A stretch of DNA of 64,000 nucleotides, taken from the NCBI GenBank assembly GCA_013359125.1, contig JABWCR010000016.1, positions 1 through 64,000 of the forward strand, read 5' to 3'. Below, piece after piece: positions 1 through 64,000 of the stretch. The DNA comes from Armatimonadota bacterium. GTDB lineage: Bacteria > Armatimonadota > Fimbriimonadia > Fimbriimonadales > GBS-DC. Each line of letters begins with the position of its first letter. Positions within the stretch are counted from its first letter, which is position 1. Under the pieces are notes generated by a model. It saw nothing but the letters and a program-made list of their open reading frames with translations. It ran no database searches and had not been told where the DNA came from. Both the position numbers and the translations under genes were made by a program.

Positions 1-108
1 GTGCTGAACGCCGCCCAAGAAACCTACCCCGCAGCCGACGACCCCGAATGGGGCCAAGTCCCCCCGGACGAAGTCTGGACCCTCATCCCTCAGCACGAGG
101 GATCGTGA
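1..108 (+). CDS. C-terminal tail of a gene cut by the left window edge
   Basis: Frame 1 is open from the first base to a TGA at 106-108 and encodes 35 residues ending in PQHEGS. The opening GTG may be internal, so the true start is probably outside the window. The tail is rich in Pro, Asp, Glu and Trp. No family is recognisable from so short a piece. The stop lies 49 bases before the next gene on the same strand. Confidence 0.45.
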   Translation: MLNAAQETYPAADDPEWGQVPPDEVWTLIPQHEGS

Positions 109-156
109 ACGAGGCGCATCGCGGGAAGGACAGCCTACAACTTCATCGAACTGAAG

Positions 157-723
157 ATGGCTATGGCAAAGCCCAAGAAGGTGTACGACGTCAAGCCGGT
201 AAAGGGCATGGAGACCGAACTCGGACTTTTGGCCGCGATGTTGCAGGACGGCACTACCGAATGGCGGGGCGAATTAGGCCGCATTGGACCGAACGGCATT
301 GTCTGGCAACCGTTTGAGAACGGCCACAGCATCGGCGCCATCTTGCTGCACATCATCGATGTCGAACTTTTCTGGCTGCGCCAGGTCGGGGCTAGCGAGG
401 AGATCGACCCAGCGGTCTGGAAGCAACTCTTGACCTACGAGACCAATGTGGACGCTGTAAAATGGCCCAAGCCGCCTAAGAAACCGCTGAAGTGGTACTT
501 TGACCTGCACGACCAGCATCGAAAAGAGACGCTGGCCGTGTTGAAAAATTGGCAGGACAAGCCGTCGGCCGTGAGGATGAGGCGGGAGAACGGGTTCACC
601 TTGCGCTGGCTGTTGCACCATGTGATCGCGCACGAGGCGTATCATGGCGGGCAGGCCGTGCTTCTCGCAATTCAGTATCGCAAGGAGCAGGCTAAGCTTC
701 GAGCATCGACTTCAGGCGGTTAA
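157..723 (+). CDS. DinB-family (four-helix bundle) protein
   Basis: This 188-residue protein has the layout of the DinB/YfiT metal-binding four-helix fold. His65 lies in the helix beginning GHSIGAILLH, and His159 and His163 lie in HEAYHGGQ, giving the usual three-His metal site. Family members are often thiol-dependent transferases or damage-induced proteins of unknown role, and the substrate cannot be read from sequence. The start is the first ATG; a second ATG two codons later is equally possible because the upstream purine run (GAAG) is weak. The last 32 bases overlap the 3' end of the convergent gene at 692-1258. Confidence 0.8.
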   Translation: MAMAKPKKVYDVKPVKGMETELGLLAAMLQDGTTEWRGELGRIGPNGIVWQPFENGHSIGAILLHIIDVELFWLRQVGASEEIDPAVWKQLLTYETNVDAVKWPKPPKKPLKWYFDLHDQHRKETLAVLKNWQDKPSAVRMRRENGFTLRWLLHHVIAHEAYHGGQAVLLAIQYRKEQAKLRASTSGG

Positions 724-1258
724 GCGCGTCGCCCCAGGCAACTCGCGCCCCGTCTGCTTCTGGCCGACCCTGCAGGCGGTCGTGGGTTACCATTACATAG
801 GTCTTGCCGCCGCCTTTGTCCTGAAACACCACGTCCACCACGCCGCCCGGCTGACAATCGGGATGCTGCCAATCGTAGCGCAGGTCTTTGTTCTCGCGCT
901 CGCGCTTGATCGCCCCGGGCAACGCGCCGCCCAGCCACCGTTCTTGCGCTTTGGGGTCGAGCCAAGTTTTGTAGGCCGCTGTCAGATCGCAGGCGATGGT
1001 CTTGGTAACGCAGATGCTGTAGCCCTTTGGCCGGCCGTCCTTTTCGACCCTGTTATGTCGCGCTTCGTATTCGATGTTGATGGTAGTCGCCCACCAGGCA
1101 TCAACTTTGTGATTGACATAGAGATGCTCGATGATCTTTCGGCGACCGGCGTCAATGCCGACCTCTTTGTCCAAAAGGTCGAACCAGTCGTCGAGCGCAC
1201 GACCGGTTTCCTCTTTGATCGCGCTCATCGGTTTGTCGGGCTGGAGTTGAATGTTCAT
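692..1258 (-). CDS. AHSA1/SRPBCC-fold protein with N-terminal DUF4287-like segment
   Basis: The first ~60 residues, with TGRALDDWFDLLDKE, look like the DUF4287 helical module. The rest, with the motif TWLDPKAQERWLGG, resembles the Aha1/START-like SRPBCC ligand-binding fold. Such proteins bind hydrophobic ligands or act in stress responses; the ligand here is unknown. I chose the ATG at 1258 over one 12 codons upstream because GGAG sits about ten bases before it. The gene is divergent from the gene at 1303 and its 3' end overlaps the DinB gene by 32 bp. Confidence 0.75.
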   Translation of the reverse strand: MNIQLQPDKPMSAIKEETGRALDDWFDLLDKEVGIDAGRRKIIEHLYVNHKVDAWWATTINIEYEARHNRVEKDGRPKGYSICVTKTIACDLTAAYKTWLDPKAQERWLGGALPGAIKRERENKDLRYDWQHPDCQPGGVVDVVFQDKGGGKTYVMVTHDRLQGRPEADGARVAWGDALNRLKSMLEA

Positions 1259-1302
1259 GGGTAATTCTCCGTAAGATAATGTAGACTCTAGCACAGGGGG
1301 CG

Positions 1303-3450
1303 ATGGAAATGAAAAGGGCGATTCTTTTGTTAGCGGCGGCGCTGACGGTTGGGCACGGCCAGCAGCCGGTTACGTTGACGGCTCGCGCAGAGCCGCTTCT
1401 CCAGATCGTCAATAAGCTTTCGGAGCAGAGCGGCGTCAAAATCTCGGTGCAGGGTCCGATCAAGGACGATCTGCTGTTGGTTCGCGTCAAAGATCAGCCA
1501 GTAGAGGCCGTACTGAAGCGTCTGGCGGAGGCGTTGCGCGCCGACTTGATCAAGGATGGGGACGGGTACCGCATCGCCTGGTCGGCCAAAAGCGCGCAGG
1601 ACGAAGAGCGCGAGATTTCCGAATGGATGATGGGGCAGCTCGGTCAGTATCGCCAGGCTGGCGCGGGTCCGTTCGATACAGCGAAGTTGAAAACCGCCCT
1701 GGACGAGTTCATCAAGATAATGGAGCAGTATCGGGGCGCGGGTTCGGCGCTGATGTGGGATCAGTTTGACGAGACGGAGTTTGAGGAGACGTTTTCAGAT
1801 TATCAGGCTCTCTCGCCCGAAGGCCGGGCGATTGGTTTTTGGCTGGCGAGGGCGGACATGGCCGCCATTGCGCGGATGAAGCCAGGCGATCGGATTGTTT
1901 TCAGTTCGGCTCCCACGCGGGCGCAGCGCCCTCTATCTGTAGACCGCTCCACCTTTGCCCAGTATCGCGAGCGGAAAACCGAAGATGCAAAGCAACTCAA
2001 GACTCTAGTCGAAGAGTACGAAAAGAAAGTGGCCGCGCTGCTCCCGGAGCTTAGCGACCTAATGGGCGATGCCGAGGGAGGCGCCGAGGCGGCTGCGGCC
2101 GCCGAGGAAGAACAGAAGGACGGGGACCTTGTTTGGCTGTGCATAGAAAGAACCGGTCCTTTTCAACTCAATCTTTGGTCGGTCGTTTTTAGGGAGAACG
2201 AGGGGTTCGAGCACGAGTTGGTTATGATCGAAGGGCCAAAGCGCCTCCAATCAGACGTGCAATCGATCATGGGCAAGGATCCAAAGCGCGCTATTGCGTT
2301 GGACGAAGCGACTTCCGACCTTTATACGTCCGGAGTGCAGAATCTGTACAATCGAACGACCGTCGCGCCCAAAACCGTGCAGAAATTGAGAGAGCGGCTT
2401 CTTCGGCCAGCCGATCACGAGCCGTTGAACTGGGTCGTCTCTCCGCTCCTGTTAGGGCTCGCAGAGAGCGAAGATACCCCTGTCGTGGCGCTGCTGAGCG
2501 ATGAGTTGTTGGCGAATTGCGCGAGGATGAGGCCTGGCGTTGTAACGCCAATGGCCGTGCAGAGCGCGTTCGTCAAGCCGTCGCGCAGAGTGCAGTGGAA
2601 GGTGGAAGAGGGTTGGCTGTTGGGGGTCGGGGCCTATCCGAACGCTGTTCGCAACGAGCGAGCGGATCGTTCGACAAGTCAGGCCGTGTGGCTTGAGAGC
2701 TACGAGAACGGCGCGCCTGTACTGGCCGATTACCTCAAGTTGGCGAAAGGCTCACTCGACCCGCATCCCTATTACCCGTTCCAATCGTACATCGAACTGT
2801 TAGAGTTCTTTGTAGGAAGCGATGTGAACTACCACGGCCAGACGACGCCTCTCGACGCCGTTTTTGCGGCGCTCAGTCCGCAGCAATGGTTGGCGCTGCA
2901 GGCAGGCCAGCGAATTTCGATCGGGATGCTATCGCCCGACCAGCGCAGAATCCTGAATCGGTATGCCTATGGCGCTTTAACCGCCGAGCCGGAGTCTCCA
3001 GAGTTAGAAGAAATGGACGAAGTCGACACCGACTCGCCCGCATTTGAAATCACCAGTCGCTATCCCGACGGCCTGCCGCCAACCGGCTTCCTTGCGGTCG
3101 AGACAATGCCCGAGTTTCGATACGTCGTCGAAATCAAAGGAGACATCCGAAAGACCGAGTGGATCGGTGTCGGACCCGACGAACTAGAGGAACTGATAGA
3201 ATCATCGTACCGATCTCTACTGAAGACCCACGAAGCCGATTCGGAGTTGGAGGACTCGCGGGTCAAGCGGCAGACGATGAATCGATACTCGGCCAAAGTC
3301 GTCTTAGATCCCGAGTTTCAATGGTCGACGGAATTTGCAGGAACAGAAGCCAAGTCCGAATGGGTCCCCTTCAAGTCTCTCCCCCAGCCGGTGCAGGCGG
3401 CGCTCAAGAAGATCAGTCGGCCACGGCCAGAGCCTGTGGAGCCGAATTGA
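1303..3450 (+). CDS. Secreted protein with N-terminal STN-like domain, function unknown
   Basis: The 715-residue product starts with a signal peptide (MEMKRAILLLAAALTVGHGQ). Residues ~22-100 resemble the STN domain (secretin/TonB short N-terminus) found at the periplasmic end of outer-membrane proteins. The long remainder is acidic, contains a Glu/Ala-rich stretch near residue 260, and matches no family I recognise. There is no C-terminal barrel signature. An ATG two codons downstream (1309) could also be the start. The gene stands alone, divergent from 692-1258. It is probably periplasmic. Confidence 0.7.
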   Translation: MEMKRAILLLAAALTVGHGQQPVTLTARAEPLLQIVNKLSEQSGVKISVQGPIKDDLLLVRVKDQPVEAVLKRLAEALRADLIKDGDGYRIAWSAKSAQDEEREISEWMMGQLGQYRQAGAGPFDTAKLKTALDEFIKIMEQYRGAGSALMWDQFDETEFEETFSDYQALSPEGRAIGFWLARADMAAIARMKPGDRIVFSSAPTRAQRPLSVDRSTFAQYRERKTEDAKQLKTLVEEYEKKVAALLPELSDLMGDAEGGAEAAAAAEEEQKDGDLVWLCIERTGPFQLNLWSVVFRENEGFEHELVMIEGPKRLQSDVQSIMGKDPKRAIALDEATSDLYTSGVQNLYNRTTVAPKTVQKLRERLLRPADHEPLNWVVSPLLLGLAESEDTPVVALLSDELLANCARMRPGVVTPMAVQSAFVKPSRRVQWKVEEGWLLGVGAYPNAVRNERADRSTSQAVWLESYENGAPVLADYLKLAKGSLDPHPYYPFQSYIELLEFFVGSDVNYHGQTTPLDAVFAALSPQQWLALQAGQRISIGMLSPDQRRILNRYAYGALTAEPESPELEEMDEVDTDSPAFEITSRYPDGLPPTGFLAVETMPEFRYVVEIKGDIRKTEWIGVGPDELEELIESSYRSLLKTHEADSELEDSRVKRQTMNRYSAKVVLDPEFQWSTEFAGTEAKSEWVPFKSLPQPVQAALKKISRPRPEPVEPN

Positions 3451-3476
3451 CGCCCGGTGTGCCACAATGATATTAT
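3447..3476 (+). promoter_or_regulatory. Near-consensus sigma-70-type promoter
   Basis: A -35 box TTGACG (3447-3452), an 18-base spacer and a -10 box TATTAT (3471-3476) overlap the last codons of the preceding gene. Transcription would start near 3483, just before a strong ribosome-binding site and a 14-codon ORF. It is one of the clearest two-box promoters I found in the window. Confidence 0.55.
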
Positions 3477-3496
3477 CCTAAACGTAAGGGGGTGAT

Positions 3497-3541
3497 ATGC
3501 GGATGGACAACTACCGTAATCAGGAGGGGGCGCGGTTTTAG
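3497..3541 (+). CDS. 14-residue leader-peptide candidate
   Basis: ATG at 3497 is followed by 13 sense codons and a TAG at 3539-3541, giving MRMDNYRNQEGARF. The preceding AAGGGGGTGAT is almost a perfect match to the anti-Shine-Dalgarno complement and ends directly before the ATG. The stop codon lies inside a GC hairpin, as in attenuator leader peptides, but there is no run of one regulatory amino acid. Translation is plausible; the role is unknown. Confidence 0.35.
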   Translation: MRMDNYRNQEGARF

Positions 3542-3636
3542 CCGCCCCGGAGAGGGCTGGCCATGCCTGCTTCGTCAGCGTTTAGCGACGCCTGAACTGG
3601 AAGCGGTTATGAACTCAGCTCCCTTCTAAGCTAACG

Positions 3637-3666
3637 ATCGGGCGCCGGCTCTGCTCGGCGCCCCGA
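3637..3666 (+). terminator. GC-rich hairpin before the DUF697-like gene
   Basis: The arms ATCGGGCGCCG and CGGCGCCCCGAT form a stem of about 11 bp with one bulge around the loop GCTCTGCT. No T-run follows. It may be a Rho-assisted terminator, an attenuator, or simply the 3' domain of the candidate RNA at 3483-3680. Confidence 0.35.
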
Positions 3667-3687
3667 TCTATCCACAGGGGGAAATCA

Positions 3688-4515
3688 ATGAGAATGCGGC
3701 TTTGGAACCAATTCAGCCATTGGTGGGGGTTGACCAAACAACTCTCGCCCAAGGCGATCGAAGCCGAACTGAACGCAACGTTTAAGATCGCGCTGGTGGG
3801 ACAGCACGATCGAACGGAATCCGTTTGGCGAGTGCTGACCGAAGGCGCAGGGGCGGACGCTCTGCGCAAAGCGGAAGATTATGTGCACCGCACCAGCATC
3901 TATGCGAACGGGGATTACGATGCGGTGATCGAGTGCGACCAACTGGAAGTGCCTCAAGACGCCATCGAGCGTCTCATCATCGACCTGCACAAAAAGGAGT
4001 TTCCTTTGATCGCCGTGGCGCGAATCTTGCCGGGGACGCGAGAGATCGTGGCCAACAAGGTGATCGAGGAGAGCTCTCAACTGAACGCCGGTATTGCAAT
4101 GCTCTCGGCCGTGCCGAGCGTAGTGCCGCTGTTGGGGCTTCTAGCGCCGCCCGCCGCGCTGGCCGATATGGCGCTGCTCACCAAGAACCAGTTGATGATG
4201 GTGCTGCGCGTGGCGGCCTCGTATGGCAAGGAGGCGGATTGGAAGAAGCGATTGCCCGAGTTAGGCTCGGTGATCGGATCGGCCTTCGGCTGGCGGGCCA
4301 TCGCTCGAGAGTTGGTCGGCTTTGTGCCGGGCGGCGTCGGCGTCGTGCTGAAGGGTATGGTGGCCTATGCCGGCACGAGCACTATTGGCCGAGCGGCGGC
4401 TTGGTTCTATGCCACCGGTCGCGCCCCGGGCAAGGCCGAGCGCGAGCGGCTGTACGAACAGGCATGGCGAGAAGCGCGCGAAAAGAGCAAAGAGTGGAAG
4501 GAGCCCAAACCTTAA
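3688..4515 (+). CDS. Degenerate GTPase-like / DUF697-type membrane-associated protein
   Basis: This 275-residue protein resembles the YcjF/DUF697 family. The first ~135 residues look like a P-loop GTPase domain, but the G1 position reads GQHDRTES with no Gly-Lys-Ser/Thr, so nucleotide binding is doubtful. Residues ~135-235 carry the hydrophobic hairpin typical of DUF697 (VPSVVPLLGLLAPPAALADM and a second Gly-rich stretch). The basic C-terminal tail is likely cytoplasmic. AGGGGG precedes the ATG. The next gene starts 2 bases after the stop, so the two probably form an operon. The function is unknown. Confidence 0.65.
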   Translation: MRMRLWNQFSHWWGLTKQLSPKAIEAELNATFKIALVGQHDRTESVWRVLTEGAGADALRKAEDYVHRTSIYANGDYDAVIECDQLEVPQDAIERLIIDLHKKEFPLIAVARILPGTREIVANKVIEESSQLNAGIAMLSAVPSVVPLLGLLAPPAALADMALLTKNQLMMVLRVAASYGKEADWKKRLPELGSVIGSAFGWRAIARELVGFVPGGVGVVLKGMVAYAGTSTIGRAAAWFYATGRAPGKAERERLYEQAWREAREKSKEWKEPKP

Positions 4516-4517
4516 AA

Positions 4518-5462
4518 ATGAAGCGGATCGTCTCGGTGAGTTTGGGGTCTTCCCGCCGGGACAAACGAACCGAAGCGACGCTCCTGGGCGAGCGTTTCTT
4601 GATCGAGCGTATCGGCACAGACGGGGACTTGCGCCGATACGCTCGGATGTTTCGCGATCTGGACGGCCAGGCCGATGCGCTGGGCGTCGGCGGCGCCGAC
4701 CTTTACCTTTGGATGGACGACCGTCGTTACGTCTTTCGCACGGTCCAAAGGTTGGTGAGCGGCGCGGTCAAGACGCCCGTGGTGGACGGCAGCGGCCTCA
4801 AAAACACGCTAGAGCGGGAAACCGTTCGATACCTGACGGAGACAGGCGCTATCAATCGCCAGACCAAAGTCTTGATGGTGGCGGCGGTGGATCGGTTTGG
4901 GATGGCGCAGGCGCTGGCCGAGAGCTGCGATCAGGTTGTCTACGGCGATCTGGTATTTGGGATCGGTTTCCCTTTGCCCATTCGATCGTATCGAATGCTA
5001 CGGATTCTGGCGCGTTTGCTATTGCCCGTCATCACTCGGCTTCCCTTTCAGTGGTTCTATCCGACCGGGTCGAAGCAAGAGAGCCGGAAGCCTCGCGCGC
5101 CAAAATTGTTCGCAGAGGCCGACTTGATCGCTGGCGACTGGCACATCATCCGACGCTATATGCCCGACGATCTGAAAGGGAAAGTCGTGCTGACCAACAC
5201 GCTGCGGAAGGCCGACATCGATCTTCTAAAGGAAGCGGGCGTCGAGAAGGCGATCGCGACAACGCCCGAGTTCGAAGGCGAATCGTTCGGCACGAACGTG
5301 ATGGAAGGCGTTTTGGTCGCGCTGTTGGGCAGACGGCCGGAAGAACTGACCCCCCAAGACTATCTATCGGCTCTTGAAAAATTGAGCTGGAAGCCAACCG
5401 TTGTGAAACTTCAGACGGTTAGCCCGGATTTTGTCGCTGCACGTCCGGGTGGTTCCAGTTGA
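4518..5462 (+). CDS. Quinate 5-dehydrogenase-like family protein
   Basis: The 314-residue product opens with RIVSVSLGSSRRDKR and LLGERFLIERIGTDGD. I associate this signature with a family annotated 'quinate 5-dehydrogenase' in Deinococcus-Thermus and relatives. That name comes from databases, and I see no direct evidence for the reaction. The gene begins 2 bases after the DUF697-like gene and is presumably co-transcribed. The ATG at 4518 is the family-consistent start, although the frame is open far upstream. The 3' end overlaps the convergent NYN gene by 44 bp. Confidence 0.65.
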   Translation: MKRIVSVSLGSSRRDKRTEATLLGERFLIERIGTDGDLRRYARMFRDLDGQADALGVGGADLYLWMDDRRYVFRTVQRLVSGAVKTPVVDGSGLKNTLERETVRYLTETGAINRQTKVLMVAAVDRFGMAQALAESCDQVVYGDLVFGIGFPLPIRSYRMLRILARLLLPVITRLPFQWFYPTGSKQESRKPRAPKLFAEADLIAGDWHIIRRYMPDDLKGKVVLTNTLRKADIDLLKEAGVEKAIATTPEFEGESFGTNVMEGVLVALLGRRPEELTPQDYLSALEKLSWKPTVVKLQTVSPDFVAARPGGSS

Positions 5463-6315
5463 TCAGAATGACCGAATAGTCGTGCGGCTCTCCCGGGCGC
5501 TTCTCGACTCGGATCGCGCCGCGATCCTCTAAATCGCTGATAGAGGCTTTTCGCTCAAAATCGGCCAGCAGCGGCGTTTCGGCGCGAAGCTCCCTTAGAA
5601 AGTTCGCCACATAGACCTCTGGATAATGCCCAAATCGGCGCATGAGGATGTCCAAGGCTTGCAGGGAGTTCTCATCGTCGATCTCTCGAGGCTTGCTGAA
5701 GTCTTCGGGCGCGGGGGGCTTGGGCGGCGTCGCCGGGCGGCTGGCGACCGCGGCCGTTGCGCGCGCCACCGGCTTCTGTTGCCGCGGAAAGTTGAACATG
5801 ACCTGTTGCGACTGCGGCATCAGCGACTTGGCGTCCAGAAAATGCTCTTCGCCCACGTTGATCAGCAGGTCGCCCGAGACGTTCTTTTGAAAAGCGACGA
5901 CCAGCACGGTCCGGGCGTGCTTGCGAAGGTGCTGAACGACCGGAATGTAATCGCGATCTCCGGCCAAGAAGACGAACGTGCGAATCTCCGGGCGGGTATA
6001 CATCGCTTCCATCACATCGATGCAAAGGCGCATGTCGGCGGCGTTCTTGTGCTCGGTGCCCAGCACATTGTGGGTTTCGACCCCCAACAGGTAGAGCGAG
6101 CCTAAGACTTGATGGCTGAGTTTCTCGAAATCGGCGTAGGCGTGCTGAAGGATGACGCTCTCGCTGCGCTCCTCCCAAACCCATTGGCGCAGGCTGCGCA
6201 CCATCTCCATCATGCAGTCGCCCGCGTCCACTCGATCGCCGATCGTGTTCTGAATGTAGTAGTAGATGTTCTCGAAATCGATGAAAACGGCGGCGTAGTT
6301 GGTCGAAGAGCTCAT
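5419..6315 (-). CDS. NYN-domain (LabA/PIN-like) putative ribonuclease
   Basis: Residues ~1-165 form a NYN domain, with FIDFENIYYY at the N-terminus, ADMRLCIDVMEAMY in the middle and FLAGDRDYIPVVQHLR. These supply the conserved acidic residues of the PIN-like nuclease site. A Pro/Ala-rich linker (~175-205) leads to a C-terminal helical segment that looks like a winged-helix or LOTUS-type module. The family cleaves or binds RNA; the target is unknown. The gene is divergent from the PTPS fusion (45 bp between starts) and its 3' end overlaps the convergent upstream gene. Confidence 0.8.
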   Translation of the reverse strand: MSSSTNYAAVFIDFENIYYYIQNTIGDRVDAGDCMMEMVRSLRQWVWEERSESVILQHAYADFEKLSHQVLGSLYLLGVETHNVLGTEHKNAADMRLCIDVMEAMYTRPEIRTFVFLAGDRDYIPVVQHLRKHARTVLVVAFQKNVSGDLLINVGEEHFLDAKSLMPQSQQVMFNFPRQQKPVARATAAVASRPATPPKPPAPEDFSKPREIDDENSLQALDILMRRFGHYPEVYVANFLRELRAETPLLADFERKASISDLEDRGAIRVEKRPGEPHDYSVILINWNHPDVQRQNPG

Positions 6316-6343
6316 CGCTTCTATTATGGCCTACCGGCGCGGC

Positions 6344-6352
6344 TGGTAAAAT
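6344..6352 (+). promoter_or_regulatory. Extended -10 promoter giving a near-leaderless PTPS transcript
   Basis: TGG plus TAAAAT (6347-6352) matches an extended -10 element. Only seven bases separate the hexamer from the ATG at 6360, so initiation would fall at or one base before the start codon. No Shine-Dalgarno sequence fits in that space. Confidence 0.45.
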
Positions 6353-6359
6353 TGGGCCG

Positions 6360-7193
6360 ATGCCCCGCGCCCGAATCCATCGCAAGGCCGAGTTCGAATC
6401 GTCGCATTTCATGCGCGTTCCGACCTGGAGCGAGGCTGAAAACGAGCGCGCGTTCGGTCGCCTAACCCGCCCTCACGGACACAATTACGTGGTGGAGGCA
6501 GGGGTCGAAGGACCGATCGACAAGAAGAACTTTTGGGTTGTAAACATCAAGGATTTGGACGACGCAATGCGCGATTGGGTCGTCGAACCTTTGGATCACA
6601 AGTGCCTGAACCTAGACGTGCCGTTCTTTCGAGATAGAAATCCGACCTGCGAGAATCTGGCGCTCTATGTGTGGCAGGCGCTGGATGGGAAAGTTGGAAA
6701 TTGCACACTATGCCGCACTGCCGCCAAGGAGTACGATTGGCTGGGCGCGTCTTACTTTGGAGAGATTATCGGAGGATTGCCTATGGCCCGCCTGACGAGA
6801 ACCTACGAGTTCTCTGCCGTGCACCGGTTGCATCGACCGGAGTTGTCCGACGAAGAAAACGAAGCGATATTTGGCAAGTGCAGCTGGCCGAACGGCCACG
6901 GCCATAGCTACCGAGCCGAGATCGCGATCAGCGGGCCGATCCACGCCGAGACGGGCATGGTGTTCGATCTCGCTCTGCTCGATCGAATCGTGCAAGCCGA
7001 GGTGATCGATCGGCTGGACTTTAAGAACCTGAACGAAGAGGTGCCGGAATTAAAGGGCCAGATACCGACGACCGAAGTACTGGCCCGGTTCATCTACCAG
7101 GCCGTTAAGCCGCACATTGCCGCGCCCGCCGCGCTCAAGCGAACGCGGATCTATGAGACGCACAAGAGCTGGTTCGACTACGAGGAAGAATGA
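6360..7193 (+). CDS. Tandem fusion of two 6-pyruvoyl/6-carboxy-tetrahydropterin synthase domains
   Basis: Two PTPS/QueD-type domains lie in one 277-residue chain. Domain 1 (1-~137) has zinc ligands His16, His39 and His41, but Leu35 where the catalytic Cys is expected. Domain 2 (from Met142) has His155, His180, His182 and Cys174 (FGKCSWPNGHGHSY). Only the second half therefore looks catalytically complete. The enzymes act on 7,8-dihydroneopterin triphosphate, for queuosine or pterin cofactors. Domain 1 ends with a typical family C-terminus (SYFGE), followed by four linker residues and an internal ribosome-binding site (6771). Its stop overlaps the SDR start by four bases. Confidence 0.88.
   Translation: MPRARIHRKAEFESSHFMRVPTWSEAENERAFGRLTRPHGHNYVVEAGVEGPIDKKNFWVVNIKDLDDAMRDWVVEPLDHKCLNLDVPFFRDRNPTCENLALYVWQALDGKVGNCTLCRTAAKEYDWLGASYFGEIIGGLPMARLTRTYEFSAVHRLHRPELSDEENEAIFGKCSWPNGHGHSYRAEIAISGPIHAETGMVFDLALLDRIVQAEVIDRLDFKNLNEEVPELKGQIPTTEVLARFIYQAVKPHIAAPAALKRTRIYETHKSWFDYEEE
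6771..6785 (+). promoter_or_regulatory. Internal ribosome-binding site and start codon inside the PTPS fusion
   Basis: GGAGG at 6771-6775 lies seven bases before an in-frame ATG at 6783 (Met142), exactly at the domain boundary. It could yield the second PTPS domain alone as a 136-residue protein. Confidence 0.5.
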
Positions 7194-7870
7194 GCGAAAT
7201 GAGAGGCAAGAGGGCGGTCGTAACCGGCGGCAGCAAGGGAATCGGACGGGCGGTCGGGCAACGCCTGGCGCAAGAAGGCGTCGCAGTATGGTTGGTTTCT
7301 CGGACGATGGAGGGCGCTTTGCCCGAGGGTTGTCAGGGATTCGCCTGCGACGTTGCCGACTTTGAGGCCGTGCGAGAGATGGCGGCTCAGATAGGACCGA
7401 TCGACCTCTTGGTGAACGCGGCGGGGGTCGCAGGATTTGAAAGCGTTATGGATTCGGACCCGGCGCTGTGGCGGCGAGTTATTGAGACCAACCTGATCGG
7501 CGCCTACCACTGCGCAAAAGTTTTTTTGCCGGGGATGTTGACAAAACGCAGCGGCCATATCCTTAACATTGGGTCGGTGGCATCGTACACCGCGTTTCCC
7601 GGCGCGACGGCCTACTGCGCGTCCAAAGCCGGATTGCTAATGTTCTCGCGATCGTTGGCGATGGAGGTGCGAGGCGAAGGCGTTAAGGTCTCTGCGCTGT
7701 TGCCCGGCGCGACGGATACGCCGCTATGGGAGACGACCAGTTCTCGCCCGCCCAAGGATGAAATGATGAAACCGGAACATATAGCGGAGGCCGCAATGGC
7801 GATTTTGACTCAGCCGGAAGGTTCGGTGATCGATGAGTTGCGAGTGATGCCGCCGTTAGGGGTGCTTTAG
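7190..7870 (+). CDS. Short-chain dehydrogenase/reductase
   Basis: This 226-residue SDR has the cofactor motif TGGSKGIG (12-19), NAAG (77-80), the catalytic Tyr142 and Lys146 (YCASK), and Ser129 or Ser132 upstream. The ATGA overlap with the PTPS fusion implies translational coupling. By context it may reduce a pterin, like sepiapterin or dihydropteridine reductases, but SDR substrates cannot be assigned from sequence. FabG-like activity is an alternative. Confidence 0.82.
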
Positions 7871-7871
7871 C

Positions 7872-9040
<1,169 letters not shown>

Positions 9041-9044
<4 letters not shown>

Positions 9045-9988
9045 GGGCGTTTCGCCTGGTCGGCCCCGGCCGATTGGCCCTGGTCGATATGGAGCCGCCT
9101 GTTGCGACTTCAGGCGAGGTTATCGTCAGGGTTTTGGCCTGCGGTCTGTGCGGCACGGACGTTCACATCAAGCAGAGCGGCCATTATGGATGGGACGGCG
9201 GCGCCATCACGCTGGGGCACGAGATTCTGGGCGAGGCCGATGGTCGGCGCGTCGTCGTGGAGCCGCAACTTTTCTGCCGATCGTGCCGATTCTGCCTGTC
9301 CGGGCGGCCCAACGTTTGCGAAAACTTGAAGCACTTGGGCATCGGTTGCGACGGCGGATTTCAGGAACGCTTGGCCATTCCCAAGGCGAATCTACACGAC
9401 GCGCCCAAAGTCGAGAATTGGCAGGCGGCGCTGGTCGAGCCGGTAGCCGGTTGCGTCGCCGCGCTCAAACTGGCCAAGATAGAAGACGGGATGACGCTCG
9501 GCATCGTCGGTCTTGGGTTCTTTGGGCAAACCATCGCGCAGATCGCGCGAATGCGGGGCGCGTCCAAGATTATCGGCGTCGATCCGAGCGAAAGGCGACG
9601 GCGGTTGGCGGAAGAGTGCGGCGCGATTTCACGCTCATATGCGCCCGAAGATGCGATCGATCGCTTGGCCGATGTCGCGATCGATGCTGCCGGATCGACC
9701 ACAGCTCCGGCAACGGCCCTTAAATTGGCCGAGAAAGCGGGCACGATCGTCGTTTTTGGCTACGACCGGCAACCGACGACGCTGAACTGGTACGACATTC
9801 TGAGCAAGGAACTGACCGTCGTTGGTTGCAAATCGAGCGCCCATGCGTGGCCGGAAGCATTGCGCCTGACGCCGAATCTCGACCTGGCGCCGCTTGTTAA
9901 GACTTACCCGTTCGAACGGGCCGAAGAGGCGTTTGCCGACATGGAACGCGGCGATGTTTTGAAGCCTGTACTCATGTTCGATGGGTAG
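9041..9988 (+). CDS. Zinc-dependent medium-chain alcohol dehydrogenase
   Basis: This is an MDR-family enzyme of 315 residues. CGLCGTDVH and GHEILGE supply the catalytic zinc ligands, and [15 protein letters not shown] the four structural-zinc cysteines. The Rossmann motif is [10 protein letters not shown] near residue 148. It resembles threonine/sorbitol dehydrogenases but is shorter than the usual ~345 residues. The ATGA overlap with trpB suggests coupled translation. Substrate unknown. Confidence 0.85.
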
Positions 9989-10012
9989 AATTGCCCCCAA
10001 GGAGGCCCTCCA

Positions 10013-11569
10013 ATGATATTCAAAAGCCCTTATCCTCAAATAGAGATACCGAATCAATCTCTCACCGACTACGTCTTTGCCCATTCTGGGAGCTATCTGG
10101 ATCGTCCAGCGCTGATCGATGGTCCGACCGGGCGCGAACTGAGCTACGGCAAGTTGATCGGGATGATCCGAATGGCGGCGGCAGGATTGGCGGCAAAAGG
10201 GTTTACCAAGGGCGACGCCATCGCCATCTATAGCCCTAACATTCCTGAGTATGTGGTCGCCATTCATGCCGCGGCCCGTTTGGGCGGCATCGTTTCGACC
10301 GCTAATCCTCTCTATACGGCGGACGAACTGGCCTTTCAACTGCGCGACAGCCGGGCCAAGATGCTCTTCACCATTCCACAGTTGATGGACAAGGCTTCCG
10401 ACGCGGCTAAACAGGTCGGCGGAGCGGAGATCGTCGTATTTGGCGAGGCGGAAGGCGCAACGCCGTTCGCAACGCTCTTTCAACACGGCGATCAGCCGCC
10501 CAACGCCAGCATCGACCCGACGGGGGATACCGTCTGCCTGCCCTACTCCAGCGGCACGACCGGTATGCCCAAAGGGGTGATGCTGACGCACCGAAACCTG
10601 GTCGCCAACCTGGCGCAGACCGAGGCGACCATCGGCGCTTTCGAGTTTCAGAAGATGCTCGGTCTCTTGCCCATCTTCCACATTTACGGCCTGGTGGCGG
10701 TAACGCATCTAGGCTTGCGCATGGGCAAGACCCTCGTTACCATGCCTCGATTTGAATTGGAAGGCTTTCTTCAGATTTTGCAAGATTACAAGATTGAACT
10801 GGCGAACTTAGTGCCGCCCATTATCTTGGGGCTGGCCAAGCATCCGGCAGTCGCACAATACGACTTGTCTTCTCTTAGGTTAGTGCTCTCCGGGGCGGCG
10901 CCGCTCGGGGCCGACGTCGTGGGAGAAGCCTCAAGCCGGATCGGATGCGCGGTTTCTCAGGGCTATGGCTTGACTGAGACCTCGCCTGTAACGCACGTGC
11001 TTCCGTTCGACTATCCCAAACCCAAGCCCGGCTCGATCGGCCCACTGGTTCCAAACACCGAGGCCAAAATCATCGACGTTTCGACCGGCGAGGAGTTAGG
11101 CACGGATCAGGACGGCGAACTGCTGATCCGCGGGCCGCAGGTAATGAAGGGCTATCTGAACAACCCGGAAGCGACCGCTCAGTGCATCGATTCGGACGGT
11201 TTCCTTCACACCGGCGATATGGCGCGGGTCGATTCGGACGGCTGTTTTTACATCGTGGATCGGCTGAAGGAGCTGATCAAATACAAGGGGTATCAAGTTC
11301 CTCCCGCCGAGTTAGAGGCTTTGCTATTGACTCATCCGGCGGTTGCAGACGCCGCGGTCATCCCGGCGTTGGACGAAGAAGCGGGCGAGGTGCCCAAGGC
11401 GTTCGTCGTCAAGCGGGCAGAGGTTTCGGCAGAGGAGCTGATGGAGTTTGTAGCGGGCAAAGTCGCGCCCTACAAGAAGATTCGGTATGTGGAGTTTATC
11501 GACGCGGTGCCCAAATCGCCTGCCGGCAAGATTTTGAGGCGAACCCTGATCGAAAAGGATCGCGCTTAG
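10013..11569 (+). CDS. Acyl-CoA synthetase, 4-coumarate-CoA ligase-like
   Basis: This 518-residue ANL-superfamily adenylate-forming ligase has the AMP-binding P-loop YSSGTTGMPKG at residues 178-188. GYGLTETSP lies in the middle, and the C-terminal hinge region includes DGFLHTGDMARVDSDG, KYKGYQVPPAELE and the catalytic lysine in PKSPAGKILRR. It activates a carboxylate, fatty or aromatic, as the CoA thioester. AAGGAGG precedes the ATG. The final four bases overlap the 3' end of the convergent hutI. Confidence 0.9.
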   Translation: MIFKSPYPQIEIPNQSLTDYVFAHSGSYLDRPALIDGPTGRELSYGKLIGMIRMAAAGLAAKGFTKGDAIAIYSPNIPEYVVAIHAAARLGGIVSTANPLYTADELAFQLRDSRAKMLFTIPQLMDKASDAAKQVGGAEIVVFGEAEGATPFATLFQHGDQPPNASIDPTGDTVCLPYSSGTTGMPKGVMLTHRNLVANLAQTEATIGAFEFQKMLGLLPIFHIYGLVAVTHLGLRMGKTLVTMPRFELEGFLQILQDYKIELANLVPPIILGLAKHPAVAQYDLSSLRLVLSGAAPLGADVVGEASSRIGCAVSQGYGLTETSPVTHVLPFDYPKPKPGSIGPLVPNTEAKIIDVSTGEELGTDQDGELLIRGPQVMKGYLNNPEATAQCIDSDGFLHTGDMARVDSDGCFYIVDRLKELIKYKGYQVPPAELEALLLTHPAVADAAVIPALDEEAGEVPKAFVVKRAEVSAEELMEFVAGKVAPYKKIRYVEFIDAVPKSPAGKILRRTLIEKDRA

Positions 11570-12639
11570 ACTGGATTTTCGCAGACGACCTGGCCGTTCT
11601 TGATCACAAAGCGGGGCCTGGCGACCGACATGTTGTAAGCGATGTGCGCGACCGACGGGTACGGCCAGATCGTCGCGTCGTCAGCTCCGTGTTCGGGCGG
11701 CAAGGCAAGCGCTTGCAAGGCGTTCGCAGTAACCGCCGCCAGCGCCTCGTCGGGCGTCAGCCCCATGTAGAGCACGGCCAGCCCCATGACGAACGGCAGC
11801 GAGATAATGGGACAAGAGCCGGGGTTAAAATCGGTGCCGATGGCGGGCTTTAGCCCCGTCTCGATCATGCCGCGCGCGTTGGCATACGGCTCTTTTAGCG
11901 TGAAGGCGGTGCCCGGCAAGAGCACCGGCGTTACGCCGCCCTCTACCAACATGCGCCAATCGTCTTGGTCCGATTTGAGCAAGTGTTCCGCGCTCACCGC
12001 CTCCCAATAGCCCGCCAACTGCGATCCGCCCAAGTTGTTAAACTCGTCGGCGTGGATTTTTAGCCCAAAACCCAATCGCGCCGCCGCTTGAAACACCTTG
12101 CGCGACTGAGCCAATGTGAAGGCTCCCTTCTCGCAAAAAACATCGACAAACTTGGGTTCGGCGGGATGCTCCTTCGCCGCGGGAAGCATCTCTTCGCAGA
12201 CGTGATCGATATAGGCGTCGGCGCTCGTCTCGGGGGGCACGGCATGGGCAGGCATGAACGTGGCCACAATCTCGACCGGCTGTAACTGACGAAGCTCAAA
12301 GATCGCATCCAACAACTTCAGCTCGTCCTTCAGCGTCAGCCCATAGCCGGTCTTGACCTCGACCGTCGTAACGCCAAAGGAGAGCATGGTCTTGAGCCGC
12401 GATAGCCCTAATTCGACCAGTTGGTCTTTGGTTGCCTGGCGGGTCGCCCTCACCGTACTGAGAATTCCGCCGCCGGAAGCCGCGATCTCTTGGTAATGGA
12501 CTCCCGCCGCCCGCCGAACATACTCCTCTGCGCGCTCTCCCGCAAACAGCAAATGCGTGTGAGGATCGACAAGCCCCGGAGCCGCAAAGCCGTTGGGAGG
12601 AGTTAACTCGCGCAACAAGGCTTGCGTTTCGGGGCTCAT
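11566..12639 (-). CDS. hutI: Imidazolonepropionase, shortened at the N-terminus
   Basis: HutI opens 4-imidazolone-5-propanoate to N-formimino-L-glutamate in histidine degradation. VDPHTHLLFAGER gives the metal ligands His27 and His29, and VKTGYGL, HADEFNNLGG and GTDFNPGS are also family motifs. At 357 residues it lacks roughly 45 N-terminal residues that normally build the small beta domain. A TAG nine codons upstream blocks extension. The ATG follows the purE stop immediately (TGAGATG), so translation is probably coupled. No hutH, hutU or hutG is in the window. Confidence 0.9.
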   Translation of the reverse strand: MSPETQALLRELTPPNGFAAPGLVDPHTHLLFAGERAEEYVRRAAGVHYQEIAASGGGILSTVRATRQATKDQLVELGLSRLKTMLSFGVTTVEVKTGYGLTLKDELKLLDAIFELRQLQPVEIVATFMPAHAVPPETSADAYIDHVCEEMLPAAKEHPAEPKFVDVFCEKGAFTLAQSRKVFQAAARLGFGLKIHADEFNNLGGSQLAGYWEAVSAEHLLKSDQDDWRMLVEGGVTPVLLPGTAFTLKEPYANARGMIETGLKPAIGTDFNPGSCPIISLPFVMGLAVLYMGLTPDEALAAVTANALQALALPPEHGADDATIWPYPSVAHIAYNMSVARPRFVIKNGQVVCENPV

Positions 12640-12640
12640 C

Positions 12641-13132
12641 TCATTCGATGACGCTGTTTTCTAACGCCGTTTTAGTTTGCTCGTCTCTAAAACGCTCCAA
12701 CGCATCGCGCACGTCCGGTCTATATCGCGCTAGAATGGCCGCAGCGAACAGAGCCGCGTTGGCAGCGCCTGCCGCGCCAATGGCAAAGGTCGCGACAGGA
12801 ATGCCTTGAGGCATCTGGACGATGGACAACAGCGAATCGAGACCCTTGAGGCTGGGCGATTCGATCGGAACGCCCAACACGGGCAAGGTCGTCTTTGCCG
12901 CCAGAACGCCAGCCAGGTGTGCGGCGCCGCCCGCGCCCGCTATGATGGCCTCCAAACCCCGTTCCACCGCAGTCGCCGCATATTCAAACGCGGCATCAGG
13001 CGTCCGGTGAGCAGACAAAGCGCGGGCTTCGTAAGGAATGCCTAGCTTCTGGAGGGTCTTTGCAGCCCGCACCATGGTCTCCCAGTCGTTCCGGGAGCCC
13101 ATGACGATACCGACCAGCGGATGGCCGTTCAC
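12641..13132 (-). CDS. purE: N5-carboxyaminoimidazole ribonucleotide mutase
   Basis: PurE rearranges N5-CAIR to CAIR in purine synthesis. The motifs [23 protein letters not shown] and [16 protein letters not shown] are diagnostic. I place the start at the GTG at 13132 ([16 protein letters not shown]), which overlaps the TGA of the cytochrome gene (GTGA) and gives 163 residues, the family's normal length. The frame is open further upstream, but that part is only the shadow of the cytochrome gene. purK is not adjacent. Confidence 0.93.
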
Positions 13133-13692
13133 TCGCCGCTCTCGGCGGGTTGATAGTCCGGCGCAACGTTGTGGATGGGTTTGATCGACATGAGATAGGC
13201 GTAGACGGCCTTGAGGTCGGCGTCGGTCATGTGTTTGTAGGCGGTCCAAGGCATGGGCGGCATGATGGGGCGGGTCATACCCAGATGCTTTCCGGTCTTG
13301 ATGGCCTTGACGAAGTTCGCCTCGCTCCACTGAGGCGCGCCAAGCCCGCTGATTTTGTGCGGCGTGATGTTCGGCGCAAAGGTAACGCCCCACGGACCTG
13401 CGAACGCCGTGTTGGAAGCCGCGCCTGCCCAGATCCAGGGCATTTCCATCTTGGGCGGAGGGGGCAGCTTCATCTCTTGCGGATGCCCCGACATATATTT
13501 CGTCATGTCCGGCTCGGGGCCGTTCTTTCCCATCTTGAACGGCGTGTGGCAATCGACGCAGCCTCCGATATCGACAAGGTACTTTCCACGGGCGATCTTC
13601 TGCTTCTGAGCCTGAGACTGTGCGGTCGTCTGCCAAACGAGTCCACCTATTGCGAGCAAGCAAGCAGATACGGCGATGAGTTTGAACCTCAT
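13129..13692 (-). CDS. Secreted mono-heme cytochrome c-family protein
   Basis: The 187-residue product has a signal peptide ([18 protein letters not shown]). It carries one heme-binding CVDCH in [17 protein letters not shown] and a later Met-rich region ([11 protein letters not shown]) that could supply the axial ligand. The pattern is that of small diheme/monoheme cytochromes and of the cytochrome subunits of alcohol dehydrogenases. GGAGG precedes the ATG. It heads the three-gene minus-strand group cytochrome-purE-hutI, an unusual partnership. Confidence 0.85.
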
Positions 13693-13709
13693 TGGTTCCT
13701 CCGGGTTGA

Positions 13710-14639
13710 TTAGTGTTCGGTCTGTAAAAAGCTATCGAGGTCCTCGGGGCTGATCTTCGGCTCGCCCGGAGAGACGTTGTTCAATTTGCCCTCTTTCATC
13801 CAAGTTTCGAGTTCGCCGACGAGTTCGAACAGGTGGTCGAACGAATCGACGATGAAAAGCAGCGGCTGGTAGTGGTGAATCTCAAAATACTGGTTGACGA
13901 CCCATTCTAACTGGATCGGGAAGCGCTGCACCTCGGGCGATTCGATACAGTGCTCGATCTCGCCGCGAGAGCTGAGCAATCCGCTGCCGTATACCTTAAG
14001 GTCGCCGTTCTTGCCCCGCATCAGGCCAAACTCGACGGTGAACCAAAAGAATCGCGCCAAAGCTTTCTGGATGCTGGTGAGTCGCCGGATCTGTTCGTCC
14101 TTGTCCTTAATCTGTCGGACAATATCGGCCGCCGTGTGGGCGCAATCGCCAAACCGCACCAGGGTGTCGGCAAAAGCGCGATCGGTGTGCATCGGCACAT
14201 GGCCGCTGATGTCGTGAAAGATGTCCGGCTCGGGCAGGTAGTCCAAATTGTTGATGTCGCGGATGGTGATGGTGGTGGGAAACTCGCGATTGCGCAGACA
14301 ATCGAAGAAGATAAACGCCGGCACGTACCCGCTGACTGCCTTGGCTTTAAATCCGGTGAGCGGGCTAAGAAACTGATTAACATCCTCTAATTTGGGGATT
14401 CGGTCCGGGTCGAAGCAGAGGCTCTCGATGCCTTGTTGGAACTTCTCGTTGGCGTACTTGGCCCACTTTTCGTGCATCGATGCATAGAGGCGGCGCCAAG
14501 CCTCGTGGTTCTCTTCCGAATAAAGCTCATAGGGTTGATGGATGTAAAGTTGGCCGCTGCTAACGGCGTCTTCGATGAAGGGGGCCTTGGTCGTCGTGAG
14601 GCCCATGCCGGGGCGATAATCGGTTGCGCTAGACATCAT
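13710..14639 (-). CDS. phhA: Phenylalanine 4-monooxygenase (pterin-dependent)
   Basis: This aromatic amino acid hydroxylase converts phenylalanine to tyrosine using a tetrahydropterin and Fe(II). The iron ligands are His142 and His147 ([13 protein letters not shown]) and Glu203 (WFTVEFGL). The gap between the second His and Glu is about 15 residues longer than in the well-studied short bacterial enzymes, because of a charged helix near residues 170-192. A second Met follows the first. A GGAGG ribosome-binding site and a TATAAT at 14675-14680 lie upstream. Confidence 0.93.
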
Positions 14640-14674
14640 TCTGCCTCCATTGGCGGCCTGCGCTCGCCGATAAA

Positions 14675-14680
14675 ATTATA
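14675..14680 (-). promoter_or_regulatory. -10 box upstream of phhA
   Basis: TATAAT read on the minus strand lies about 36 bases before the phhA ATG, leaving room for a ~29-base leader with a GGAGG site. No convincing -35 box is seen at 16-18 bases. Confidence 0.4.
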
Positions 14681-14681
14681 C

Positions 14682-15965
14682 CTACGCTCGTCGTTCAAAG
14701 ATGATCGGATTCGGGTCGGACCGGCCGAACTCGATCGCGCTCAGAACGGCTCGTTCGGCTTCGACCGCGGTCGTCTCGTCCTTGGCATGGACGACGGCAA
14801 ACGGCTCGCCTATGGAGACTCTATCGCCTACTGTCTTGAGGAGTTCGAATCCGACCGAATGGTCGATCTCTTCCCCAGCGACTTTTCGCCCAGCGCCCAG
14901 CCGCACGGCGGCTTCGCCCAATGCCCGGGCGTCGATGCTTGCGAGGGTTCCTTCCGCTGTAGCGACAACTTCCTTCTTTATCGTCGCTTGCGGCAAGAGG
15001 TCTGGATCGTCGCAGACCGTTGGATCGCCGCCCTGCGCTTCGATCAGCTCTCTCAGTTTTCGCAAGCCAGATCCATTGCTCAATGCTGCTTCGGCTGCTT
15101 CGCGTCCGCCTTTTCCGCACAACGAGAGCGCCTCTCCGGCCAAGGTTGAGCAAAGCTCAACAAAGCGGGCATCCTTATCCGCGCCGGGAGTCAAAGTCTG
15201 GATCGCCTCTTTCACTTCGATCGCGTTCCCGATCGTGCGTCCCAAAGGCTGCTCCATGTCGGTCAGATAGGCGACGACCTTCCTTCCCGCGCCTGTGCCG
15301 ATGGCGATCATCTTGTCGGCCAGTTCCCTCGCTCGCCCTATGTCGGACATAAACGCGCCGCGACCGAGCTTTACGTCCAACACGATGTTCTGTGCGCCTG
15401 CCGCCAGCTTCTTGCTCATAATGCTGGCGGCGATCAGCGGGATGCTATCGACCGTGGCCGTAACGTCTCTCAAGGCATATATCTTCTTGTCGGCAGGAGC
15501 CAATTGGGCCGTCTGACCCACCAAACAACATCCGATCCGCTCGACCTGAGCCAAAAACTCCGTTGGCGACAGCTCGGTTCGAAAACCGGGAATGCTCTCC
15601 AACTTATCGACCGTGCCGCCCGTAAAGCCCAACCCTCGTCCCGAGAGTTTGACCGCGCGCGCCCCCGCCGCGGCGATCAGCGGCACGACGACTAGGGTCG
15701 TCTTGTCGCCCACGCCGCCCGTCGAATGTTTATCGACATAACCGCTCGGGTCGCCCGGCAACGAGAGGCGCTCGCCGCTGTCGGCCATCGCGTTGGTCAG
15801 CGCAAGAGTCTCCGAATCGCTCAGGCCGCGTATAAACGCCGCCATCAGAAAAGCGCTCATCTGGTATTCTTTTAGTCGACCGTCGACGTAAGCGGCGACC
15901 AGTTGTGCGATTTCGTCTTGGCTTAATTCGAGACCGTCTCGCTTCTTGGCAATCCAGTCGATCAT
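14682..15965 (-). CDS. Pyrimidine-nucleoside / thymidine phosphorylase
   Basis: This enzyme phosphorolyses thymidine or uridine to base and (deoxy)ribose 1-phosphate. The signature KHSTGGVGDKT, the downstream SGRGLGFTGGTVDKLESI and the C-terminal domain with FGRSDPNPI identify it. The family covers both DeoA and Pdp, so I give no symbol. The ATG at 15965 (MIDWIAKKRDG) matches family N-termini; the 16 residues upstream in frame do not. A TATAAT ends only nine bases before that ATG, implying a near-leaderless transcript. It is divergent from rplR. Confidence 0.92.
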   Translation of the reverse strand: MIDWIAKKRDGLELSQDEIAQLVAAYVDGRLKEYQMSAFLMAAFIRGLSDSETLALTNAMADSGERLSLPGDPSGYVDKHSTGGVGDKTTLVVVPLIAAAGARAVKLSGRGLGFTGGTVDKLESIPGFRTELSPTEFLAQVERIGCCLVGQTAQLAPADKKIYALRDVTATVDSIPLIAASIMSKKLAAGAQNIVLDVKLGRGAFMSDIGRARELADKMIAIGTGAGRKVVAYLTDMEQPLGRTIGNAIEVKEAIQTLTPGADKDARFVELCSTLAGEALSLCGKGGREAAEAALSNGSGLRKLRELIEAQGGDPTVCDDPDLLPQATIKKEVVATAEGTLASIDARALGEAAVRLGAGRKVAGEEIDHSVGFELLKTVGDRVSIGEPFAVVHAKDETTAVEAERAVLSAIEFGRSDPNPIIFERRA

Positions 15966-15974
15966 TCCACGGCG

Positions 15975-15980
15975 ATTATA
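15975..15980 (-). promoter_or_regulatory. -10 box for a near-leaderless phosphorylase transcript
   Basis: TATAAT (minus strand) places +1 near 15968, about three bases before the ATG at 15965. The intervening GTGGA is too close to the start to act as a normal ribosome-binding site. Confidence 0.45.
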
Positions 15981-16085
15981 CTCGCGCGGGGCTGAGCCTT
16001 GCGCCGCGATCAATGTGGTATCCTATTTGTCCTGTGCCAGAGGTCGGTCTGGCTGATCAGAGTTGTAAAACGAGGTGAGGTTGAG

Positions 16086-16448
16086 ATGAAACGGACGTCA
16101 AAACAAAAGAGAGTGCGGCGCCATTTTCATATTCGAAAGCGCATCGAGGGCACGGCTGCGCGTCCTCGACTTTGCGTCTTTCGCAGCATCAAGCACATAT
16201 ATGCCCAGGTTGTAGACGATACGGAAGGCAAGACGCTCGCATCGGCATCGACCTTGGACAAGGATTTGAAGGGCAAGGTAGGCTACACAGGCAACGTATC
16301 GGCCGCCAAGGCGGTCGGTCAATTGGTGGCCGAGCGCGCCAAGGCCAAAGGCATCGAATTGGTTGTCTTTGACCGCGGCGGATTCCTCTATCATGGAAGG
16401 GTGTCCGCGCTGGCCGACGGAGCGCGAGAGGGCGGCCTGAAGTTCTAA
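16086..16448 (+). CDS. rplR: 50S ribosomal protein L18
   Basis: L18 binds 5S rRNA in the central protuberance. The 120-residue product contains the family pattern [20 protein letters not shown] in close form, then HIYAQVVDD and the C-terminal [29 protein letters not shown] precedes the ATG at 16086. Open frame upstream to 15999 is not family sequence. It is the first gene of the cluster: no rplF, rpsH, rpsN or rplE precedes it. Confidence 0.96.
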
Positions 16449-16459
16449 GGAGATTTTGA

Positions 16460-17023
16460 ATGAGCGACAATCGAATTGAGCGAATCGATCCGGACCAGTT
16501 AAACCTGCACATCGAGCGGGTGGTGCATACGAACAAGGTTTCGAAGACGCACAAGGGCGGACGGACGATGAGCTGGCAGGTGATGGTGGTGGTGGGCGAC
16601 GGCAAAGGGCACGTGGGCTGCGGCATTGGCAAGGCGTTGGGCGTGCCGGACGCGATTCGCAAGGCGATCGAAGCGGCGAGAAAGAATTTGGTGAAGGTGC
16701 CTATCGTCGGCTCGTCCATCCCCCACGAAGTTTCCGTCAAGGTCGGCGCGACGCGAATCGTCATGCGGCCGGCTTCGCCAGGTACCGGCGTCGTGGCGGG
16801 CAGCACGGTTCGCGCCCTGCTAGAAGCGGCCGGCATCCATGACGTTTTGGCCAAGCTGGTCGGCTCGCGCAACTCGATCAACGCCGCTTGGGCCACCATG
16901 GAGTGCTTTCGAGAGATTCGCTGGCCCGAGCAGACCGCCGACCTGCGCAACATGAAACTGTCCAAACTGGCGCCCTGGTACGTGAAGAAGTATCTGGACG
17001 TGGAAGAGGCCAAACATGCTTAA
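16460..17023 (+). CDS. rpsE: 30S ribosomal protein S5
   Basis: S5 helps decoding accuracy and mRNA unwinding at the entry tunnel. The double-stranded-RNA-binding N-domain (GRTMSWQVMVVVGDGKGHVG) and the C-domain (GSRNSINAAWATMECF) are intact. The product is 187 residues. An AAGGAG site sits before the ATG, 11 bases after rplR. The last eight bases overlap rpmD. Confidence 0.97.
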   Translation: MSDNRIERIDPDQLNLHIERVVHTNKVSKTHKGGRTMSWQVMVVVGDGKGHVGCGIGKALGVPDAIRKAIEAARKNLVKVPIVGSSIPHEVSVKVGATRIVMRPASPGTGVVAGSTVRALLEAAGIHDVLAKLVGSRNSINAAWATMECFREIRWPEQTADLRNMKLSKLAPWYVKKYLDVEEAKHA

Positions 17024-17216
17024 GATCACATTGAAACGAAGCCCGATCGGCAACAAAGAAAACCACAAGCGCACGGTGCGAGCGTTGGGATTGAGAAAGC
17101 TCAATCACAGCGTCATCCAGCCGGACAACGAAAGCGTGCGCGGCATGATCTTCGCCGTCAAGCATTTAGTGGAGGTCGAGACGGTCGACAAGGAGTCCAA
17201 AGATGCGACTGCATGA
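17016..17216 (+). CDS. rpmD: 50S ribosomal protein L30
   Basis: This 66-residue L30 has the typical core [20 protein letters not shown] and [11 protein letters not shown], ending in a [13 protein letters not shown] strand. It overlaps rpsE by eight bases and rplO by 14, the usual gene order rpsE-rpmD-rplO. Confidence 0.95.
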
Positions 17217-17643
17217 TTTGAAACCGGCCCCCGGCAGCAGAAAGAAGCCCAAACGAGTAGGACGCGGCATCGGCTCCGGACACGGCAAGACCTCGACCCG
17301 AGGACACAAGGGCCAACACGCGCGGAATACCGTGCCCCCCAGATTCGAAGGCGGCCAAACGCCCTTGCACCGCAGACTGCCCGTTCGAGTCGGCTTCCGC
17401 AACGTCAACCGAAAGGAGTATGCGATCGTCAACGTCAGCACGCTGTCAAAGCGGTTCAACGCCGGCGACGAGATCACGCCCGAAACGCTGAAGAAGATGA
17501 GAATCGTCCGAAAACTGTTGGACGGCATCAAGATATTGGGCAACGGAGAGATCGACAAGGCATTGAAGGTGTCGGCGCACGCATTTACCGGCAGCGCGGA
17601 GGAGAAGATTAAAGCCGCGGGCGGAGAGGCTATCCGCCTATGA
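17203..17643 (+). CDS. rplO: 50S ribosomal protein L15
   Basis: L15 is a core 50S assembly protein. The N-terminus [20 protein letters not shown] and the following [15 protein letters not shown] tail are diagnostic. The product is 146 residues. The gene overlaps secY by ATGA. Confidence 0.96.
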
Positions 17644-18941
17644 TGAGCATCAACTTCATGGAGGCTGTGGGCAGCGCGATCAAACTGCCCGAGCTCCGAC
17701 AGCGAATCCTGTTCGTTTTCGCCATGTTCGGGGTTTATGCCGTCGGCCTGCACATCCCTGTGCCGGGCGTTAACCATGAACGACTGAAAGAAATCATCGA
17801 GAGCAACGCCGCTTGGCAGTTTATGAACCTCTTTACCGGCGGCGCGCTAAAGCGATTTGCCGTGCTGGCTCTCGGCCTAAACCCTTACATCACCTCGTCG
17901 ATTATCATGCAGGTGATGTCGTACACGCTGCCCCAATTGCGCGCCTTGCAAAAGGAAGGCGGCGAGGCGGGCCGGCGCCAGATCGCCAAATACACGCGAT
18001 ACCTGACATTGGTCGTCGCGTTCTTGCAAGCGCTAGGCCTGATAACCGTATTTAGAAACAACGGCGCGCTGGAAGCCGGCGGACTGTGGATTACCCTTTA
18101 CGTCATTCTCGCCCTGATCGCGGGCGCAATGTTCTTGCTCTGGCTGGGCGAGCAGATCACCGAGAAAGGCATCGGCCAAGGCGTATCGCTGATGATCTTT
18201 GCAAGCATCGTTGCCACGATCCCTGGGCAGATCGCCTCGACCGTGGTCTATCTGCAAGCCGGCACCTACCAGGCGTACCAGATCATCGCCCTGTTGGCGA
18301 TTTTCTTGATCACTGTCTGGTCGGTCGTCTATGTAACCCAGTCTCAGCGGCGCATCCCGATTCAGCACGTCCGTCGCATCATCGGACGGCGGCAGACGAT
18401 GGGCGGCGCATCCTACTTGCCGATTCCCGTTAATGCTGCGGGCGTCATGCCGATCATCTTTGCGATGGCGCTCCAATCGATTCCGGTTACGCTTGCCAGC
18501 GCCTTCACGGGCCGCACGGGCTGGGTAGCGGACGCCGCCAATTGGATCGCGCAACACTTATCGCCCGGCTACAGCTGGTTTGGGGCGTTCTTCTTTGCCT
18601 TCCTGATCTTTGCCTTCACCTACGTCTACATCTCGATCATCTTCAACACGGACGAGATCGCGGACAACCTGAAGAAGCAAGGCAGTTTTGTGCAGGGCAT
18701 CCGGCCCGGCAATCCGACCAAGGACTTTTTAGACGGGGTTGTGTCGCGCATAACCGTCTTTGGCGCGTCGTTCTTGGCGATTATCGCTCTGATGCAATAC
18801 ATGGTGCCCAACTGGACCGGCGTGCAGACATTCGCCTTGGGCGGCACCTCTCTGCTGATTATGGTCGGCGTCGGTTTGGACTTCTTGCGTCAGATCGAAT
18901 CGCAGATGTCGATGCGCCAGTACGAGGACTTCCTGCGATAG
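17640..18941 (+). CDS. secY: Preprotein translocase channel subunit SecY
   Basis: SecY forms the membrane pore of the Sec translocon, the likely export route for the many signal-peptide proteins in this window. The 433-residue protein has about ten hydrophobic helices and the family motifs [28 protein letters not shown] and [15 protein letters not shown]. Two consecutive ATGs exist at 17640 and 17643. It is followed by adk with a one-base gap. Confidence 0.96.
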
Positions 18942-18942
18942 T

Positions 18943-19581
18943 ATGAGATTGGTCTTTATAGGGCCGCCCGGAGTCGGCAAGGGCACGCAGGCCAAGCGCC
19001 TTCAAGAGATCACCGGTTCCAACGTATTCTCCACAGGCGATATCCTGCGCGATGCGATGGCGAACGGCACGCCTTTGGGGCTAGAGGCCAAGCGATTCGT
19101 CGAATCGGGCGAATTGGTACCGGACGAGGTCGTCAACGGTCTCATCCGAGAGACCCTCGCGCCGCTGGAGAGCGGCTTCATTCTGGACGGCTACCCTCGG
19201 ACGGTTGCCCAAGGTCGCTTTCTGGAATCGCTTTTGACCGAGTTAGAAAGGCCGTTGGACGCTGTCATCGAATTCGTATTGGACGAAGAGACGCTCGTGC
19301 GACGATTGAGCGGGCGGCGCACCTGTTCTCAATGCGGGGCGATCTTCCATATCGAGGCATCGCCCAGCGCCAAGGGCGATCTCTGCGACAAATGCGGCGG
19401 CAGTCTGACGATCCGAAAGGACGACGAGCCGGAAACGATTCGTAAGCGTCTGATCGTCTATCGAGACCAAACGGCGCCTTTGGTAGGGTTTTATAAAGAG
19501 CGAGGCGCGCATCGGGCCGTATCCGCCGAAGCCTCGCCAGACCAGGTCTTTGCCAGCCTGAAGGAGACTCTCGGGCTGTGA
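18943..19581 (+). CDS. adk: Adenylate kinase, zinc-LID type
   Basis: Adk interconverts ATP + AMP and 2 ADP. The P-loop is GPPGVGKGT (7-15), the AMP site DGYPRT, and the long LID carries four cysteines (CSQCGAIFH and CDKCGG) that would bind zinc. Length is 212 residues. The adk stop overlaps the map start (GTGA). The secY-adk-map-infA order is a classic conserved string. Confidence 0.97.
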   Translation: MRLVFIGPPGVGKGTQAKRLQEITGSNVFSTGDILRDAMANGTPLGLEAKRFVESGELVPDEVVNGLIRETLAPLESGFILDGYPRTVAQGRFLESLLTELERPLDAVIEFVLDEETLVRRLSGRRTCSQCGAIFHIEASPSAKGDLCDKCGGSLTIRKDDEPETIRKRLIVYRDQTAPLVGFYKERGAHRAVSAEASPDQVFASLKETLGL

Positions 19582-20327
19582 TCATCATTAAGAACGAATC
19601 GCAGATCGCCAAGATGCGGAAGGCGGGGCAGATCGTCGCGAGAGCGCTGCGAGAGTGCGCCGAGGCGATCGAGCCGGGCAAGACGACCACGCTCTCGCTG
19701 AACTATCTGGCCGAACGCATTACGCTGCAGATGGGCGGCTTCCCTGCTTTCAAAGGCTACCGCGGTTATCCGGCGTCGCTGTGCGTTTCGGTAAACGAAG
19801 AGATCGTGCACGGCATTCCCGGCCCGCGAGTGCTGGAAGAGGGCGATATCGTCGGCCTTGACATGGGCGTGGTTTACGACGGGTTGATCGGGGATGCGGC
19901 GATCACTGCGCCCGTGGGCAAGATCGACGAAGCGACGGAAAAGTTGTTGAAAGTGACTCAGCAGGCTCTGGCAGCCGGTTTGGCCATGGCGACGCCCGAG
20001 TATCGCGTGGGAGACATATCGAACGCGATCCAGCGCACGGCCGAGAGCCAGGGCTACTCGTTGGCCGAAGGTTTGCAGGGCCATGGCGTGGGAGTCAACG
20101 TTCACGAGGAGCCGAGCGTCCCCAATATAGGGCGCCCCGGCAAAGGCCCCCGGTTGCGGCCCGGCATGACGATCGCGATCGAACCGATGGTCTGCATGGG
20201 CAGGCCCCAGACCGTTTGTTTGCCAGATCAATGGACGGTCGTAACCAGAGACGGGTGTCCTTCCGCCCATTTTGAGCACACCGTGGCCATCACGGAGACA
20301 GGCTGCGAGATATTGACGATAGAGTGA
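19578..20327 (+). CDS. map: Methionine aminopeptidase, type I
   Basis: MetAP removes the initiator methionine. Metal-site motifs include VGLDMGVVYDGLIGDAA, GHGVGVNVHEEPSV and TIAIEPMV. The 249-residue length and absence of an N-terminal extension indicate the bacterial type Ia. The start is GTG overlapping the adk stop by four bases. Confidence 0.96.
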   Translation: MIIIKNESQIAKMRKAGQIVARALRECAEAIEPGKTTTLSLNYLAERITLQMGGFPAFKGYRGYPASLCVSVNEEIVHGIPGPRVLEEGDIVGLDMGVVYDGLIGDAAITAPVGKIDEATEKLLKVTQQALAAGLAMATPEYRVGDISNAIQRTAESQGYSLAEGLQGHGVGVNVHEEPSVPNIGRPGKGPRLRPGMTIAIEPMVCMGRPQTVCLPDQWTVVTRDGCPSAHFEHTVAITETGCEILTIE

Positions 20328-20350
20328 GGAGCGCAAGCGAGAGGTAACGA

Positions 20351-20575
20351 ATGGCGCGACAAGAAGACAAAGGCATCGAAGTCGAAGGCACGGTGATCGA
20401 GTGCCTGTCCAACCTGAAGTTCAAGGTCGAGTTGGACAGCGGACACACGATCATCGCCCACATGTCGGGCAGGATGAGGATGCACTACATTCGCATTCTG
20501 CCGGGCGACAAGGTCAAGATTCAGATTTCGCCTTACGATTTGTCGATGGGCCGCATCGTCTATCGATACAAATAG
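20351..20575 (+). CDS. infA: Translation initiation factor IF-1
   Basis: This 74-residue OB-fold protein occupies the ribosomal A site during initiation. The motifs [33 protein letters not shown] and [13 protein letters not shown] are canonical. GAGAGG precedes the ATG. An unusual 87-base gap separates it from rpmJ. Confidence 0.97.
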
Positions 20576-20589
20576 AAGATTCGCTCGGG

Positions 20590-20626
20590 TATAATCTCCA
20601 GTCCCGGGTTCGGAGCGGGCTTTTTT
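20590..20626 (+). promoter_or_regulatory. -10-like box and small hairpin with T6 between infA and rpmJ
   Basis: TATAAT at 20590-20595 is followed by CCCG(20603-20606)...CGGG(20616-20619) and TTTTTT (20621-20626). The stem is only four to five base pairs. It could be a weak terminator or attenuator that splits the cluster, or a new promoter for rpmJ onward; no clear -35 box is present. Confidence 0.35.
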
Positions 20627-20662
20627 GCGCCGCGGCTCCGGATAGATCGAGGAGAAAACGAT

Positions 20663-20776
20663 ATGAAAGTACGAGCATCGGTGAAAAAAATGTGCGTGAA
20701 GTGCAAAATCATCAAGCGAAAGGGCGTGGTTCGGGTCATTTGCGAAAACCCGAAGCATAAGCAGCGCCAAGGCTAA
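20663..20776 (+). CDS. rpmJ: 50S ribosomal protein L36
   Basis: This 37-residue L36 starts [19 protein letters not shown] and ends in NPKHKQRQG. Three cysteines and one His give the zinc-ribbon (C+) form. GAGGAG lies before the ATG. It sits in the standard infA-rpmJ-rpsM order. Confidence 0.96.
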
Positions 20777-20790
20777 GGAGGATTTGAGGA

Positions 20791-21171
20791 TTGGCACGAA
20801 TTGCTGGCGTTGATCTGCCCCGAGAGCGAAAGCTCGAGTTCGCATTGCCCGCCATATACGGCATTGGTCCCACCACCACCCGACAGATTTTAGCCGCAAC
20901 CGGCATCAGCGGCGACAAGCGCGTCAAGGACCTCGCCGATACCGAGGTCGCCAAGTTGCGAGAAGAGATCGAGCGCAATTATCGAGTCGAGGGCGACTTG
21001 CGCCGAGAGATCGCGATGAACATCCGTCGCTTGATCGAAATCGGCTGCTACCGAGGCATTCGGCACCGGCGCGGCTTGCCGGTCCGGGGTCAGCGCACCC
21101 GCACCAACGCGCGCATTCGCAAGGGTCCGAAGCGCACCGTCAGCACTGGACGACGACGCAAGACCAAGTAA
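20791..21171 (+). CDS. rpsM: 30S ribosomal protein S13
   Basis: S13 contacts the 50S subunit and P-site tRNA from the small-subunit head. [20 protein letters not shown] at the N-terminus and the basic tail [19 protein letters not shown] are diagnostic. The start is a TTG at 20791, preceded by GAGGA; family alignment fixes it there. The product is 126 residues. Confidence 0.96.
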
Positions 21172-21189
21172 ATCTCAGGAGACGCATTT

Positions 21190-21582
21190 ATGGCGCGAAA
21201 GGCAAAAACCACACAAGCAAAGAAAGAGCGCAAAAACATCGTTCACGGCGTCGCTCACATTCACGCAACGTTCAACAACACGGTCGTTACCCTGTCCGAT
21301 GCGAGCGGGAACGCCATCGCTTGGGCGAGCGGCGGCACAGTCGGCTTTAAGGGCACCAAGAAGGGGACGCCGTTTGCCGCTCAACTGGCCGCGGAGAACG
21401 CCGCGCGCAAAAGCATGGAGCATGGCGTGAGAAAGATCGACGTGCATGTGAAGGGGCCGGGGCCGGGGCGAGAAACGGCCATCCGAGCCTTGTCCGCAGC
21501 GGGCTTGGAGGTCATCGTGATCAAGGACGTAACGCCCGTGCCGCACAACGGATGCCGCGCTCCGAAGCGCAGGAGAGTATAA
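21190..21582 (+). CDS. rpsK: 30S ribosomal protein S11
   Basis: S11 is a platform protein of the small subunit. [39 protein letters not shown] and the C-terminal [15 protein letters not shown] are family hallmarks. The product is 130 residues. CAGGAG precedes the ATG. It lies directly before rpsD with a three-base gap. Confidence 0.97.
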
Positions 21583-21585
21583 AGG

Positions 21586-22218
21586 ATGTCGGTTATTTGG
21601 GAAGCAAAGTGCAAAATGTGCCGTCGAGCCGGCGCCAAGCTTTTTTTAAAGGGCGATCGATGCTTTAGCAAGAAGTGCTCGTTCGAGACGCGGGCTTTTC
21701 CGCCCGGACAGCACGGCCAGCGCAACAAGGATAGGAAGATCACCGAATTTGCCACACAGCTTCGAGAGAAGCAGAAGCTTCGACAGACCTATCACCTGCG
21801 CGAGGGCCAGTTCCGAGCCTATGTCGAGGAGGCGCAGAGACAGCGCGGCGTTACCGGCGAAGTTCTGGTTCAGTTGCTGGAGATGCGGCTGGACAATGTG
21901 ATTCATCGGATCGGCTGGTCGCCGTCTCGCGGCCAAGCGCGACAGATGGTCGATCATCGCTTTTTCACGGTCAACGGCAAGCGGGTCAACATCCCGTCCT
22001 ATGCCGTGAGGCCGGGCGACGTGATCGGCATTCATGAATCGAAAAGAAGCACCGCGCTCGCCCAGGCGAATGCGGGCAACCTGGTCGACCAGAACCAGCC
22101 CAAGTGGATCGCGATCAATCCTCAGACTTTTGAGGCGACCGTAGTTCGAACGCCCGAACCGGACGAGGTCTCGTCGGAGATCGACGTACAGAAAATCATC
22201 GAGTTCTACAGCCGATAA
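21586..22218 (+). CDS. rpsD: 30S ribosomal protein S4, zinc-binding form
   Basis: S4 nucleates 30S assembly. The N-terminus has CKMCRRAG and CFSKKCSF, giving the four-cysteine zinc site of the C+ form. The S4 RNA-binding domain (LLEMRLDNVIHRIGW...SRGQARQMVDHRFF) follows. The product is 210 residues. In most bacteria rpoA and rplQ come next; here the following gene is a convergent amidohydrolase 17 bases away. Confidence 0.97.
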   Translation: MSVIWEAKCKMCRRAGAKLFLKGDRCFSKKCSFETRAFPPGQHGQRNKDRKITEFATQLREKQKLRQTYHLREGQFRAYVEEAQRQRGVTGEVLVQLLEMRLDNVIHRIGWSPSRGQARQMVDHRFFTVNGKRVNIPSYAVRPGDVIGIHESKRSTALAQANAGNLVDQNQPKWIAINPQTFEATVVRTPEPDEVSSEIDVQKIIEFYSR

Positions 22219-22234
22219 TCGATCGGTTGCGGTC

Positions 22235-23830
22235 TCAAGCGTTCGGCAAGTGTTCGCCCGCGATGACCACGCCCAGGCATCGAGACTTGAGTATCTCTGC
22301 TTCGGGGATGGCCATGATGTCGCGGTCGAAGACCGTCATGTCGGCCAACATGCCTGGAGAGAGCCTGCCGCGCAAGTTTTCTTCGAACGCCGCATAGGAC
22401 GCCCACATGGTAAACATCTTGAGGGCTGTCGTTCGATCGACTTTCTGCTCGGGATGCCATCCCGGGCCCGAATAGCCTTTGAGGTCCTTGCGAGCGACCG
22501 CGGCATAGAACTCAATCAACGGGTCGCCCTTTTCCACCGGCGCATCCGATCCACCGGCGATGATGGAGCCGGTCTGGAGGAACTTCTGCCATACGTAGCC
22601 GCGTCCCATTCGCTCAATGCCAATGCGACTGGGGGCGAAGTGCAGATCGCCGATAGCGTGCGACGGTTGCATGGAGGGGATGATGCCCAATCTCTTGAAT
22701 CGCGGCACGTCGTCGGGATGTACGATCTGCGCGTGCTCTATTCGCCAGCGCGGGGCCGCAACTTTGCGGCGCGATCGGGGCACAGCGGCCAAGGCCTCTT
22801 CGTACCAGTCGAGAATGGTGCGGTTGGCCAAGTCGCCAATGGCATGGGTTTCGATCTGGATGCCTTTTACCAGGGCTTCCTTCAAGAGCGGCAGAGCAGT
22901 CTCCTTGCGCAACGTCAGAAAGCCGCTCGTATCGTGGTCGGCATAAGGTTCTAGCAAAGCAGCGCCCTTTGATCCTAGGGCGCCGTCGATCACTAGTTTG
23001 ATCGTCCGCAAGGTGAACCTGCGGCCGGACTCGCCTATAATCGCGCCCTCCTTTAACAACCGGCCGGCCTCCGATTGTCCGCGCACCGCGTTATAGATGC
23101 GCAGTTTCATCTCTCCCTTGCGAATCATGTCGCGGACGATATCGACTTCGGCGTAGCTGTTGCCAGCGATGTGGACCTGCGTCCAGCCCAGTTCGACGCT
23201 CTTTTGCGCGCCGATCGCCAGCGCTTGGCGAGGGTCCACGCTTTCGCTTCGGACCCTTACCAGGCTCATCGCGCTGTCCAGCAACATGCCGGTCGGCTCG
23301 CCGTCCTTATCCCGCATGATCTCGCCGCCAAAGGGATTCGGAGTCGATTTCGTAACGCCGCTCAATTCCAGCGCCTTGCTGTTTGCGACTCCGCCGTGCC
23401 CATCGGCGCGCGTCAGAAAGACCGGAACGTCTCTCGAGACGGTATCCAGCTGCTGTCGCGTCGGGAACGCCGGCGGCTTCCAATGGGTTTCGATCCATCC
23501 GCGTCCGGTTACCCATTCGCCTGGCTTAGCGCGATCTATGCGCTGTTTCAGCTTCGACAAAAGCTCCTCGATACCGGACAGGCCTTCCAGATTGAGCGTC
23601 AGCTCGCGTTCGCCCACGCCGGACAGGTGGTAGTGGCTGTCGGTAAGGCCGGGCACAACCGTTGCGCCCTTCAGGTCGATCATCTGGGCGTCTCGTCCTG
23701 CTGCGCGTCGCGCGTCGTCGTTCGATCCAATTGCCAGAACGCGGTCGCCATCGACGACCACCGCCTGTACTTTTGGTCGGCGCGAATCGAGCGTGTGGAC
23801 GACCCCGTTGACAAAGGCTTTCCTGGGCAT
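22235..23830 (-). CDS. Amidohydrolase family 3 protein (YtcJ-like)
   Basis: This 531-residue metal-dependent hydrolase has the HxH metal motif in GLTDSHYHLSG, a later IETHAIGDLANR and the C-terminal SDAPVEKGDP aspartate segment. The YtcJ/Amidohydro_3 group includes N-substituted formamide deformylases, but the substrate here is unknown. No signal peptide is visible, so it is cytoplasmic. It converges on rpsD with no visible terminator between. Confidence 0.85.
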   Translation of the reverse strand: MPRKAFVNGVVHTLDSRRPKVQAVVVDGDRVLAIGSNDDARRAAGRDAQMIDLKGATVVPGLTDSHYHLSGVGERELTLNLEGLSGIEELLSKLKQRIDRAKPGEWVTGRGWIETHWKPPAFPTRQQLDTVSRDVPVFLTRADGHGGVANSKALELSGVTKSTPNPFGGEIMRDKDGEPTGMLLDSAMSLVRVRSESVDPRQALAIGAQKSVELGWTQVHIAGNSYAEVDIVRDMIRKGEMKLRIYNAVRGQSEAGRLLKEGAIIGESGRRFTLRTIKLVIDGALGSKGAALLEPYADHDTSGFLTLRKETALPLLKEALVKGIQIETHAIGDLANRTILDWYEEALAAVPRSRRKVAAPRWRIEHAQIVHPDDVPRFKRLGIIPSMQPSHAIGDLHFAPSRIGIERMGRGYVWQKFLQTGSIIAGGSDAPVEKGDPLIEFYAAVARKDLKGYSGPGWHPEQKVDRTTALKMFTMWASYAAFEENLRGRLSPGMLADMTVFDRDIMAIPEAEILKSRCLGVVIAGEHLPNA

Positions 23831-23902
23831 GGTTATCGCTTTCCCTCTGCTTTGAAAGGTTCTGCGCCCGCGCCTCCCAATCCTGCCGGGAGGGCAGCCG
23901 TC

Positions 23903-25150
23903 CTATTGGACGCTCCTGGTACCCAACAGCCCCAACAGTTCGGAGAGGTTGTGGGCGGTTTTCATGCCCCCGGACAGCAGGCGGCGCCAGGTCTCGGCCG
24001 CTTTGCCCTGGCTAAAGTCGCGCTCCTCGATTTGGTCGCCGTCTATTGCGATGCAGGGCTTCCCTTGCTCCAAAGCGGAGAAGACGAGGCTTAGCGCCGA
24101 GAGATTGCCCGAGCCGAATGGGACGGGCGCGACGACGACGGCGATCGCTTTTTGGATCAGTTCGGCGGCCCGCTCAAGAGCCTTGTCCGAGTAGGGCTCA
24201 AAGGGCGTTTCGGTCGCGACCTCGAGACCGAGCGAACGCGCCGCTTCTTCATCCGTATCCATCTGATTGAGCGGTCCGAGCGTTACCTGGTATCCGGCCT
24301 CAAGCAAGGGGTAAATGTATCGCGATCCCGTTCCGCCGCCGCATATCAGATGCACTCTGGGCGCGCCGGGGTCGATTTCGGCTCGCCACTGACCGGCCAA
24401 GGGATAGACGAGCGGACGGGCGGTGATCGGATGGGCGCGCACCAGCACCGATCCGCCATAGGCCTGAGCCAAGCGCGATTCGGTCAGCACGCTCTCAGGC
24501 TCGCCGGTCTCGACAATCTGGCCCTGGTTCATCAGCGCGATGCGGTCGGCAAACTCGGATGCCAGATTCAGGTCGTGAATGGCGGCCAGCGCGCCAATGC
24601 CCTGCTCTCGGGTCCAGCGCCGAACTTTCGAGAGTATTTCCGACTGTCGGCGAAGGTCGAGACTTGCGGTCGGCTCGTCCAAAAGCAGAATCTGCGCTTG
24701 CTGGGCCAAAGCGCGAGCGAGGATCGTCAATTGGCGCTCTCCGCCGCTGAGTTGCGAGAAGGGTCTATCGCCCAGCGCTTCGATGCCTGCTTCTTGAAGG
24801 GCTCTCGATACCGCATGGGCGTTTTCTGTCGCCGTCGCATTGTGGGGATAGCGGCCCATGGCGACCATCTCGCGAACGGTGAAGCCCAAGTCGTTCGGCA
24901 ACAATTGGGGCACATAAGCGACTTGCGTCGCAAAGCGTTTTGGCAGAATGTCGTCGATGGCTTGATCCCCGAATCGCACTTTGCCCGTTATGGGCTTAAG
25001 GGCGCGGGCAAGAAGCTTGATCAGGGTCGATTTGCCGCTGCCGTTGGGCCCGATCAGGGCTACAAACTCGCCTTGGTCGACCGAAACGGAAACCGAGCGA
25101 AGAACCGGCTTATCGTCGTAGCCCGCGCTCACCTCTTCGGCGCGAAGCAT
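23903..25150 (-). CDS. FecE/BtuD-type ABC ATPase with an extra C-terminal Rossmann-like domain
   Basis: Residues 1-~255 form an ABC ATPase of the iron-siderophore/heme/cobalamin type, with Walker A GPNGSGKST (34-42), signature LSGGERQ and Walker B ILLLDEP. From ~residue 265 a second domain begins with VHLICGGGTGSRYIY and continues to 415 with APVPFGSGNLSAL; it looks like a nucleotide- or cobamide-binding alpha/beta fold of unknown role. No permease or binding protein is nearby. The oxidoreductase gene upstream starts a few bases away on the same strand. Confidence 0.82.
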   Translation of the reverse strand: MLRAEEVSAGYDDKPVLRSVSVSVDQGEFVALIGPNGSGKSTLIKLLARALKPITGKVRFGDQAIDDILPKRFATQVAYVPQLLPNDLGFTVREMVAMGRYPHNATATENAHAVSRALQEAGIEALGDRPFSQLSGGERQLTILARALAQQAQILLLDEPTASLDLRRQSEILSKVRRWTREQGIGALAAIHDLNLASEFADRIALMNQGQIVETGEPESVLTESRLAQAYGGSVLVRAHPITARPLVYPLAGQWRAEIDPGAPRVHLICGGGTGSRYIYPLLEAGYQVTLGPLNQMDTDEEAARSLGLEVATETPFEPYSDKALERAAELIQKAIAVVVAPVPFGSGNLSALSLVFSALEQGKPCIAIDGDQIEERDFSQGKAAETWRRLLSGGMKTAHNLSELLGLLGTRSVQ

Positions 25151-25153
25151 CGA

Positions 25154-26134
25154 CTATCCTATCGCTATGGCTTGGCCGGATTCGAACGACTGGACAGCCG
25201 CCTCGATGATTTGAATCGCCGTCCGCGCTTCTTGAGGCTTTACCGCCAGATCTGCCGTGCCCGCTATGGCGCCGGACAGGTTGCGATAAAAATCCTTCCA
25301 ATCGCCTTTGATCATCTCGACCTGCATCTCGCCGCGGACGCCGCCGAACTCGCCTTTGAGCGTCGCCGAGTCCCATTGCCCGACCAGCGCGGCCTTTTCG
25401 CCCCGAACGATCCATCGCGGCTTGCTTTGCCAAGAGACGCAGCCTACGTCCACGGTTGCGGTCGCACCGTTATCGAACTGGCACATCACGGTCGCCTGAG
25501 TTTCGGTATCGACGTTCCAGACGCGATGCTGAAGGTCGGCGAAGACTCGGACCGGGCGCGCGGGCGCCAGCAACCTTGCAATCTGATCCCAAAGATGCGC
25601 GCCCCAGTCGTACAGGTTGCCGCCTCCGTGCTTTTTCTCTCGTCTCCAGCCCATCGGCTCGCCAAACCCATTGACGGTGCTTTCGATCAAGAAGACGTTT
25701 CCCAACAGCCCGCTCTTGACCACGTTCGAGACGGTCAGATAGTCCGAATCCCAGCGGCGATTGTGAAAGACGGTCAGTATTCGGCTTGAATCTTGCGCAG
25801 CGGCGATCATTTCGTCGGCTTCGCGGAGGTTCATGCACATGGGTTTTTCGGTGGCGCAGTGCTTTCCGGCTCGCAGCGCTTGGACGGCGAGAGGCGCGTG
25901 CGTATCGTGCGGCGTAACGAGAACGACGAGGTCTATCGATGGATCGGCGAGGAGCTGCTCGTAAGTTTCGGGCGTGTTGACTTGAAGCTCGTTTCGGGCG
26001 GCCTCTCTGCGCGCTGGATCGGCATCGTAAACGGCGGTCAGATCGAGTCCTTCGACGCTGCGGATGGCCTCTGCATGGAACTTGCCCATGCTATAGGCGG
26101 CGCCATATCCGACGACGGCACAGTTTGCGCTCAC
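25154..26134 (-). CDS. Gfo/Idh/MocA-family oxidoreductase
   Basis: This 326-residue NAD(P)-dependent sugar or inositol dehydrogenase-like enzyme has an N-terminal Rossmann fold (VVGYGAAYSMGKFHAEAI), the catalytic-lysine motif TEKPMC and YDWGAHLWDQ in the C-terminal domain. I start it at the GTG at 26134 because GGAGG lies seven bases upstream and because it overlaps the sigma-factor stop (GTGA). Open frame further upstream is the shadow of the sigma gene. The substrate is unknown. Confidence 0.85.
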   Translation of the reverse strand: MSANCAVVGYGAAYSMGKFHAEAIRSVEGLDLTAVYDADPARREAARNELQVNTPETYEQLLADPSIDLVVLVTPHDTHAPLAVQALRAGKHCATEKPMCMNLREADEMIAAAQDSSRILTVFHNRRWDSDYLTVSNVVKSGLLGNVFLIESTVNGFGEPMGWRREKKHGGGNLYDWGAHLWDQIARLLAPARPVRVFADLQHRVWNVDTETQATVMCQFDNGATATVDVGCVSWQSKPRWIVRGEKAALVGQWDSATLKGEFGGVRGEMQVEMIKGDWKDFYRNLSGAIAGTADLAVKPQEARTAIQIIEAAVQSFESGQAIAIG

Positions 26135-26895
26135 GCAGCTTCCTCCCAATCCGTCAGCCGAGCGCGCATTCGGGCAACGGCTTGGGCATGAAGCTGATAA
26201 ACGCGAGATTCTGAGATGCTCATGACTTGACCGATCTCTCGGAAGGTCAGGCCTTCGTAATAGTAGAGCGCGATGACGACCTTTTCTCGTTCGGGCAGGG
26301 CTTCGATCGATCCGACAAGGGATCGCAGGCGTTCTCGCTCTTCTACCTCGGCGGTCGGATCGCCGCCGGCCGAGAGACAATCGGAAATCAGCACCTGATC
26401 CTCTTCTTCGTTTTGGATCAGGATATTTTCGAGCGACATGACGTTTGCGCGCGAGCCGTCGGAGAGAATCTTGCGATAGTCTTGGACGTTCACTTCCATC
26501 TCGGCGGCGATTTCATCCTCGGTCGCCGGTCGTCCCAGGCGAGTCTCCAGAGCAAAGCATGCGCGATCGAGGGTTTTCATCTTGTCGCGCATCGAGCGCG
26601 GCACCCAGTCTTCGTTGCGCAGCATCTCTAGAACGGCGCCGCGTATGAGCGCAATGGCGAAGGTCTCAAACTTAACGTTTCGGGTGGGATCGAACTGATC
26701 GACCGCCTTAACAAGGCCAACGACGCCGGCGCTGTACACGTCGTCCCACTCGAGGCTGTTGGGCAGGTGGGCCACGACGCGACCTGCCGTGATTTTGACC
26801 AAATGCGAATATTGCTTTATGAGTTGGTCGCGCGACCGCTGGTCGCCCGCCACCTTGTACTTACGCCACGCTTCTTGAGTTGCGACAGTGCTCAT
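26131..26895 (-). CDS. FliA/WhiG-type RNA polymerase sigma factor
   Basis: This 254-residue group 3 sigma factor has region 2 (LIKQYSHLVKITAGRV, DVYSAGVVGLVKAVDQFDP), region 3 (LGRPATEDEIAAEM) and region 4 (ALPEREKVVIALYYYEGLTF, then an HTH ending SRVYQLHAQAV). Group 3 members control flagella (FliA) or development (WhiG). fliL at 35273 fits a motility role but is not linked. A GGGGAGG site precedes the ATG. It is translationally coupled to the downstream oxidoreductase. Confidence 0.9.
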   Translation of the reverse strand: MSTVATQEAWRKYKVAGDQRSRDQLIKQYSHLVKITAGRVVAHLPNSLEWDDVYSAGVVGLVKAVDQFDPTRNVKFETFAIALIRGAVLEMLRNEDWVPRSMRDKMKTLDRACFALETRLGRPATEDEIAAEMEVNVQDYRKILSDGSRANVMSLENILIQNEEEDQVLISDCLSAGGDPTAEVEERERLRSLVGSIEALPEREKVVIALYYYEGLTFREIGQVMSISESRVYQLHAQAVARMRARLTDWEEAA

Positions 26896-26921
26896 TAGCG
26901 TCCTCCCCGGCCTATATGCAG

Positions 26922-26927
26922 ACTATA
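26922..26927 (-). promoter_or_regulatory. -10 box upstream of the sigma-factor gene
   Basis: TATAGT (minus strand) lies in the context GAAGTATAGTCT, 26 bases before the ATG. A similar GAAGTATAATCT context precedes the Ig-repeat gene at 50201. Confidence 0.35.
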
Positions 26928-26957
26928 CTTCAACAACGGTTCTCAATTCCCTTCAAC

Positions 26958-27176
26958 TTACTCTTGCCCAACCTCAGGCTCCTTCTTATCGACCGTTGGT
27001 TCCGGGGGGCGCGTCAGCATCACGGCCCACAGCGCGCCCGCAACCCATCCGATGCTTCCCGACACCAGCGCTCTTGCGATACAGATCGCTGGATCGACTC
27101 CTCCCATGATTCCTGCGGCCAATGCTGCGAGACAAGCCAAGCCGCCGACTATCTTAGGCGCCGCCTGCCAGTTCAT
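26958..27176 (-). CDS. Small two-helix membrane protein
   Basis: The 72-residue protein has two hydrophobic segments (IVGGLACLAALAAGIMGG and IGWVAGALWAVMLT) and a charged C-terminal tail (KKEPEVGQE). No family is recognised. The ATG lacks a good ribosome-binding site, but no longer gene on either strand accounts for the stretch and the hydrophobic pattern looks real. It lies on the minus strand between glgA and the sigma gene. Confidence 0.5.
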   Translation of the reverse strand: MNWQAAPKIVGGLACLAALAAGIMGGVDPAICIARALVSGSIGWVAGALWAVMLTRPPEPTVDKKEPEVGQE

Positions 27177-27191
27177 TTGGATTCATGAGAG

Positions 27192-27219
27192 GGTTGGACG
27201 GCGACAGCGCCGTCCAACC
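27192..27219 (-). terminator. 12-bp perfect hairpin downstream of glgA
   Basis: GGTTGGACGGCG (27192-27203), four loop bases and CGCCGTCCAACC (27208-27219) form a perfect stem just past the glgA stop. No T-run follows on either strand, so it is a GC hairpin that may work with Rho or protect the 3' end. Confidence 0.55.
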
Positions 27220-27229
27220 TGTGTATCGA

Positions 27230-28723
27230 TTAGCGATACGCCAACTCGGCAGCCTTGCGCTGATCTCGCGCATGTTGATAGAGATTGACATAGGCGTCCG
27301 CCGATGTCTTCCAACTCCAGTTCGTGGTCATTGCCCGCTGAACCAGCTTTGGCCACTTGGTTGGCGATTGGAAGGCAGTCGTAGCCCTCTTCAGCGCTTC
27401 GGTCAAGGCGGTCGGCGTAAACTCCGTAAAGGTAAAGCCGTTGCCCTTGTCGAACCGGGCGCCCGCATCGGTAACCGTATCGGCCAGACCGCCGGTCGCC
27501 CTTACGACCGGCAGCGTACCGTAGCGCATGGCGATCATTTGCCCCAAACCGCATGGTTCGAATTGCGAGGGCATCAAGAAGAGGTCTGCTCCGGCATAGA
27601 TCTTTTGCGCCAGTTTCGGATCGAATCCGATGGTTGTGCAGACCTTGTTGCGGTTCTTCTTGTGCTGCGCGGTCAGGAAGCGCTCGAATGCCGGATCGCC
27701 CGTGCCCAAAATGACAAACTGGACCGGCAGCTGCAGCATCTTGGCAAAGGCGGTCTTGATGAGGCCCATGCCCTTTTGATCGGTCAAACGACCCACCATG
27801 CCGATCACGATCGCGTTAGCGTTGGGCTTCCAGCCGCAGGTCTTCTGCAGTTCGGCCTTGCACTTTTGCTTGCCGGTCATCTTCTTGGTCGAATAGGGAG
27901 CGGCGATCTGCTTGTCGGTCTCGGGGTTGTAGAGATCGGTGTCGATGCCGTTGAGGATTCCGGTCAGGCGCTCGCGAGAATTGAGCCAGGACAGTAATCC
28001 GTTTAGGCCTTCTCCAAAGGCCTCGGTCTGTATCTCGGCGGCATAGGTCGGGCTGACGGTGTTGACCATGTCGGCAAAGACGAGGCCGCCCTTCATGAAG
28101 CTGAACTGGCCGAAGAACTCTAACTGATCGGGCGCAAAGAGATGTTCCGGCAGCCCGGCCCAGTGCAGGGTTTCGTGCGGGAAGAGGCCCTGGAACGCGA
28201 GATTGTGGACGGTGAACACGGTTGCAATCTGGTCGAGGAGAGGATTCTCCAACGTCTTAAGGTAGACGGGGATAAGCCCTGTGTGCCAGTCGTTGCAGTG
28301 GACCACGCGCGGAAGCCAGTGCTCGGAATAGCGCTCGATAAAGCTGACGACCGCTCGATTGAAGAAGATGTAAGGCTCGGCGCCCGGTCGGTAGATGGTC
28401 TCGGAACTGGTGGATTCGTTGAACCACCGATTGCAACCGACCAGATAGACGGTTAGGTTGTTGTCGAGCGTTAGGGTTCGCACGTAGGCGCGCTCGGTCC
28501 AAAACGGATTGATCTGGACGTCGAACTCGAGCAGCGGAGCGATCTTGAGCGTTGCGTTGTTCTCGATCATGCCGTAGTCGGGCATGATGATTCGGACATC
28601 GTGGCCCATTGATTTCAGGGTTTTGGGCAGCGCGCTGGCTACGTCGGCAAGGCCGCCGACTTTGGCCAAGGGCGCCACCTCTGCCGAAACAAATAGGATC
28701 GGTGATGCGCTTCTTTTCGCCAT
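27230..28723 (-). CDS. glgA: Glycogen synthase, ADP-glucose type (GT5)
   Basis: GlgA extends alpha-1,4-glucan from ADP-glucose. The ADP-glucose-binding KVGGLADV lies at residues 21-28 and the nucleotide-binding segment FLMPSQFEPCGLGQM near the C-terminus. The 497-residue length is normal. AAGGAGGG precedes the ATG. No glgB, glgC or glgP is adjacent. The 138-base gap upstream (28724-28861) is GC-rich and I recognise no riboswitch in it. Confidence 0.94.
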   Translation of the reverse strand: MAKRSASPILFVSAEVAPLAKVGGLADVASALPKTLKSMGHDVRIIMPDYGMIENNATLKIAPLLEFDVQINPFWTERAYVRTLTLDNNLTVYLVGCNRWFNESTSSETIYRPGAEPYIFFNRAVVSFIERYSEHWLPRVVHCNDWHTGLIPVYLKTLENPLLDQIATVFTVHNLAFQGLFPHETLHWAGLPEHLFAPDQLEFFGQFSFMKGGLVFADMVNTVSPTYAAEIQTEAFGEGLNGLLSWLNSRERLTGILNGIDTDLYNPETDKQIAAPYSTKKMTGKQKCKAELQKTCGWKPNANAIVIGMVGRLTDQKGMGLIKTAFAKMLQLPVQFVILGTGDPAFERFLTAQHKKNRNKVCTTIGFDPKLAQKIYAGADLFLMPSQFEPCGLGQMIAMRYGTLPVVRATGGLADTVTDAGARFDKGNGFTFTEFTPTALTEALKRATTAFQSPTKWPKLVQRAMTTNWSWKTSADAYVNLYQHARDQRKAAELAYR

Positions 28724-28861
28724 TCTTTCCCTCCTTGTTGGGACGCTGGTATCGCATTAGGACGGCGGGGCCCTTTCTGCGGAGATGATGCAACGACCGC
28801 CCAGGACGGCTTGCGGCCTCTGCTTTCCCAGCAAAATTATTGGCGCTTTGGCACGTAAACT

Positions 28862-29764
28862 TCAGCGAACGTTTGAAATTTGCCGCACTGGGCGCCTTCT
28901 CTTCGACTTCTGGCGGTACATGGCCTGATCCGCTTCGCGGAGCAGGTCGTTTATGGACAGGGTCTCGCTCGGCTCCATCAGCGCGCCGCCAATGCTCAGC
29001 GAGAGCGCCGAGTGTCCATTGCAGAGTTCGTTGTGGAGCGCGACCTTCTCTTGGATTCTTGCGATCAGACGGTCGCGAAAGTCGCCCTCTCCCATGGCGA
29101 TCACGGCAAACTCGTCGCCGCCCAGCCGAGCGATGGCATCGGACTGACGAACCGCGCCGCGCAAGATTCGGGCAATGGTGCGGATGCACCAATCGCCCTC
29201 ATCGTGGCCGTGCTTGTCATTGACGGCCTTAAGGCCGTCCAGATCGATGAACAAGACCACGATCGATAGGCCGCTCCGGCGAGCGAGCGAAACCAGTTGG
29301 TCGCCCATGATCGTCAGACCTCGGCGATTGTGGAGGCCGGTCAAATCATCGATGGTGGAGAGCTGCAGCCAGGCGTTTCGATGTTTCTGTCGCTCGATGG
29401 CGGCCGATACGGTCTTGTGGAGCTGTTCAGAAGTCATGCGGCGGCGAAGCACGTAATCTTGCGCGCCGGACTGAATGGCGCGCTCGCCCAATTCATCTCT
29501 CGGCGCGAGAGCGACAACGGCTGCCGACGGATGAGTTTTGCAGAGTTCGTCGCAGGTTCGCGCGCTCTTGGGCTCGTCCGCGTCCAAACCCAAGAGAACG
29601 GCGGCGTACCTGCGCCTTTTGAGTCTCTGTACTCCTGTTTCGAGCTGCTCTACGGTATCGACTTGGTAATCGGCATCGCTCGAGGCGGACAGCCTTTGGC
29701 CGACGATCTGCGCGGCGGCAGCGTCGGCCTCGATCAGCAACAACTTTCTCTTTAAGTTCTTCAT
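28862..29764 (-). CDS. Diguanylate cyclase with degenerate receiver domain
   Basis: The 300-residue product has an N-terminal receiver-like domain (1-~120) and a C-terminal GGDEF domain with an intact GGDEF at residues 215-219. RxxD (RQSD) lies nine residues upstream of GGDEF, the usual inhibitory-site position. In the receiver, the usual phospho-acceptor Asp is replaced in AAVLLGLDADEP and the conserved Lys is not seen, so it is likely a pseudo-receiver. It should make cyclic di-GMP from GTP. The start (ATG 29764, AGGA site) lies at the foot of a 53-base hairpin. Confidence 0.88.
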   Translation of the reverse strand: MKNLKRKLLLIEADAAAAQIVGQRLSASSDADYQVDTVEQLETGVQRLKRRRYAAVLLGLDADEPKSARTCDELCKTHPSAAVVALAPRDELGERAIQSGAQDYVLRRRMTSEQLHKTVSAAIERQKHRNAWLQLSTIDDLTGLHNRRGLTIMGDQLVSLARRSGLSIVVLFIDLDGLKAVNDKHGHDEGDWCIRTIARILRGAVRQSDAIARLGGDEFAVIAMGEGDFRDRLIARIQEKVALHNELCNGHSALSLSIGGALMEPSETLSINDLLREADQAMYRQKSKRRRPVRQISNVR

Positions 29765-29766
29765 AT

Positions 29767-29819
29767 CGATAATCCTAAAGGGGGCCCGGACAAACGGGCG
29801 CTCCCCCATAGGATTATCG
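29767..29819 (-). promoter_or_regulatory. Long hairpin sequestering the ribosome-binding site of the diguanylate cyclase
   Basis: CGATAATCCTA (29767-29777) is perfectly complementary to TAGGATTATCG (29809-29819). Inside are GGGG/CCCC and GCCCG/CGGGC pairs around a six-base loop. On the minus-strand RNA the AGGA Shine-Dalgarno lies within the outer stem, whose foot is two bases from the ATG. It may gate translation of the cyclase, or act as a terminator for the upstream gene, though no T-run follows. Confidence 0.6.
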
Positions 29820-29847
29820 GATTCTTGCCTCGTCTCTTTAGGTTTTC

Positions 29848-32343
29848 TTAGCGAGGCGGCTTCACAAAGATTGGATTGGTGAACGAACGCGGCTTGACGC
29901 TGGGGTAGAGGGCTGTGAAGCGCGAACCCAATGCGTCGGCAATGATCCATCCCTCGGTCGGAGGGTCGATTTCTGCGGTAATCGTCCAGTCGAGCGGACC
30001 ATCGGCCTGAGGCACGGGAGACGACCAGGCTTCTTTGCCGTTGACGATCAGTTTGACCTGTTCGACCTTGATCCAACTGGCGGCGCGAACGGTGAGATCG
30101 AACGCCAGCTTTCGACCAGACGGAACGGTTCCGCCAGGCCGCACGCCGGCAATGGAGAAATCGATCATTGGACCAGCGCAGACGATCACATCGCCCGATC
30201 GGAGCGCCTCGACCAAGTTCTTTTCGTTGACTCGCCTTGGATCTTCGTGTCCAAACCGGATATAGGTCCGCGGAAATCCGGCTTCAAAGTTGTAGGCTCG
30301 ATGACTATCCGTGTTGCCCATCGCCAAGAATCGCTTGCCCTGATTGAGAAAGTTGAACCAATCGGTCATCACTTGGACCAGCCCGCCGCCCATGCCGTTG
30401 AAAACCTCGATCGCGTCAAAGTTGTCCGAGAACTCTTGCGGCTTGCCGATCTCGCCGGTCTCTTTGTGCATCCCGATCCAATCGAACCAACCCATGTTGC
30501 CGCCTCGCGGATGATTGATTTGCACGATGACATCGCCGTCAAAGTTCTTTCGCGCGTCGGCGAATATCTGGGCGGCGCTCTTGTCGTACCAGGCGATCGC
30601 TCCATTGTTCGGTTCGCTGGGATCGTATCGCTGAGGATAGGCGTTGAAGTGGCCGAGGCGATTGTTCGGCGAGATTTCGGTGCCGGTGATGGCGGCAATT
30701 CGATTCTCCAATCCCAGACGTTTGACGACCGGCTTGTAATCGGTGTTGACGTCGTGATCGGTGGCGACCATGATGCTGACGCCCGCACCCGCGTAGGCCA
30801 GGACTTTATCTTCCAGCGCGTCGTTCGAATCGGGCGAGGGCATGGCATGAATGTGAAAGTCGCCGCTGAGATAGCCGGGCATTCGCGCCGATCTCGCGAG
30901 ACTGGTTCGCCGCTCGATGGTTTTGCCCGGCTCGAAGGTCAGTTCGGCGGCGTCTACCTCGTACTCAAAGCCACGGCTAAAGGTTACAAGGTATTTTCCA
31001 GGCTCGACGGGAATGGTCTCGTTTCCGGTGCGGCTGAACCAGACTCGATGAAAGCGGCCAAACTGCCCTTGCTCTCCATATTTTGCGCGCTCGGAGTTGG
31101 GTATCGGCCCGCTGATACGCTCGAAGGTAACGGTACAGGGGGCCGCTTGGCTCTTCTCGTCGCCGATCTGAAAACGCAGGTTGGCGGCGGGCGGCATCGA
31201 GATTCTGAGGCGGTCGGCTGGGACTTTGGCATCGACCATAATCGGCGCTCGCCCCTCGGCAAAGGCGGCGACCTGGTAGTCGCCAGGCTTAAGCGTCAAA
31301 GAGAATGCGCCTCTATCATCGGCTTTGACGATGTTTGAAAGGGCGTCCGTATCCTTGTTTATAAAGTAGAGGCGAGCGTTTGGCGCAGCATCGCCGGATA
31401 TTTTTGCGCCTCGCTCGTCGTCGCCCATCGCTGCGAGGATCGGTTCGAGCGATCCATTGGAAAGGGTCAGCGCCCAAGTAACGGTTCGAGATTCGCCAGG
31501 CTGTATGCCGGACCAAGTCGCAAGGTTCGCCTGAAAAATCTGCTCGGCGCGCATGATCTCGCCCAATTGGCCATCGACTCGATAGAAGCCGTAGCCAATT
31601 TTCTGCCCAAGGCCTGCCATCAGATTGTGCGGTCCTTTGAGCGAATCGACCAGACCGAGCATGGTCTTTGTGCCTGCGGTTCGGAATGCGTGATCCATCG
31701 CTCCAATGGGCGGGATGTAAGTTTCGATGCCGTCGCCCTGCACCAACCCCAGGTTCATCGCGTAGGTCTGCGCTCTGTCGGTCGTGTTGATCGCGCGCAT
31801 TTGAACGGTCAGCGTATGGGAGTCGGGCGCTAAGGCGTAGTCGATTTCAACGCGCATCCCGATCGGAGCGCTGGGGATGTTGAGCGTTTGATCGACTATT
31901 GGAAAGCGATCATCGACCGCAAAGACCCTCAAGACAGCGGTCTGGCCCCGTCCGCCTGGATTGACGATCTCGGCTCTCTCGGCTCTGAGCGTCCGCAGAT
32001 TGGGCAGCCCCTTTGCATCGGTTGCGCTGATAAAGAGCTCGCCCAGAAAATCCATATCGCTCCCCTTCTCCGGCATAACGGCATCCAAGATTCGACCGCC
32101 ATAGCGAGCATATCCCGAGGCCGGGCGCGGGCGCGAAACGACAAAGACGGAACGGGAGTTTCTCAGGATGTAATCTCCCGCCTGGCCTTCGGCTTTGGGG
32201 CCGCCTGGCAGGTCCTTCTCGGTGGCGATCTTGAGTTCGGCCATTCCGTCTTGCACCTTGGGCAGCGGCTCGGTGCGGATGCGCCCGACATCGTGCCCCC
32301 ATGCAACGGAAACGAGAAAGAGGGCGATAAGGATTCGAATCAT
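29848..32343 (-). CDS. Secreted CehA/McbA-family metallohydrolase (PHP domain)
   Basis: The 831-residue product has a signal peptide (MIRILIALFLVSVAWG). Beta-rich domains fill residues ~20-480, including a carboxypeptidase-regulatory-like repeat near 310-370. A PHP-type metal domain follows with GDFHIHAMPSPDS, ATDHDVN, QINHPRGG and GNTDSHRAY. Characterised relatives hydrolyse carbaryl or similar esters, but the natural substrate is unknown. The location is probably periplasmic or extracellular. It is divergent from the dehydrogenase at 32399. Confidence 0.87.
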   Translation of the reverse strand: MIRILIALFLVSVAWGHDVGRIRTEPLPKVQDGMAELKIATEKDLPGGPKAEGQAGDYILRNSRSVFVVSRPRPASGYARYGGRILDAVMPEKGSDMDFLGELFISATDAKGLPNLRTLRAERAEIVNPGGRGQTAVLRVFAVDDRFPIVDQTLNIPSAPIGMRVEIDYALAPDSHTLTVQMRAINTTDRAQTYAMNLGLVQGDGIETYIPPIGAMDHAFRTAGTKTMLGLVDSLKGPHNLMAGLGQKIGYGFYRVDGQLGEIMRAEQIFQANLATWSGIQPGESRTVTWALTLSNGSLEPILAAMGDDERGAKISGDAAPNARLYFINKDTDALSNIVKADDRGAFSLTLKPGDYQVAAFAEGRAPIMVDAKVPADRLRISMPPAANLRFQIGDEKSQAAPCTVTFERISGPIPNSERAKYGEQGQFGRFHRVWFSRTGNETIPVEPGKYLVTFSRGFEYEVDAAELTFEPGKTIERRTSLARSARMPGYLSGDFHIHAMPSPDSNDALEDKVLAYAGAGVSIMVATDHDVNTDYKPVVKRLGLENRIAAITGTEISPNNRLGHFNAYPQRYDPSEPNNGAIAWYDKSAAQIFADARKNFDGDVIVQINHPRGGNMGWFDWIGMHKETGEIGKPQEFSDNFDAIEVFNGMGGGLVQVMTDWFNFLNQGKRFLAMGNTDSHRAYNFEAGFPRTYIRFGHEDPRRVNEKNLVEALRSGDVIVCAGPMIDFSIAGVRPGGTVPSGRKLAFDLTVRAASWIKVEQVKLIVNGKEAWSSPVPQADGPLDWTITAEIDPPTEGWIIADALGSRFTALYPSVKPRSFTNPIFVKPPR

Positions 32344-32361
32344 GTATCAAGATTTTGCCAG

Positions 32362-32379
32362 GCAGGAGTTCGCTCCTGC
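32362..32379 (+). repeat. UUCG-tetraloop hairpin between divergent genes
   Basis: GCAGGAG (32362-32368), loop TTCG and CTCCTGC (32373-32379) form a seven-bp stem followed by TTTAA on the plus strand. It lies 19 bases before the GTG of the dehydrogenase and within the 5' region of the CehA gene. A regulatory or terminator role is possible. Confidence 0.45.
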
Positions 32380-32398
32380 TTTAACGAAGGGTTAAGCC

Positions 32399-33418
32399 GT
32401 GATCGCGGTCGTTAACTTCTCTCCCGAACCGGGTTCCGTCGAACTTCGCGAGATTGCCGAACCCACTGCGGGATTCGGCGAGGTCGTCGTCAAGGTGCGG
32501 GCGGTCGGCGTCTGCGGTTCGGATCTGCATCAGTTTCATGGGACGCATTCTTGGCCCGTCAACTATCCGGTGGCGCTAGGGCACGAGTTTGCCGGAGAGA
32601 TCGTCGAACTGGGCGAAGGGGCGATCGATTGGAAAATCGGCGAGCGCGTCGCTTGCGAGACGGCGGCCTTCATTTGCGGCCATTGCGCGATGTGCCGCAC
32701 CGGGCGATACAATCTCTGCCCAACCCGGCTCGGATTCGGGTACGGCACGGACGGCGCAATGACGCGGTTCGTCAGGGTTCCGACGCGAATAGTGCATAGG
32801 ATCCCTCGGAACGTGCCGTTTGAAGACGCCGCCATGACCGAGCCGTGTTGCGTGGCGGCAAACGCTGTGGTCGAACTTTCGAACGTCAAACCGGGCGATA
32901 CGGTCGCGGTGATCGGCACGGGTCCGATCGGCCTGCTGTGCGCTCAGATGGCCCGGCTGTTCAATCCGTCGCGATTGATCGTGATCGGCCTGGCGAGCGA
33001 TGGTCCAAGGCTGGAGGCTGCCAAAGCGTGCGGCGCAACGGAAGTTTGGACGACCGATTCGATGAGCATATCGCCGATAGCGGACTTGGCGGTCGATGCG
33101 GCGGGGGCGAGCGAGTCGCTAAAGCCTGCGCTAGAATTGGTGAAGCCGGGCGGTCAGATCGTTAAGGTAGGCTGGGGGCCAGAGCCGCTGGGCTTTTCGC
33201 TCGACCCGCTTGTTCAGAAAGCGGCTAATCTGCAAGGCGCTTTCAGTCATACTTGGGCAACATGGGAGCGCGTCCTTGCCCTCATGAGCGCTCGCAAGCT
33301 GACATTGGCTCCGCTGCGGCGCTGCTTTCGGCTAACCGAGTGGCGCGAAGCGTTTGAAGCGATGGAGAGTCGACAAACGGTAAAGAGCATCTTAATACCT
33401 GATGAAGATAACGATTAG
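32399..33418 (+). CDS. Zinc-dependent alcohol dehydrogenase (threonine/sorbitol dehydrogenase-like)
   Basis: This 339-residue MDR enzyme has catalytic zinc motifs VCGSDLHQF and GHEFAGE, structural zinc cysteines CGHCAMCRTGRYNLC and the Rossmann AVIGTGPIGLLCAQ. It starts with GTG. Its last 17 bases overlap the DUF6807 gene, suggesting the pair plus the DUF1295 gene form an operon. Oxidation of a sugar or polyol is likely, with the substrate unknown. Confidence 0.86.
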   Translation: MIAVVNFSPEPGSVELREIAEPTAGFGEVVVKVRAVGVCGSDLHQFHGTHSWPVNYPVALGHEFAGEIVELGEGAIDWKIGERVACETAAFICGHCAMCRTGRYNLCPTRLGFGYGTDGAMTRFVRVPTRIVHRIPRNVPFEDAAMTEPCCVAANAVVELSNVKPGDTVAVIGTGPIGLLCAQMARLFNPSRLIVIGLASDGPRLEAAKACGATEVWTTDSMSISPIADLAVDAAGASESLKPALELVKPGGQIVKVGWGPEPLGFSLDPLVQKAANLQGAFSHTWATWERVLALMSARKLTLAPLRRCFRLTEWREAFEAMESRQTVKSILIPDEDND

Positions 33419-34505
33419 AACCGACGAGCGCGCGATCTTAGAAGAACCTCTGGCGGCCAAGCTGACGGGGCGACTGCCCGCCGAGCCGTGGATTCTGTCA
33501 GACGGCAAGGCCTCGATCCCGGCACAGAAGGACGGCGCTCTCGTTCGCTGGATTCAGCCCGCACTGGGCAAGAACTCATCGGCAACCTATGATCTGAAGA
33601 CGGGCAAGGCGGCTGAGGGTTGGTCGTTCCGAGAAGACGGCGATGCAACGACCATTGAGCTTCGCGGGCAAATGGTTGCTCAACTCTGGCACAAGAACGT
33701 GCCGAAGCCGTACATCTACCCGCTCATAGGTCCCAAGGGCAAGCCGATGACGCGCAACTTTCCCATGAATCGCGTTGCGGGCGAAACGACCGATCATCCT
33801 CACCATCGCTCCATGTGGTTTACACATGGGGATGTTAACGGCCTAGATTATTGGACGGAGGGGCCCAATCGGGGCAAAATAGTAGCGCGAGCGATCGAGG
33901 AGCGCGCGCATGGCCCGGTCTTCGCGAGATTCGTTATCGTAAACGATTGGATAGGGCCAGATGGGAAGAAGGCGTGCGAAGATCGGCAGTCGTTCGCGTT
34001 CTATTGGGGCGAGCGGGGATTGACGATAGACTTCGAGACGATCGTTACAGCGTCTGAGGGGGATTTGAAGTTTGGCGACACGAAGGAGGGCAGTTTCGGG
34101 ATTCGAGTTGCGAGCGCGTTGGAGGTTTCACGGCGGCAGGGCGCGGAGATGATAAACTCGAACGGCGAAAAAGATGCCGCAGTATGGGGAAAGCGCGCCG
34201 CCTGGTGCGACTATAGCGGGAAGATCGACGAGGTTGCGATGGGGATCGCGATCATGGACCATCCTGAGAGTTTTCGGCACCCGACACATTGGCATGCGCG
34301 GGACTACGGGCTGTTTGCGGTCAACCCGTTCGGCATTCACGATTTTGTGCCGGGCGCGGCACGGAACGCTGGCGATCACAAGATGGCGAAAGGCGAGACG
34401 ATGCGGCTTCGGTATCGAATCTGGCTGCACGAGGGGAACGCGCAACAGGCCGGCGTTGCAGAGAGGTGGTCGCTGTTTGCCCATCCGCCGCGGATTGGCG
34501 GATGA
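33402..34505 (+). CDS. DUF6807 family protein
   Basis: The 367-residue protein matches what I know of the DUF6807 family (often auto-named PmoA family): PYIYPLIGPKGKPMTRNFPM, then DHPHHRSMWFTHGDVNG and HPTHWHARDYGLFAVNPFG. The His clusters suggest metal or sugar binding. The family often sits beside Gfo/Idh and sugar-degradation genes, and its activity is not established. There is no signal peptide. It overlaps its upstream and downstream neighbours (17 and 4 bases). Confidence 0.82.
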   Translation: MKITIRTDERAILEEPLAAKLTGRLPAEPWILSDGKASIPAQKDGALVRWIQPALGKNSSATYDLKTGKAAEGWSFREDGDATTIELRGQMVAQLWHKNVPKPYIYPLIGPKGKPMTRNFPMNRVAGETTDHPHHRSMWFTHGDVNGLDYWTEGPNRGKIVARAIEERAHGPVFARFVIVNDWIGPDGKKACEDRQSFAFYWGERGLTIDFETIVTASEGDLKFGDTKEGSFGIRVASALEVSRRQGAEMINSNGEKDAAVWGKRAAWCDYSGKIDEVAMGIAIMDHPESFRHPTHWHARDYGLFAVNPFGIHDFVPGAARNAGDHKMAKGETMRLRYRIWLHEGNAQQAGVAERWSLFAHPPRIGG

Positions 34506-35272
34506 GCCTGTACGAGGCGCTGTTAGGGCTGGGCGCGTCGCTCGGCTTCTTCACTTTGGTCTGGATCGTCAGTCTGCCTTTGCGCAATGCTAGCATCGTC
34601 GACGTTGCGTGGAGCCTGGGCGTTCTATCGCAGACTCTGCTCTATGCCAACTTGCAGGCGAATCTGACTGTAAGGCACTGGCTGCTGTTGACCTGCCTTG
34701 CTGTTTGGGGCGTGCGGCTGTCGGCTCACATTCTGGTGCGGAATTGGGGCAAAGGCGAGGATTTTCGTTACGCCGCCTGGCGCCGGCAATATGGCACAGG
34801 CTATTGGTGGATCAGTCTCTTTCAGGTTTTTTGGCTGCAGGGAGCGGTGAATTGGGTCTTGGCGCTGCCCATTCTGGTCTGTCTTTCCGATTCGAGCGGT
34901 CTGTCGGCTTTGGACGCCTTAGGGGCGATCGTGTTTGCGATTGGATTTGGTTTCGAAGCCGTAGGCGATTGGCAACTGCTCCGGTTTAAGTCGAAGCCGG
35001 AGAACAAGGGCCGCGTGATGGATCGGGGATTATGGCGATATAGCCGACATCCCAACTACTTTGGCGAGGCGACAATCTGGTGGGGAATCTGGCTGATGGC
35101 GGGACGCGGCCTACCGTGGAGCCTCGTCAGTCCCGTTATGATGACTCTTCTGCTGGTCAAGGTGTCCGGCGTCAGGATGCTGGAAAAGAGCCTGGCGGAT
35201 GCAAAGCCCGGATATAGGGAATACATCCGGCGCACAAGCCCTTTTGTCCCCATGCCGCCAAAAGCCGACTGA
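34502..35272 (+). CDS. DUF1295 / steroid 5-alpha-reductase-like membrane protein
   Basis: This 256-residue protein has about six hydrophobic helices. The C-terminal motif GLWRYSRHPNYFGE followed by WWGIWL is the hallmark of the DUF1295/ICMT-like fold that binds NADPH or methyl donors. The start ATG overlaps the DUF6807 stop (ATGA), and the frame upstream is not coding here. It probably reduces or modifies a lipid in the inner membrane; the substrate is unknown. Confidence 0.85.
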   Translation: MSLYEALLGLGASLGFFTLVWIVSLPLRNASIVDVAWSLGVLSQTLLYANLQANLTVRHWLLLTCLAVWGVRLSAHILVRNWGKGEDFRYAAWRRQYGTGYWWISLFQVFWLQGAVNWVLALPILVCLSDSSGLSALDALGAIVFAIGFGFEAVGDWQLLRFKSKPENKGRVMDRGLWRYSRHPNYFGEATIWWGIWLMAGRGLPWSLVSPVMMTLLLVKVSGVRMLEKSLADAKPGYREYIRRTSPFVPMPPKAD

Positions 35273-35740
35273 CTACTGCGTCATGAAGGTGTCGAAGTAG
35301 ACCTCTAACACCGCTTCCTTGTTCTTCGTCTCTTCGTACAGAAGTTCGTTCAGCTTCTTGGTCAGCGTCTTTTTGAGCGCTTCTTTGCCTTCCTTGCTGA
35401 TTAGTTCGGCTCGGTCCATGCCGGTCAGCGTCATGATGACCGTATCGGAGATGGCCGATTCTTTGTTCTTGATGGCGTCTTCTTTGACCTTCTCGTTAAG
35501 GCCGAGGGCGATGCCGACTTTGAGGTAATGGTCGTCATCAAGATTTATCACGTACTCGCTTCCTTCGCGAAGCTTAACGGTGTGCCCTAACTTCGCTTCT
35601 TCGTGCACTGTAACGTTCTTACCGCCGCCAAACAGCGTTTTGCCGGCAAAGACGCCGCCCGCAAGCCCCAATACGAGCACGATTACCACGACCATGTTCT
35701 TGCCGCCCTTCTTGGGGGCCTTCTCTTTCTCTTCTGACAT
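35273..35740 (-). CDS. fliL: Flagellar basal-body-associated protein FliL
   Basis: FliL is a single-pass inner-membrane protein at the stator-motor interface. The 155-residue product has a Lys-rich cytoplasmic N-terminus, one membrane helix (VVVIVLVLGLAGGVFAG) and the periplasmic FliL domain with YLKVGIALGLNEK and the C-terminal EVYFDTFMTQ. The gene stands alone, without the usual fliM/fliN neighbours, and ends next to the convergent DUF1295 gene. Confidence 0.86.
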   Translation of the reverse strand: MSEEKEKAPKKGGKNMVVVIVLVLGLAGGVFAGKTLFGGGKNVTVHEEAKLGHTVKLREGSEYVINLDDDHYLKVGIALGLNEKVKEDAIKNKESAISDTVIMTLTGMDRAELISKEGKEALKKTLTKKLNELLYEETKNKEAVLEVYFDTFMTQ

Positions 35741-35845
35741 GAGCCATCGCCTCCGTCCTCTTTATTCCATTATTGGCAGGATTGTTAACGAAGGGGCGCA
35801 GGATGGAGAGGCTTCGACCCCGAACTAATCGTCAGGAGAATTAGA

Positions 35846-36427
35846 ATGAAACCCTTAGCCCTGATAGCAGCCGTCTCTCTATTTTGGACGGTCGCCGCGC
35901 AAGACGCCAAGCCGGCAACGAGCGAGGTGGACGCGCTGTTAGTCGCCATCGCGGAGATCCATTGGTTTGAAAACGTCCGACATCTGAAGCTGACGGATGT
36001 GCAGTTGGATAAGTTGATGGCCGCTAACAAGAAGGCGCGAGAGCGCGAAAACGAGCAGTTTAAGGCCGAAGCTAAGGACCTTCTCGCGCTGAAAGAAGAT
36101 GTCGAAAAGGCTCGACAGCAAGCGATCGCCGGTCGCCCTGCGCCCCAAGGATTGTTGAACCGGCTGAAGGAGTTGGAAAAGAAGGCCGCCGAGGATCGAA
36201 AAGCGCTGAGGGTCAAAGCGGTGAAGGAACTGGCCACCGAACTGAGACCGATCTTCACCGATGAACAGTTTGCCGAGATGGCGCGCAAGAGCAAAGAGGT
36301 CTTGAAAGAACAGAAGTTCAACGTGGAAGGGTCAGAGGACGTTCAGCTCTATTGGTTCTATGTCGAACACGTGTTTTTGCCGGAACTCGCGGTCGAGATG
36401 ATGAAGAAGCTGAAGGATCACAATTAG
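35846..36427 (+). CDS. Secreted helical protein, function unknown
   Basis: The 193-residue product has a signal peptide (MKPLALIAAVSLFWTVAAQ). A charged region at ~60-150 (Lys, Glu, Ala) is predicted coiled coil, as in Spy/CpxP-like periplasmic chaperones. LKLTDVQLDKLMAANKKARE is reminiscent of the LTxxQ pattern, but the match is loose. AGGAG precedes the ATG. The last four bases overlap the convergent glcE-like gene. Confidence 0.6.
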   Translation: MKPLALIAAVSLFWTVAAQDAKPATSEVDALLVAIAEIHWFENVRHLKLTDVQLDKLMAANKKARERENEQFKAEAKDLLALKEDVEKARQQAIAGRPAPQGLLNRLKELEKKAAEDRKALRVKAVKELATELRPIFTDEQFAEMARKSKEVLKEQKFNVEGSEDVQLYWFYVEHVFLPELAVEMMKKLKDHN

Positions 36428-37584
36428 GGGAAGAAGCGCCCGGGCTCGAAGAGACCGCTCGGGTCGAACCTCTGTTTGATCGCTTTCATCAGTCCGGCAG
36501 CATCGCCCAACTCGGGCCAGGCTCTCACGGTGGCCTTCTTCTCTGGCGGCAACGACCAGAACATCATTTTGAGGCCCAGTTCGCTGCGCAGACTGGCCAA
36601 CAGGTCTGCGGCGCCCTGATCGTCCGAATAGGCGTAGACGATGCCGCTGCCGGCATGGGCAAGGGTATCGACCGATGCTGTTTGGGCCAGTTTCTGAGCC
36701 ACTTCGATCGTATCCGAGGGTCTGCATACGATTTTGGCTAAGACCGGGCTATCAGTGGGCACGACCGGTTCGTCGCCCGGTGCAAGATCGATGCCTAAGT
36801 TCTTGATCGCTTGCAGCTGCCAATCGACTTCTTCTTCGAATCCCGAAAGCGCAACAGCCAAGGTCTTGGTATTGATAACGTCGATCGCGTCCGGCTGGGC
36901 CGGGGATGATAGGATGTTGGCGATCGCCTGCTCCGGTTCATCCGTCTTGGCCACGAACCATGCTGACCTCTCTGGTCTGGGCGAGGTTTTGAGCGTAACT
37001 TCCAGAATGACGCCTAAAACGCCCCACGAGCCGCAAAAGAGGCGGTGGAGGTCGTATCCCGCGACGCTTTTGACAACCTTGGCGCCGCTTTTGATCAAGT
37101 TGCCGTTGGCGAGCGCCATGCGCATAGCCAGCAGGCGATCTCTCGGGGTTCCATGACGAAAGCGCAGCGATCCGGAGCGGCCCGTGGCGATGATGCCGCC
37201 AATGGTCCCGTTCGACGCCGGGGGATTCCATGGCAGCCAATGTCCCGCCTCGGCCAACGCCCGCTGCAGTTCTGGAAAAGCAACCGAGCACGAAACGGTT
37301 ACGATCATCTCTTCCGGCTGAAAGTCTATAAGGGGCTTGAGACGATGGCCGCTGAGGGCGAAATCGTATGGGGAGAGCGAATTGCCCGCGTTGCGCATAC
37401 TGCCTGATCCGAAAACCGAGCATCCCGCGCCGCTTGCAGAGGCGTGTTTGAGGGTTGCGGCCAACTCCTCTTCGTTGACTGGCGCAATGGCAAACGGGGG
37501 CGATTGGCCGCCAACCGCGAACTCGTGGGGCGAGACTCGGCCTTCCTCGCCAACCAGCGCGCGAAGGCCGATCTCAAGACTCAT
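36424..37584 (-). CDS. FAD-binding oxidoreductase, GlcE-like
   Basis: This 386-residue PCMH-type FAD protein resembles the glycolate oxidase subunit GlcE. FGSGSMRNAGN and NPPASNGTIGGIIATGRSG form the FAD site, SVAGYDLHRLFCGSWGVLGV follows, and the C-terminus ends DPSGLFEPGRFFP. GlcE normally works with GlcD and the iron-sulfur subunit GlcF, neither of which is adjacent. It overlaps the upstream convergent gene by four bases. Confidence 0.82.
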   Translation of the reverse strand: MSLEIGLRALVGEEGRVSPHEFAVGGQSPPFAIAPVNEEELAATLKHASASGAGCSVFGSGSMRNAGNSLSPYDFALSGHRLKPLIDFQPEEMIVTVSCSVAFPELQRALAEAGHWLPWNPPASNGTIGGIIATGRSGSLRFRHGTPRDRLLAMRMALANGNLIKSGAKVVKSVAGYDLHRLFCGSWGVLGVILEVTLKTSPRPERSAWFVAKTDEPEQAIANILSSPAQPDAIDVINTKTLAVALSGFEEEVDWQLQAIKNLGIDLAPGDEPVVPTDSPVLAKIVCRPSDTIEVAQKLAQTASVDTLAHAGSGIVYAYSDDQGAADLLASLRSELGLKMMFWSLPPEKKATVRAWPELGDAAGLMKAIKQRFDPSGLFEPGRFFP

Positions 37585-37588
37585 TCAA

Positions 37589-38209
37589 CTAATAGCGGAA
37601 CTCGCCAATGAACGCGCTGTTTTCTAAGGGACGCTGCCAAGAGAGCGCGAGTTCCTGAACGCTGCATCGATTCTGGTTGGCCAGGCCGACCGAGACCGAA
37701 TCGATGGTCGCTAGCGGCTGATACCAGACTTCGTGCGGCATCGGACAACACGGCTTGGTAACTCGACTAACATCGAGAGAGACGATCTGACCCTTGTCGC
37801 CGACGCTGACTTTGACGACCTCGCCGTCGTCGGAGTATCGGACCGGCTGGTGCGAAACGACCACGCTCTTGCCCAGCACGTTGGAAAACTGGGCGCTGAG
37901 TTCCCTCCCGAAGGCCTCGTCCGCATCCGCATCGCCCGTGCGCTCAAAGTAGAGCCAACTTTTTCTGGCTGTGCCTTCGGCCAAGTTGGCGTCGGAAACT
38001 ACGATGGCCGCTGCGGCTCGTCCGGCAAAGCGCCCGGTGTCGAACTTCCAGGCCAATGCGGCCTCTCGACCGGCGGTATCGTATTCGCCGTTAAAGTGGC
38101 AGGCGCCTACATAAACGCTGCACGTCCTGCTTTCCAGATAGGTGCCCTTGGTTTGAGCCATTGCGCTTGCGCAGACCAAAATCGCGGTCAGCCAGAGAGC
38201 CAGTTTCAT
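37589..38209 (-). CDS. Secreted DUF1326-like cysteine-containing protein
   Basis: The 206-residue product has a signal peptide ending near MAQT. GTYLESRTCSVYVGACHF and a later CCPMPHE place conserved cysteines as in DUF1326-type proteins, whose function is unknown. I chose the ATG at 38209 over a GTG three codons upstream because GAGGTG lies at a suitable distance. It is divergent from cmk. Confidence 0.6.
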   Translation of the reverse strand: MKLALWLTAILVCASAMAQTKGTYLESRTCSVYVGACHFNGEYDTAGREAALAWKFDTGRFAGRAAAAIVVSDANLAEGTARKSWLYFERTGDADADEAFGRELSAQFSNVLGKSVVVSHQPVRYSDDGEVVKVSVGDKGQIVSLDVSRVTKPCCPMPHEVWYQPLATIDSVSVGLANQNRCSVQELALSWQRPLENSAFIGEFRY

Positions 38210-38255
38210 CGTTATCACCTCTGCTCAGATTCTACCGCAACTTTTGCGCTTTGGC

Positions 38256-38264
38256 TGGTATATT
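38256..38264 (+). promoter_or_regulatory. Extended -10 promoter for a near-leaderless cmk transcript
   Basis: TGG plus TATATT (38259-38264) ends eight bases before the cmk ATG at 38273, placing +1 about two bases before the start codon. The same GGCTGGTA context occurs at the PTPS promoter (6341-6348). Confidence 0.45.
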
Positions 38265-38272
38265 CTTTGCGC

Positions 38273-38947
38273 ATGGAGAGGATCATCGCGATCGACGGAC
38301 CGGCGGCGTCGGGCAAGAGCACCTTGGCTAAGAACTTATCCAGAGTCTTGGGTTTCCTCTATTTGGACACTGGCGCGATGTATCGCGCGATCGCGCTGAA
38401 GGCCAAGCGATCAGGAATTGCAAGCGATGATGCGCCCTCTCTGAGCCAGATCGCCGAGACGGCGCGAATAGAGTTGACGACTGAAAACGGCAGCCAACGC
38501 GTGTTGCTGGACGGCCAAGACGTTACCGACGAGATACGCCTGCCAGAGATCTCGACTCTGGCCTCCGAAGTTTCTGTTCACAGCGGCGTTCGCCGTGCGA
38601 TGGTCAGGCTACAACGACAAATGGCTCAATTGGGGCGCGGTCTTGTGTGCGAGGGCAGAGACACGACCACGGTCGTCTTTCCAAAAGCGCGGCTAAAGAT
38701 ATTCCTGACGGCATCGGCCCAGGCACGGGCGATGCGGCGGTGCAAGGAACTTGAAGAGCGCGGGACGCCGATCAGTTATGAAGACGCCTTGTCGCAGATC
38801 ATCGAGCGAGACCGGCGAGATTCTACGCGAGCCGATTCGCCCCTTGTGAAGGCGGCAGACGCGGTTGAGATCGATACGGACGATCTGTCTATCGAAGAGG
38901 TGCTGGCCGTCGCGCTGGAGCATTGGCGGCGCCGCGATGTCGATTGA
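38273..38947 (+). CDS. cmk: Cytidylate kinase
   Basis: Cmk phosphorylates CMP and dCMP. The P-loop GPAASGKST lies at residues 9-17. YLDTGAMYRAIAL, the substrate-binding CEGRDTTTVVFP and the LID RDRRDSTRADSPL are diagnostic. The 224-residue length is normal. No ribosome-binding site precedes the ATG. It overlaps folC by 11 bases. Confidence 0.95.
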   Translation: MERIIAIDGPAASGKSTLAKNLSRVLGFLYLDTGAMYRAIALKAKRSGIASDDAPSLSQIAETARIELTTENGSQRVLLDGQDVTDEIRLPEISTLASEVSVHSGVRRAMVRLQRQMAQLGRGLVCEGRDTTTVVFPKARLKIFLTASAQARAMRRCKELEERGTPISYEDALSQIIERDRRDSTRADSPLVKAADAVEIDTDDLSIEEVLAVALEHWRRRDVD

Positions 38948-40184
38948 AGAGGCGCTGCGCTATCTCGCCAGTCTGAACGTTTATGGCTGGCGCATGGGCA
39001 ATGCCCGTATGACCGAGTTTCTGCGCCGTGCCGGCAACCCGCAGGATCAGGTCCGCAGCTTCCACGTCGCGGGCACGAACGGCAAGGGATCGGTTACGAT
39101 GATGATCGCCGAGTGCCTGCGGGCTGCGGGCTGCTCGACCGGCGCCTACTTTTCCCCTTACGTCTATCGAGTGAACGAACGGATACTGCTCGATTCTGAA
39201 CCAATCTCCGACAGCGACTTGGCAAGATGGATTACAAATTTGAAGCCTATCGCCGATTCATTGAGGGACACCGAATATGGCCAGGTTACGGAATTCGAGA
39301 TGAAGACGGCGGTCGCTATGTGCTGCTTTGCCGAGCACAACGTAAACTTTTCTGTGCTAGAGGTCGGTTTGGGCGGTCGCTTGGACGCGACGAATGTGAT
39401 TGTGCCGCAGGCGTGCGCGATCAGTTCGATCGGCCTGGACCACATGGATCGGCTGGGTCCGACTTTGTCCGACATCGCGTACGAGAAAGCAGGCGCAATC
39501 AAGCCGGGGCGTCCTGTGGTTATTGGGCCGTGCGGGATCGAGGCCGAGACGATGATTCGGTCGGTGGCTCAGATTCGCCAGGCTCCCAGCTTCTTTGTCG
39601 GCCATGAGGTTGAGACGGAAGACGATGGCAATTCGAACGAATATGTAAAAGTTTGCTTTGACAAACATGAACTTATTGTGCGTCCTGCGATGGTGGGACG
39701 CGCCCAAAGAAGCAATGCGGCAACGGCTGCGGCGACCCTGTGGGCTAGCGGGATCGGCGTTACGGACCAGGCGATAGCTGAAGGGATCGGTAAGGCGAGA
39801 TTGCCTGGGCGTTTCGAGACGGTCGGCGATCCCGTTCGCCTGATTCTGGACGGCGCGCACAATGCCCAGGCGGCGGAAGAGTTGGCAGCCAATCTGAAAG
39901 GGTATGAAGTTGTCTTTGTCGTAGGAATGAGCAAGCCGCACGATCCGGTAGGGTTTCTGGAGCCTTTGACTCGCATTTCAAGGCAGTTTGTCTTTGTCGC
40001 GGCCGATCATCCAAGAGCCTACTCGCCCGCTGAACTTCAAGCCGCTGCCAAGCAACTCTCTGTTGAAGGCCGAGTCGCCTCTTCCGTTAGGGATGGCGTC
40101 CGCTCGGCGCTCTCGGAGGGCATTGTTGTGGTTACGGGCTCATTCTACGTGGTTGGCGAGTGCGAAGAGTTTCGCAACGGGTAA
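38937..40184 (+). CDS. folC: Folylpolyglutamate synthase / dihydrofolate synthase
   Basis: FolC adds glutamate to folates, and often to dihydropteroate. The ATP-binding loop is GTNGKGSV (46-53), with LEVGLGGRLDATN, YEKAGAIKPGRPVV and ILDGAHNAQAAEEL downstream. The product is 415 residues. The ATG at 38937 lies inside the cmk end, giving an 11-base overlap and likely coupled translation. Confidence 0.94.
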   Translation: MSIEEALRYLASLNVYGWRMGNARMTEFLRRAGNPQDQVRSFHVAGTNGKGSVTMMIAECLRAAGCSTGAYFSPYVYRVNERILLDSEPISDSDLARWITNLKPIADSLRDTEYGQVTEFEMKTAVAMCCFAEHNVNFSVLEVGLGGRLDATNVIVPQACAISSIGLDHMDRLGPTLSDIAYEKAGAIKPGRPVVIGPCGIEAETMIRSVAQIRQAPSFFVGHEVETEDDGNSNEYVKVCFDKHELIVRPAMVGRAQRSNAATAAATLWASGIGVTDQAIAEGIGKARLPGRFETVGDPVRLILDGAHNAQAAEELAANLKGYEVVFVVGMSKPHDPVGFLEPLTRISRQFVFVAADHPRAYSPAELQAAAKQLSVEGRVASSVRDGVRSALSEGIVVVTGSFYVVGECEEFRNG

Positions 40185-40197
40185 TATTCGATCAATC

Positions 40198-40995
40198 ATG
40201 GCGCGATGGGAGCTGACGGCGACGATTCTTGAGCATCGTCGAGCGTCGCCCGGCCAGTTCGAACTGATGCTCCATGCCCCGCCCATCGCGGAGGTGGCTC
40301 TTCCTGGCCAGTTCGTTCAGTTGAGGGCTATGGACAGCCTCTCGCCCTATCTGCGCCGCTCTTATAGCATCTTGCGCGCCAATCCAGACAAGGGGTTGAT
40401 CTCCGTTTTCTACTCTGTGCAGAGCGCCTTCACGGAATTGCTGTCGATGAAACCGGTCGGCTCGTCGGTGCGAGTTCTCGGGCCGTTGGGCAATTGGTTT
40501 CAGCCCGTTCGCGAGGCAAAGCGACATATTTTGGCCGCTGGGGGTTTTGGCGCCCCGCCCTTGTGCTATTTCGCTTCGAAGTTGGCTCCCACGCTCGGCA
40601 AAGATGATGAGTTGGTCATCCTGATCGCCGCCCGCAGTCGGGACCTGTTGGTGGGTTTGGACGAGTTTCGCGCATTGGGCGCAACGGCATTGGTGGCGAC
40701 GGACGACGGCTCATCGGGCTACCGGGGCCAGGTAACGGATCTGCTGAGAGAGAATCTAACGACTGGGTCGGCGGTCTACGCTTGCGGGCCGAACGGAATG
40801 CTCCGTTCGATCGCCCGCGAGTGCATCTCGCAGAGCATTCCGTGCCAAGTCTCGATCGAATCTCCCATGCCGTGCGGTCTCGGAGTCTGCTTGGCTTGCG
40901 CGGTCAAGACGCCTTTGCCCGATGGCGGCACTTGGTACAAGCGAGCCTGCGCAGACGGTCCGATTTTTCAGGCCAACGAAATTGTTTGGGATTAA
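40198..40995 (+). CDS. pyrK: Dihydroorotate dehydrogenase electron-transfer subunit
   Basis: PyrK passes electrons from the dehydrogenase PyrDB to NAD+ through FAD and a 2Fe-2S cluster. RRSYSILRANPDKGLISVFY binds FAD, GGFGAPPLCYFASKL is the NAD site, and CGLGVCLACAVKT plus a later Cys bind the cluster. The product is 265 residues. It follows folC by 13 bases. No pyrD or other pyr gene is adjacent, so the partner must be elsewhere. Confidence 0.87.
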   Translation: MARWELTATILEHRRASPGQFELMLHAPPIAEVALPGQFVQLRAMDSLSPYLRRSYSILRANPDKGLISVFYSVQSAFTELLSMKPVGSSVRVLGPLGNWFQPVREAKRHILAAGGFGAPPLCYFASKLAPTLGKDDELVILIAARSRDLLVGLDEFRALGATALVATDDGSSGYRGQVTDLLRENLTTGSAVYACGPNGMLRSIARECISQSIPCQVSIESPMPCGLGVCLACAVKTPLPDGGTWYKRACADGPIFQANEIVWD

Positions 40996-41612
40996 AGATA
41001 GGGGTTATCGCGCTTTTCGTCCCCGATTGTAGTCGATGGACCGTGGCCGGGATAGACGATCGCGTTGTCCGGCAGCGCCTTCATTCTCTCCAGCGATCGC
41101 ATCAGTTTGTCTCGGTCGGCGCCTGGTATGTCGTATCGACCGATGCTGCCTCTAAACAGAACATCGCCCGAAAAAACGCAGGGCGGATCGCTTTCCATAA
41201 CAAACGCGACATGATCGGGCGCATGGCCGGGCACGGACATGGTTCGGAAACGAAGCTCACCAATCGAGAACTCGTCCGGCTCGTTAATGAACCGGTCGGG
41301 TTCAGGCAGAGGTTCGCCAGCGGGCAGTCCGATCATGGTCGGATGAGTATGGGTTTCGTGTCCGTAAAGAAGCCATTCGTCCTTTGGGAGCCAAAAAGGC
41401 GCGCCGGTCGCTCGCTTCAGCTCGGGCACGGCCAGAACGTGATCAAAGTGCGCATGGGTCGCGATGATTGCGATGAGTTGCCGCCCTTCGATTGCGCTCA
41501 GGACTTTGGCCGCCTCGTCGCCCGGGTCGATGACGACGCATTGATTGGTCTTATCGCAAGTTACGATGTAGCAGTTCGCCTGAAGAGGGCCGAGCGGCAC
41601 CGTTTGGATCAA
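40992..41612 (-). CDS. MBL-fold metallo-hydrolase (glyoxalase II-like)
   Basis: This 206-residue metallo-beta-lactamase-fold protein has the metal motif THAHFDHV (His53, His55, Asp57, His58), a VPGHAPDHV third-His segment and YPGHGPST near the end. It resembles hydroxyacylglutathione-hydrolase-like thioesterases. It overlaps the pyrK end by four bases and the GHMP kinase end by four (ATGA), so it is coupled to the kinase. Confidence 0.88.
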   Translation of the reverse strand: MIQTVPLGPLQANCYIVTCDKTNQCVVIDPGDEAAKVLSAIEGRQLIAIIATHAHFDHVLAVPELKRATGAPFWLPKDEWLLYGHETHTHPTMIGLPAGEPLPEPDRFINEPDEFSIGELRFRTMSVPGHAPDHVAFVMESDPPCVFSGDVLFRGSIGRYDIPGADRDKLMRSLERMKALPDNAIVYPGHGPSTTIGDEKRDNPYL

Positions 41613-42598
41613 ATGCGCATCACTCCTGGCGCATTGGGCGCTAATTGGTAGATGCCCGCGGCCTTGCCTTGCAGCGCATCGGCCAATCGTTGCGGGTCTG
41701 GCGTCAGCGCGATTATCGTGCCGCCTTCGCCGCCGGCTCCGGCTAACTTGGCCGCCCAGGCGCCGCCCGCCTTTGCAGCGTCTATTAGTTCATCCAGCAC
41801 TTTGCCCGACGCGCCTAAATCGCGAACGATCGCATGGTTCTCGTTCATTAGGTCGGCCATCAATTGCCAGTCGCGCTCTATCATTGCTTTCTTGGCGCGT
41901 TGCGCTAGGCTTGCGATCTCTCTCATGCCTTTGACCACCGATTCGTCGCCTCGCTCCCAGCGCGATCGAAGGTCGGAGTGTACGGCGCTGCTGTCGCGCT
42001 CGAAGCCGGTAAAGGCCAGCACAAACGGGAGTTCTTGACGGCGCGGAAGCAGTCGGTCGATCGGTTCTACGGTGGCAAACGGCTCGTTGGCGTCGGCTCG
42101 CAACGTCTCCTTGCCCCTAAAGTCCATATAATTGACGCCGCCGAAGGCGGCCATGTGATGGTCTTGATAGCCGCACACCACGCCAAGGGCGTCGGCCTCT
42201 ATTCTGCGAACCTGCTCGGCCAAGTGATAGGCGCTGACCCAGCCTTCTTTCAGCGTGAGCAGACAGGCGACGACGGCCGTGAGCATCGCGGTCGAACCGG
42301 CCAAGCCTGCTTGCGCGGGCACGTCGCTTTCGGCAGAGAGTTGAAATCGAGACTTGTCGAGAGAGAACCCGGCACCGACGATAGCCGACTTGAGAAGGTC
42401 GAATCGGTCGCCGGTCAGGTTCAAATCGGTTGGAATCTGCTTTTCGTCCGAACTCTTGAGAGTCAGGCGATCGGCTGGGTCGAGGTGGCATCGAGCCCGC
42501 ATGGCCAGGCCGCAAGATATGACGACGCCGCCGTACAGATCGCTGGGGTTGCCGATTATGCCCGCTCTACCGGGCGCAGAGTAACGAATCGAAGCCAA
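41609..42598 (-). CDS. GHMP-family kinase
   Basis: This 329-residue small-molecule kinase has an N-terminal PGRAGIIGNPSDLYGG substrate motif, the ATP loop PAQAGLAGSTAML and a C-terminal KLAGAGGEGGTIIAL glycine motif. The overall pattern is closest to glucuronokinase or heptose kinases, but the sugar cannot be assigned. The stop overlaps the MBL gene start. Confidence 0.83.
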   Translation of the reverse strand: MASIRYSAPGRAGIIGNPSDLYGGVVISCGLAMRARCHLDPADRLTLKSSDEKQIPTDLNLTGDRFDLLKSAIVGAGFSLDKSRFQLSAESDVPAQAGLAGSTAMLTAVVACLLTLKEGWVSAYHLAEQVRRIEADALGVVCGYQDHHMAAFGGVNYMDFRGKETLRADANEPFATVEPIDRLLPRRQELPFVLAFTGFERDSSAVHSDLRSRWERGDESVVKGMREIASLAQRAKKAMIERDWQLMADLMNENHAIVRDLGASGKVLDELIDAAKAGGAWAAKLAGAGGEGGTIIALTPDPQRLADALQGKAAGIYQLAPNAPGVMRI

Positions 42599-42646
42599 AT
42601 CGCCGCCTCCCTCAAAGATGAGAGAAGTTTACTCTATGGAAAGGTT

Positions 42647-42669
42647 GGGAGCAGGCTGAGCCTGCTCCC
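42647..42669 (-). terminator. Perfect 10-bp hairpin downstream of the trypsin-fold protease gene
   Basis: GGGAGCAGGC (42647-42656), three loop bases and GCCTGCTCCC (42660-42669) form a perfect stem 11 bases past the minus-strand stop at 42680. Only a weak T-rich stretch follows. It separates the protease gene from the GHMP kinase start. Confidence 0.6.
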
Positions 42670-42679
42670 GATGATTGGA

Positions 42680-44263
42680 TCAGTTTGAACCGATACGAAC
42701 AATACCGCTCGATCCTTGTCGGCGCAGCGTCATCGGACGCCACAGCGTGAACCTTTCGTTATAGTTGGCGGGCGTGATGTTGACGGAACCGCCGCCTGGA
42801 ACGCAGAACGTCGCTTCGTAGACGGTATTGAACGGGTTGGCCGAAGTGCCGCGCTCGCTGCTGCCATTGTTATTGCCGCCGTCGGTTCCGGCTCCCTGAA
42901 CCACATAGGTAGGATTGGCCATGTTGAACAAGTAATACTGAACGTTAACATAGGCCTCCGACAATCGGCCGTATCGAGACGTAGCACAATCGTTCGGCCC
43001 GCCAGTCAGCGTGCCCCGCACCTGCCTATTGCCGTCCATCAAGGGCGAGCCCGACGATCCCGGCGCAGTAAAGCCGACGTTGTAACTAACGCTCCACACA
43101 TCGGCCAGAAAGCAGCCTTGGTTGGTGTCGCAGGTGGTAACGCCTGCCGGACAGAAGCACCGATCGTTGTCGGCCTGCAGCAACGATCCAGAGGAGAATC
43201 GCTTGAACGTTCCGCCTGGATGGTGGATGCCAAATGCGGACGATCCGCCGGACCACGATCCGCTACTGGTCCAGCCCATGTACCAGCTAGCGGCGACTTG
43301 TTCGTAGGATCCTAGCAGGTTCCAGTCGCTGCCGCTGTGGCGTTTGAGCAAGATCGCTCCCACGCTGCGGGGGCACGAGTTTGCGGCTGGCGGCGTGCCG
43401 TTGCAGGTTGTGTTCTGGAAGTTCCAGACAAAGGTCGTGTTGTTGGCCGATCCTTGGGTGCCGATGCAGTGATTGGCCGTCATCACGATAGGCGCCAGGT
43501 CGGACGGGCTTCGATTGAGGGTACCGCCCGAGCAAAAGCCGCTGACGTTGTTGCCGCTCAGAGTCGCCAACATACAGACGGCCCGAGCTTCCGTATCGCG
43601 CCAGGAGGCTTCGCAGGCTACGTCGCGATGCGTGCATCCTTGAATGCCCGCGTCTTCAAACGCTTTATCCCAATCGGGGCCGGCAAAGAAGTAGTTGATG
43701 CCATCGATAGGCGGCAATCCGGCCGGAGTCGCGCCCGGAGGCAGATAGAACTCTAGGCCGATCTGATCGCCAAAGATGATGGTCGTCCACCAAGTCTGGT
43801 CTTCGTTCATGATGGGCAGCGTGTACGGGCCAAACGAGTAGCCGCCCACTGGATCGTAGACGCGGACCACTTCGCCGTTTCGCCCCATGTCGCCCTTGAA
43901 CCGCACCCTAAGCGCCTTGGCGCCTTCGGATCGAAGTTCGACCGCAGCGACAAAGCCGCCTTCCGGATGCTCGATCCAGCGCAGGCCTTTGAGAATGTCG
44001 GGCGGCGCATCGACCGCGTAGCCCGCAGGCATGAAGTCGGGCGCGTCTTGATAGCCGTGCCAATGCATGGGCGGGGTTTCCGTCTTAGGCAAGTTAAAGG
44101 GCAGCGCAGGGCTGCCCGGCATTAGCCTAGGTCCCGGGAAGCCTGCCTTCGTGACTCTATGTTGCGGAGCGCCGTCGACGGAATGTTCCTCCGACGGTTC
44201 TGGCTCTTGCGCCCAGGCATAGGCGAGGCCGACGCAGGCGGCGATCAATAGCAATCGTCTCAT
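42680..44263 (-). CDS. Secreted trypsin-fold serine protease (lysyl endopeptidase-like)
   Basis: The 527-residue product has a signal peptide (MRRLLLIAACVGLAYAWA) and a long N-terminal region (to ~215) that may be a propeptide. A chymotrypsin-fold domain follows with His265 (TANHCIG), Asp313 (SGSDWNLLG) and Ser404 (PGSSGSPL). Many cysteines suggest disulfides, as in lysyl endopeptidases. The ~110-residue C-terminal tail is beta-rich. It follows the fibre-like gene by 13 bases and is probably co-transcribed with it. It has no dockerin-like module. Confidence 0.86.
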   Translation of the reverse strand: MRRLLLIAACVGLAYAWAQEPEPSEEHSVDGAPQHRVTKAGFPGPRLMPGSPALPFNLPKTETPPMHWHGYQDAPDFMPAGYAVDAPPDILKGLRWIEHPEGGFVAAVELRSEGAKALRVRFKGDMGRNGEVVRVYDPVGGYSFGPYTLPIMNEDQTWWTTIIFGDQIGLEFYLPPGATPAGLPPIDGINYFFAGPDWDKAFEDAGIQGCTHRDVACEASWRDTEARAVCMLATLSGNNVSGFCSGGTLNRSPSDLAPIVMTANHCIGTQGSANNTTFVWNFQNTTCNGTPPAANSCPRSVGAILLKRHSGSDWNLLGSYEQVAASWYMGWTSSGSWSGGSSAFGIHHPGGTFKRFSSGSLLQADNDRCFCPAGVTTCDTNQGCFLADVWSVSYNVGFTAPGSSGSPLMDGNRQVRGTLTGGPNDCATSRYGRLSEAYVNVQYYLFNMANPTYVVQGAGTDGGNNNGSSERGTSANPFNTVYEATFCVPGGGSVNITPANYNERFTLWRPMTLRRQGSSGIVRIGSN

Positions 44264-44276
44264 TGGTTTGCCTCCT

Positions 44277-46130
44277 TTACTGCAGGTTGACCAGTACTAG
44301 AACCATGCCGGTCTTACCCTTCTCCAGACTCGTCATTGCCTTGCCGATGATCGCGCCTTGCGCCTTTGCATAGTCGCGGACGCTCATCGCATGGCCGGCC
44401 ATGTTGGACGTAGTCAGAAGGTCGCCTGCTTCGATGGCTCGTTCGGTCGCATCGGCCTTTACCCACACTCGACCGCTCATAGCGACGGGAACCGCATCTT
44501 CCATACCGGGCAGGTGGCCCAGCACCACGCCTACCGGAAGCTCGTTTGCGCCGCTTACGATGCCTGCGACCTTGCGGTTGTAGGCGCCGCGGGCTAGGCA
44601 GAGTTGACCAGCGTTCTTGGAATCGATGGCTACTACCGTTCCAGGCTCTACGGTTTCAGAGACCGGGAATTTCTCGGCCAAGTCGGCGCCGACGATTTCA
44701 AGAATGTCGGTTCGAGTGGTTCCGTTGACATGGAGTTTTGTAACGGGAGACGCCGTGCCGATACCGACGTTGCCGGTGCCGGACTGGATCAGGTTCACAT
44801 TGCCGCCGCTGGCATTTAGCGCGAGCGTTGCGGTGGCCGCATTGTTTCGCGCCATGATCTCGTTATCGTCGATCGAGATGTTAAGCCCAGCGATTGTACC
44901 AACGGTCAGAAAACCGCCGCCCGCGGGCGAGCTATCGGAACCGCCCTCGACATGGAGCTTTGTCGCAGGCGAAGTAAGGCCGATGCCGACATTGCCGGCA
45001 CCGTTCAGACCATTGATCAGAACATCGCCTCCGTTATGATTCAGGAACAGCGTAGAGATTGCGCCATTGTTTCGCGCCATGATCTCGTTGTTGTCGATGG
45101 AGATGTTCGTTCCGATCGCAGAGCCGCTGACAATATAGCCTCCGCCGTCCGGCTCGCTATCGGTGCCGCCGTTGACGTGCAGCTTGGACTCCGGCTGCGT
45201 TGTGCCGACGCCTATCTGAAAGGCGTAGACGCGCTGTGAAAAGTATCCGGCATACCCGTCTGCGCTTGAAGTAGATCCAAAGACGCCAAAATTAACCCCA
45301 GTCGCATCGCTCGCATGGCCATAAACGCCGCGACCCGCTGGCGACGTCCCATAAACGCCATAGCCCGAACCGGCCTGAGATCCGTACACTCCGATGCCGG
45401 CAAACCCGGTGCCCCGATTGATACCGCGAACTCCGGCCGAAGAGCCTCCAGGAGCCGTCGACGTTACCTCGCCCACTATTGCGTTGGCGCTCGAATCGGT
45501 CGAGTTAGTCTGTCCCCAGACGCCTGGGTTTGTGCCTGACGTTGCGGAATGGATTCCGAACACGCCGGTGCCCGCAGAACTGGTCGAAGCGCCATAGATT
45601 CCGTAGTTTGAGCCGGTTGCGTGCTGGGCTAGACCATAGATTCCTCTGCCCAAATCCGAGTCGGATCGGCCGAACAGTCCGTAGGCGTTGCCAGTGGCCT
45701 GATTGTTGATGGCACCGAGCGCCGTTCCAACTGTGGTGGCGGACCCTATCCATGGCAGCGCGAGAGCATTCGCTACCGCCGTGCGAATGGCGTATGGGGT
45801 CGACGTAACGGCGACCCTTGGAGCGAGCGTGGTATAGGCTCCGCCGCTGGCGCCAGGCCTCACCCTAATCTCGATTTCCTTGTTTGCGCCGGTGAATGGG
45901 CCGGAGCCAAAGTTGAGCGGGGTTGTGAACAGCCCGTTGGTAACCTGCAGATCGCCAACGTTCACGGTGATGTCGTCTGGGAAGAGGACGAATTGAAAGT
46001 CGTACTGGCCGTTAGCGGGGGAGCCGGCGTCCCTTAACTGGCCCTGAAAGTTGATAGTCGACGTTTGACACACAGCGAGCGAACAAAGGACTGCCAACGA
46101 CGCTGTCGCAAGCGCGCGCTTGAAAAGCAT
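44277..46130 (-). CDS. Secreted repetitive fibre-like protein
   Basis: The 617-residue product has a signal peptide and an N-terminal beta domain (NFQGQLRDAGSPANGQYDF). A long GVYG/GIYG-type repeat region (~150-310) follows, then two 75-residue repeats containing ISID-NEIMARNN and GNVGIG-SP-TKLHV. The C-terminal domain (LAEKFPVSETVEPGTVVAID ... GDLLTTSNMAGHAM) occurs in many bacterial surface and tail-fibre-like proteins. It is probably a trimeric or beta-helical surface fibre. No phage genes surround it. It is followed closely by the protease gene. Confidence 0.68.
   Translation of the reverse strand: MLFKRALATASLAVLCSLAVCQTSTINFQGQLRDAGSPANGQYDFQFVLFPDDITVNVGDLQVTNGLFTTPLNFGSGPFTGANKEIEIRVRPGASGGAYTTLAPRVAVTSTPYAIRTAVANALALPWIGSATTVGTALGAINNQATGNAYGLFGRSDSDLGRGIYGLAQHATGSNYGIYGASTSSAGTGVFGIHSATSGTNPGVWGQTNSTDSSANAIVGEVTSTAPGGSSAGVRGINRGTGFAGIGVYGSQAGSGYGVYGTSPAGRGVYGHASDATGVNFGVFGSTSSADGYAGYFSQRVYAFQIGVGTTQPESKLHVNGGTDSEPDGGGYIVSGSAIGTNISIDNNEIMARNNGAISTLFLNHNGGDVLINGLNGAGNVGIGLTSPATKLHVEGGSDSSPAGGGFLTVGTIAGLNISIDDNEIMARNNAATATLALNASGGNVNLIQSGTGNVGIGTASPVTKLHVNGTTRTDILEIVGADLAEKFPVSETVEPGTVVAIDSKNAGQLCLARGAYNRKVAGIVSGANELPVGVVLGHLPGMEDAVPVAMSGRVWVKADATERAIEAGDLLTTSNMAGHAMSVRDYAKAQGAIIGKAMTSLEKGKTGMVLVLVNLQ
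44721..44882 (-). repeat. Second copy of the ISID / KLHV repeat in the fibre-like gene
   Basis: This copy starts at NISIDDNEIMARNN and ends at KLHVNG. It is offset by exactly 225 bases (75 codons) from the first copy at 44946-45107, with strong DNA identity around ATTGTTTCGCGCCATGATCT. Confidence 0.75.
44946..45107 (-). repeat. First copy of the ISID / KLHV repeat in the fibre-like gene
   Basis: This copy starts at NISIDNNEIMARNN and ends at KLHVEGG. A third, partial KLHVNGG-DSEP-GGGY element lies just upstream in the protein. Confidence 0.75.
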
Positions 46131-46181
46131 GGTAAGCCTCCTTGCAGCGTCGGATCTATCGATCCGCGTCTGCTATGCTAA

Positions 46182-46187
46182 AGTATA
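46182..46187 (-). promoter_or_regulatory. -10 box upstream of the fibre-like gene
   Basis: TATACT (minus strand, in context CTGTATACTTTAGC) lies about 50 bases before the ATG at 46130, which has a GGAGG site. No good -35 box is visible. Confidence 0.35.
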
Positions 46188-46205
46188 CAGCGGATTCCGG
46201 CAATT

Positions 46206-49200
46206 CTACTGAGGATCGCCCGAACGGCCGAACGAACTGAGCACGATGGCAAGGTCGGCATCGTCCACAGCGCTGTCTCGATTCAGGTCGGCGGATGAAC
46301 CTGTGCCGCCAAAGTTGGTCAGCACAATCGCCAGGTCTGCGTCTTCTACTTGGTTGTTCCCGTCGGCGTCGCCATTTATCAACGAGAAGTTTCTCGTTGC
46401 AACTCCGCCCAGGACTAAGCCCGTGTGCCTCTGACGAAGCCAGCTGCCTCCCAGAACACGAGCACTGAGACTGGCGTCGGCGCCAATGAAGTCTGTGCCG
46501 ACTGCGAATGCCCCTCCAGGGCCGAGCGTCATCGTCTTGCTCTCCGTGTTGGCTCCCCGCGTAAATGCATATTGCACCGAGATGCCGAACTCGTCGCGCG
46601 CAAGGCCTTCAAGATCGAGCGTTCCCGTTACAACCGAACGGTGGACATAGAGATTGGCGTTGCCGACGCCGCCGAAGTAGAGATCGTCTCCGGTGAAGGT
46701 GCCCGTGATGGGATAAAACCCAAGACCGAGAGCGGCTGGAACCAGGTAAGTCAGCGTGGCGATGCCGTTCGAGTCGCTTTGAGCGGTCCCGACGAGCACT
46801 TGGTTGACTTTGAACTGAATCGTTCGACCCGCCAAAGGATAGTTATCGGTGTTGCGCCTTACTTGCGCTCTCAACGTTGTGAGACTGCCGGCCACGGCGG
46901 CCCATTCCAAGGGCGCGACTACGGTACCGGGCTTGTTGACCGTTAGGAATCCGTTTGCGCTCGAAGACTCGTACGCCGAATCTTGATCGAATTGGGCCGT
47001 GAAGGTTTTCTGGCCGAGACCTAGCGATTCGGGAACCGGATAGAGAAAAACCGCCAAACCGCTGCTGTTGGTCTGGGCTGTGCCTACGAACTGGCCCTCG
47101 ACGAGGAATCGAACGGGTCGCCCGGCGATGATGCCGTTATCCGTGTTTCTTCTCAACGTAGCCGAGAGAGCCGCTGTTGCGCCGATGCCTGCCGCAACGT
47201 TGTACGGCGTCAGCGTTGTGGGCGATCGGTTGACGAGCACCGTCGACTCTCCTTCTCCCGGTCTATAGCGGTCGTTGCCGCCATACGTTACGGTCAGCGG
47301 TTTGGTGCCTGCTTGAAAAGTGTCTTGCAGCGTTACCGGTCTCTGCGCAAAGCCAGAGGCATTGGTCAACGCCGCTCCAACGAAAATGCCGTCAACAAAA
47401 AAGTTCAAGGACATGCTGCCTAATGGCGCGTTGTCGGTACTTCTGCGGAGCGTGGCCGAAAGCGTCGTTTGAGCTCCGATGGTTGCAACGCCTGGATCGA
47501 CAGAAACTCGAGTTTCCGCTTGAACGACCGTAAGAGTCGAAGTCCCAGAGCCGGAACGGTAAACTGCGTCGCCCGAAAACGACCCTTGCAAAGTTCGGAC
47601 GCCCATTCCCAGGCTGCTGGGCACGACGTAGCTGACGGTTGCCTGGCCGTTCGCGTCGGTAATCCCGGTCCCAACGATCGTCCCCGAGACGATCATGCTC
47701 ATGGTTTTGCCCGGAATTGGGGCGGAATCGGTGCCTCGCCTGAGGGTGGCGCGCAGGCTGACCGATTCTCCCGTTGCGCCGGTCGCCGGCTCGACAGAAA
47801 TGCTGACGTCCGTTTGCGATACGTTCATTGTAACCGTGCTAGAAGAAGGCGCATAGTTGGCGTCGCCCAAAAATTCGGCCAGCAACGGGCTCGCGCCAAT
47901 GGGCCAGCTCTCTTGCACGGTGGTCTGCAGAGAGGCGACTCCCTCGCTATTAGTAACGGCCGATCCGACGATTCCGCCATTAACCGAGAATCGTATCGAT
48001 TTGCCTGCGACCAAGCCGTTGTTCGTCGTGCGGCGCATGGTGGCGACCAGCGAGATCGGCTCGCCAATTCGGCCATAGGCATTGTTGGCCTGAAGCGTGC
48101 TGCCGGTTTGACGGATAGTGAGCGGGGCTGCGCCCTCAGAGGGCGCAAGGTCCGCCTCGCCGGCGAATCGAGCATAAAGTTGTATCTCTCCAGAGCCCAG
48201 TTCGTCGACCAATCGATAGTAAAGGGTCGCCGTGCCGTTTCCGACCGTAACGGCCTCGCCAAGGTTCAGCCCAGAGGCATGGAAGGTAACCGTTCGATTG
48301 CCAAGGGGCACTCCGTCTGCCTGACGCCGCAAGACAGCAGTGAGAGGGATCACCTCGCCTATCATTCCGGAGGTTTCGCTAACGGTGATGACGGTTCCCG
48401 CCTGGCTTAGAGAGAGCGCAGAGAACCCGACCGTTGGGTGATGATCGATGTCCCCAGGAAACTCGGCGCGAATCTCTCGATTGCCGCTGGGCCAGTTGGA
48501 GGGGACCGCAAACACGGTGGAAGCCACGCCGTTTGCATCGGTAACGCCAAATCCAGCGTACATCTGACCGATAAAGAAGTTCACATCCTTGCCGACCAAA
48601 AGTTGTTGCAGATCGCGCGTTTTGAGCGTGGCGGTCAAGGTAACGTTGGACCCGGGCGCCGCGTTCTTGGGATCGACGATGAGTTCAGTTCGGATATCCG
48701 TCCATCTGACTTCGCAGATCCAGTTGGCCCAGGTGTTGACCGTGGCATACTGGCCGACGAACCAGACTGTGGCGGCTGGATTGCCTTGGAAATAGTCCAG
48801 CTGGGCAGCCATGTAACGGCCCCATGCTGTGCCGCCGAACACTCCCGTGCCGGCCTTGAGATTCTTGCTCGATTCGATTACGCCGCCGGCAGGCCACCCA
48901 AAGAAACGCGCAGAGAGATATTCGCCCAATACGTTCGAAGAGCGCGTAAAGACGGTCAACAGGTCGTTTTCTTCGGTCGCTTGAAGGCTGGGGAAGGCAT
49001 AGTCGTATCGATCCTGGCCATAGATCGCGTCCTTTCGCACCAAGGTTGGCGTCTGGTTGATGTCCAAGACGTACATCTTGATGTTGGCTCGTGGGCCCGT
49101 TCCGCGGTCGAGCGCGACGTGCTGCGCTGCGTACAATCGACCGCCGACAAAAGCCACACGGTCCATCAGCCTGGCGTCGAGCGTTGCGATAACGGGTTGT

Positions 49201-50201
49201 CGGCCCGGCTCTGCAATGTTGGGGGGAGGCACATAGGCGCCAACCGGCACAGATTCGGTCGTTACTGTAGGTTGGCCGCCCGAGAAGCCTGCTAGAGGGT
49301 TTTGGACTCGAAACAGCGCAACCGAACTGCCCCCCGCGGCATTGGCCGAAAGCCACAGCGCGGGCATCGCGACCGACCAATCGTTCATCTGTGCGGGGGC
49401 TGTGCAATGCGGCATCTGCCAAATGTCGTAATAGCCTGCGGCTTGGTTGGCATAGACATCGGCCGAGCGGATGATTCGGATCTTGGAGTATCTGAAAGTT
49501 CCGTTCCACTCGCGCATGTTGGCTGCCAGAAACAGCGCGTTGCCCGTGTATCCGAGGTAAGGATCGTCCGCCCATTGTGCGACCAAGTTCGATCCGTCGC
49601 GGCGGGCGTCGAAGTTGTAGACGTACCATGTCCCGTGAGGATCGCCATCGTCGGAAACGCAAAGCGTGTGCCAACTGAGCTGCGTTTGGTCGTTTCGCCT
49701 TAGCACATAGATGACGAATCGGCCGTTGTGACGATCAAAGAGCGCCTTGGGGCTGAAAAAGAGATCGTCCGAAGCGAGCCAAACGTTGAAGTCGACTCGA
49801 TACTGCTGCTGGCCATTTTTGGAGTAGATCGCCCAGTCGTCGTTAGTCGCCATCACCAAATGGTTCTGTCCGACCGCTAGGTTGGGATCGGGGGGCGAGG
49901 CGCCGTTCGGCCCTATTCCTGCAAAGTGTCGAAAGAACTGGCTCTCGGCTTGAATGCTTGGGCCTTCCTCGTCGGTCAGGATTTCCGGCGCCCAAGAGTT
50001 ACCGACTTGCGGCTCGAAGTCGCTAATCGGGGTCGGCGAGGCGAGAAATCTAAAGGATTCCTTCCAAATGGGTTCGATATCGGTGGTTGTAACGAATGGT
50101 TGGACTTTGCCGCTCGCCGCTCCCATCTCTTGTGCGGTTGCAACGACAGTCGAGCCTGCAAGGCAAAGTGCAAAAACTCCAAGAACGAACCGAGACGCCA
50201 T
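46206..50201 (-). CDS. Large secreted protein with seven Ig-like repeats and a dockerin-like C-terminus
   Basis: The 1331-residue product has a signal peptide, a ~480-residue N-terminal domain of unknown fold (DPNLAVGQNHLVMATNDDWA) and seven tandem Ig-like repeats (~504-1194, about 98 residues each). The repeats carry recurring TLRRxTDN and GxYxP-type motifs, as in bacterial Big_3/Big_5-type domains. Two dockerin-like calcium loops end the protein. I start at the ATG at 50201, which has AGGAAAGGGG upstream, not nine codons earlier. It is probably a cell-surface or extracellular adhesin. Confidence 0.8.
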   Translation of the reverse strand: MASRFVLGVFALCLAGSTVVATAQEMGAASGKVQPFVTTTDIEPIWKESFRFLASPTPISDFEPQVGNSWAPEILTDEEGPSIQAESQFFRHFAGIGPNGASPPDPNLAVGQNHLVMATNDDWAIYSKNGQQQYRVDFNVWLASDDLFFSPKALFDRHNGRFVIYVLRRNDQTQLSWHTLCVSDDGDPHGTWYVYNFDARRDGSNLVAQWADDPYLGYTGNALFLAANMREWNGTFRYSKIRIIRSADVYANQAAGYYDIWQMPHCTAPAQMNDWSVAMPALWLSANAAGGSSVALFRVQNPLAGFSGGQPTVTTESVPVGAYVPPPNIAEPGRQPVIATLDARLMDRVAFVGGRLYAAQHVALDRGTGPRANIKMYVLDINQTPTLVRKDAIYGQDRYDYAFPSLQATEENDLLTVFTRSSNVLGEYLSARFFGWPAGGVIESSKNLKAGTGVFGGTAWGRYMAAQLDYFQGNPAATVWFVGQYATVNTWANWICEVRWTDIRTELIVDPKNAAPGSNVTLTATLKTRDLQQLLVGKDVNFFIGQMYAGFGVTDANGVASTVFAVPSNWPSGNREIRAEFPGDIDHHPTVGFSALSLSQAGTVITVSETSGMIGEVIPLTAVLRRQADGVPLGNRTVTFHASGLNLGEAVTVGNGTATLYYRLVDELGSGEIQLYARFAGEADLAPSEGAAPLTIRQTGSTLQANNAYGRIGEPISLVATMRRTTNNGLVAGKSIRFSVNGGIVGSAVTNSEGVASLQTTVQESWPIGASPLLAEFLGDANYAPSSSTVTMNVSQTDVSISVEPATGATGESVSLRATLRRGTDSAPIPGKTMSMIVSGTIVGTGITDANGQATVSYVVPSSLGMGVRTLQGSFSGDAVYRSGSGTSTLTVVQAETRVSVDPGVATIGAQTTLSATLRRSTDNAPLGSMSLNFFVDGIFVGAALTNASGFAQRPVTLQDTFQAGTKPLTVTYGGNDRYRPGEGESTVLVNRSPTTLTPYNVAAGIGATAALSATLRRNTDNGIIAGRPVRFLVEGQFVGTAQTNSSGLAVFLYPVPESLGLGQKTFTAQFDQDSAYESSSANGFLTVNKPGTVVAPLEWAAVAGSLTTLRAQVRRNTDNYPLAGRTIQFKVNQVLVGTAQSDSNGIATLTYLVPAALGLGFYPITGTFTGDDLYFGGVGNANLYVHRSVVTGTLDLEGLARDEFGISVQYAFTRGANTESKTMTLGPGGAFAVGTDFIGADASLSARVLGGSWLRQRHTGLVLGGVATRNFSLINGDADGNNQVEDADLAIVLTNFGGTGSSADLNRDSAVDDADLAIVLSSFGRSGDPQ
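46209..46370 (-). other. Dockerin-like motif pair of the Ig-repeat protein
   Basis: Two loops, DADGNNQVEDADLAIVL and DLNRDSAVDDADLAIVL, are each followed by a Phe-Gly. They have the D-x-N/D-x-D-G-x-V/I-D-x-x-D pattern of type I dockerins. This copy lacks the cysteines seen in the other members. Confidence 0.75.
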
Positions 50202-50251
50202 GACTAACCCCTTTCCTAAGTGGATCATAAGTTCCTACAGCCTGCCTAAAG

Positions 50252-50257
50252 ATTATA
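50252..50257 (-). promoter_or_regulatory. -10 box upstream of the Ig-repeat gene
   Basis: TATAAT (minus strand, in GAAGTATAATCTTTAGG) lies 50 bases before the ATG at 50201, leaving a ~44-base leader. Confidence 0.42.
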
Positions 50258-50269
50258 CTTCGGAAACTG

Positions 50270-50302
50270 AAAAAAATGGCCGGGCTTGCAAGCCCGGCCA
50301 TT
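50270..50302 (-). terminator. Rho-independent terminator of the subtilase gene
   Basis: A perfect 28-base palindrome (AATGGCCGGGCTTG and its complement, 50275-50302) is followed on the minus strand by seven Ts (50270-50276). It lies 25 bases past the subtilase stop and is the clearest intrinsic terminator in the window. Confidence 0.88.
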
Positions 50303-50327
50303 CAGCAGCACAACGTACTCGACAGCC

Positions 50328-53300
50328 TTAGCAACCCGTGCCGAAGTAGCTCAGCACGATCGCCAAGTCAACGTCGTCGACTACGCCATCGGCGTTGACG
50401 TCGGCCGCCAGGCCGTAGGCGCTGGCGCCGAACTGCGACAGCACGATCGCCAAGTCCACATCGTCCACACAGCCATCGTTGTTGATGTCGCCCCAGATCA
50501 CCGGGCGACCGATGGTCTTCCACATCGTTCCAGCGACATAGTTGCCGGTCGGAATGTTGTTGTAACTCCACTGGAAGCCCAATGTTGCGTCGAAGTTCAT
50601 CGATGGCGACGTCGCATTGGCGAGCGTGTCGGCAGACGTATTGAGCAGTTTGGTCCGAAGGCTCGCAAACGGCGCGATCTCCCAGAAGTTGGGATGCGGC
50701 CTAGCGGTCAACGTGGCAAAGAGGCTTCCCTCGGTCTGTCGCAGCACGCCCGGCGCGATGTTCGCCGCGCTATCGCCTCCTGCCGTTCCAGAAAGATCGA
50801 AGTCCGTGTAGTTGTAGAAGTGAACGGTTCGGGTGACGCCCGTCAGGTTCTCAATGTAGTGGTCTATCTGCAGGATGGCGGTATCGCCTTCCGTTTTGAA
50901 CAGGTTGTAGTCCAGCCAGAACCTAATGATGCGCGTCGAACCTTCATCGTCCGGCTCATCGTAAACTAGCAACATGCGATTGGGGGCGGGCTGATCCCAG
51001 TAGATCAGGTTGCTACCAATCCCATACTCGCGGTTGTTGCCCTGCACGCGGTAGAACCACCAGTTTTGGAACAACTGGTCGCCTACGCTGCCACTGGGCC
51101 TGAAGTTTGCCAAGCCTACGAAGTTATGCCTATTGCCCGATCCAAAGGCGCTCGATTCGGAATACTCTGCGCCTCCGTCGACCAGTGTGAAAGCGCTGGT
51201 CGTTCGGATGACCATTGGATCGCTGTATCGAGCGTTGCCCGCCATGTCCTCAACATAGAACTGCATGAGGTTGTTGGTCGCGCTGGCGTTGGGGAACGGG
51301 ATGTTAGGCGCCGTGATGGTTTCAACGGCCGTCGTGCCGTCCGCTCCGGTCGTTACCGTGTTAACCCAGGCGGACCAGGTTGCGCCGCCATCGGTCGAGT
51401 AGCGATACCAGGCGCTAGCCCTACGGAGACCGCTCAGAACGTCCTGACAACTGGCTACCACCGTTACGCGATTGCCAAACACGGTGGCGCTGGGGGTATA
51501 GGTTGTAAAGATCGGCTGAGTGGCATCGATGTTGAACTGCACGTTGGGCATGTCGCTCCAATTTCCGGCGCGATCATATGCCCGGAAGTAGAGCCAGTGC
51601 GTTCCTTCTGAGCCGAACGGCACAGTATTCGCGTAGATGCGCTCTAAGGCCGTGCTGCCCATGCCGGCGCCCGTTGTGCAGTTGGTCGGTCCAACCCAGG
51701 TCGATCCGTTCCAATACCAGTAGTACAGCGCGGTGGTATTGAGACCGGAGAGCACATCCTGAACAACGACCGAGCAGGTTGGCGTGAGGCTGTTGGCCCA
51801 TGGCGTCGGCAACGGGCTGCCCCAGTTGGTAGGAGGCGTGCCGTCGATAATGACGCTCGCGTTTGCCTGCCTCGTGCCGCCATTGCTAGAGGTCGTGGTT
51901 ACTCGGAAGTTCTTGACGCCTTCGGTCGTGCCGCGCATCGAGAAGTTCATCGTTCGGTTCCAACCGCTCGCGTGAGCGTTCCCCATGTTCATGGCGTCGA
52001 CTCCAGCAAACCAGTAGCTTTCGTTGGAGCCGCTTGGCGACTGACGGTTGTAAGTCAGGCCGTTGTAGACCGTTCCGCCGGTCAACAGGTCGAAGTCGGC
52101 ATAGACGCCCGAAGCGACATGCGAAGACGCAATGGCGGTCGCATTGATGTTGAAGTCCGCGTTGGGCGGATAGGCGACCGGGTAGTTGACTTGCAGCGCG
52201 TAGTTCTCGGTCGGCGCGCCGGCGATCACTTTGTAGGTAACCGCCCAGTTCTGGCTGCCGCCGCTTGCCATGCTCCACGTGTCGATCTTGATGCGATAGT
52301 TGCCGGCAGGCGCGTTGTTGACCACGATGTACTCGACCGTGTCGAAACTGGAGCGCGAAGCCCATTGTCCGGACCGATCGGTGGTCAGCGTGCCGTGCTG
52401 CAGCCATAGATCGATGTCGTTGACTCTAGCCGAGCCGGCGCCGCCTGCGGCGGGAGGATCGGGATAGGTCATGACGACGACCAGTCTTGCGACCGGCGCT
52501 CCAAGCGTAAAGTCGCGGACGCTCATCGAGCCTGCGCCGCCGTTCGTGCCCCACCACGCTTGCCATCCGCCGTCCATGCCATAGTGAGCCAGCATGCCGT
52601 CCACTTTTCCGGCGCCATAGTTGTTGTTACGGCTTCCACTGTTGGCGATGGCCGTTGCCATGATCAGGGTCTTGTAGAACCAGGAGGGCCCGCCCGAGCC
52701 GGCGTAGTGCTGCACGAGACCGGTCAGCAGACCGGCAACGTGCGGCGTCGCCATCGAGGTGCCCGTCCATCCCGTGTTGTAGCCGGTGGTCGAACCGTTG
52801 TTGCCGACCGAGTCGATGAACGCGCCCGGAGCCGCAACGTCCGGCTTGACGCGCCCGTCCGCCGTCGGCCCGCGGGACGATGAGGGGTAGACCACGTCGG
52901 TGCTTGTCCCATTGTCGTAGACGCTTCCGACGGTAATGGCGCCTTTGCTATCTCCGGGGATCAGCACCGTGCCCGAGCCCGAGCCCGAGTTGCCAGCGGC
53001 CACCACGTACATCATGTCGGCTGCGAACAGTTCGTCAAGCCTTCGGGACTGTGTGCTCGTGCCGGATGTCGTGCCGCCGCCGCCGCCGGAGTAGTTGACG
53101 ATTCGGCGCGTGTACTGGGCCCCGCCCGAACCGGCTTGCGAATTGATGCCGTCCAGCACAGAGTTGCCCTCTGAAAACCCATTGGATCGAAAGACTTTGG
53201 AAAGGAGAAAATCCCAGCCTGGGTCGTTTGAATCTCTTCGGCCTTGCGCAACGCCTCGGTAGCGAGATTGCGCGACGCCTTCGCCAAAGAAGGTGCCCGA

Positions 53301-54431
53301 GACATGGGACCCGTGCCCGTGAGCATCGTTCCAAATGTCGGGGTCGGTCGTGTGGTTGTAGCCCGCGGTTCCACCAACGATATTCGTCCAGTCTTGGTGC
53401 GCGGCGTTCCAGCCAGTGTCCATCACGCCGATTTTGACGAGAGGCAAACTGGTGTGATTGCCGTCGTAAGAGCCCCACAGGCGGTCGGCGCTGATCGAGG
53501 CCATCGATTCGGTATGCTGAACCGAATGGACCGGGACTTGCTCGATGTAAAGCACGCTGTCCATTTCTAGCAAGCGCGCGACTGTTGCCGAATCGGCTTC
53601 GATGTAGTAGGAGAAGAGGCCCTTCTCGTACGAGCCGACGGTAATGCCGTTGGCTTGCATGAAGGCCTTGAACGCGCCCTCGGTATCGGGGCCGAACAGA
53701 TTCAGGTAGAGCGATCTTTTAGCTGTCGTCGCCTGATTCATAAATGGCGCCAAGAGCGGCTCTAACTTCTGAACAGCGTTGGGCATTCCGACCCAGCGCA
53801 CTTCGTTGCGAGAGGCGATCGTCTCCAACCGATTGGCCGGGATCGATGCCGTGTAAGCCGAATAGGGATAGTAATTGAAAACGGTAACGCCTTGATTGGC
53901 CAGCCATTCCCTCAGTTCGTCGGTCATCCAGCCATTGAGCAGAATCATGCCGTGCACAACCGGCACGACGCCCGACTGCACGCCTGAACCCATTCGAGAA
54001 GCGGCTAAGCGATAGATTTCAGGCTGAATCTTTTGCCCTGCTGGGGGCACAAACTCGCCCGAAAGGTAGTTGATGGCGACCTTTTCGCCTTTCTCTCCAA
54101 AGCGAGAAACGTGCCTCTTGGGGACCACTTGGCCGTCAAAAGGACCCGCTATGCCTGGCTTCAAGTCTCCCTTTGGCTCCAACGAGCCTCCGGGCGTTCC
54201 GACTCGATGATCCATGCGCTGAATGAGCGACTTGCCATCGGGTCCGATGGGATCGCGCATTTCGGGCGCTTTTGGTTCTGGTTTGGCTGGCTCGACTTGG
54301 GCCGGCGGAGCGACCGGCGGTCGTTCCGGCTCGCCGATCGGTTGCGCAACGCTGACAGCAGAGACCGCCACAACGACAGACAGGGCAACGGCGCGCAGCC
54401 AGCGAAGATTAGGTTCCTTTCGCTTTTGCAT
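50328..54431 (-). CDS. Secreted subtilisin-like (S8) protease with dockerin-like C-terminus
   Basis: The 1367-residue product has a signal peptide (ending near SVAQP) and a Pro-rich and then folded propeptide-like region to ~330. The S8 catalytic domain has Asp338 (GVMDTGW), His373 (HGHGSHVSGT) and Ser559 (GTSMATPHVAGL). Beta-sandwich domains with Ig/P-domain-like patterns follow (~690-1310), then a dockerin-like pair ending in a Cys. I start at the ATG at 54431 because GGAGGTG precedes it. It is an extracellular protease, probably cell-surface attached. An intrinsic terminator follows. Confidence 0.9.
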   Translation of the reverse strand: MQKRKEPNLRWLRAVALSVVVAVSAVSVAQPIGEPERPPVAPPAQVEPAKPEPKAPEMRDPIGPDGKSLIQRMDHRVGTPGGSLEPKGDLKPGIAGPFDGQVVPKRHVSRFGEKGEKVAINYLSGEFVPPAGQKIQPEIYRLAASRMGSGVQSGVVPVVHGMILLNGWMTDELREWLANQGVTVFNYYPYSAYTASIPANRLETIASRNEVRWVGMPNAVQKLEPLLAPFMNQATTAKRSLYLNLFGPDTEGAFKAFMQANGITVGSYEKGLFSYYIEADSATVARLLEMDSVLYIEQVPVHSVQHTESMASISADRLWGSYDGNHTSLPLVKIGVMDTGWNAAHQDWTNIVGGTAGYNHTTDPDIWNDAHGHGSHVSGTFFGEGVAQSRYRGVAQGRRDSNDPGWDFLLSKVFRSNGFSEGNSVLDGINSQAGSGGAQYTRRIVNYSGGGGGTTSGTSTQSRRLDELFAADMMYVVAAGNSGSGSGTVLIPGDSKGAITVGSVYDNGTSTDVVYPSSSRGPTADGRVKPDVAAPGAFIDSVGNNGSTTGYNTGWTGTSMATPHVAGLLTGLVQHYAGSGGPSWFYKTLIMATAIANSGSRNNNYGAGKVDGMLAHYGMDGGWQAWWGTNGGAGSMSVRDFTLGAPVARLVVVMTYPDPPAAGGAGSARVNDIDLWLQHGTLTTDRSGQWASRSSFDTVEYIVVNNAPAGNYRIKIDTWSMASGGSQNWAVTYKVIAGAPTENYALQVNYPVAYPPNADFNINATAIASSHVASGVYADFDLLTGGTVYNGLTYNRQSPSGSNESYWFAGVDAMNMGNAHASGWNRTMNFSMRGTTEGVKNFRVTTTSSNGGTRQANASVIIDGTPPTNWGSPLPTPWANSLTPTCSVVVQDVLSGLNTTALYYWYWNGSTWVGPTNCTTGAGMGSTALERIYANTVPFGSEGTHWLYFRAYDRAGNWSDMPNVQFNIDATQPIFTTYTPSATVFGNRVTVVASCQDVLSGLRRASAWYRYSTDGGATWSAWVNTVTTGADGTTAVETITAPNIPFPNASATNNLMQFYVEDMAGNARYSDPMVIRTTSAFTLVDGGAEYSESSAFGSGNRHNFVGLANFRPSGSVGDQLFQNWWFYRVQGNNREYGIGSNLIYWDQPAPNRMLLVYDEPDDEGSTRIIRFWLDYNLFKTEGDTAILQIDHYIENLTGVTRTVHFYNYTDFDLSGTAGGDSAANIAPGVLRQTEGSLFATLTARPHPNFWEIAPFASLRTKLLNTSADTLANATSPSMNFDATLGFQWSYNNIPTGNYVAGTMWKTIGRPVIWGDINNDGCVDDVDLAIVLSQFGASAYGLAADVNADGVVDDVDLAIVLSYFGTGC
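50331..50489 (-). other. Dockerin-like motif pair of the S8 protease
   Basis: The loops DINNDGCVDDVDLAIVL and DVNADGVVDDVDLAIVL are 30 residues apart and the protein ends FGTGC. The Cys in loop 1 and the C-terminal Cys could form a disulfide clasp. Confidence 0.82.
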
Positions 54432-54508
54432 CCTACACCTCCATGAAGTTAAGCAGGGGCGAACGTCGCGGTTTTGGGCCAACGCCCAATGCCCTCGCTT
54501 TCCACTAT

Positions 54509-54514
54509 AGTATA
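54509..54514 (-). promoter_or_regulatory. -10 box upstream of the S8 protease gene
   Basis: TATACT (minus strand, in CAGTATACTATAG) lies ~78 bases before the ATG at 54431. The flanking bases form a partial dyad (CCAC ... GTGG). No -35 box is seen. Confidence 0.38.
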
Positions 54515-54572
54515 CTGTGGAAAACCCGTACTTGGAAGGGACTTACGTCCTTTTCTTTTTTGGGGAAGCCGA

Positions 54573-57119
54573 TTACTCCGTCGTAACCGTAACCTTCTTG
54601 ACCAAAGCAACGTCGCCCGATTTGAGTTCGACGACATAGTCGCCATTGCCGGCCGCGCGCCGCCCGGCGCCTCCGCGGTGGTTCCAGGCAATCCGATAGA
54701 GCCCCGGCTTGGTCTCGCTCGTGGCCGTCATGTACGATTCGCCCAGAGCATCCCGGATAGCGATACTTGCGCCTTCGGCCAGTTCTTTGCCCACGTAGTA
54801 CCAGATGGCCGCGGAGTTGGACGGGTTGTCAAAGCGAACTTGCCTCGGCCCTTGCCATTGATTGCCTCGCATGGGGCGCATGACCGTAATGCGCTTTTGC
54901 TCGAACAGGTGGACGCTCGACTCCTTGATGCTTTCGGTCAAGTAAGGCAACGGACCAATATCCATGATGTAGATGCCGCGCCCATGAGTAGCGATGACGA
55001 GTTCGCTTTCGGCGGTGTTGATCTGTAGATCGTGAACGGGCACAGTTGGAAATCCGCCGCGCACGCGCTCGTAATGCTCTCCGCCATCGGTCGAGACGTA
55101 AAGTCCGATCTCGGTGCCGACAAAGAGCAGGTTCTCGTTCTGCGGGTGCTGGCGAACGACATAGACGGAACCGTTCGCGGGCAGATCGCCGGTAATGTTC
55201 GTCCAGGTTTCGCCATAGTCGGTCGTTTTGAGCAGATAGGGCTTGTAGTCGTTGTTGCGATGTCGATCGACGGCGACAAATGCGTGTTCGACGTTATGCG
55301 GCGATGCGGTTACGCGGCTGATCCACCGCTCGCGAGAGACGTTCGGAAGCTTATCGGTCAGATCGGTCCACTCCTGGCCGCCGTTCTTGCTGAGCCAGAG
55401 ATTGCCGTCGTCTGTGCCAGCCCACAGAATGCCAGGACGAACGGGCGATTCGTCCAATGTCGAGATGGATGCCGGCGCGCCGCGGGTCAGATCCTCGCTG
55501 ATGGTCTGCCACCGGTCGCCGCGGTTGACCGAGCGATGCATGAAGTTGCTGCCCACATAGAGCGTGCGCGGGTTGTGCGGCGAGATGATAAACGGCGTGG
55601 ACCAATTGAATCGCCGCCCTTGATCGCCGGTCGGGCGAATGCTGACTCCTGCGCCCGATTCGAGATTCACTCGGCCCAAACCGCCGTTTTGCGATTCGGC
55701 GTAAACGGTCGTCCAATCGGTCGGATCGACGGCAGTGTAGAATCCGTCGCCTTCCCAGATTTTGATCCAGTGGTACCAGTAGACTCCGCCGAATCTAGTT
55801 GCCGTTGGACCGCCCCATGTGCCGTTGTCCTGCAAGCCGCCGTACACCCAGTAGGGCTTTCGGCTGTCGAAGGAGACCGCATAGAACTGGGCGATGGGCA
55901 AATTGTTGAAGAAGTCCCAAGTACGGCAATTGTCGTAGGTTACGTTGAGGCCGCCGTCGCATCCCAAGATCGCATGGTTCGAATCGTTCGGGTTGATCCA
56001 CATGGCATGGTGGTCGGGATGGACGCTAGACGCGGCGTTCGACCGAAACTCTTTGCCGCCGTCGGTCGACTTGTGCAGGCTGACTCCCAACACATAGACC
56101 GTCTTGTCGTCGTTGGGATCGACGCGAATTTGGCAGTAGTAGAAGGGTCTGGGGCACAGGATGTTGGACTTCTTCCAACTCTCTCCGCCGTCGTCCGAGC
56201 GGAAGATGCCGCCCGTAGCAGGGTCTTCGTCTGCGCGCGAGGTCGTTTCGCCCTGCAGCGCGGAGCGAGTGCGCTCGGTCTGGATAACGGCATAAAGGAT
56301 CTTCGGATCGCGAGGATAGACCGTCAGACCAATGCGCCCCATCTTGTTCTCGGGCAATCCCTTGCTCAGTTTTCTCCAATTCTTTCCGCCATCGGTCGTC
56401 TTGTATAGACCGGCGTCCGGATCAAACTGATATTCGGGCGTATTGCTGGCGAATCGGTCGCGTCGGACGCCGTATGCGGCTGCCCACAACGTGTCTGGCT
56501 GCGTCGGATGCATCGCAATGTCGATAACGCCGCAGTTTTCGCTCAGCGCGATAGAATGGGTCCAAGTCTTGCCGCCGTCGGTCGTCTTGTACAACCCCCT
56601 CTCTTTGTTAGGCCCCCAAAACTGTCCGACCGCCGCAACATAGACTACGTCGGGGTTCTTGGGATGAATCACGATCCGGCCGATCTGCCGCGTTTCGTTG
56701 AGCCCCATGTGCTGCCAGGTCTTGCCGCCGTCCTCGCTCTTGAAGACGCCATCGCCCCAGCTGACGCTGTTTCGGGCGTTGCCTTCTCCCGTTCCGACCC
56801 ACACGACATCGGGATTGGATTGCGAGACGGCGACGGCGCCGATCGAGGCGGTCGATTCGTTGTCGAAAACCGGCGCAAAGGTAACGCCGTTGTTGGTCGT
56901 CTTCCAAACGCCGCCGCTAGCGGCGGCCACATAGTAAGTGCTTGGGCTCTTATCGACCACGGCCAGTTCGGTGATCCGTCCTCCCATGCTCGTTGGGCCA
57001 ATGGCGCGGGGAGAGAAATGAGCGAGCATCTCGGACGTCAGCCGAAATCCGGGATCGGCATGGGCGATCGCGACAACCGTCAGACAAACTGAAAGGACCT
57101 TCATCGAAAGCGTTTTCAT
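54573..57119 (-). CDS. Secreted BNR/Asp-box beta-propeller protein (sortilin-like)
   Basis: This 848-residue product has a signal peptide (VLSVCLTVVAIAHA) and at least eight Asp-box motifs such as SEDGGKTW, TTDGGKTW, SDDGGESW and TTDYGETW, spread over residues ~70-720. This is typical of the WD40/YVTN/BNR-like or VPS10/sortilin N-terminal propellers that database annotation often calls glycosyl hydrolases. No catalytic residues for a sialidase are evident. The ~120-residue C-terminus is a beta domain. I start at ATG 57119, nine bases after AAGAAGG. It has no dockerin module. Confidence 0.85.
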   Translation of the reverse strand: MKTLSMKVLSVCLTVVAIAHADPGFRLTSEMLAHFSPRAIGPTSMGGRITELAVVDKSPSTYYVAAASGGVWKTTNNGVTFAPVFDNESTASIGAVAVSQSNPDVVWVGTGEGNARNSVSWGDGVFKSEDGGKTWQHMGLNETRQIGRIVIHPKNPDVVYVAAVGQFWGPNKERGLYKTTDGGKTWTHSIALSENCGVIDIAMHPTQPDTLWAAAYGVRRDRFASNTPEYQFDPDAGLYKTTDGGKNWRKLSKGLPENKMGRIGLTVYPRDPKILYAVIQTERTRSALQGETTSRADEDPATGGIFRSDDGGESWKKSNILCPRPFYYCQIRVDPNDDKTVYVLGVSLHKSTDGGKEFRSNAASSVHPDHHAMWINPNDSNHAILGCDGGLNVTYDNCRTWDFFNNLPIAQFYAVSFDSRKPYWVYGGLQDNGTWGGPTATRFGGVYWYHWIKIWEGDGFYTAVDPTDWTTVYAESQNGGLGRVNLESGAGVSIRPTGDQGRRFNWSTPFIISPHNPRTLYVGSNFMHRSVNRGDRWQTISEDLTRGAPASISTLDESPVRPGILWAGTDDGNLWLSKNGGQEWTDLTDKLPNVSRERWISRVTASPHNVEHAFVAVDRHRNNDYKPYLLKTTDYGETWTNITGDLPANGSVYVVRQHPQNENLLFVGTEIGLYVSTDGGEHYERVRGGFPTVPVHDLQINTAESELVIATHGRGIYIMDIGPLPYLTESIKESSVHLFEQKRITVMRPMRGNQWQGPRQVRFDNPSNSAAIWYYVGKELAEGASIAIRDALGESYMTATSETKPGLYRIAWNHRGGAGRRAAGNGDYVVELKSGDVALVKKVTVTTE

Positions 57120-57194
57120 CGGGCGATACCTTCTTTTTATAGAGTTCAATTGCAGGATTCGACGCGACCCGCGTGGAACCCTGCAATTGAAAGG

Positions 57195-57243
57195 CTCGGT
57201 CTAATCGTCAGGCTGGCTTTGTGGCCAGCCTACCAAAACCGAG
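57195..57243 (+). promoter_or_regulatory. Nested hairpin abutting the ribosome-binding site of the gene at 57257
   Basis: The outer arms CTCGGT (57195-57200) and ACCGAG (57238-57243) enclose an eight-bp stem AGGCTGGC/GCCAGCCT (57210-57217, 57224-57231). The outer arm ends one base before the GGAGG site at 57245-57249. It could modulate initiation of the downstream gene. Confidence 0.4.
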
Positions 57244-57256
57244 AGGAGGTTTAGAG

Positions 57257-58177
57257 ATGATTCGCTTGATGAGCGCGCTCTGCGCGATGGTCGTCGCGGC
57301 TTTGGCGATGGCCGATTGTACGGTTCAGTTTGCAACAGGCGAGGGTATGGCCAGGGGAGGCGATCGGGCGGGCCACTTTGCATTGGGCGCCCGCCGAGTC
57401 GACTGCGACGGCGAAGTTCGCATCGGCGGCAGTTTTCGCTTTACCATGGCGACCAGCAACGTGATCGGCACCGACCTTGTGCTGCCAGCCGTTCAACGGA
57501 TGAGCGTCCATGAGCGTACTGCCGAGTTAGGCGGCCCTGCCATCTTGCACGTTCGCGAGGGCGGTATTGTGCGCCGCATCGAGGGCCACTGCGGCGTCGT
57601 AGCGGTGGACAACGGGCCGCCGACTGCCGCGCATCGCGACACATTGGCCATTCGATTCGTCGCTGCTAACACGACCCATCCGCCGTTCGAGTTTCGGGGC
57701 GAAGTAACCCACGGCGACATCCGCGTAGGCACGGCCGCCAACTACTGCCGCATGTGGCACGCCCACGGTCGCGGCACAGCAATGAGCGAGAACAACCGTC
57801 GAGGCGAGTTTGACTTCACAGCCATGAAGCAGGTTTGCGGAGACGTAACGCGCATTGGCGGGAATCTGAGCTTCGTCGAGATGGCCTCGAACGTTACCGG
57901 TCGGCACGTCGAGATCCGACTGCCCAATGTGCGGGAGTTCCACTCCGACGGAAACGTCGCGGAGTTCTCCGGCCCAGGCGTGATGATTTTAAGAACACGG
58001 GACGGCTTGCGCCGTTTCGAAGGAATCGTGCACGCTAGGGTTCAGGATAATCGCAGGCCCGGCGGAGCCGGCAAGCCCGACACGATAACGCTCCGATTCG
58101 TAGGCAACAGCGCGAATGCAGCCTACTCGTTCGCGGGAAGTGTTGGCCGCGGCGACATTGTCGTGGGGCAAAGATAG
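57257..58177 (+). CDS. Secreted protein made of two homologous ~135-residue halves
   Basis: The 306-residue product has a signal peptide. Residues ~25-158 and ~169-304 are clearly related: RIGGSFRFTMATSNVIGTDL versus RIGGNLSFVEMASNVTGRHV, and GEVTHGDIRVG versus GSVGRGDIVVG. Each half is beta-rich with few cysteines. No family is recognised. GGAGG lies before the ATG at 57257; upstream in-frame codons are not needed. A hairpin follows the stop. Confidence 0.65.
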   Translation: MIRLMSALCAMVVAALAMADCTVQFATGEGMARGGDRAGHFALGARRVDCDGEVRIGGSFRFTMATSNVIGTDLVLPAVQRMSVHERTAELGGPAILHVREGGIVRRIEGHCGVVAVDNGPPTAAHRDTLAIRFVAANTTHPPFEFRGEVTHGDIRVGTAANYCRMWHAHGRGTAMSENNRRGEFDFTAMKQVCGDVTRIGGNLSFVEMASNVTGRHVEIRLPNVREFHSDGNVAEFSGPGVMILRTRDGLRRFEGIVHARVQDNRRPGGAGKPDTITLRFVGNSANAAYSFAGSVGRGDIVVGQR

Positions 58178-58912
58178 TTGGACAGAGCGCCCGGCATCGA
58201 ACATGTCGGGCGCTCTCCTGTGCAGCCTAAGGTCTACGTCGCCGGTCGCGCCGCCAAGCCGATCGTAATCGACGGTAAGCTGGACGAGTGGGACGGTGCG
58301 CCTTGGTCGGACCCTTTCGTCGATATCGAAGGCGATCTGAAGCCCAACCCGCCCTACGAGACGCGGTTCAAGATGCTTTGGGACGACGAGCATCTCTATA
58401 TCGGCGCATGGTTGGAAGAGCCGTGCGTCTGGGCGACGCTGACCGAGCACGATTCGATCGTCTTTCACGACAACGACTTCGAGGTTTTTATCGACCCGGA
58501 CGGAGATACCTGCAACTACTTCGAGATCGAAATCAACGCGCTGGGCACGGTGTTCGACCTTTTCTTGGTCAAGCCGTATCGCGAAGGCGGACCGGCGCTA
58601 CATGGCTGGGATTGCAAAGGGCTCCGAACCGCGGTCTGGGTGGACGGTCGCCTGAACGACCCGACCACGATCGATCGCGGCTGGAGCGTGGAGATGGCGA
58701 TCCCTTTTGCCTCGCTGGACGGCACGCCTCCGCCCAGGATCGGCGACCAGTGGCGGATCAACTTCTCGCGCGTCGAGTGGCACATCGATGCGATCGACGG
58801 CAAGATCGTCAAGAAACCGAACGTGCCGGAAGAGAACTGGGTCTGGACGCCGCAAGGCGCGATCGACATGCATATGCCAGAGCGCTGGGGATTCCTACAG
58901 TTCGGACCTTAA
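58178..58912 (+). CDS. CBM9-like carbohydrate-binding protein
   Basis: Most of this 244-residue protein is a family 9-like carbohydrate-binding domain: IDGKLDEWDGAPWSDPF, ETRFKMLWDDEHLYIGAWLEEP, DNDFEVFIDPDGD and NYFEIEINALGT. No signal peptide is visible. The start is uncertain: the TTG at 58178 follows the previous stop directly, but a hairpin (58183-58215) then lies inside the N-terminus, so the GTG at 58220 is a good alternative. It precedes the fucosidase gene by 42 bases and may help it bind glycans. Confidence 0.75.
   Translation: MDRAPGIEHVGRSPVQPKVYVAGRAAKPIVIDGKLDEWDGAPWSDPFVDIEGDLKPNPPYETRFKMLWDDEHLYIGAWLEEPCVWATLTEHDSIVFHDNDFEVFIDPDGDTCNYFEIEINALGTVFDLFLVKPYREGGPALHGWDCKGLRTAVWVDGRLNDPTTIDRGWSVEMAIPFASLDGTPPPRIGDQWRINFSRVEWHIDAIDGKIVKKPNVPEENWVWTPQGAIDMHMPERWGFLQFGP
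58183..58215 (+). terminator. Nine-bp hairpin after the duplicated secreted-protein gene
   Basis: GAGCGCCCG and CGGGCGCTC, flanked by AGA/TCT-type bases, pair around 13 loop bases just past the stop at 58177. No T-run follows. If it ends the upstream transcript, the CBM9-like gene must start further down. Confidence 0.4.
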
Positions 58913-58954
58913 GTCGCAGGGAAGACCCTGATTTCGGCGAAAACATGCCCAAAC

Positions 58955-60169
58955 ATGCTCCAGCCATGGTTCCACACGGCAAAACTCGGCATATTTATCC
59001 ATTGGGGCATCTATGCCGTCAACGGAACGTCCGAATCTTGGTCTTTCTTTAATGGCGAGACGACCTACGACGAGTACATGGCGCAGAGGCATGGATTCAC
59101 CGCCTCTCGCTACGACCCGGACGCCTGGGCGAACCTTTTCAAGAAGGCAGGCGCCCGCTATGCCGTGCTCACGGCAAAACACCATGACGGAGTCGCCCTG
59201 TTCGACACCCAGTTGAGCGACTTGAGCGTTGTGAAGCAGACCCTGGCGGGCCGCGATTTGATCCGGCCCTATTGCGAATCGCTCCGAAAGGTCGGTGTGA
59301 AGGTCGGCCTCTACTTTTCTCATCTCGACTGGAGCCATCCCGATTACGCCAGCATCGGTTCGAACGACGCAACTGCAAACCGCTATGCCTATCGACAAGG
59401 CGAGAGCGACATGGCCGCCTGGCAGCGCTTTCTCGCGTTTCATCGCGGACAGATACAGGAGATTTGCACCCAGTACGGCGAAATCGATCTAATCTGGTTC
59501 GACGGCGATTGGGAGCGCGATGCAGATACCTGGGACATGGCCGGACTGCGCCGCCAAATCGAGGCATGGCAACCTAACGCGATCCTCAACTCTAGAATGC
59601 GCGGACATGGGGACTACGACACGCCCGAGCAGGGTTTGCCGTTGGAGGCGCCGGACGGCCCGTGGGAGTTCTGCATGACGATCAACGACAACTGGGGCTA
59701 TCGACCGATCGATCGGAACTACAAGACGCCAGAGCAAGTGATTCAAATCTTTTGCGACGTGATCGGCGGCGGCGGCAACCTGCTGTTAGACATTGGTCCG
59801 ATGGAGGACGGCACCATCCCGCCGGAGCAGGTTGATGTGTTGGAACGATTGGGCGACTGGATCGGACGGCACCAAGAGGCCGTCTATGAGACGATCCGCG
59901 GACTGCTGAAAGGCTATCACGGCGCATCGACGCGCTCGATCGATGGTCAGTGCATTTTCCTTTTCGTGCCGGGCAGACCGGGGCAGATTTACGTCAAGGG
60001 CTTGATGGACGAGGTCAAGAAGGCGACGCTTTTGGGCTCCGGGGTCGATGTAACGCACAAGAGGATCGGCGGCGCGCCCTGGTCGAACATCCCCGGCACG
60101 CTTTGGATCGACATCCCAGACGATGCGGTCGAACCCTGCATGAGCGTCGTTCGATTGGAGCTGGCGTGA
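58955..60169 (+). CDS. Alpha-L-fucosidase (GH29)
   Basis: This 404-residue GH29 retaining glycosidase removes terminal fucose. The N-terminal FGLFIHWG-type motif is present as LGIFIHWGIYAVNG, followed by KHHDGVALFDT. The nucleophile is Asp183 in IWFDGDW, and NDNWGYRPIDRNYKTPE is also typical. No signal peptide is seen, so it is probably cytoplasmic and acts on imported oligosaccharides. The stop overlaps the YhhN gene start (GTGA). Confidence 0.92.
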   Translation: MLQPWFHTAKLGIFIHWGIYAVNGTSESWSFFNGETTYDEYMAQRHGFTASRYDPDAWANLFKKAGARYAVLTAKHHDGVALFDTQLSDLSVVKQTLAGRDLIRPYCESLRKVGVKVGLYFSHLDWSHPDYASIGSNDATANRYAYRQGESDMAAWQRFLAFHRGQIQEICTQYGEIDLIWFDGDWERDADTWDMAGLRRQIEAWQPNAILNSRMRGHGDYDTPEQGLPLEAPDGPWEFCMTINDNWGYRPIDRNYKTPEQVIQIFCDVIGGGGNLLLDIGPMEDGTIPPEQVDVLERLGDWIGRHQEAVYETIRGLLKGYHGASTRSIDGQCIFLFVPGRPGQIYVKGLMDEVKKATLLGSGVDVTHKRIGGAPWSNIPGTLWIDIPDDAVEPCMSVVRLELA

Positions 60170-60762
60170 GATCGGGACTTGTTCTACTTGGCCTCTTGGC
60201 GGCGACCGCCTACATCGCGGGCATCTACTCAGATCTTGGGGTTTGGGAGCGCATAGCCAAACCCGCGCCTGCGCTGGCAATGGCGGCTTGGGTCGCTCTG
60301 CACAATGGCCACCGATGGATCGTTATCGGCCTGATCTTCTCTGCTCTGGGCGATCTGTTGTTGCACTTAGGCGATGCTTATTTCTTGGCGGGTATGGGCG
60401 CGTTCTTCCTGGCGCATTTGTCTTACATCCGCGCCTTCCGATCCAAGCCCGGACTTTCTGCCCTTCTGTTCTTTGCTCTGTGGGGATTGGTCGTCTATTG
60501 GCTGGCTTGGGATCAGCTGGGCGACTTCCGCGCTCCTGTGGCGGCCTATATTGCGATTATCTGTCTGATGATGGCGCGGGCGTCGGCCTCGGGGTCGGTC
60601 GCACTAACCGGAGCGCTTCTGTTTGGGCTGAGCGACACCCTGATCGCCATCGACCGCTGGATATGGGACGTGCCTCAGAGCGGCTTACTGATCATAGCGA
60701 CCTACTGGGCGGGCCAAGCGCTGATCGCTCGCTGGGGCGCTATTCGGCCAACAACTCGCTAA
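60166..60762 (+). CDS. YhhN-family membrane protein (lysoplasmalogenase-like)
   Basis: This 198-residue integral membrane protein has about eight short hydrophobic helices. LIFSALGDLLLHLGDAYFLAGMGAF and the later FGLSDTLIAI carry the conserved acidic residues of the YhhN/TMEM86 family. Eukaryotic members hydrolyse lysoplasmalogen; the bacterial role is less clear. The GTG start overlaps the fucosidase stop by four bases. Its last 23 bases overlap the convergent VOC gene. Confidence 0.83.
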   Translation: MRSGLVLLGLLAATAYIAGIYSDLGVWERIAKPAPALAMAAWVALHNGHRWIVIGLIFSALGDLLLHLGDAYFLAGMGAFFLAHLSYIRAFRSKPGLSALLFFALWGLVVYWLAWDQLGDFRAPVAAYIAIICLMMARASASGSVALTGALLFGLSDTLIAIDRWIWDVPQSGLLIIATYWAGQALIARWGAIRPTTR

Positions 60763-61210
60763 AGTCCAAAGGTTCGCTAACCATGGCCAGACTGCCGTCC
60801 GGCGCGAAAGGCCACTCTTCCTTCGGTCGATCCCAATAAAGTTCGACCCCGTTTTGATCGGGATCGCGCAGGTAAAGAGCAAGGCTCACTCCATGGTCCG
60901 CGGCGCCGCCCAGCGGAATGCTAGCGGCCTCTAATCGGCGATAGGCATCGGCCAGCGCCGCCTTGGTGGGATAGCGAATTGCAAAGTGGTACAGCCCCGT
61001 ACTGCCTGGCAGCGGAGGTTGCCCGCCCAAACTCTCCCAGGTGTTGAGCCCGATATGATGGTGGTAGCCGCCTGCCGCCACGAACGCCGCCCCACGACCG
61101 TATCTCTGAGTGAGTTTGAACCCGAGCACATCGCAATAGAACCTGAGCGCTCGCTCAAGATCGGCCACCTTCAAATGCACATGGCCAATGTCTGCGTTTG
61201 GATGGATCAT
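60740..61210 (-). CDS. VOC-family (glyoxalase/dioxygenase fold) protein
   Basis: This 156-residue protein has one pair of beta-alpha-beta-beta-beta modules. HVHLKVADLERALRFYCDVLG at the N-terminus and the YLRDPDQNGVELYWDRP strand at ~130 carry the usual metal-ligand positions (His and Glu). It resembles catechol 2,3-dioxygenase-like VOC proteins; the substrate is unknown. The 3' end overlaps YhhN by 23 bases. Confidence 0.85.
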   Translation of the reverse strand: MIHPNADIGHVHLKVADLERALRFYCDVLGFKLTQRYGRGAAFVAAGGYHHHIGLNTWESLGGQPPLPGSTGLYHFAIRYPTKAALADAYRRLEAASIPLGGAADHGVSLALYLRDPDQNGVELYWDRPKEEWPFAPDGSLAMVSEPLDFSELLAE

Positions 61211-61227
61211 GGAATAAGGCGGCTCAG

Positions 61228-61253
61228 CAAGAACCGAGCCGCCGAATGAGCAT
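61228..61253 (-). terminator. Eight-bp hairpin downstream of the dockerin-propeller gene
   Basis: GGCGGCTC and GAGCCGCC pair around about ten loop bases just past the minus-strand stop at 61253, followed by TTATT. It is a plausible weak intrinsic terminator. Confidence 0.5.
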
Positions 61254-62161
61254 CAACACCCATTCCCAAAGTTCGACAGGATGATCGCCAGGTCGGCGTC
61301 GTCTACGATGTCGTCGTAGTTCACGTCCGCTCTCATGCAGGGACCCTCGGAGCCGAAGGCCTCCAGCACGATCGCCAGATCGATGTCGTCGATGCATCCG
61401 TCGCCCGTAATGTCGCCGGTGATGTCGGGCGTGCCGATGATTATCAGACCCAGCAAATTCCCCGAGCCGGTCGAACCGACAAGAACGCCTTCTCCGGTCG
61501 CCAAGTTCAGCTTGTACAGGTTGTCGGTCGAGTTGTCGATCAGGAACATCTCCTGCGAGAACCGATCGAACGCCAAGCCGTTCGGGTTAGTCGAACCGAG
61601 CAACGACCCAATCAGCGTCCGGTCGTTGGTCAGCACATCGATCGTCCAGGTGTTGTCCTGACCTCCGTGGGTCATGTACATCGTGTTGTTGCACGGATTG
61701 TATCCCAGGTTCTGGAATCCGCCCGTTGTGCCTGTGCCCACCAATATCGCCGTGCCCGTGTTGACATCGATGCGATAGAGGCCGGCATTGTGCGAGCTCA
61801 TGCCGTACAGCGTGCCGGTACTGTCGTCATACTCCATCCCGTGCATGACGATAGCCGTGTCGCCATAGGGTCCAATCTGCGTCGTTTCGAGCGTGCCCAG
61901 ATCCAACTTGAACAACGCATCGGCCGATGTGCTGCTGAGGTAGACAACGTTGTTCCTGCGATCGTAGGCCAGCGCGCCGGTCGTGGCCGGGGTCGGCGTG
62001 CCGAATACCGTACCGATCACGGTCTTCGCGCCGTTCGTCCGGTCGATAGAGTAGAGAACGCGAGAACTGTCGATCGCGAGCAGACGAGTCTGCGCGAAAG
62101 TGGTCCCCAACAAAAGTGTGGAAGCGACGATAAGCGAGAGAGCTCGCAATGTCAAAAACAT
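61253..62161 (-). CDS. Secreted propeller-like protein with dockerin-like C-terminus
   Basis: The 302-residue product has a signal peptide (ending TTFAQT). Residues ~25-245 form repeated beta segments such as LLAIDSSRVLYSIDRTNGAK and TLYGMSSHNAGLYRIDVNTG, typical of small YVTN/PQQ-like propellers. A dockerin-like pair ends the protein with a final Cys. GGAGGAG precedes the ATG. It is probably an extracellular surface protein. Confidence 0.8.
   Translation of the reverse strand: MFLTLRALSLIVASTLLLGTTFAQTRLLAIDSSRVLYSIDRTNGAKTVIGTVFGTPTPATTGALAYDRRNNVVYLSSTSADALFKLDLGTLETTQIGPYGDTAIVMHGMEYDDSTGTLYGMSSHNAGLYRIDVNTGTAILVGTGTTGGFQNLGYNPCNNTMYMTHGGQDNTWTIDVLTNDRTLIGSLLGSTNPNGLAFDRFSQEMFLIDNSTDNLYKLNLATGEGVLVGSTGSGNLLGLIIIGTPDITGDITGDGCIDDIDLAIVLEAFGSEGPCMRADVNYDDIVDDADLAIILSNFGNGC
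61256..61414 (-). other. Dockerin-like motif pair of the propeller protein
   Basis: DITGDGCIDDIDLAIVL and DVNYDDIVDDADLAIIL are followed by FGNGC at the C-terminus. The spacing (30 residues) and total length match the S8 protease module exactly. Confidence 0.82.
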
Positions 62162-62203
62162 AAACTCCTCCTTTGCCTAACTCCAAGGTCAGACTCTGCT
62201 TAG

Positions 62204-62209
62204 ATTATA
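62204..62209 (-). promoter_or_regulatory. -10 box upstream of the propeller-dockerin gene
   Basis: TATAAT (minus strand, in TTGTATAATCTAAGC) lies about 42 bases before the ATG at 62161. No -35 box is obvious. Confidence 0.42.
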
Positions 62210-62225
62210 CAACGAATTGGCGAGG

Positions 62226-63350
62226 TTAGAAGATCAGGCTGCCTTCTGCCAAGAGGTGAGGCTTCTGTCCCTCTCTCAGCCGCGCCTCGATCACCAGTTT
62301 GGCCGTCCAATGGCTGGAGGGGCCGGCAAGACTGATGTAGGGGATCAGCATAGGCTTGGCGCCAGGAGTTTGACGATGGTCGATCCGCGCCCCAAAGGCC
62401 AGCGCGCTCGATTGGACTCTCTCGACTTGGGCCAAGTATCGCCAATCGTTGCCGCCGTTCCATTCGGCCCGCCCGACGGCGCCCATCGCGTGCCAGCGCC
62501 CGCGCTCCAATGTCCCCACTGCTGCCACGTATCGCCGATCGCGCGATCCCAGAAAGCCCTGAAGCCCAATCGAATCAAGCCCGCGCTTTTGGTACGCCTC
62601 GAGGAAGACCCCCTTTGCGATCCATTCGAACTCCCAACTGGCGTTGGTTCGTGCTCCCGAGTTGAGCGGAACTGAGAACTCGCCCGCAAACGGAACCGTC
62701 GCAACCGCATAAAGCCCATCCACAGGGCTGTCGCCTTTTGGCCAAAACTGCGTCAATCGGACAGAAGGCGAGCGCCCAGAAGGCGAGAAACCGCGCAACC
62801 CGGATAAACGAGCATTCTGAGCGGCAGGCCCCGGCAGCGATTGGCCAAAGAGCGTCGGCTCGGCAATGCTCAGCCTCAAACTCACATCTGTCTGAGACAT
62901 TGCACGAAACTGCCCCACGGTAACGGATGTTGAGTCGCCGATCGGCAGGTTAACGAAAATATCCTCGAACCGACCGCTTCGGTCCCGCATCGAGCCGTTC
63001 GCGTTCAGTTCTTGGCTCAGCGCGCGCCATTCGACAAAATACGAACCGTTGCCCATGTGGCCAGCGCCGATCAGTTCAACTCGATTGGGAATGCCTCGAT
63101 AGTCGTCGGCGTTGGCGGGCAAATTCTGTGCCAGACCGCTGACCCACAGCGCGACCGCCCGACTCTTGACCTTCTTCAACGTCTCGTCGCGATACCCCTG
63201 TGCGGCAAACCGCTCGCCAAAGGCGTTCAGTTTGGGCACATGCGAATGGCACCGCGAGCAATTGACGCCATACTCCTCGGCAAACTGGGGCGTTGCGATG
63301 GCGCACCCAGAAACGGCGATGGAAAGCAAAGCAAACAGTGCGATCCTCAT
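62226..63350 (-). CDS. c-type cytochrome / outer-membrane beta-barrel protein
   Basis: The 374-residue product has an N-terminal signal with a lipobox-like AVSGC. One heme motif CSRCH (NCSRCHSHVPKLNAFGERFA) comes near residue 33. The long C-terminal part has alternating aromatic/hydrophobic strands typical of an outer-membrane barrel. Such cytochrome-porin proteins may carry electrons across the outer membrane; that role is inferred. GGAGG precedes the ATG, and a dyad lies upstream. Confidence 0.72.
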   Translation of the reverse strand: MRIALFALLSIAVSGCAIATPQFAEEYGVNCSRCHSHVPKLNAFGERFAAQGYRDETLKKVKSRAVALWVSGLAQNLPANADDYRGIPNRVELIGAGHMGNGSYFVEWRALSQELNANGSMRDRSGRFEDIFVNLPIGDSTSVTVGQFRAMSQTDVSLRLSIAEPTLFGQSLPGPAAQNARLSGLRGFSPSGRSPSVRLTQFWPKGDSPVDGLYAVATVPFAGEFSVPLNSGARTNASWEFEWIAKGVFLEAYQKRGLDSIGLQGFLGSRDRRYVAAVGTLERGRWHAMGAVGRAEWNGGNDWRYLAQVERVQSSALAFGARIDHRQTPGAKPMLIPYISLAGPSSHWTAKLVIEARLREGQKPHLLAEGSLIF

Positions 63351-63364
63351 TCGAGCCTCCTAAT

Positions 63365-63380
63365 TTTAAGTATGCTTAAA
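63365..63380 (-). promoter_or_regulatory. AT-rich operator-like dyad upstream of the cytochrome/porin gene
   Basis: TTTAAG-TATG-CTTAAA is a perfect six-bp dyad with a four-base centre, overlapping a CATAAT -10-like element. It is strikingly AT-rich against the GC-rich surroundings and lies 15 bases before the ATG. It is a candidate binding site for a dimeric regulator. Confidence 0.45.
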
Positions 63381-63460
63381 TTATGGCTCTGCCAAGGCGC
63401 AGAAGTCAAGCGCCGAGATCAAGCCAGCCGTAGGAACGGCCGTGGGTTCTCTTGTCCCCG

Positions 63461-64000
63461 TTAATCGGACGACGAAGGGTCGTACTCGCACTGATAGTGG
63501 CCGTTGCAGCTTTGAGCGGAGACGACTCTCCCCAGCGCGTCGTACTGCCATTGCCAGGCGTTGAGGCCGAACGTCTCCAGCACGATGGCCAGATCCAGGT
63601 CGTCCACGACGCTGTCGTCGTTCAAGTCCTCGGGACAGCCCGTGCACGGCTGGCCGTACCTCTCCAACACCAGGTTCAGGTCGGCGTCGTCCACGCAGCC
63701 GTCGCCGTCGACATCGCCCGAGGCGCCCGCGAACTCGTACCAAGCCGAGCGCTCGTCGTTGGCGGTGTAGAGGAACCGCCACTGCTTGTCCGGGCCGTCG
63801 ATGGCCGTCAGCTTGTTGCCGTTCCAAGAGTAAACGTCCGCGCCCTTCTGCGTCAGGAAGCCGTGCTGGTATTGGTAGGCCGTCGGAACGCCGTCCCGCT
63901 CCTCGTAGGCGAGCGATCCGTCGGGGTTGTAGTCGAACTCGCGCTGGACGGTTTCGGCACCGACCGTCTCCTCGGCCTGGCGCAGCGAGCCGTCCTTGTA
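63461..64000 (-). CDS. YD-repeat (RHS-like) protein, C-terminal 179 residues, cut by the right edge
   Basis: The open frame runs from the window end to a TAA at 63461-63463. It encodes YD-repeat strands (EFDYNPDGSLAYEERDG, YSWNGNKLTAIDGPDKQW, YDALGRVVSAQ). A dockerin-like pair (63566-63715) lies between two YD strands rather than at the very end. RHS-type proteins are large secreted or surface shells. The N-terminal part is outside the window. There is no visible terminator in the 111 bases to the next gene. Confidence 0.82.
   Translation of the reverse strand, partial: YKDGSLRQAEETVGAETVQREFDYNPDGSLAYEERDGVPTAYQYQHGFLTQKGADVYSWNGNKLTAIDGPDKQWRFLYTANDERSAWYEFAGASGDVDGDGCVDDADLNLVLERYGQPCTGCPEDLNDDSVVDDLDLAIVLETFGLNAWQWQYDALGRVVSAQSCNGHYQCEYDPSSSD
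63566..63715 (-). other. Dockerin-like motif pair inside the YD-repeat protein
   Basis: DVDGDGCVDDADLNLVL and DLNDDSVVDDLDLAIVL, with CTGC between them, have the same pattern as the C-terminal modules elsewhere. Here they are internal, 34 residues before the stop. Confidence 0.78.

Follow-up and report, generated by a model that had tools for sequence, protein, structure and literature searches.

On the minus strand of the window (the whole stretch of 64,000 nucleotides that was analysed), a long hairpin stands directly ahead of a diguanylate cyclase gene and takes in the likely ribosome-binding site of that gene. This raises the question of whether the hairpin is a device for controlling cyclic di-GMP (c-di-GMP) synthesis or whether it belongs to the end of the gene before. 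Our results indicate that the hairpin is real and strong and that its best explanation is an ordinary one: it is probably a 3'-end element, lacking a U-tract, of the preceding gene. The features on which the argument turns are as follows.

29848 to 32343, minus strand: gene for a secreted PHP-type metallohydrolase-like protein (putative assignment) of 831 amino acids, upstream of the cyclase gene on the same strand
29767 to 29819, minus strand: 53-nt hairpin, from sequence and fold
29809 to 29819 and 29767 to 29777, minus strand: outer arms of the hairpin, 11 perfect pairs
29803 to 29807 with 29779 to 29783, and 29795 to 29799 with 29784 to 29788, minus strand: two GC-rich inner stems of 5 bp each
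29789 to 29794, minus strand: hairpin loop, 6 nt
29813 to 29818, minus strand: GATAAT, the sole -10-like element near the cyclase gene, weak, inside the 5' arm
29773 to 29776, minus strand: AGGA, likely Shine-Dalgarno sequence of the cyclase gene, whose partner in the 5' arm is UCCU
28862 to 29764, minus strand: gene for a GGDEF diguanylate cyclase of 300 amino acids with a receiver-like N-terminal domain, from ATG 29764, identified by domain search

Read along the minus strand from 29819 to 29767, the hairpin is CGATAATCCTA T GGGGG AGC GCCCG TTTGTC CGGGC CCCCT T TAGGATTATCG, and the isolated 53 nt have a minimum free energy of -33.5 kcal/mol. Within 91 nt of its own context the minimum free energy is -36.3 kcal/mol, against a mean of -22.0 (standard deviation, 3.4; z = -4.27) for dinucleotide shuffles, of which 1 in 200 folded as well. 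When 53-nt windows were taken every 23 nt on both strands of a 464-kb genome sample (the window together with stretches totalling 400 kb), an energy at or below that of the hairpin was found in 1 of 40,282. Perfect inverted repeats of at least 11 bp with a loop of up to 60 number 6 in the window, compared with 0 to 2 in 20 mononucleotide shuffles. The original prediction had described a very stable 53-base hairpin with a perfect 11-bp outer stem and inner GC stems, with AGGA inside the stem and the ATG two bases past its foot, and had proposed folding the minus-strand RNA; sequence and fold bear out this description in full.

The cyclase matches GGDEF at 6.6e-38 and Response_reg at 1.4e-5, the latter below the Response_reg cut-off. 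Its receiver-like domain appears degenerate (VLLGLDADEP, with G at the expected position of the phosphorylated Asp), and the GGDEF motif appears intact, as does the RxxD motif (RQSD) five residues earlier. The AGGA at 29776 to 29773 is part of the 3' arm and stands 8 nt upstream of the ATG at 29764 to 29762, and AGGA, GGAG and GAGG motifs in this genome peak 6 to 10 nt ahead of starts. The reading frame is open further upstream, with a second in-frame ATG at 29809, within the 5' arm of the hairpin. Use of this codon, the choice of an ad hoc gene caller, would extend the cyclase by MGERPFVRAPFRIID; it was rejected as the start in that it has no Shine-Dalgarno sequence at a normal distance, and ATG 29764 gives the usual short lead ahead of the receiver-like domain.

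In RNA that carries the full hairpin, the AGGA is predicted to be unpaired with a probability of about 0 at 37°C, rising to no more than 0.01 at 55°C and 0.06 at 75°C. To open positions -20 to +16 around the cyclase start takes 26.3 kcal/mol, compared with a genome median of 13.2 kcal/mol; 6 of 419 other start calls in the genome sample cost at least as much, and at least two of these six are doubtful (a late start of a starch-synthase-like gene and a GTG start in stretch L092). Folding thus supports the view that the hairpin buries the ribosome-binding site of the cyclase when the transcript includes all of it. The claim that the cyclase would be poorly translated stands in part: the burial has thermodynamic support for a transcript that spans the hairpin, and low translation itself is a prediction. 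The 3' arm covers the Shine-Dalgarno sequence, so read-through RNA should yield little cyclase. The translational block hinges wholly on where the transcript starts, because a start at 29806 would free the AGGA (96 to 100% unpaired upon folding). Coupling to upstream translation was considered and rejected, as a ribosome at the stop codon at 29848 would cover about 15 nt downstream and the hairpin begins 28 nt on.

Promoters in this genome have GGTATAAT-like -10 elements and no clear -35; TATAAT occurs 37 times in upstream gaps against 1.4 expected, a 27-fold excess. No good GGTATAAT promoter match was found in the 640 nt ahead of the cyclase gene, and read-through from the gene for the 831-amino-acid protein, which carries a modest -10 element (GGCAAAAT; score, 3.47), thus seems the more likely source of the cyclase transcript. 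A short inverted repeat, GCAGGAG-CGAA-CTCCTGC, lies directly ahead of the -10-like element of that gene (32330 to 32390). Many genes of apparently leaderless type, with a TATAAT-like element 6 to 7 nt ahead of the start, preceded by GG, and with no clear -35, can be seen in the genome (10176 to 10589 of stretch L087, and the sampled stretches L086 to L105). We also considered ATAATCCTA as a recurring promoter motif; with 7 sites, compared with 4 in the reversed control, it was unconvincing.

The hairpin begins 28 nt past the stop codon of the upstream gene, and the intergenic gap is 83 nt. Given a 53-nt hairpin at that distance in a gap of that length, the Shine-Dalgarno sequence of the cyclase is necessarily covered; since the covering is forced by the geometry of the gap, the burial requires no separate explanation. 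The upstream product is putatively assigned to the PHP type from its sequence motifs, and the domain search gave a weak CarboxypepD_reg match.

Hairpins of the strongest class are enriched past stop codons in the genome sample. Gene calls there came from an ad hoc caller, and the census covered stops in the 464 kb that have a gap of 35 nt or more behind them; hairpins of -30 kcal/mol or lower occurred within 80 nt of 10 of 141 stops and in 0 of 125 coding controls, and hairpins of -25 kcal/mol or lower past 28 of 141 stops and in 12 of 125 controls. At a threshold of -20 kcal/mol there was no post-stop enrichment (60 of 141 versus 50 of 125), and only the strongest class stands out. Mean local fold energy right after stops dips most clearly in convergent gene pairs (-16.7 versus about -12), and in co-directional gaps of 50 to 150 nt it is -13.2. 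Among 35 post-stop hairpins of -25 kcal/mol or lower, 28 have no more than three T in the 8-base tail. Three comparable post-stop hairpins lie in the window itself.

27192 to 27219, minus strand: hairpin with a 12-bp stem and no long T run, after a starch-synthase-like gene with its stop at 27230
50275 to 50302, minus strand: hairpin with a 12-bp stem and a T run behind it, downstream of a gene that ends at 50328
58184 to 58216, plus strand: hairpin that follows the stop at 58177, has a 10-bp stem and ends 3 nt ahead of the next start at 58220

Because gaps in this genome are short, the foot of a post-stop hairpin can abut the next start. Within the family, orthologues of the upstream gene (41 to 51% identical) point in the same direction, in that about half of them are followed, just past the stop, by stem-loops of unrelated sequence: the one in genome G001 has a T run (TTTTTTT), and those in G006, G007, G010, G003, G008 and G017 have none, automatic scoring being less sharp for G001 and G003. 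Several points count against a 3'-end role, the missing enrichment at -20 kcal/mol among them. Orthologues with a close downstream neighbour on the same strand (G004, G014 and G016) have no clear post-stop hairpin, and the cyclase locus also has such a neighbour, a pattern that would speak against this reading. The hairpin, with its 53 nt and its perfect, A+T-rich outer stem, also exceeds most 3'-end hairpins of the genome in length.

Like an intrinsic terminator, the hairpin is a GC-rich stem-loop (via its inner stems) soon after a stop codon, and there is no U-tract directly past the stem: the tail is ATATGAAG, with two T in eight. Past the inner stem there is only TTTAGG, and a terminator scan did not report the hairpin. 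In operons of Escherichia coli, stable hairpins that lack a U-tract protect the upstream gene (PMC5927463), and GC-rich hairpins lacking a U-tract are found where a 3' end arises by Rho-dependent termination and trimming (PMC13289151); the classes that have been described include U-less ("I-shaped") terminators and Rho-trimmed 3'-end hairpins (PMC8355165, PMC13289151). Judging from position, stability and the missing U-tract, protective hairpins and Rho-trimmed 3'-end hairpins appear to be the closest known kinds. The hairpin shares with protective hairpins of the malE-malF type (PMC5927463) a stability well above background, flanking genes on the same strand and the lack of a U-tract, and would likewise be predicted to shield the upstream mRNA and reduce expression of the downstream gene; unlike them, it lies flush with the next start. 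It resembles U-less and Rho-trimmed 3'-end hairpins in being GC-rich and soon after a stop, with no U-tract, in a genome that encodes Rho, and differs from them in an A+T-rich outer stem of more than usual length.

Of what the original prediction had put forward as possible roles, the one that agrees best with the genome-wide and comparative data (post-stop enrichment and orthologue stem-loops) is that of an intergenic hairpin at a 3' end with an additional effect on the following gene. The hairpin would most likely mark or protect the 3' end of the upstream mRNA; it may stop exonuclease once Rho-dependent termination or intercistronic cleavage has occurred, or it may act as a weak U-less terminator. 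If so, it would be a case, in a compact genome, of a hairpin that closes one gene and also blocks translation of the next. A hairpin over a start site is by itself no evidence of a switch.

The other role proposed, an RNA switch for c-di-GMP synthesis, fared poorly. A dedicated switch, whether a thermometer, a riboswitch or a hairpin remodelled by a protein or small RNA, would hide the ribosome-binding site so as to control synthesis, and the fully paired Shine-Dalgarno sequence, its opening cost of twice the median and the presence in the genome of c-di-GMP signalling proteins (GGDEF, PilZ and EAL) would all suit it; we nevertheless consider it quite unlikely. As in RNA thermometers that hide a Shine-Dalgarno sequence, the motif sits in the 3' arm just ahead of the start and is paired at low temperature, but this hairpin is perfect, GC-rich and not meltable in the physiological range: it does not open on moderate warming, folding at 25 to 75°C keeps the motif at least 94% paired, and a thermometer was rejected on these grounds. 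Riboswitches for c-di-GMP (GEMM-I and GEMM-II of Rfam) would likewise tie an mRNA leader to this molecule, yet the hairpin has no aptamer-like fold and no alternative fold was found for it; Rfam gave no match at the gathering threshold and only a chance snoRNA match at E values up to 5. Nor does the arrangement recur. The same inverted repeat has no second copy ahead of other genes or anywhere else in the genome, and none in 112 relatives of the class; 60 relatives, the 112 class relatives and a scan of the genome collection yielded neither an orthologous cyclase nor an orthologous hairpin in which compensatory changes might be sought, the best matches to the cyclase being 32 to 41% identical, mostly across the GGDEF domain. 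The missing second copies and the lack of any repeat family also count against the suggestion that the repeat acts as DNA, either as an operator made up of two 11-bp sites in inverted orientation, 42 bp from centre to centre, or as the remnant of a mobile repeat. Perfect 11-bp arms spaced by about four helical turns would fit an operator, but the inner stems pair as well, which DNA binding does not need, and we regard this explanation as highly improbable.

It is unlikely, yet the likeliest of these alternatives, that the cyclase has a promoter of its own inside the inverted repeat, with GATAAT as the -10 element and a start near 29806, so that its mRNA has a free Shine-Dalgarno sequence and only read-through RNA is silenced. 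ATCC-GATAAT-C at 29818 is the best site in the 640 nt (score, 0.69 with one matrix and 2.38 with the other), GATAATC is one base from the TATAATC of this genome, and an RNA begun at 29806 would lack the outer 5' arm. A related layout, in which a post-stop hairpin is followed by TATAAT and then by a leaderless-type ATG, occurs at 10176 to 10589 of L087. The higher score, by which the site ranks top, comes from the more biased matrix; by the other, its 0.69 is near the median best score of 0.12 per 100 nt of coding sequence (upper quartile, 2.5). In addition, CC precedes GATAAT where most -10 sites here have GG, upstream gaps hold hardly more GATAAT than expected (5 versus 2.4), and with a start at 29806 other pairing would still cost 18.3 kcal/mol to open. 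We give little credence to a more elaborate, lineage-specific scheme in which one inverted repeat serves as a two-state device: read-through RNA would fold fully, protect the upstream message and be unable to translate the cyclase, the GATAAT promoter would make a shorter, translatable mRNA, and promoter choice rather than ligand or heat would set c-di-GMP synthesis.

Elsewhere in the window, an inverted repeat with perfect 12-bp arms lies at 57145 to 57191, in the gap between divergent genes and at the 5' end of the one at 54573 to 57119 or 57149; it is possibly an operator or a leader hairpin.
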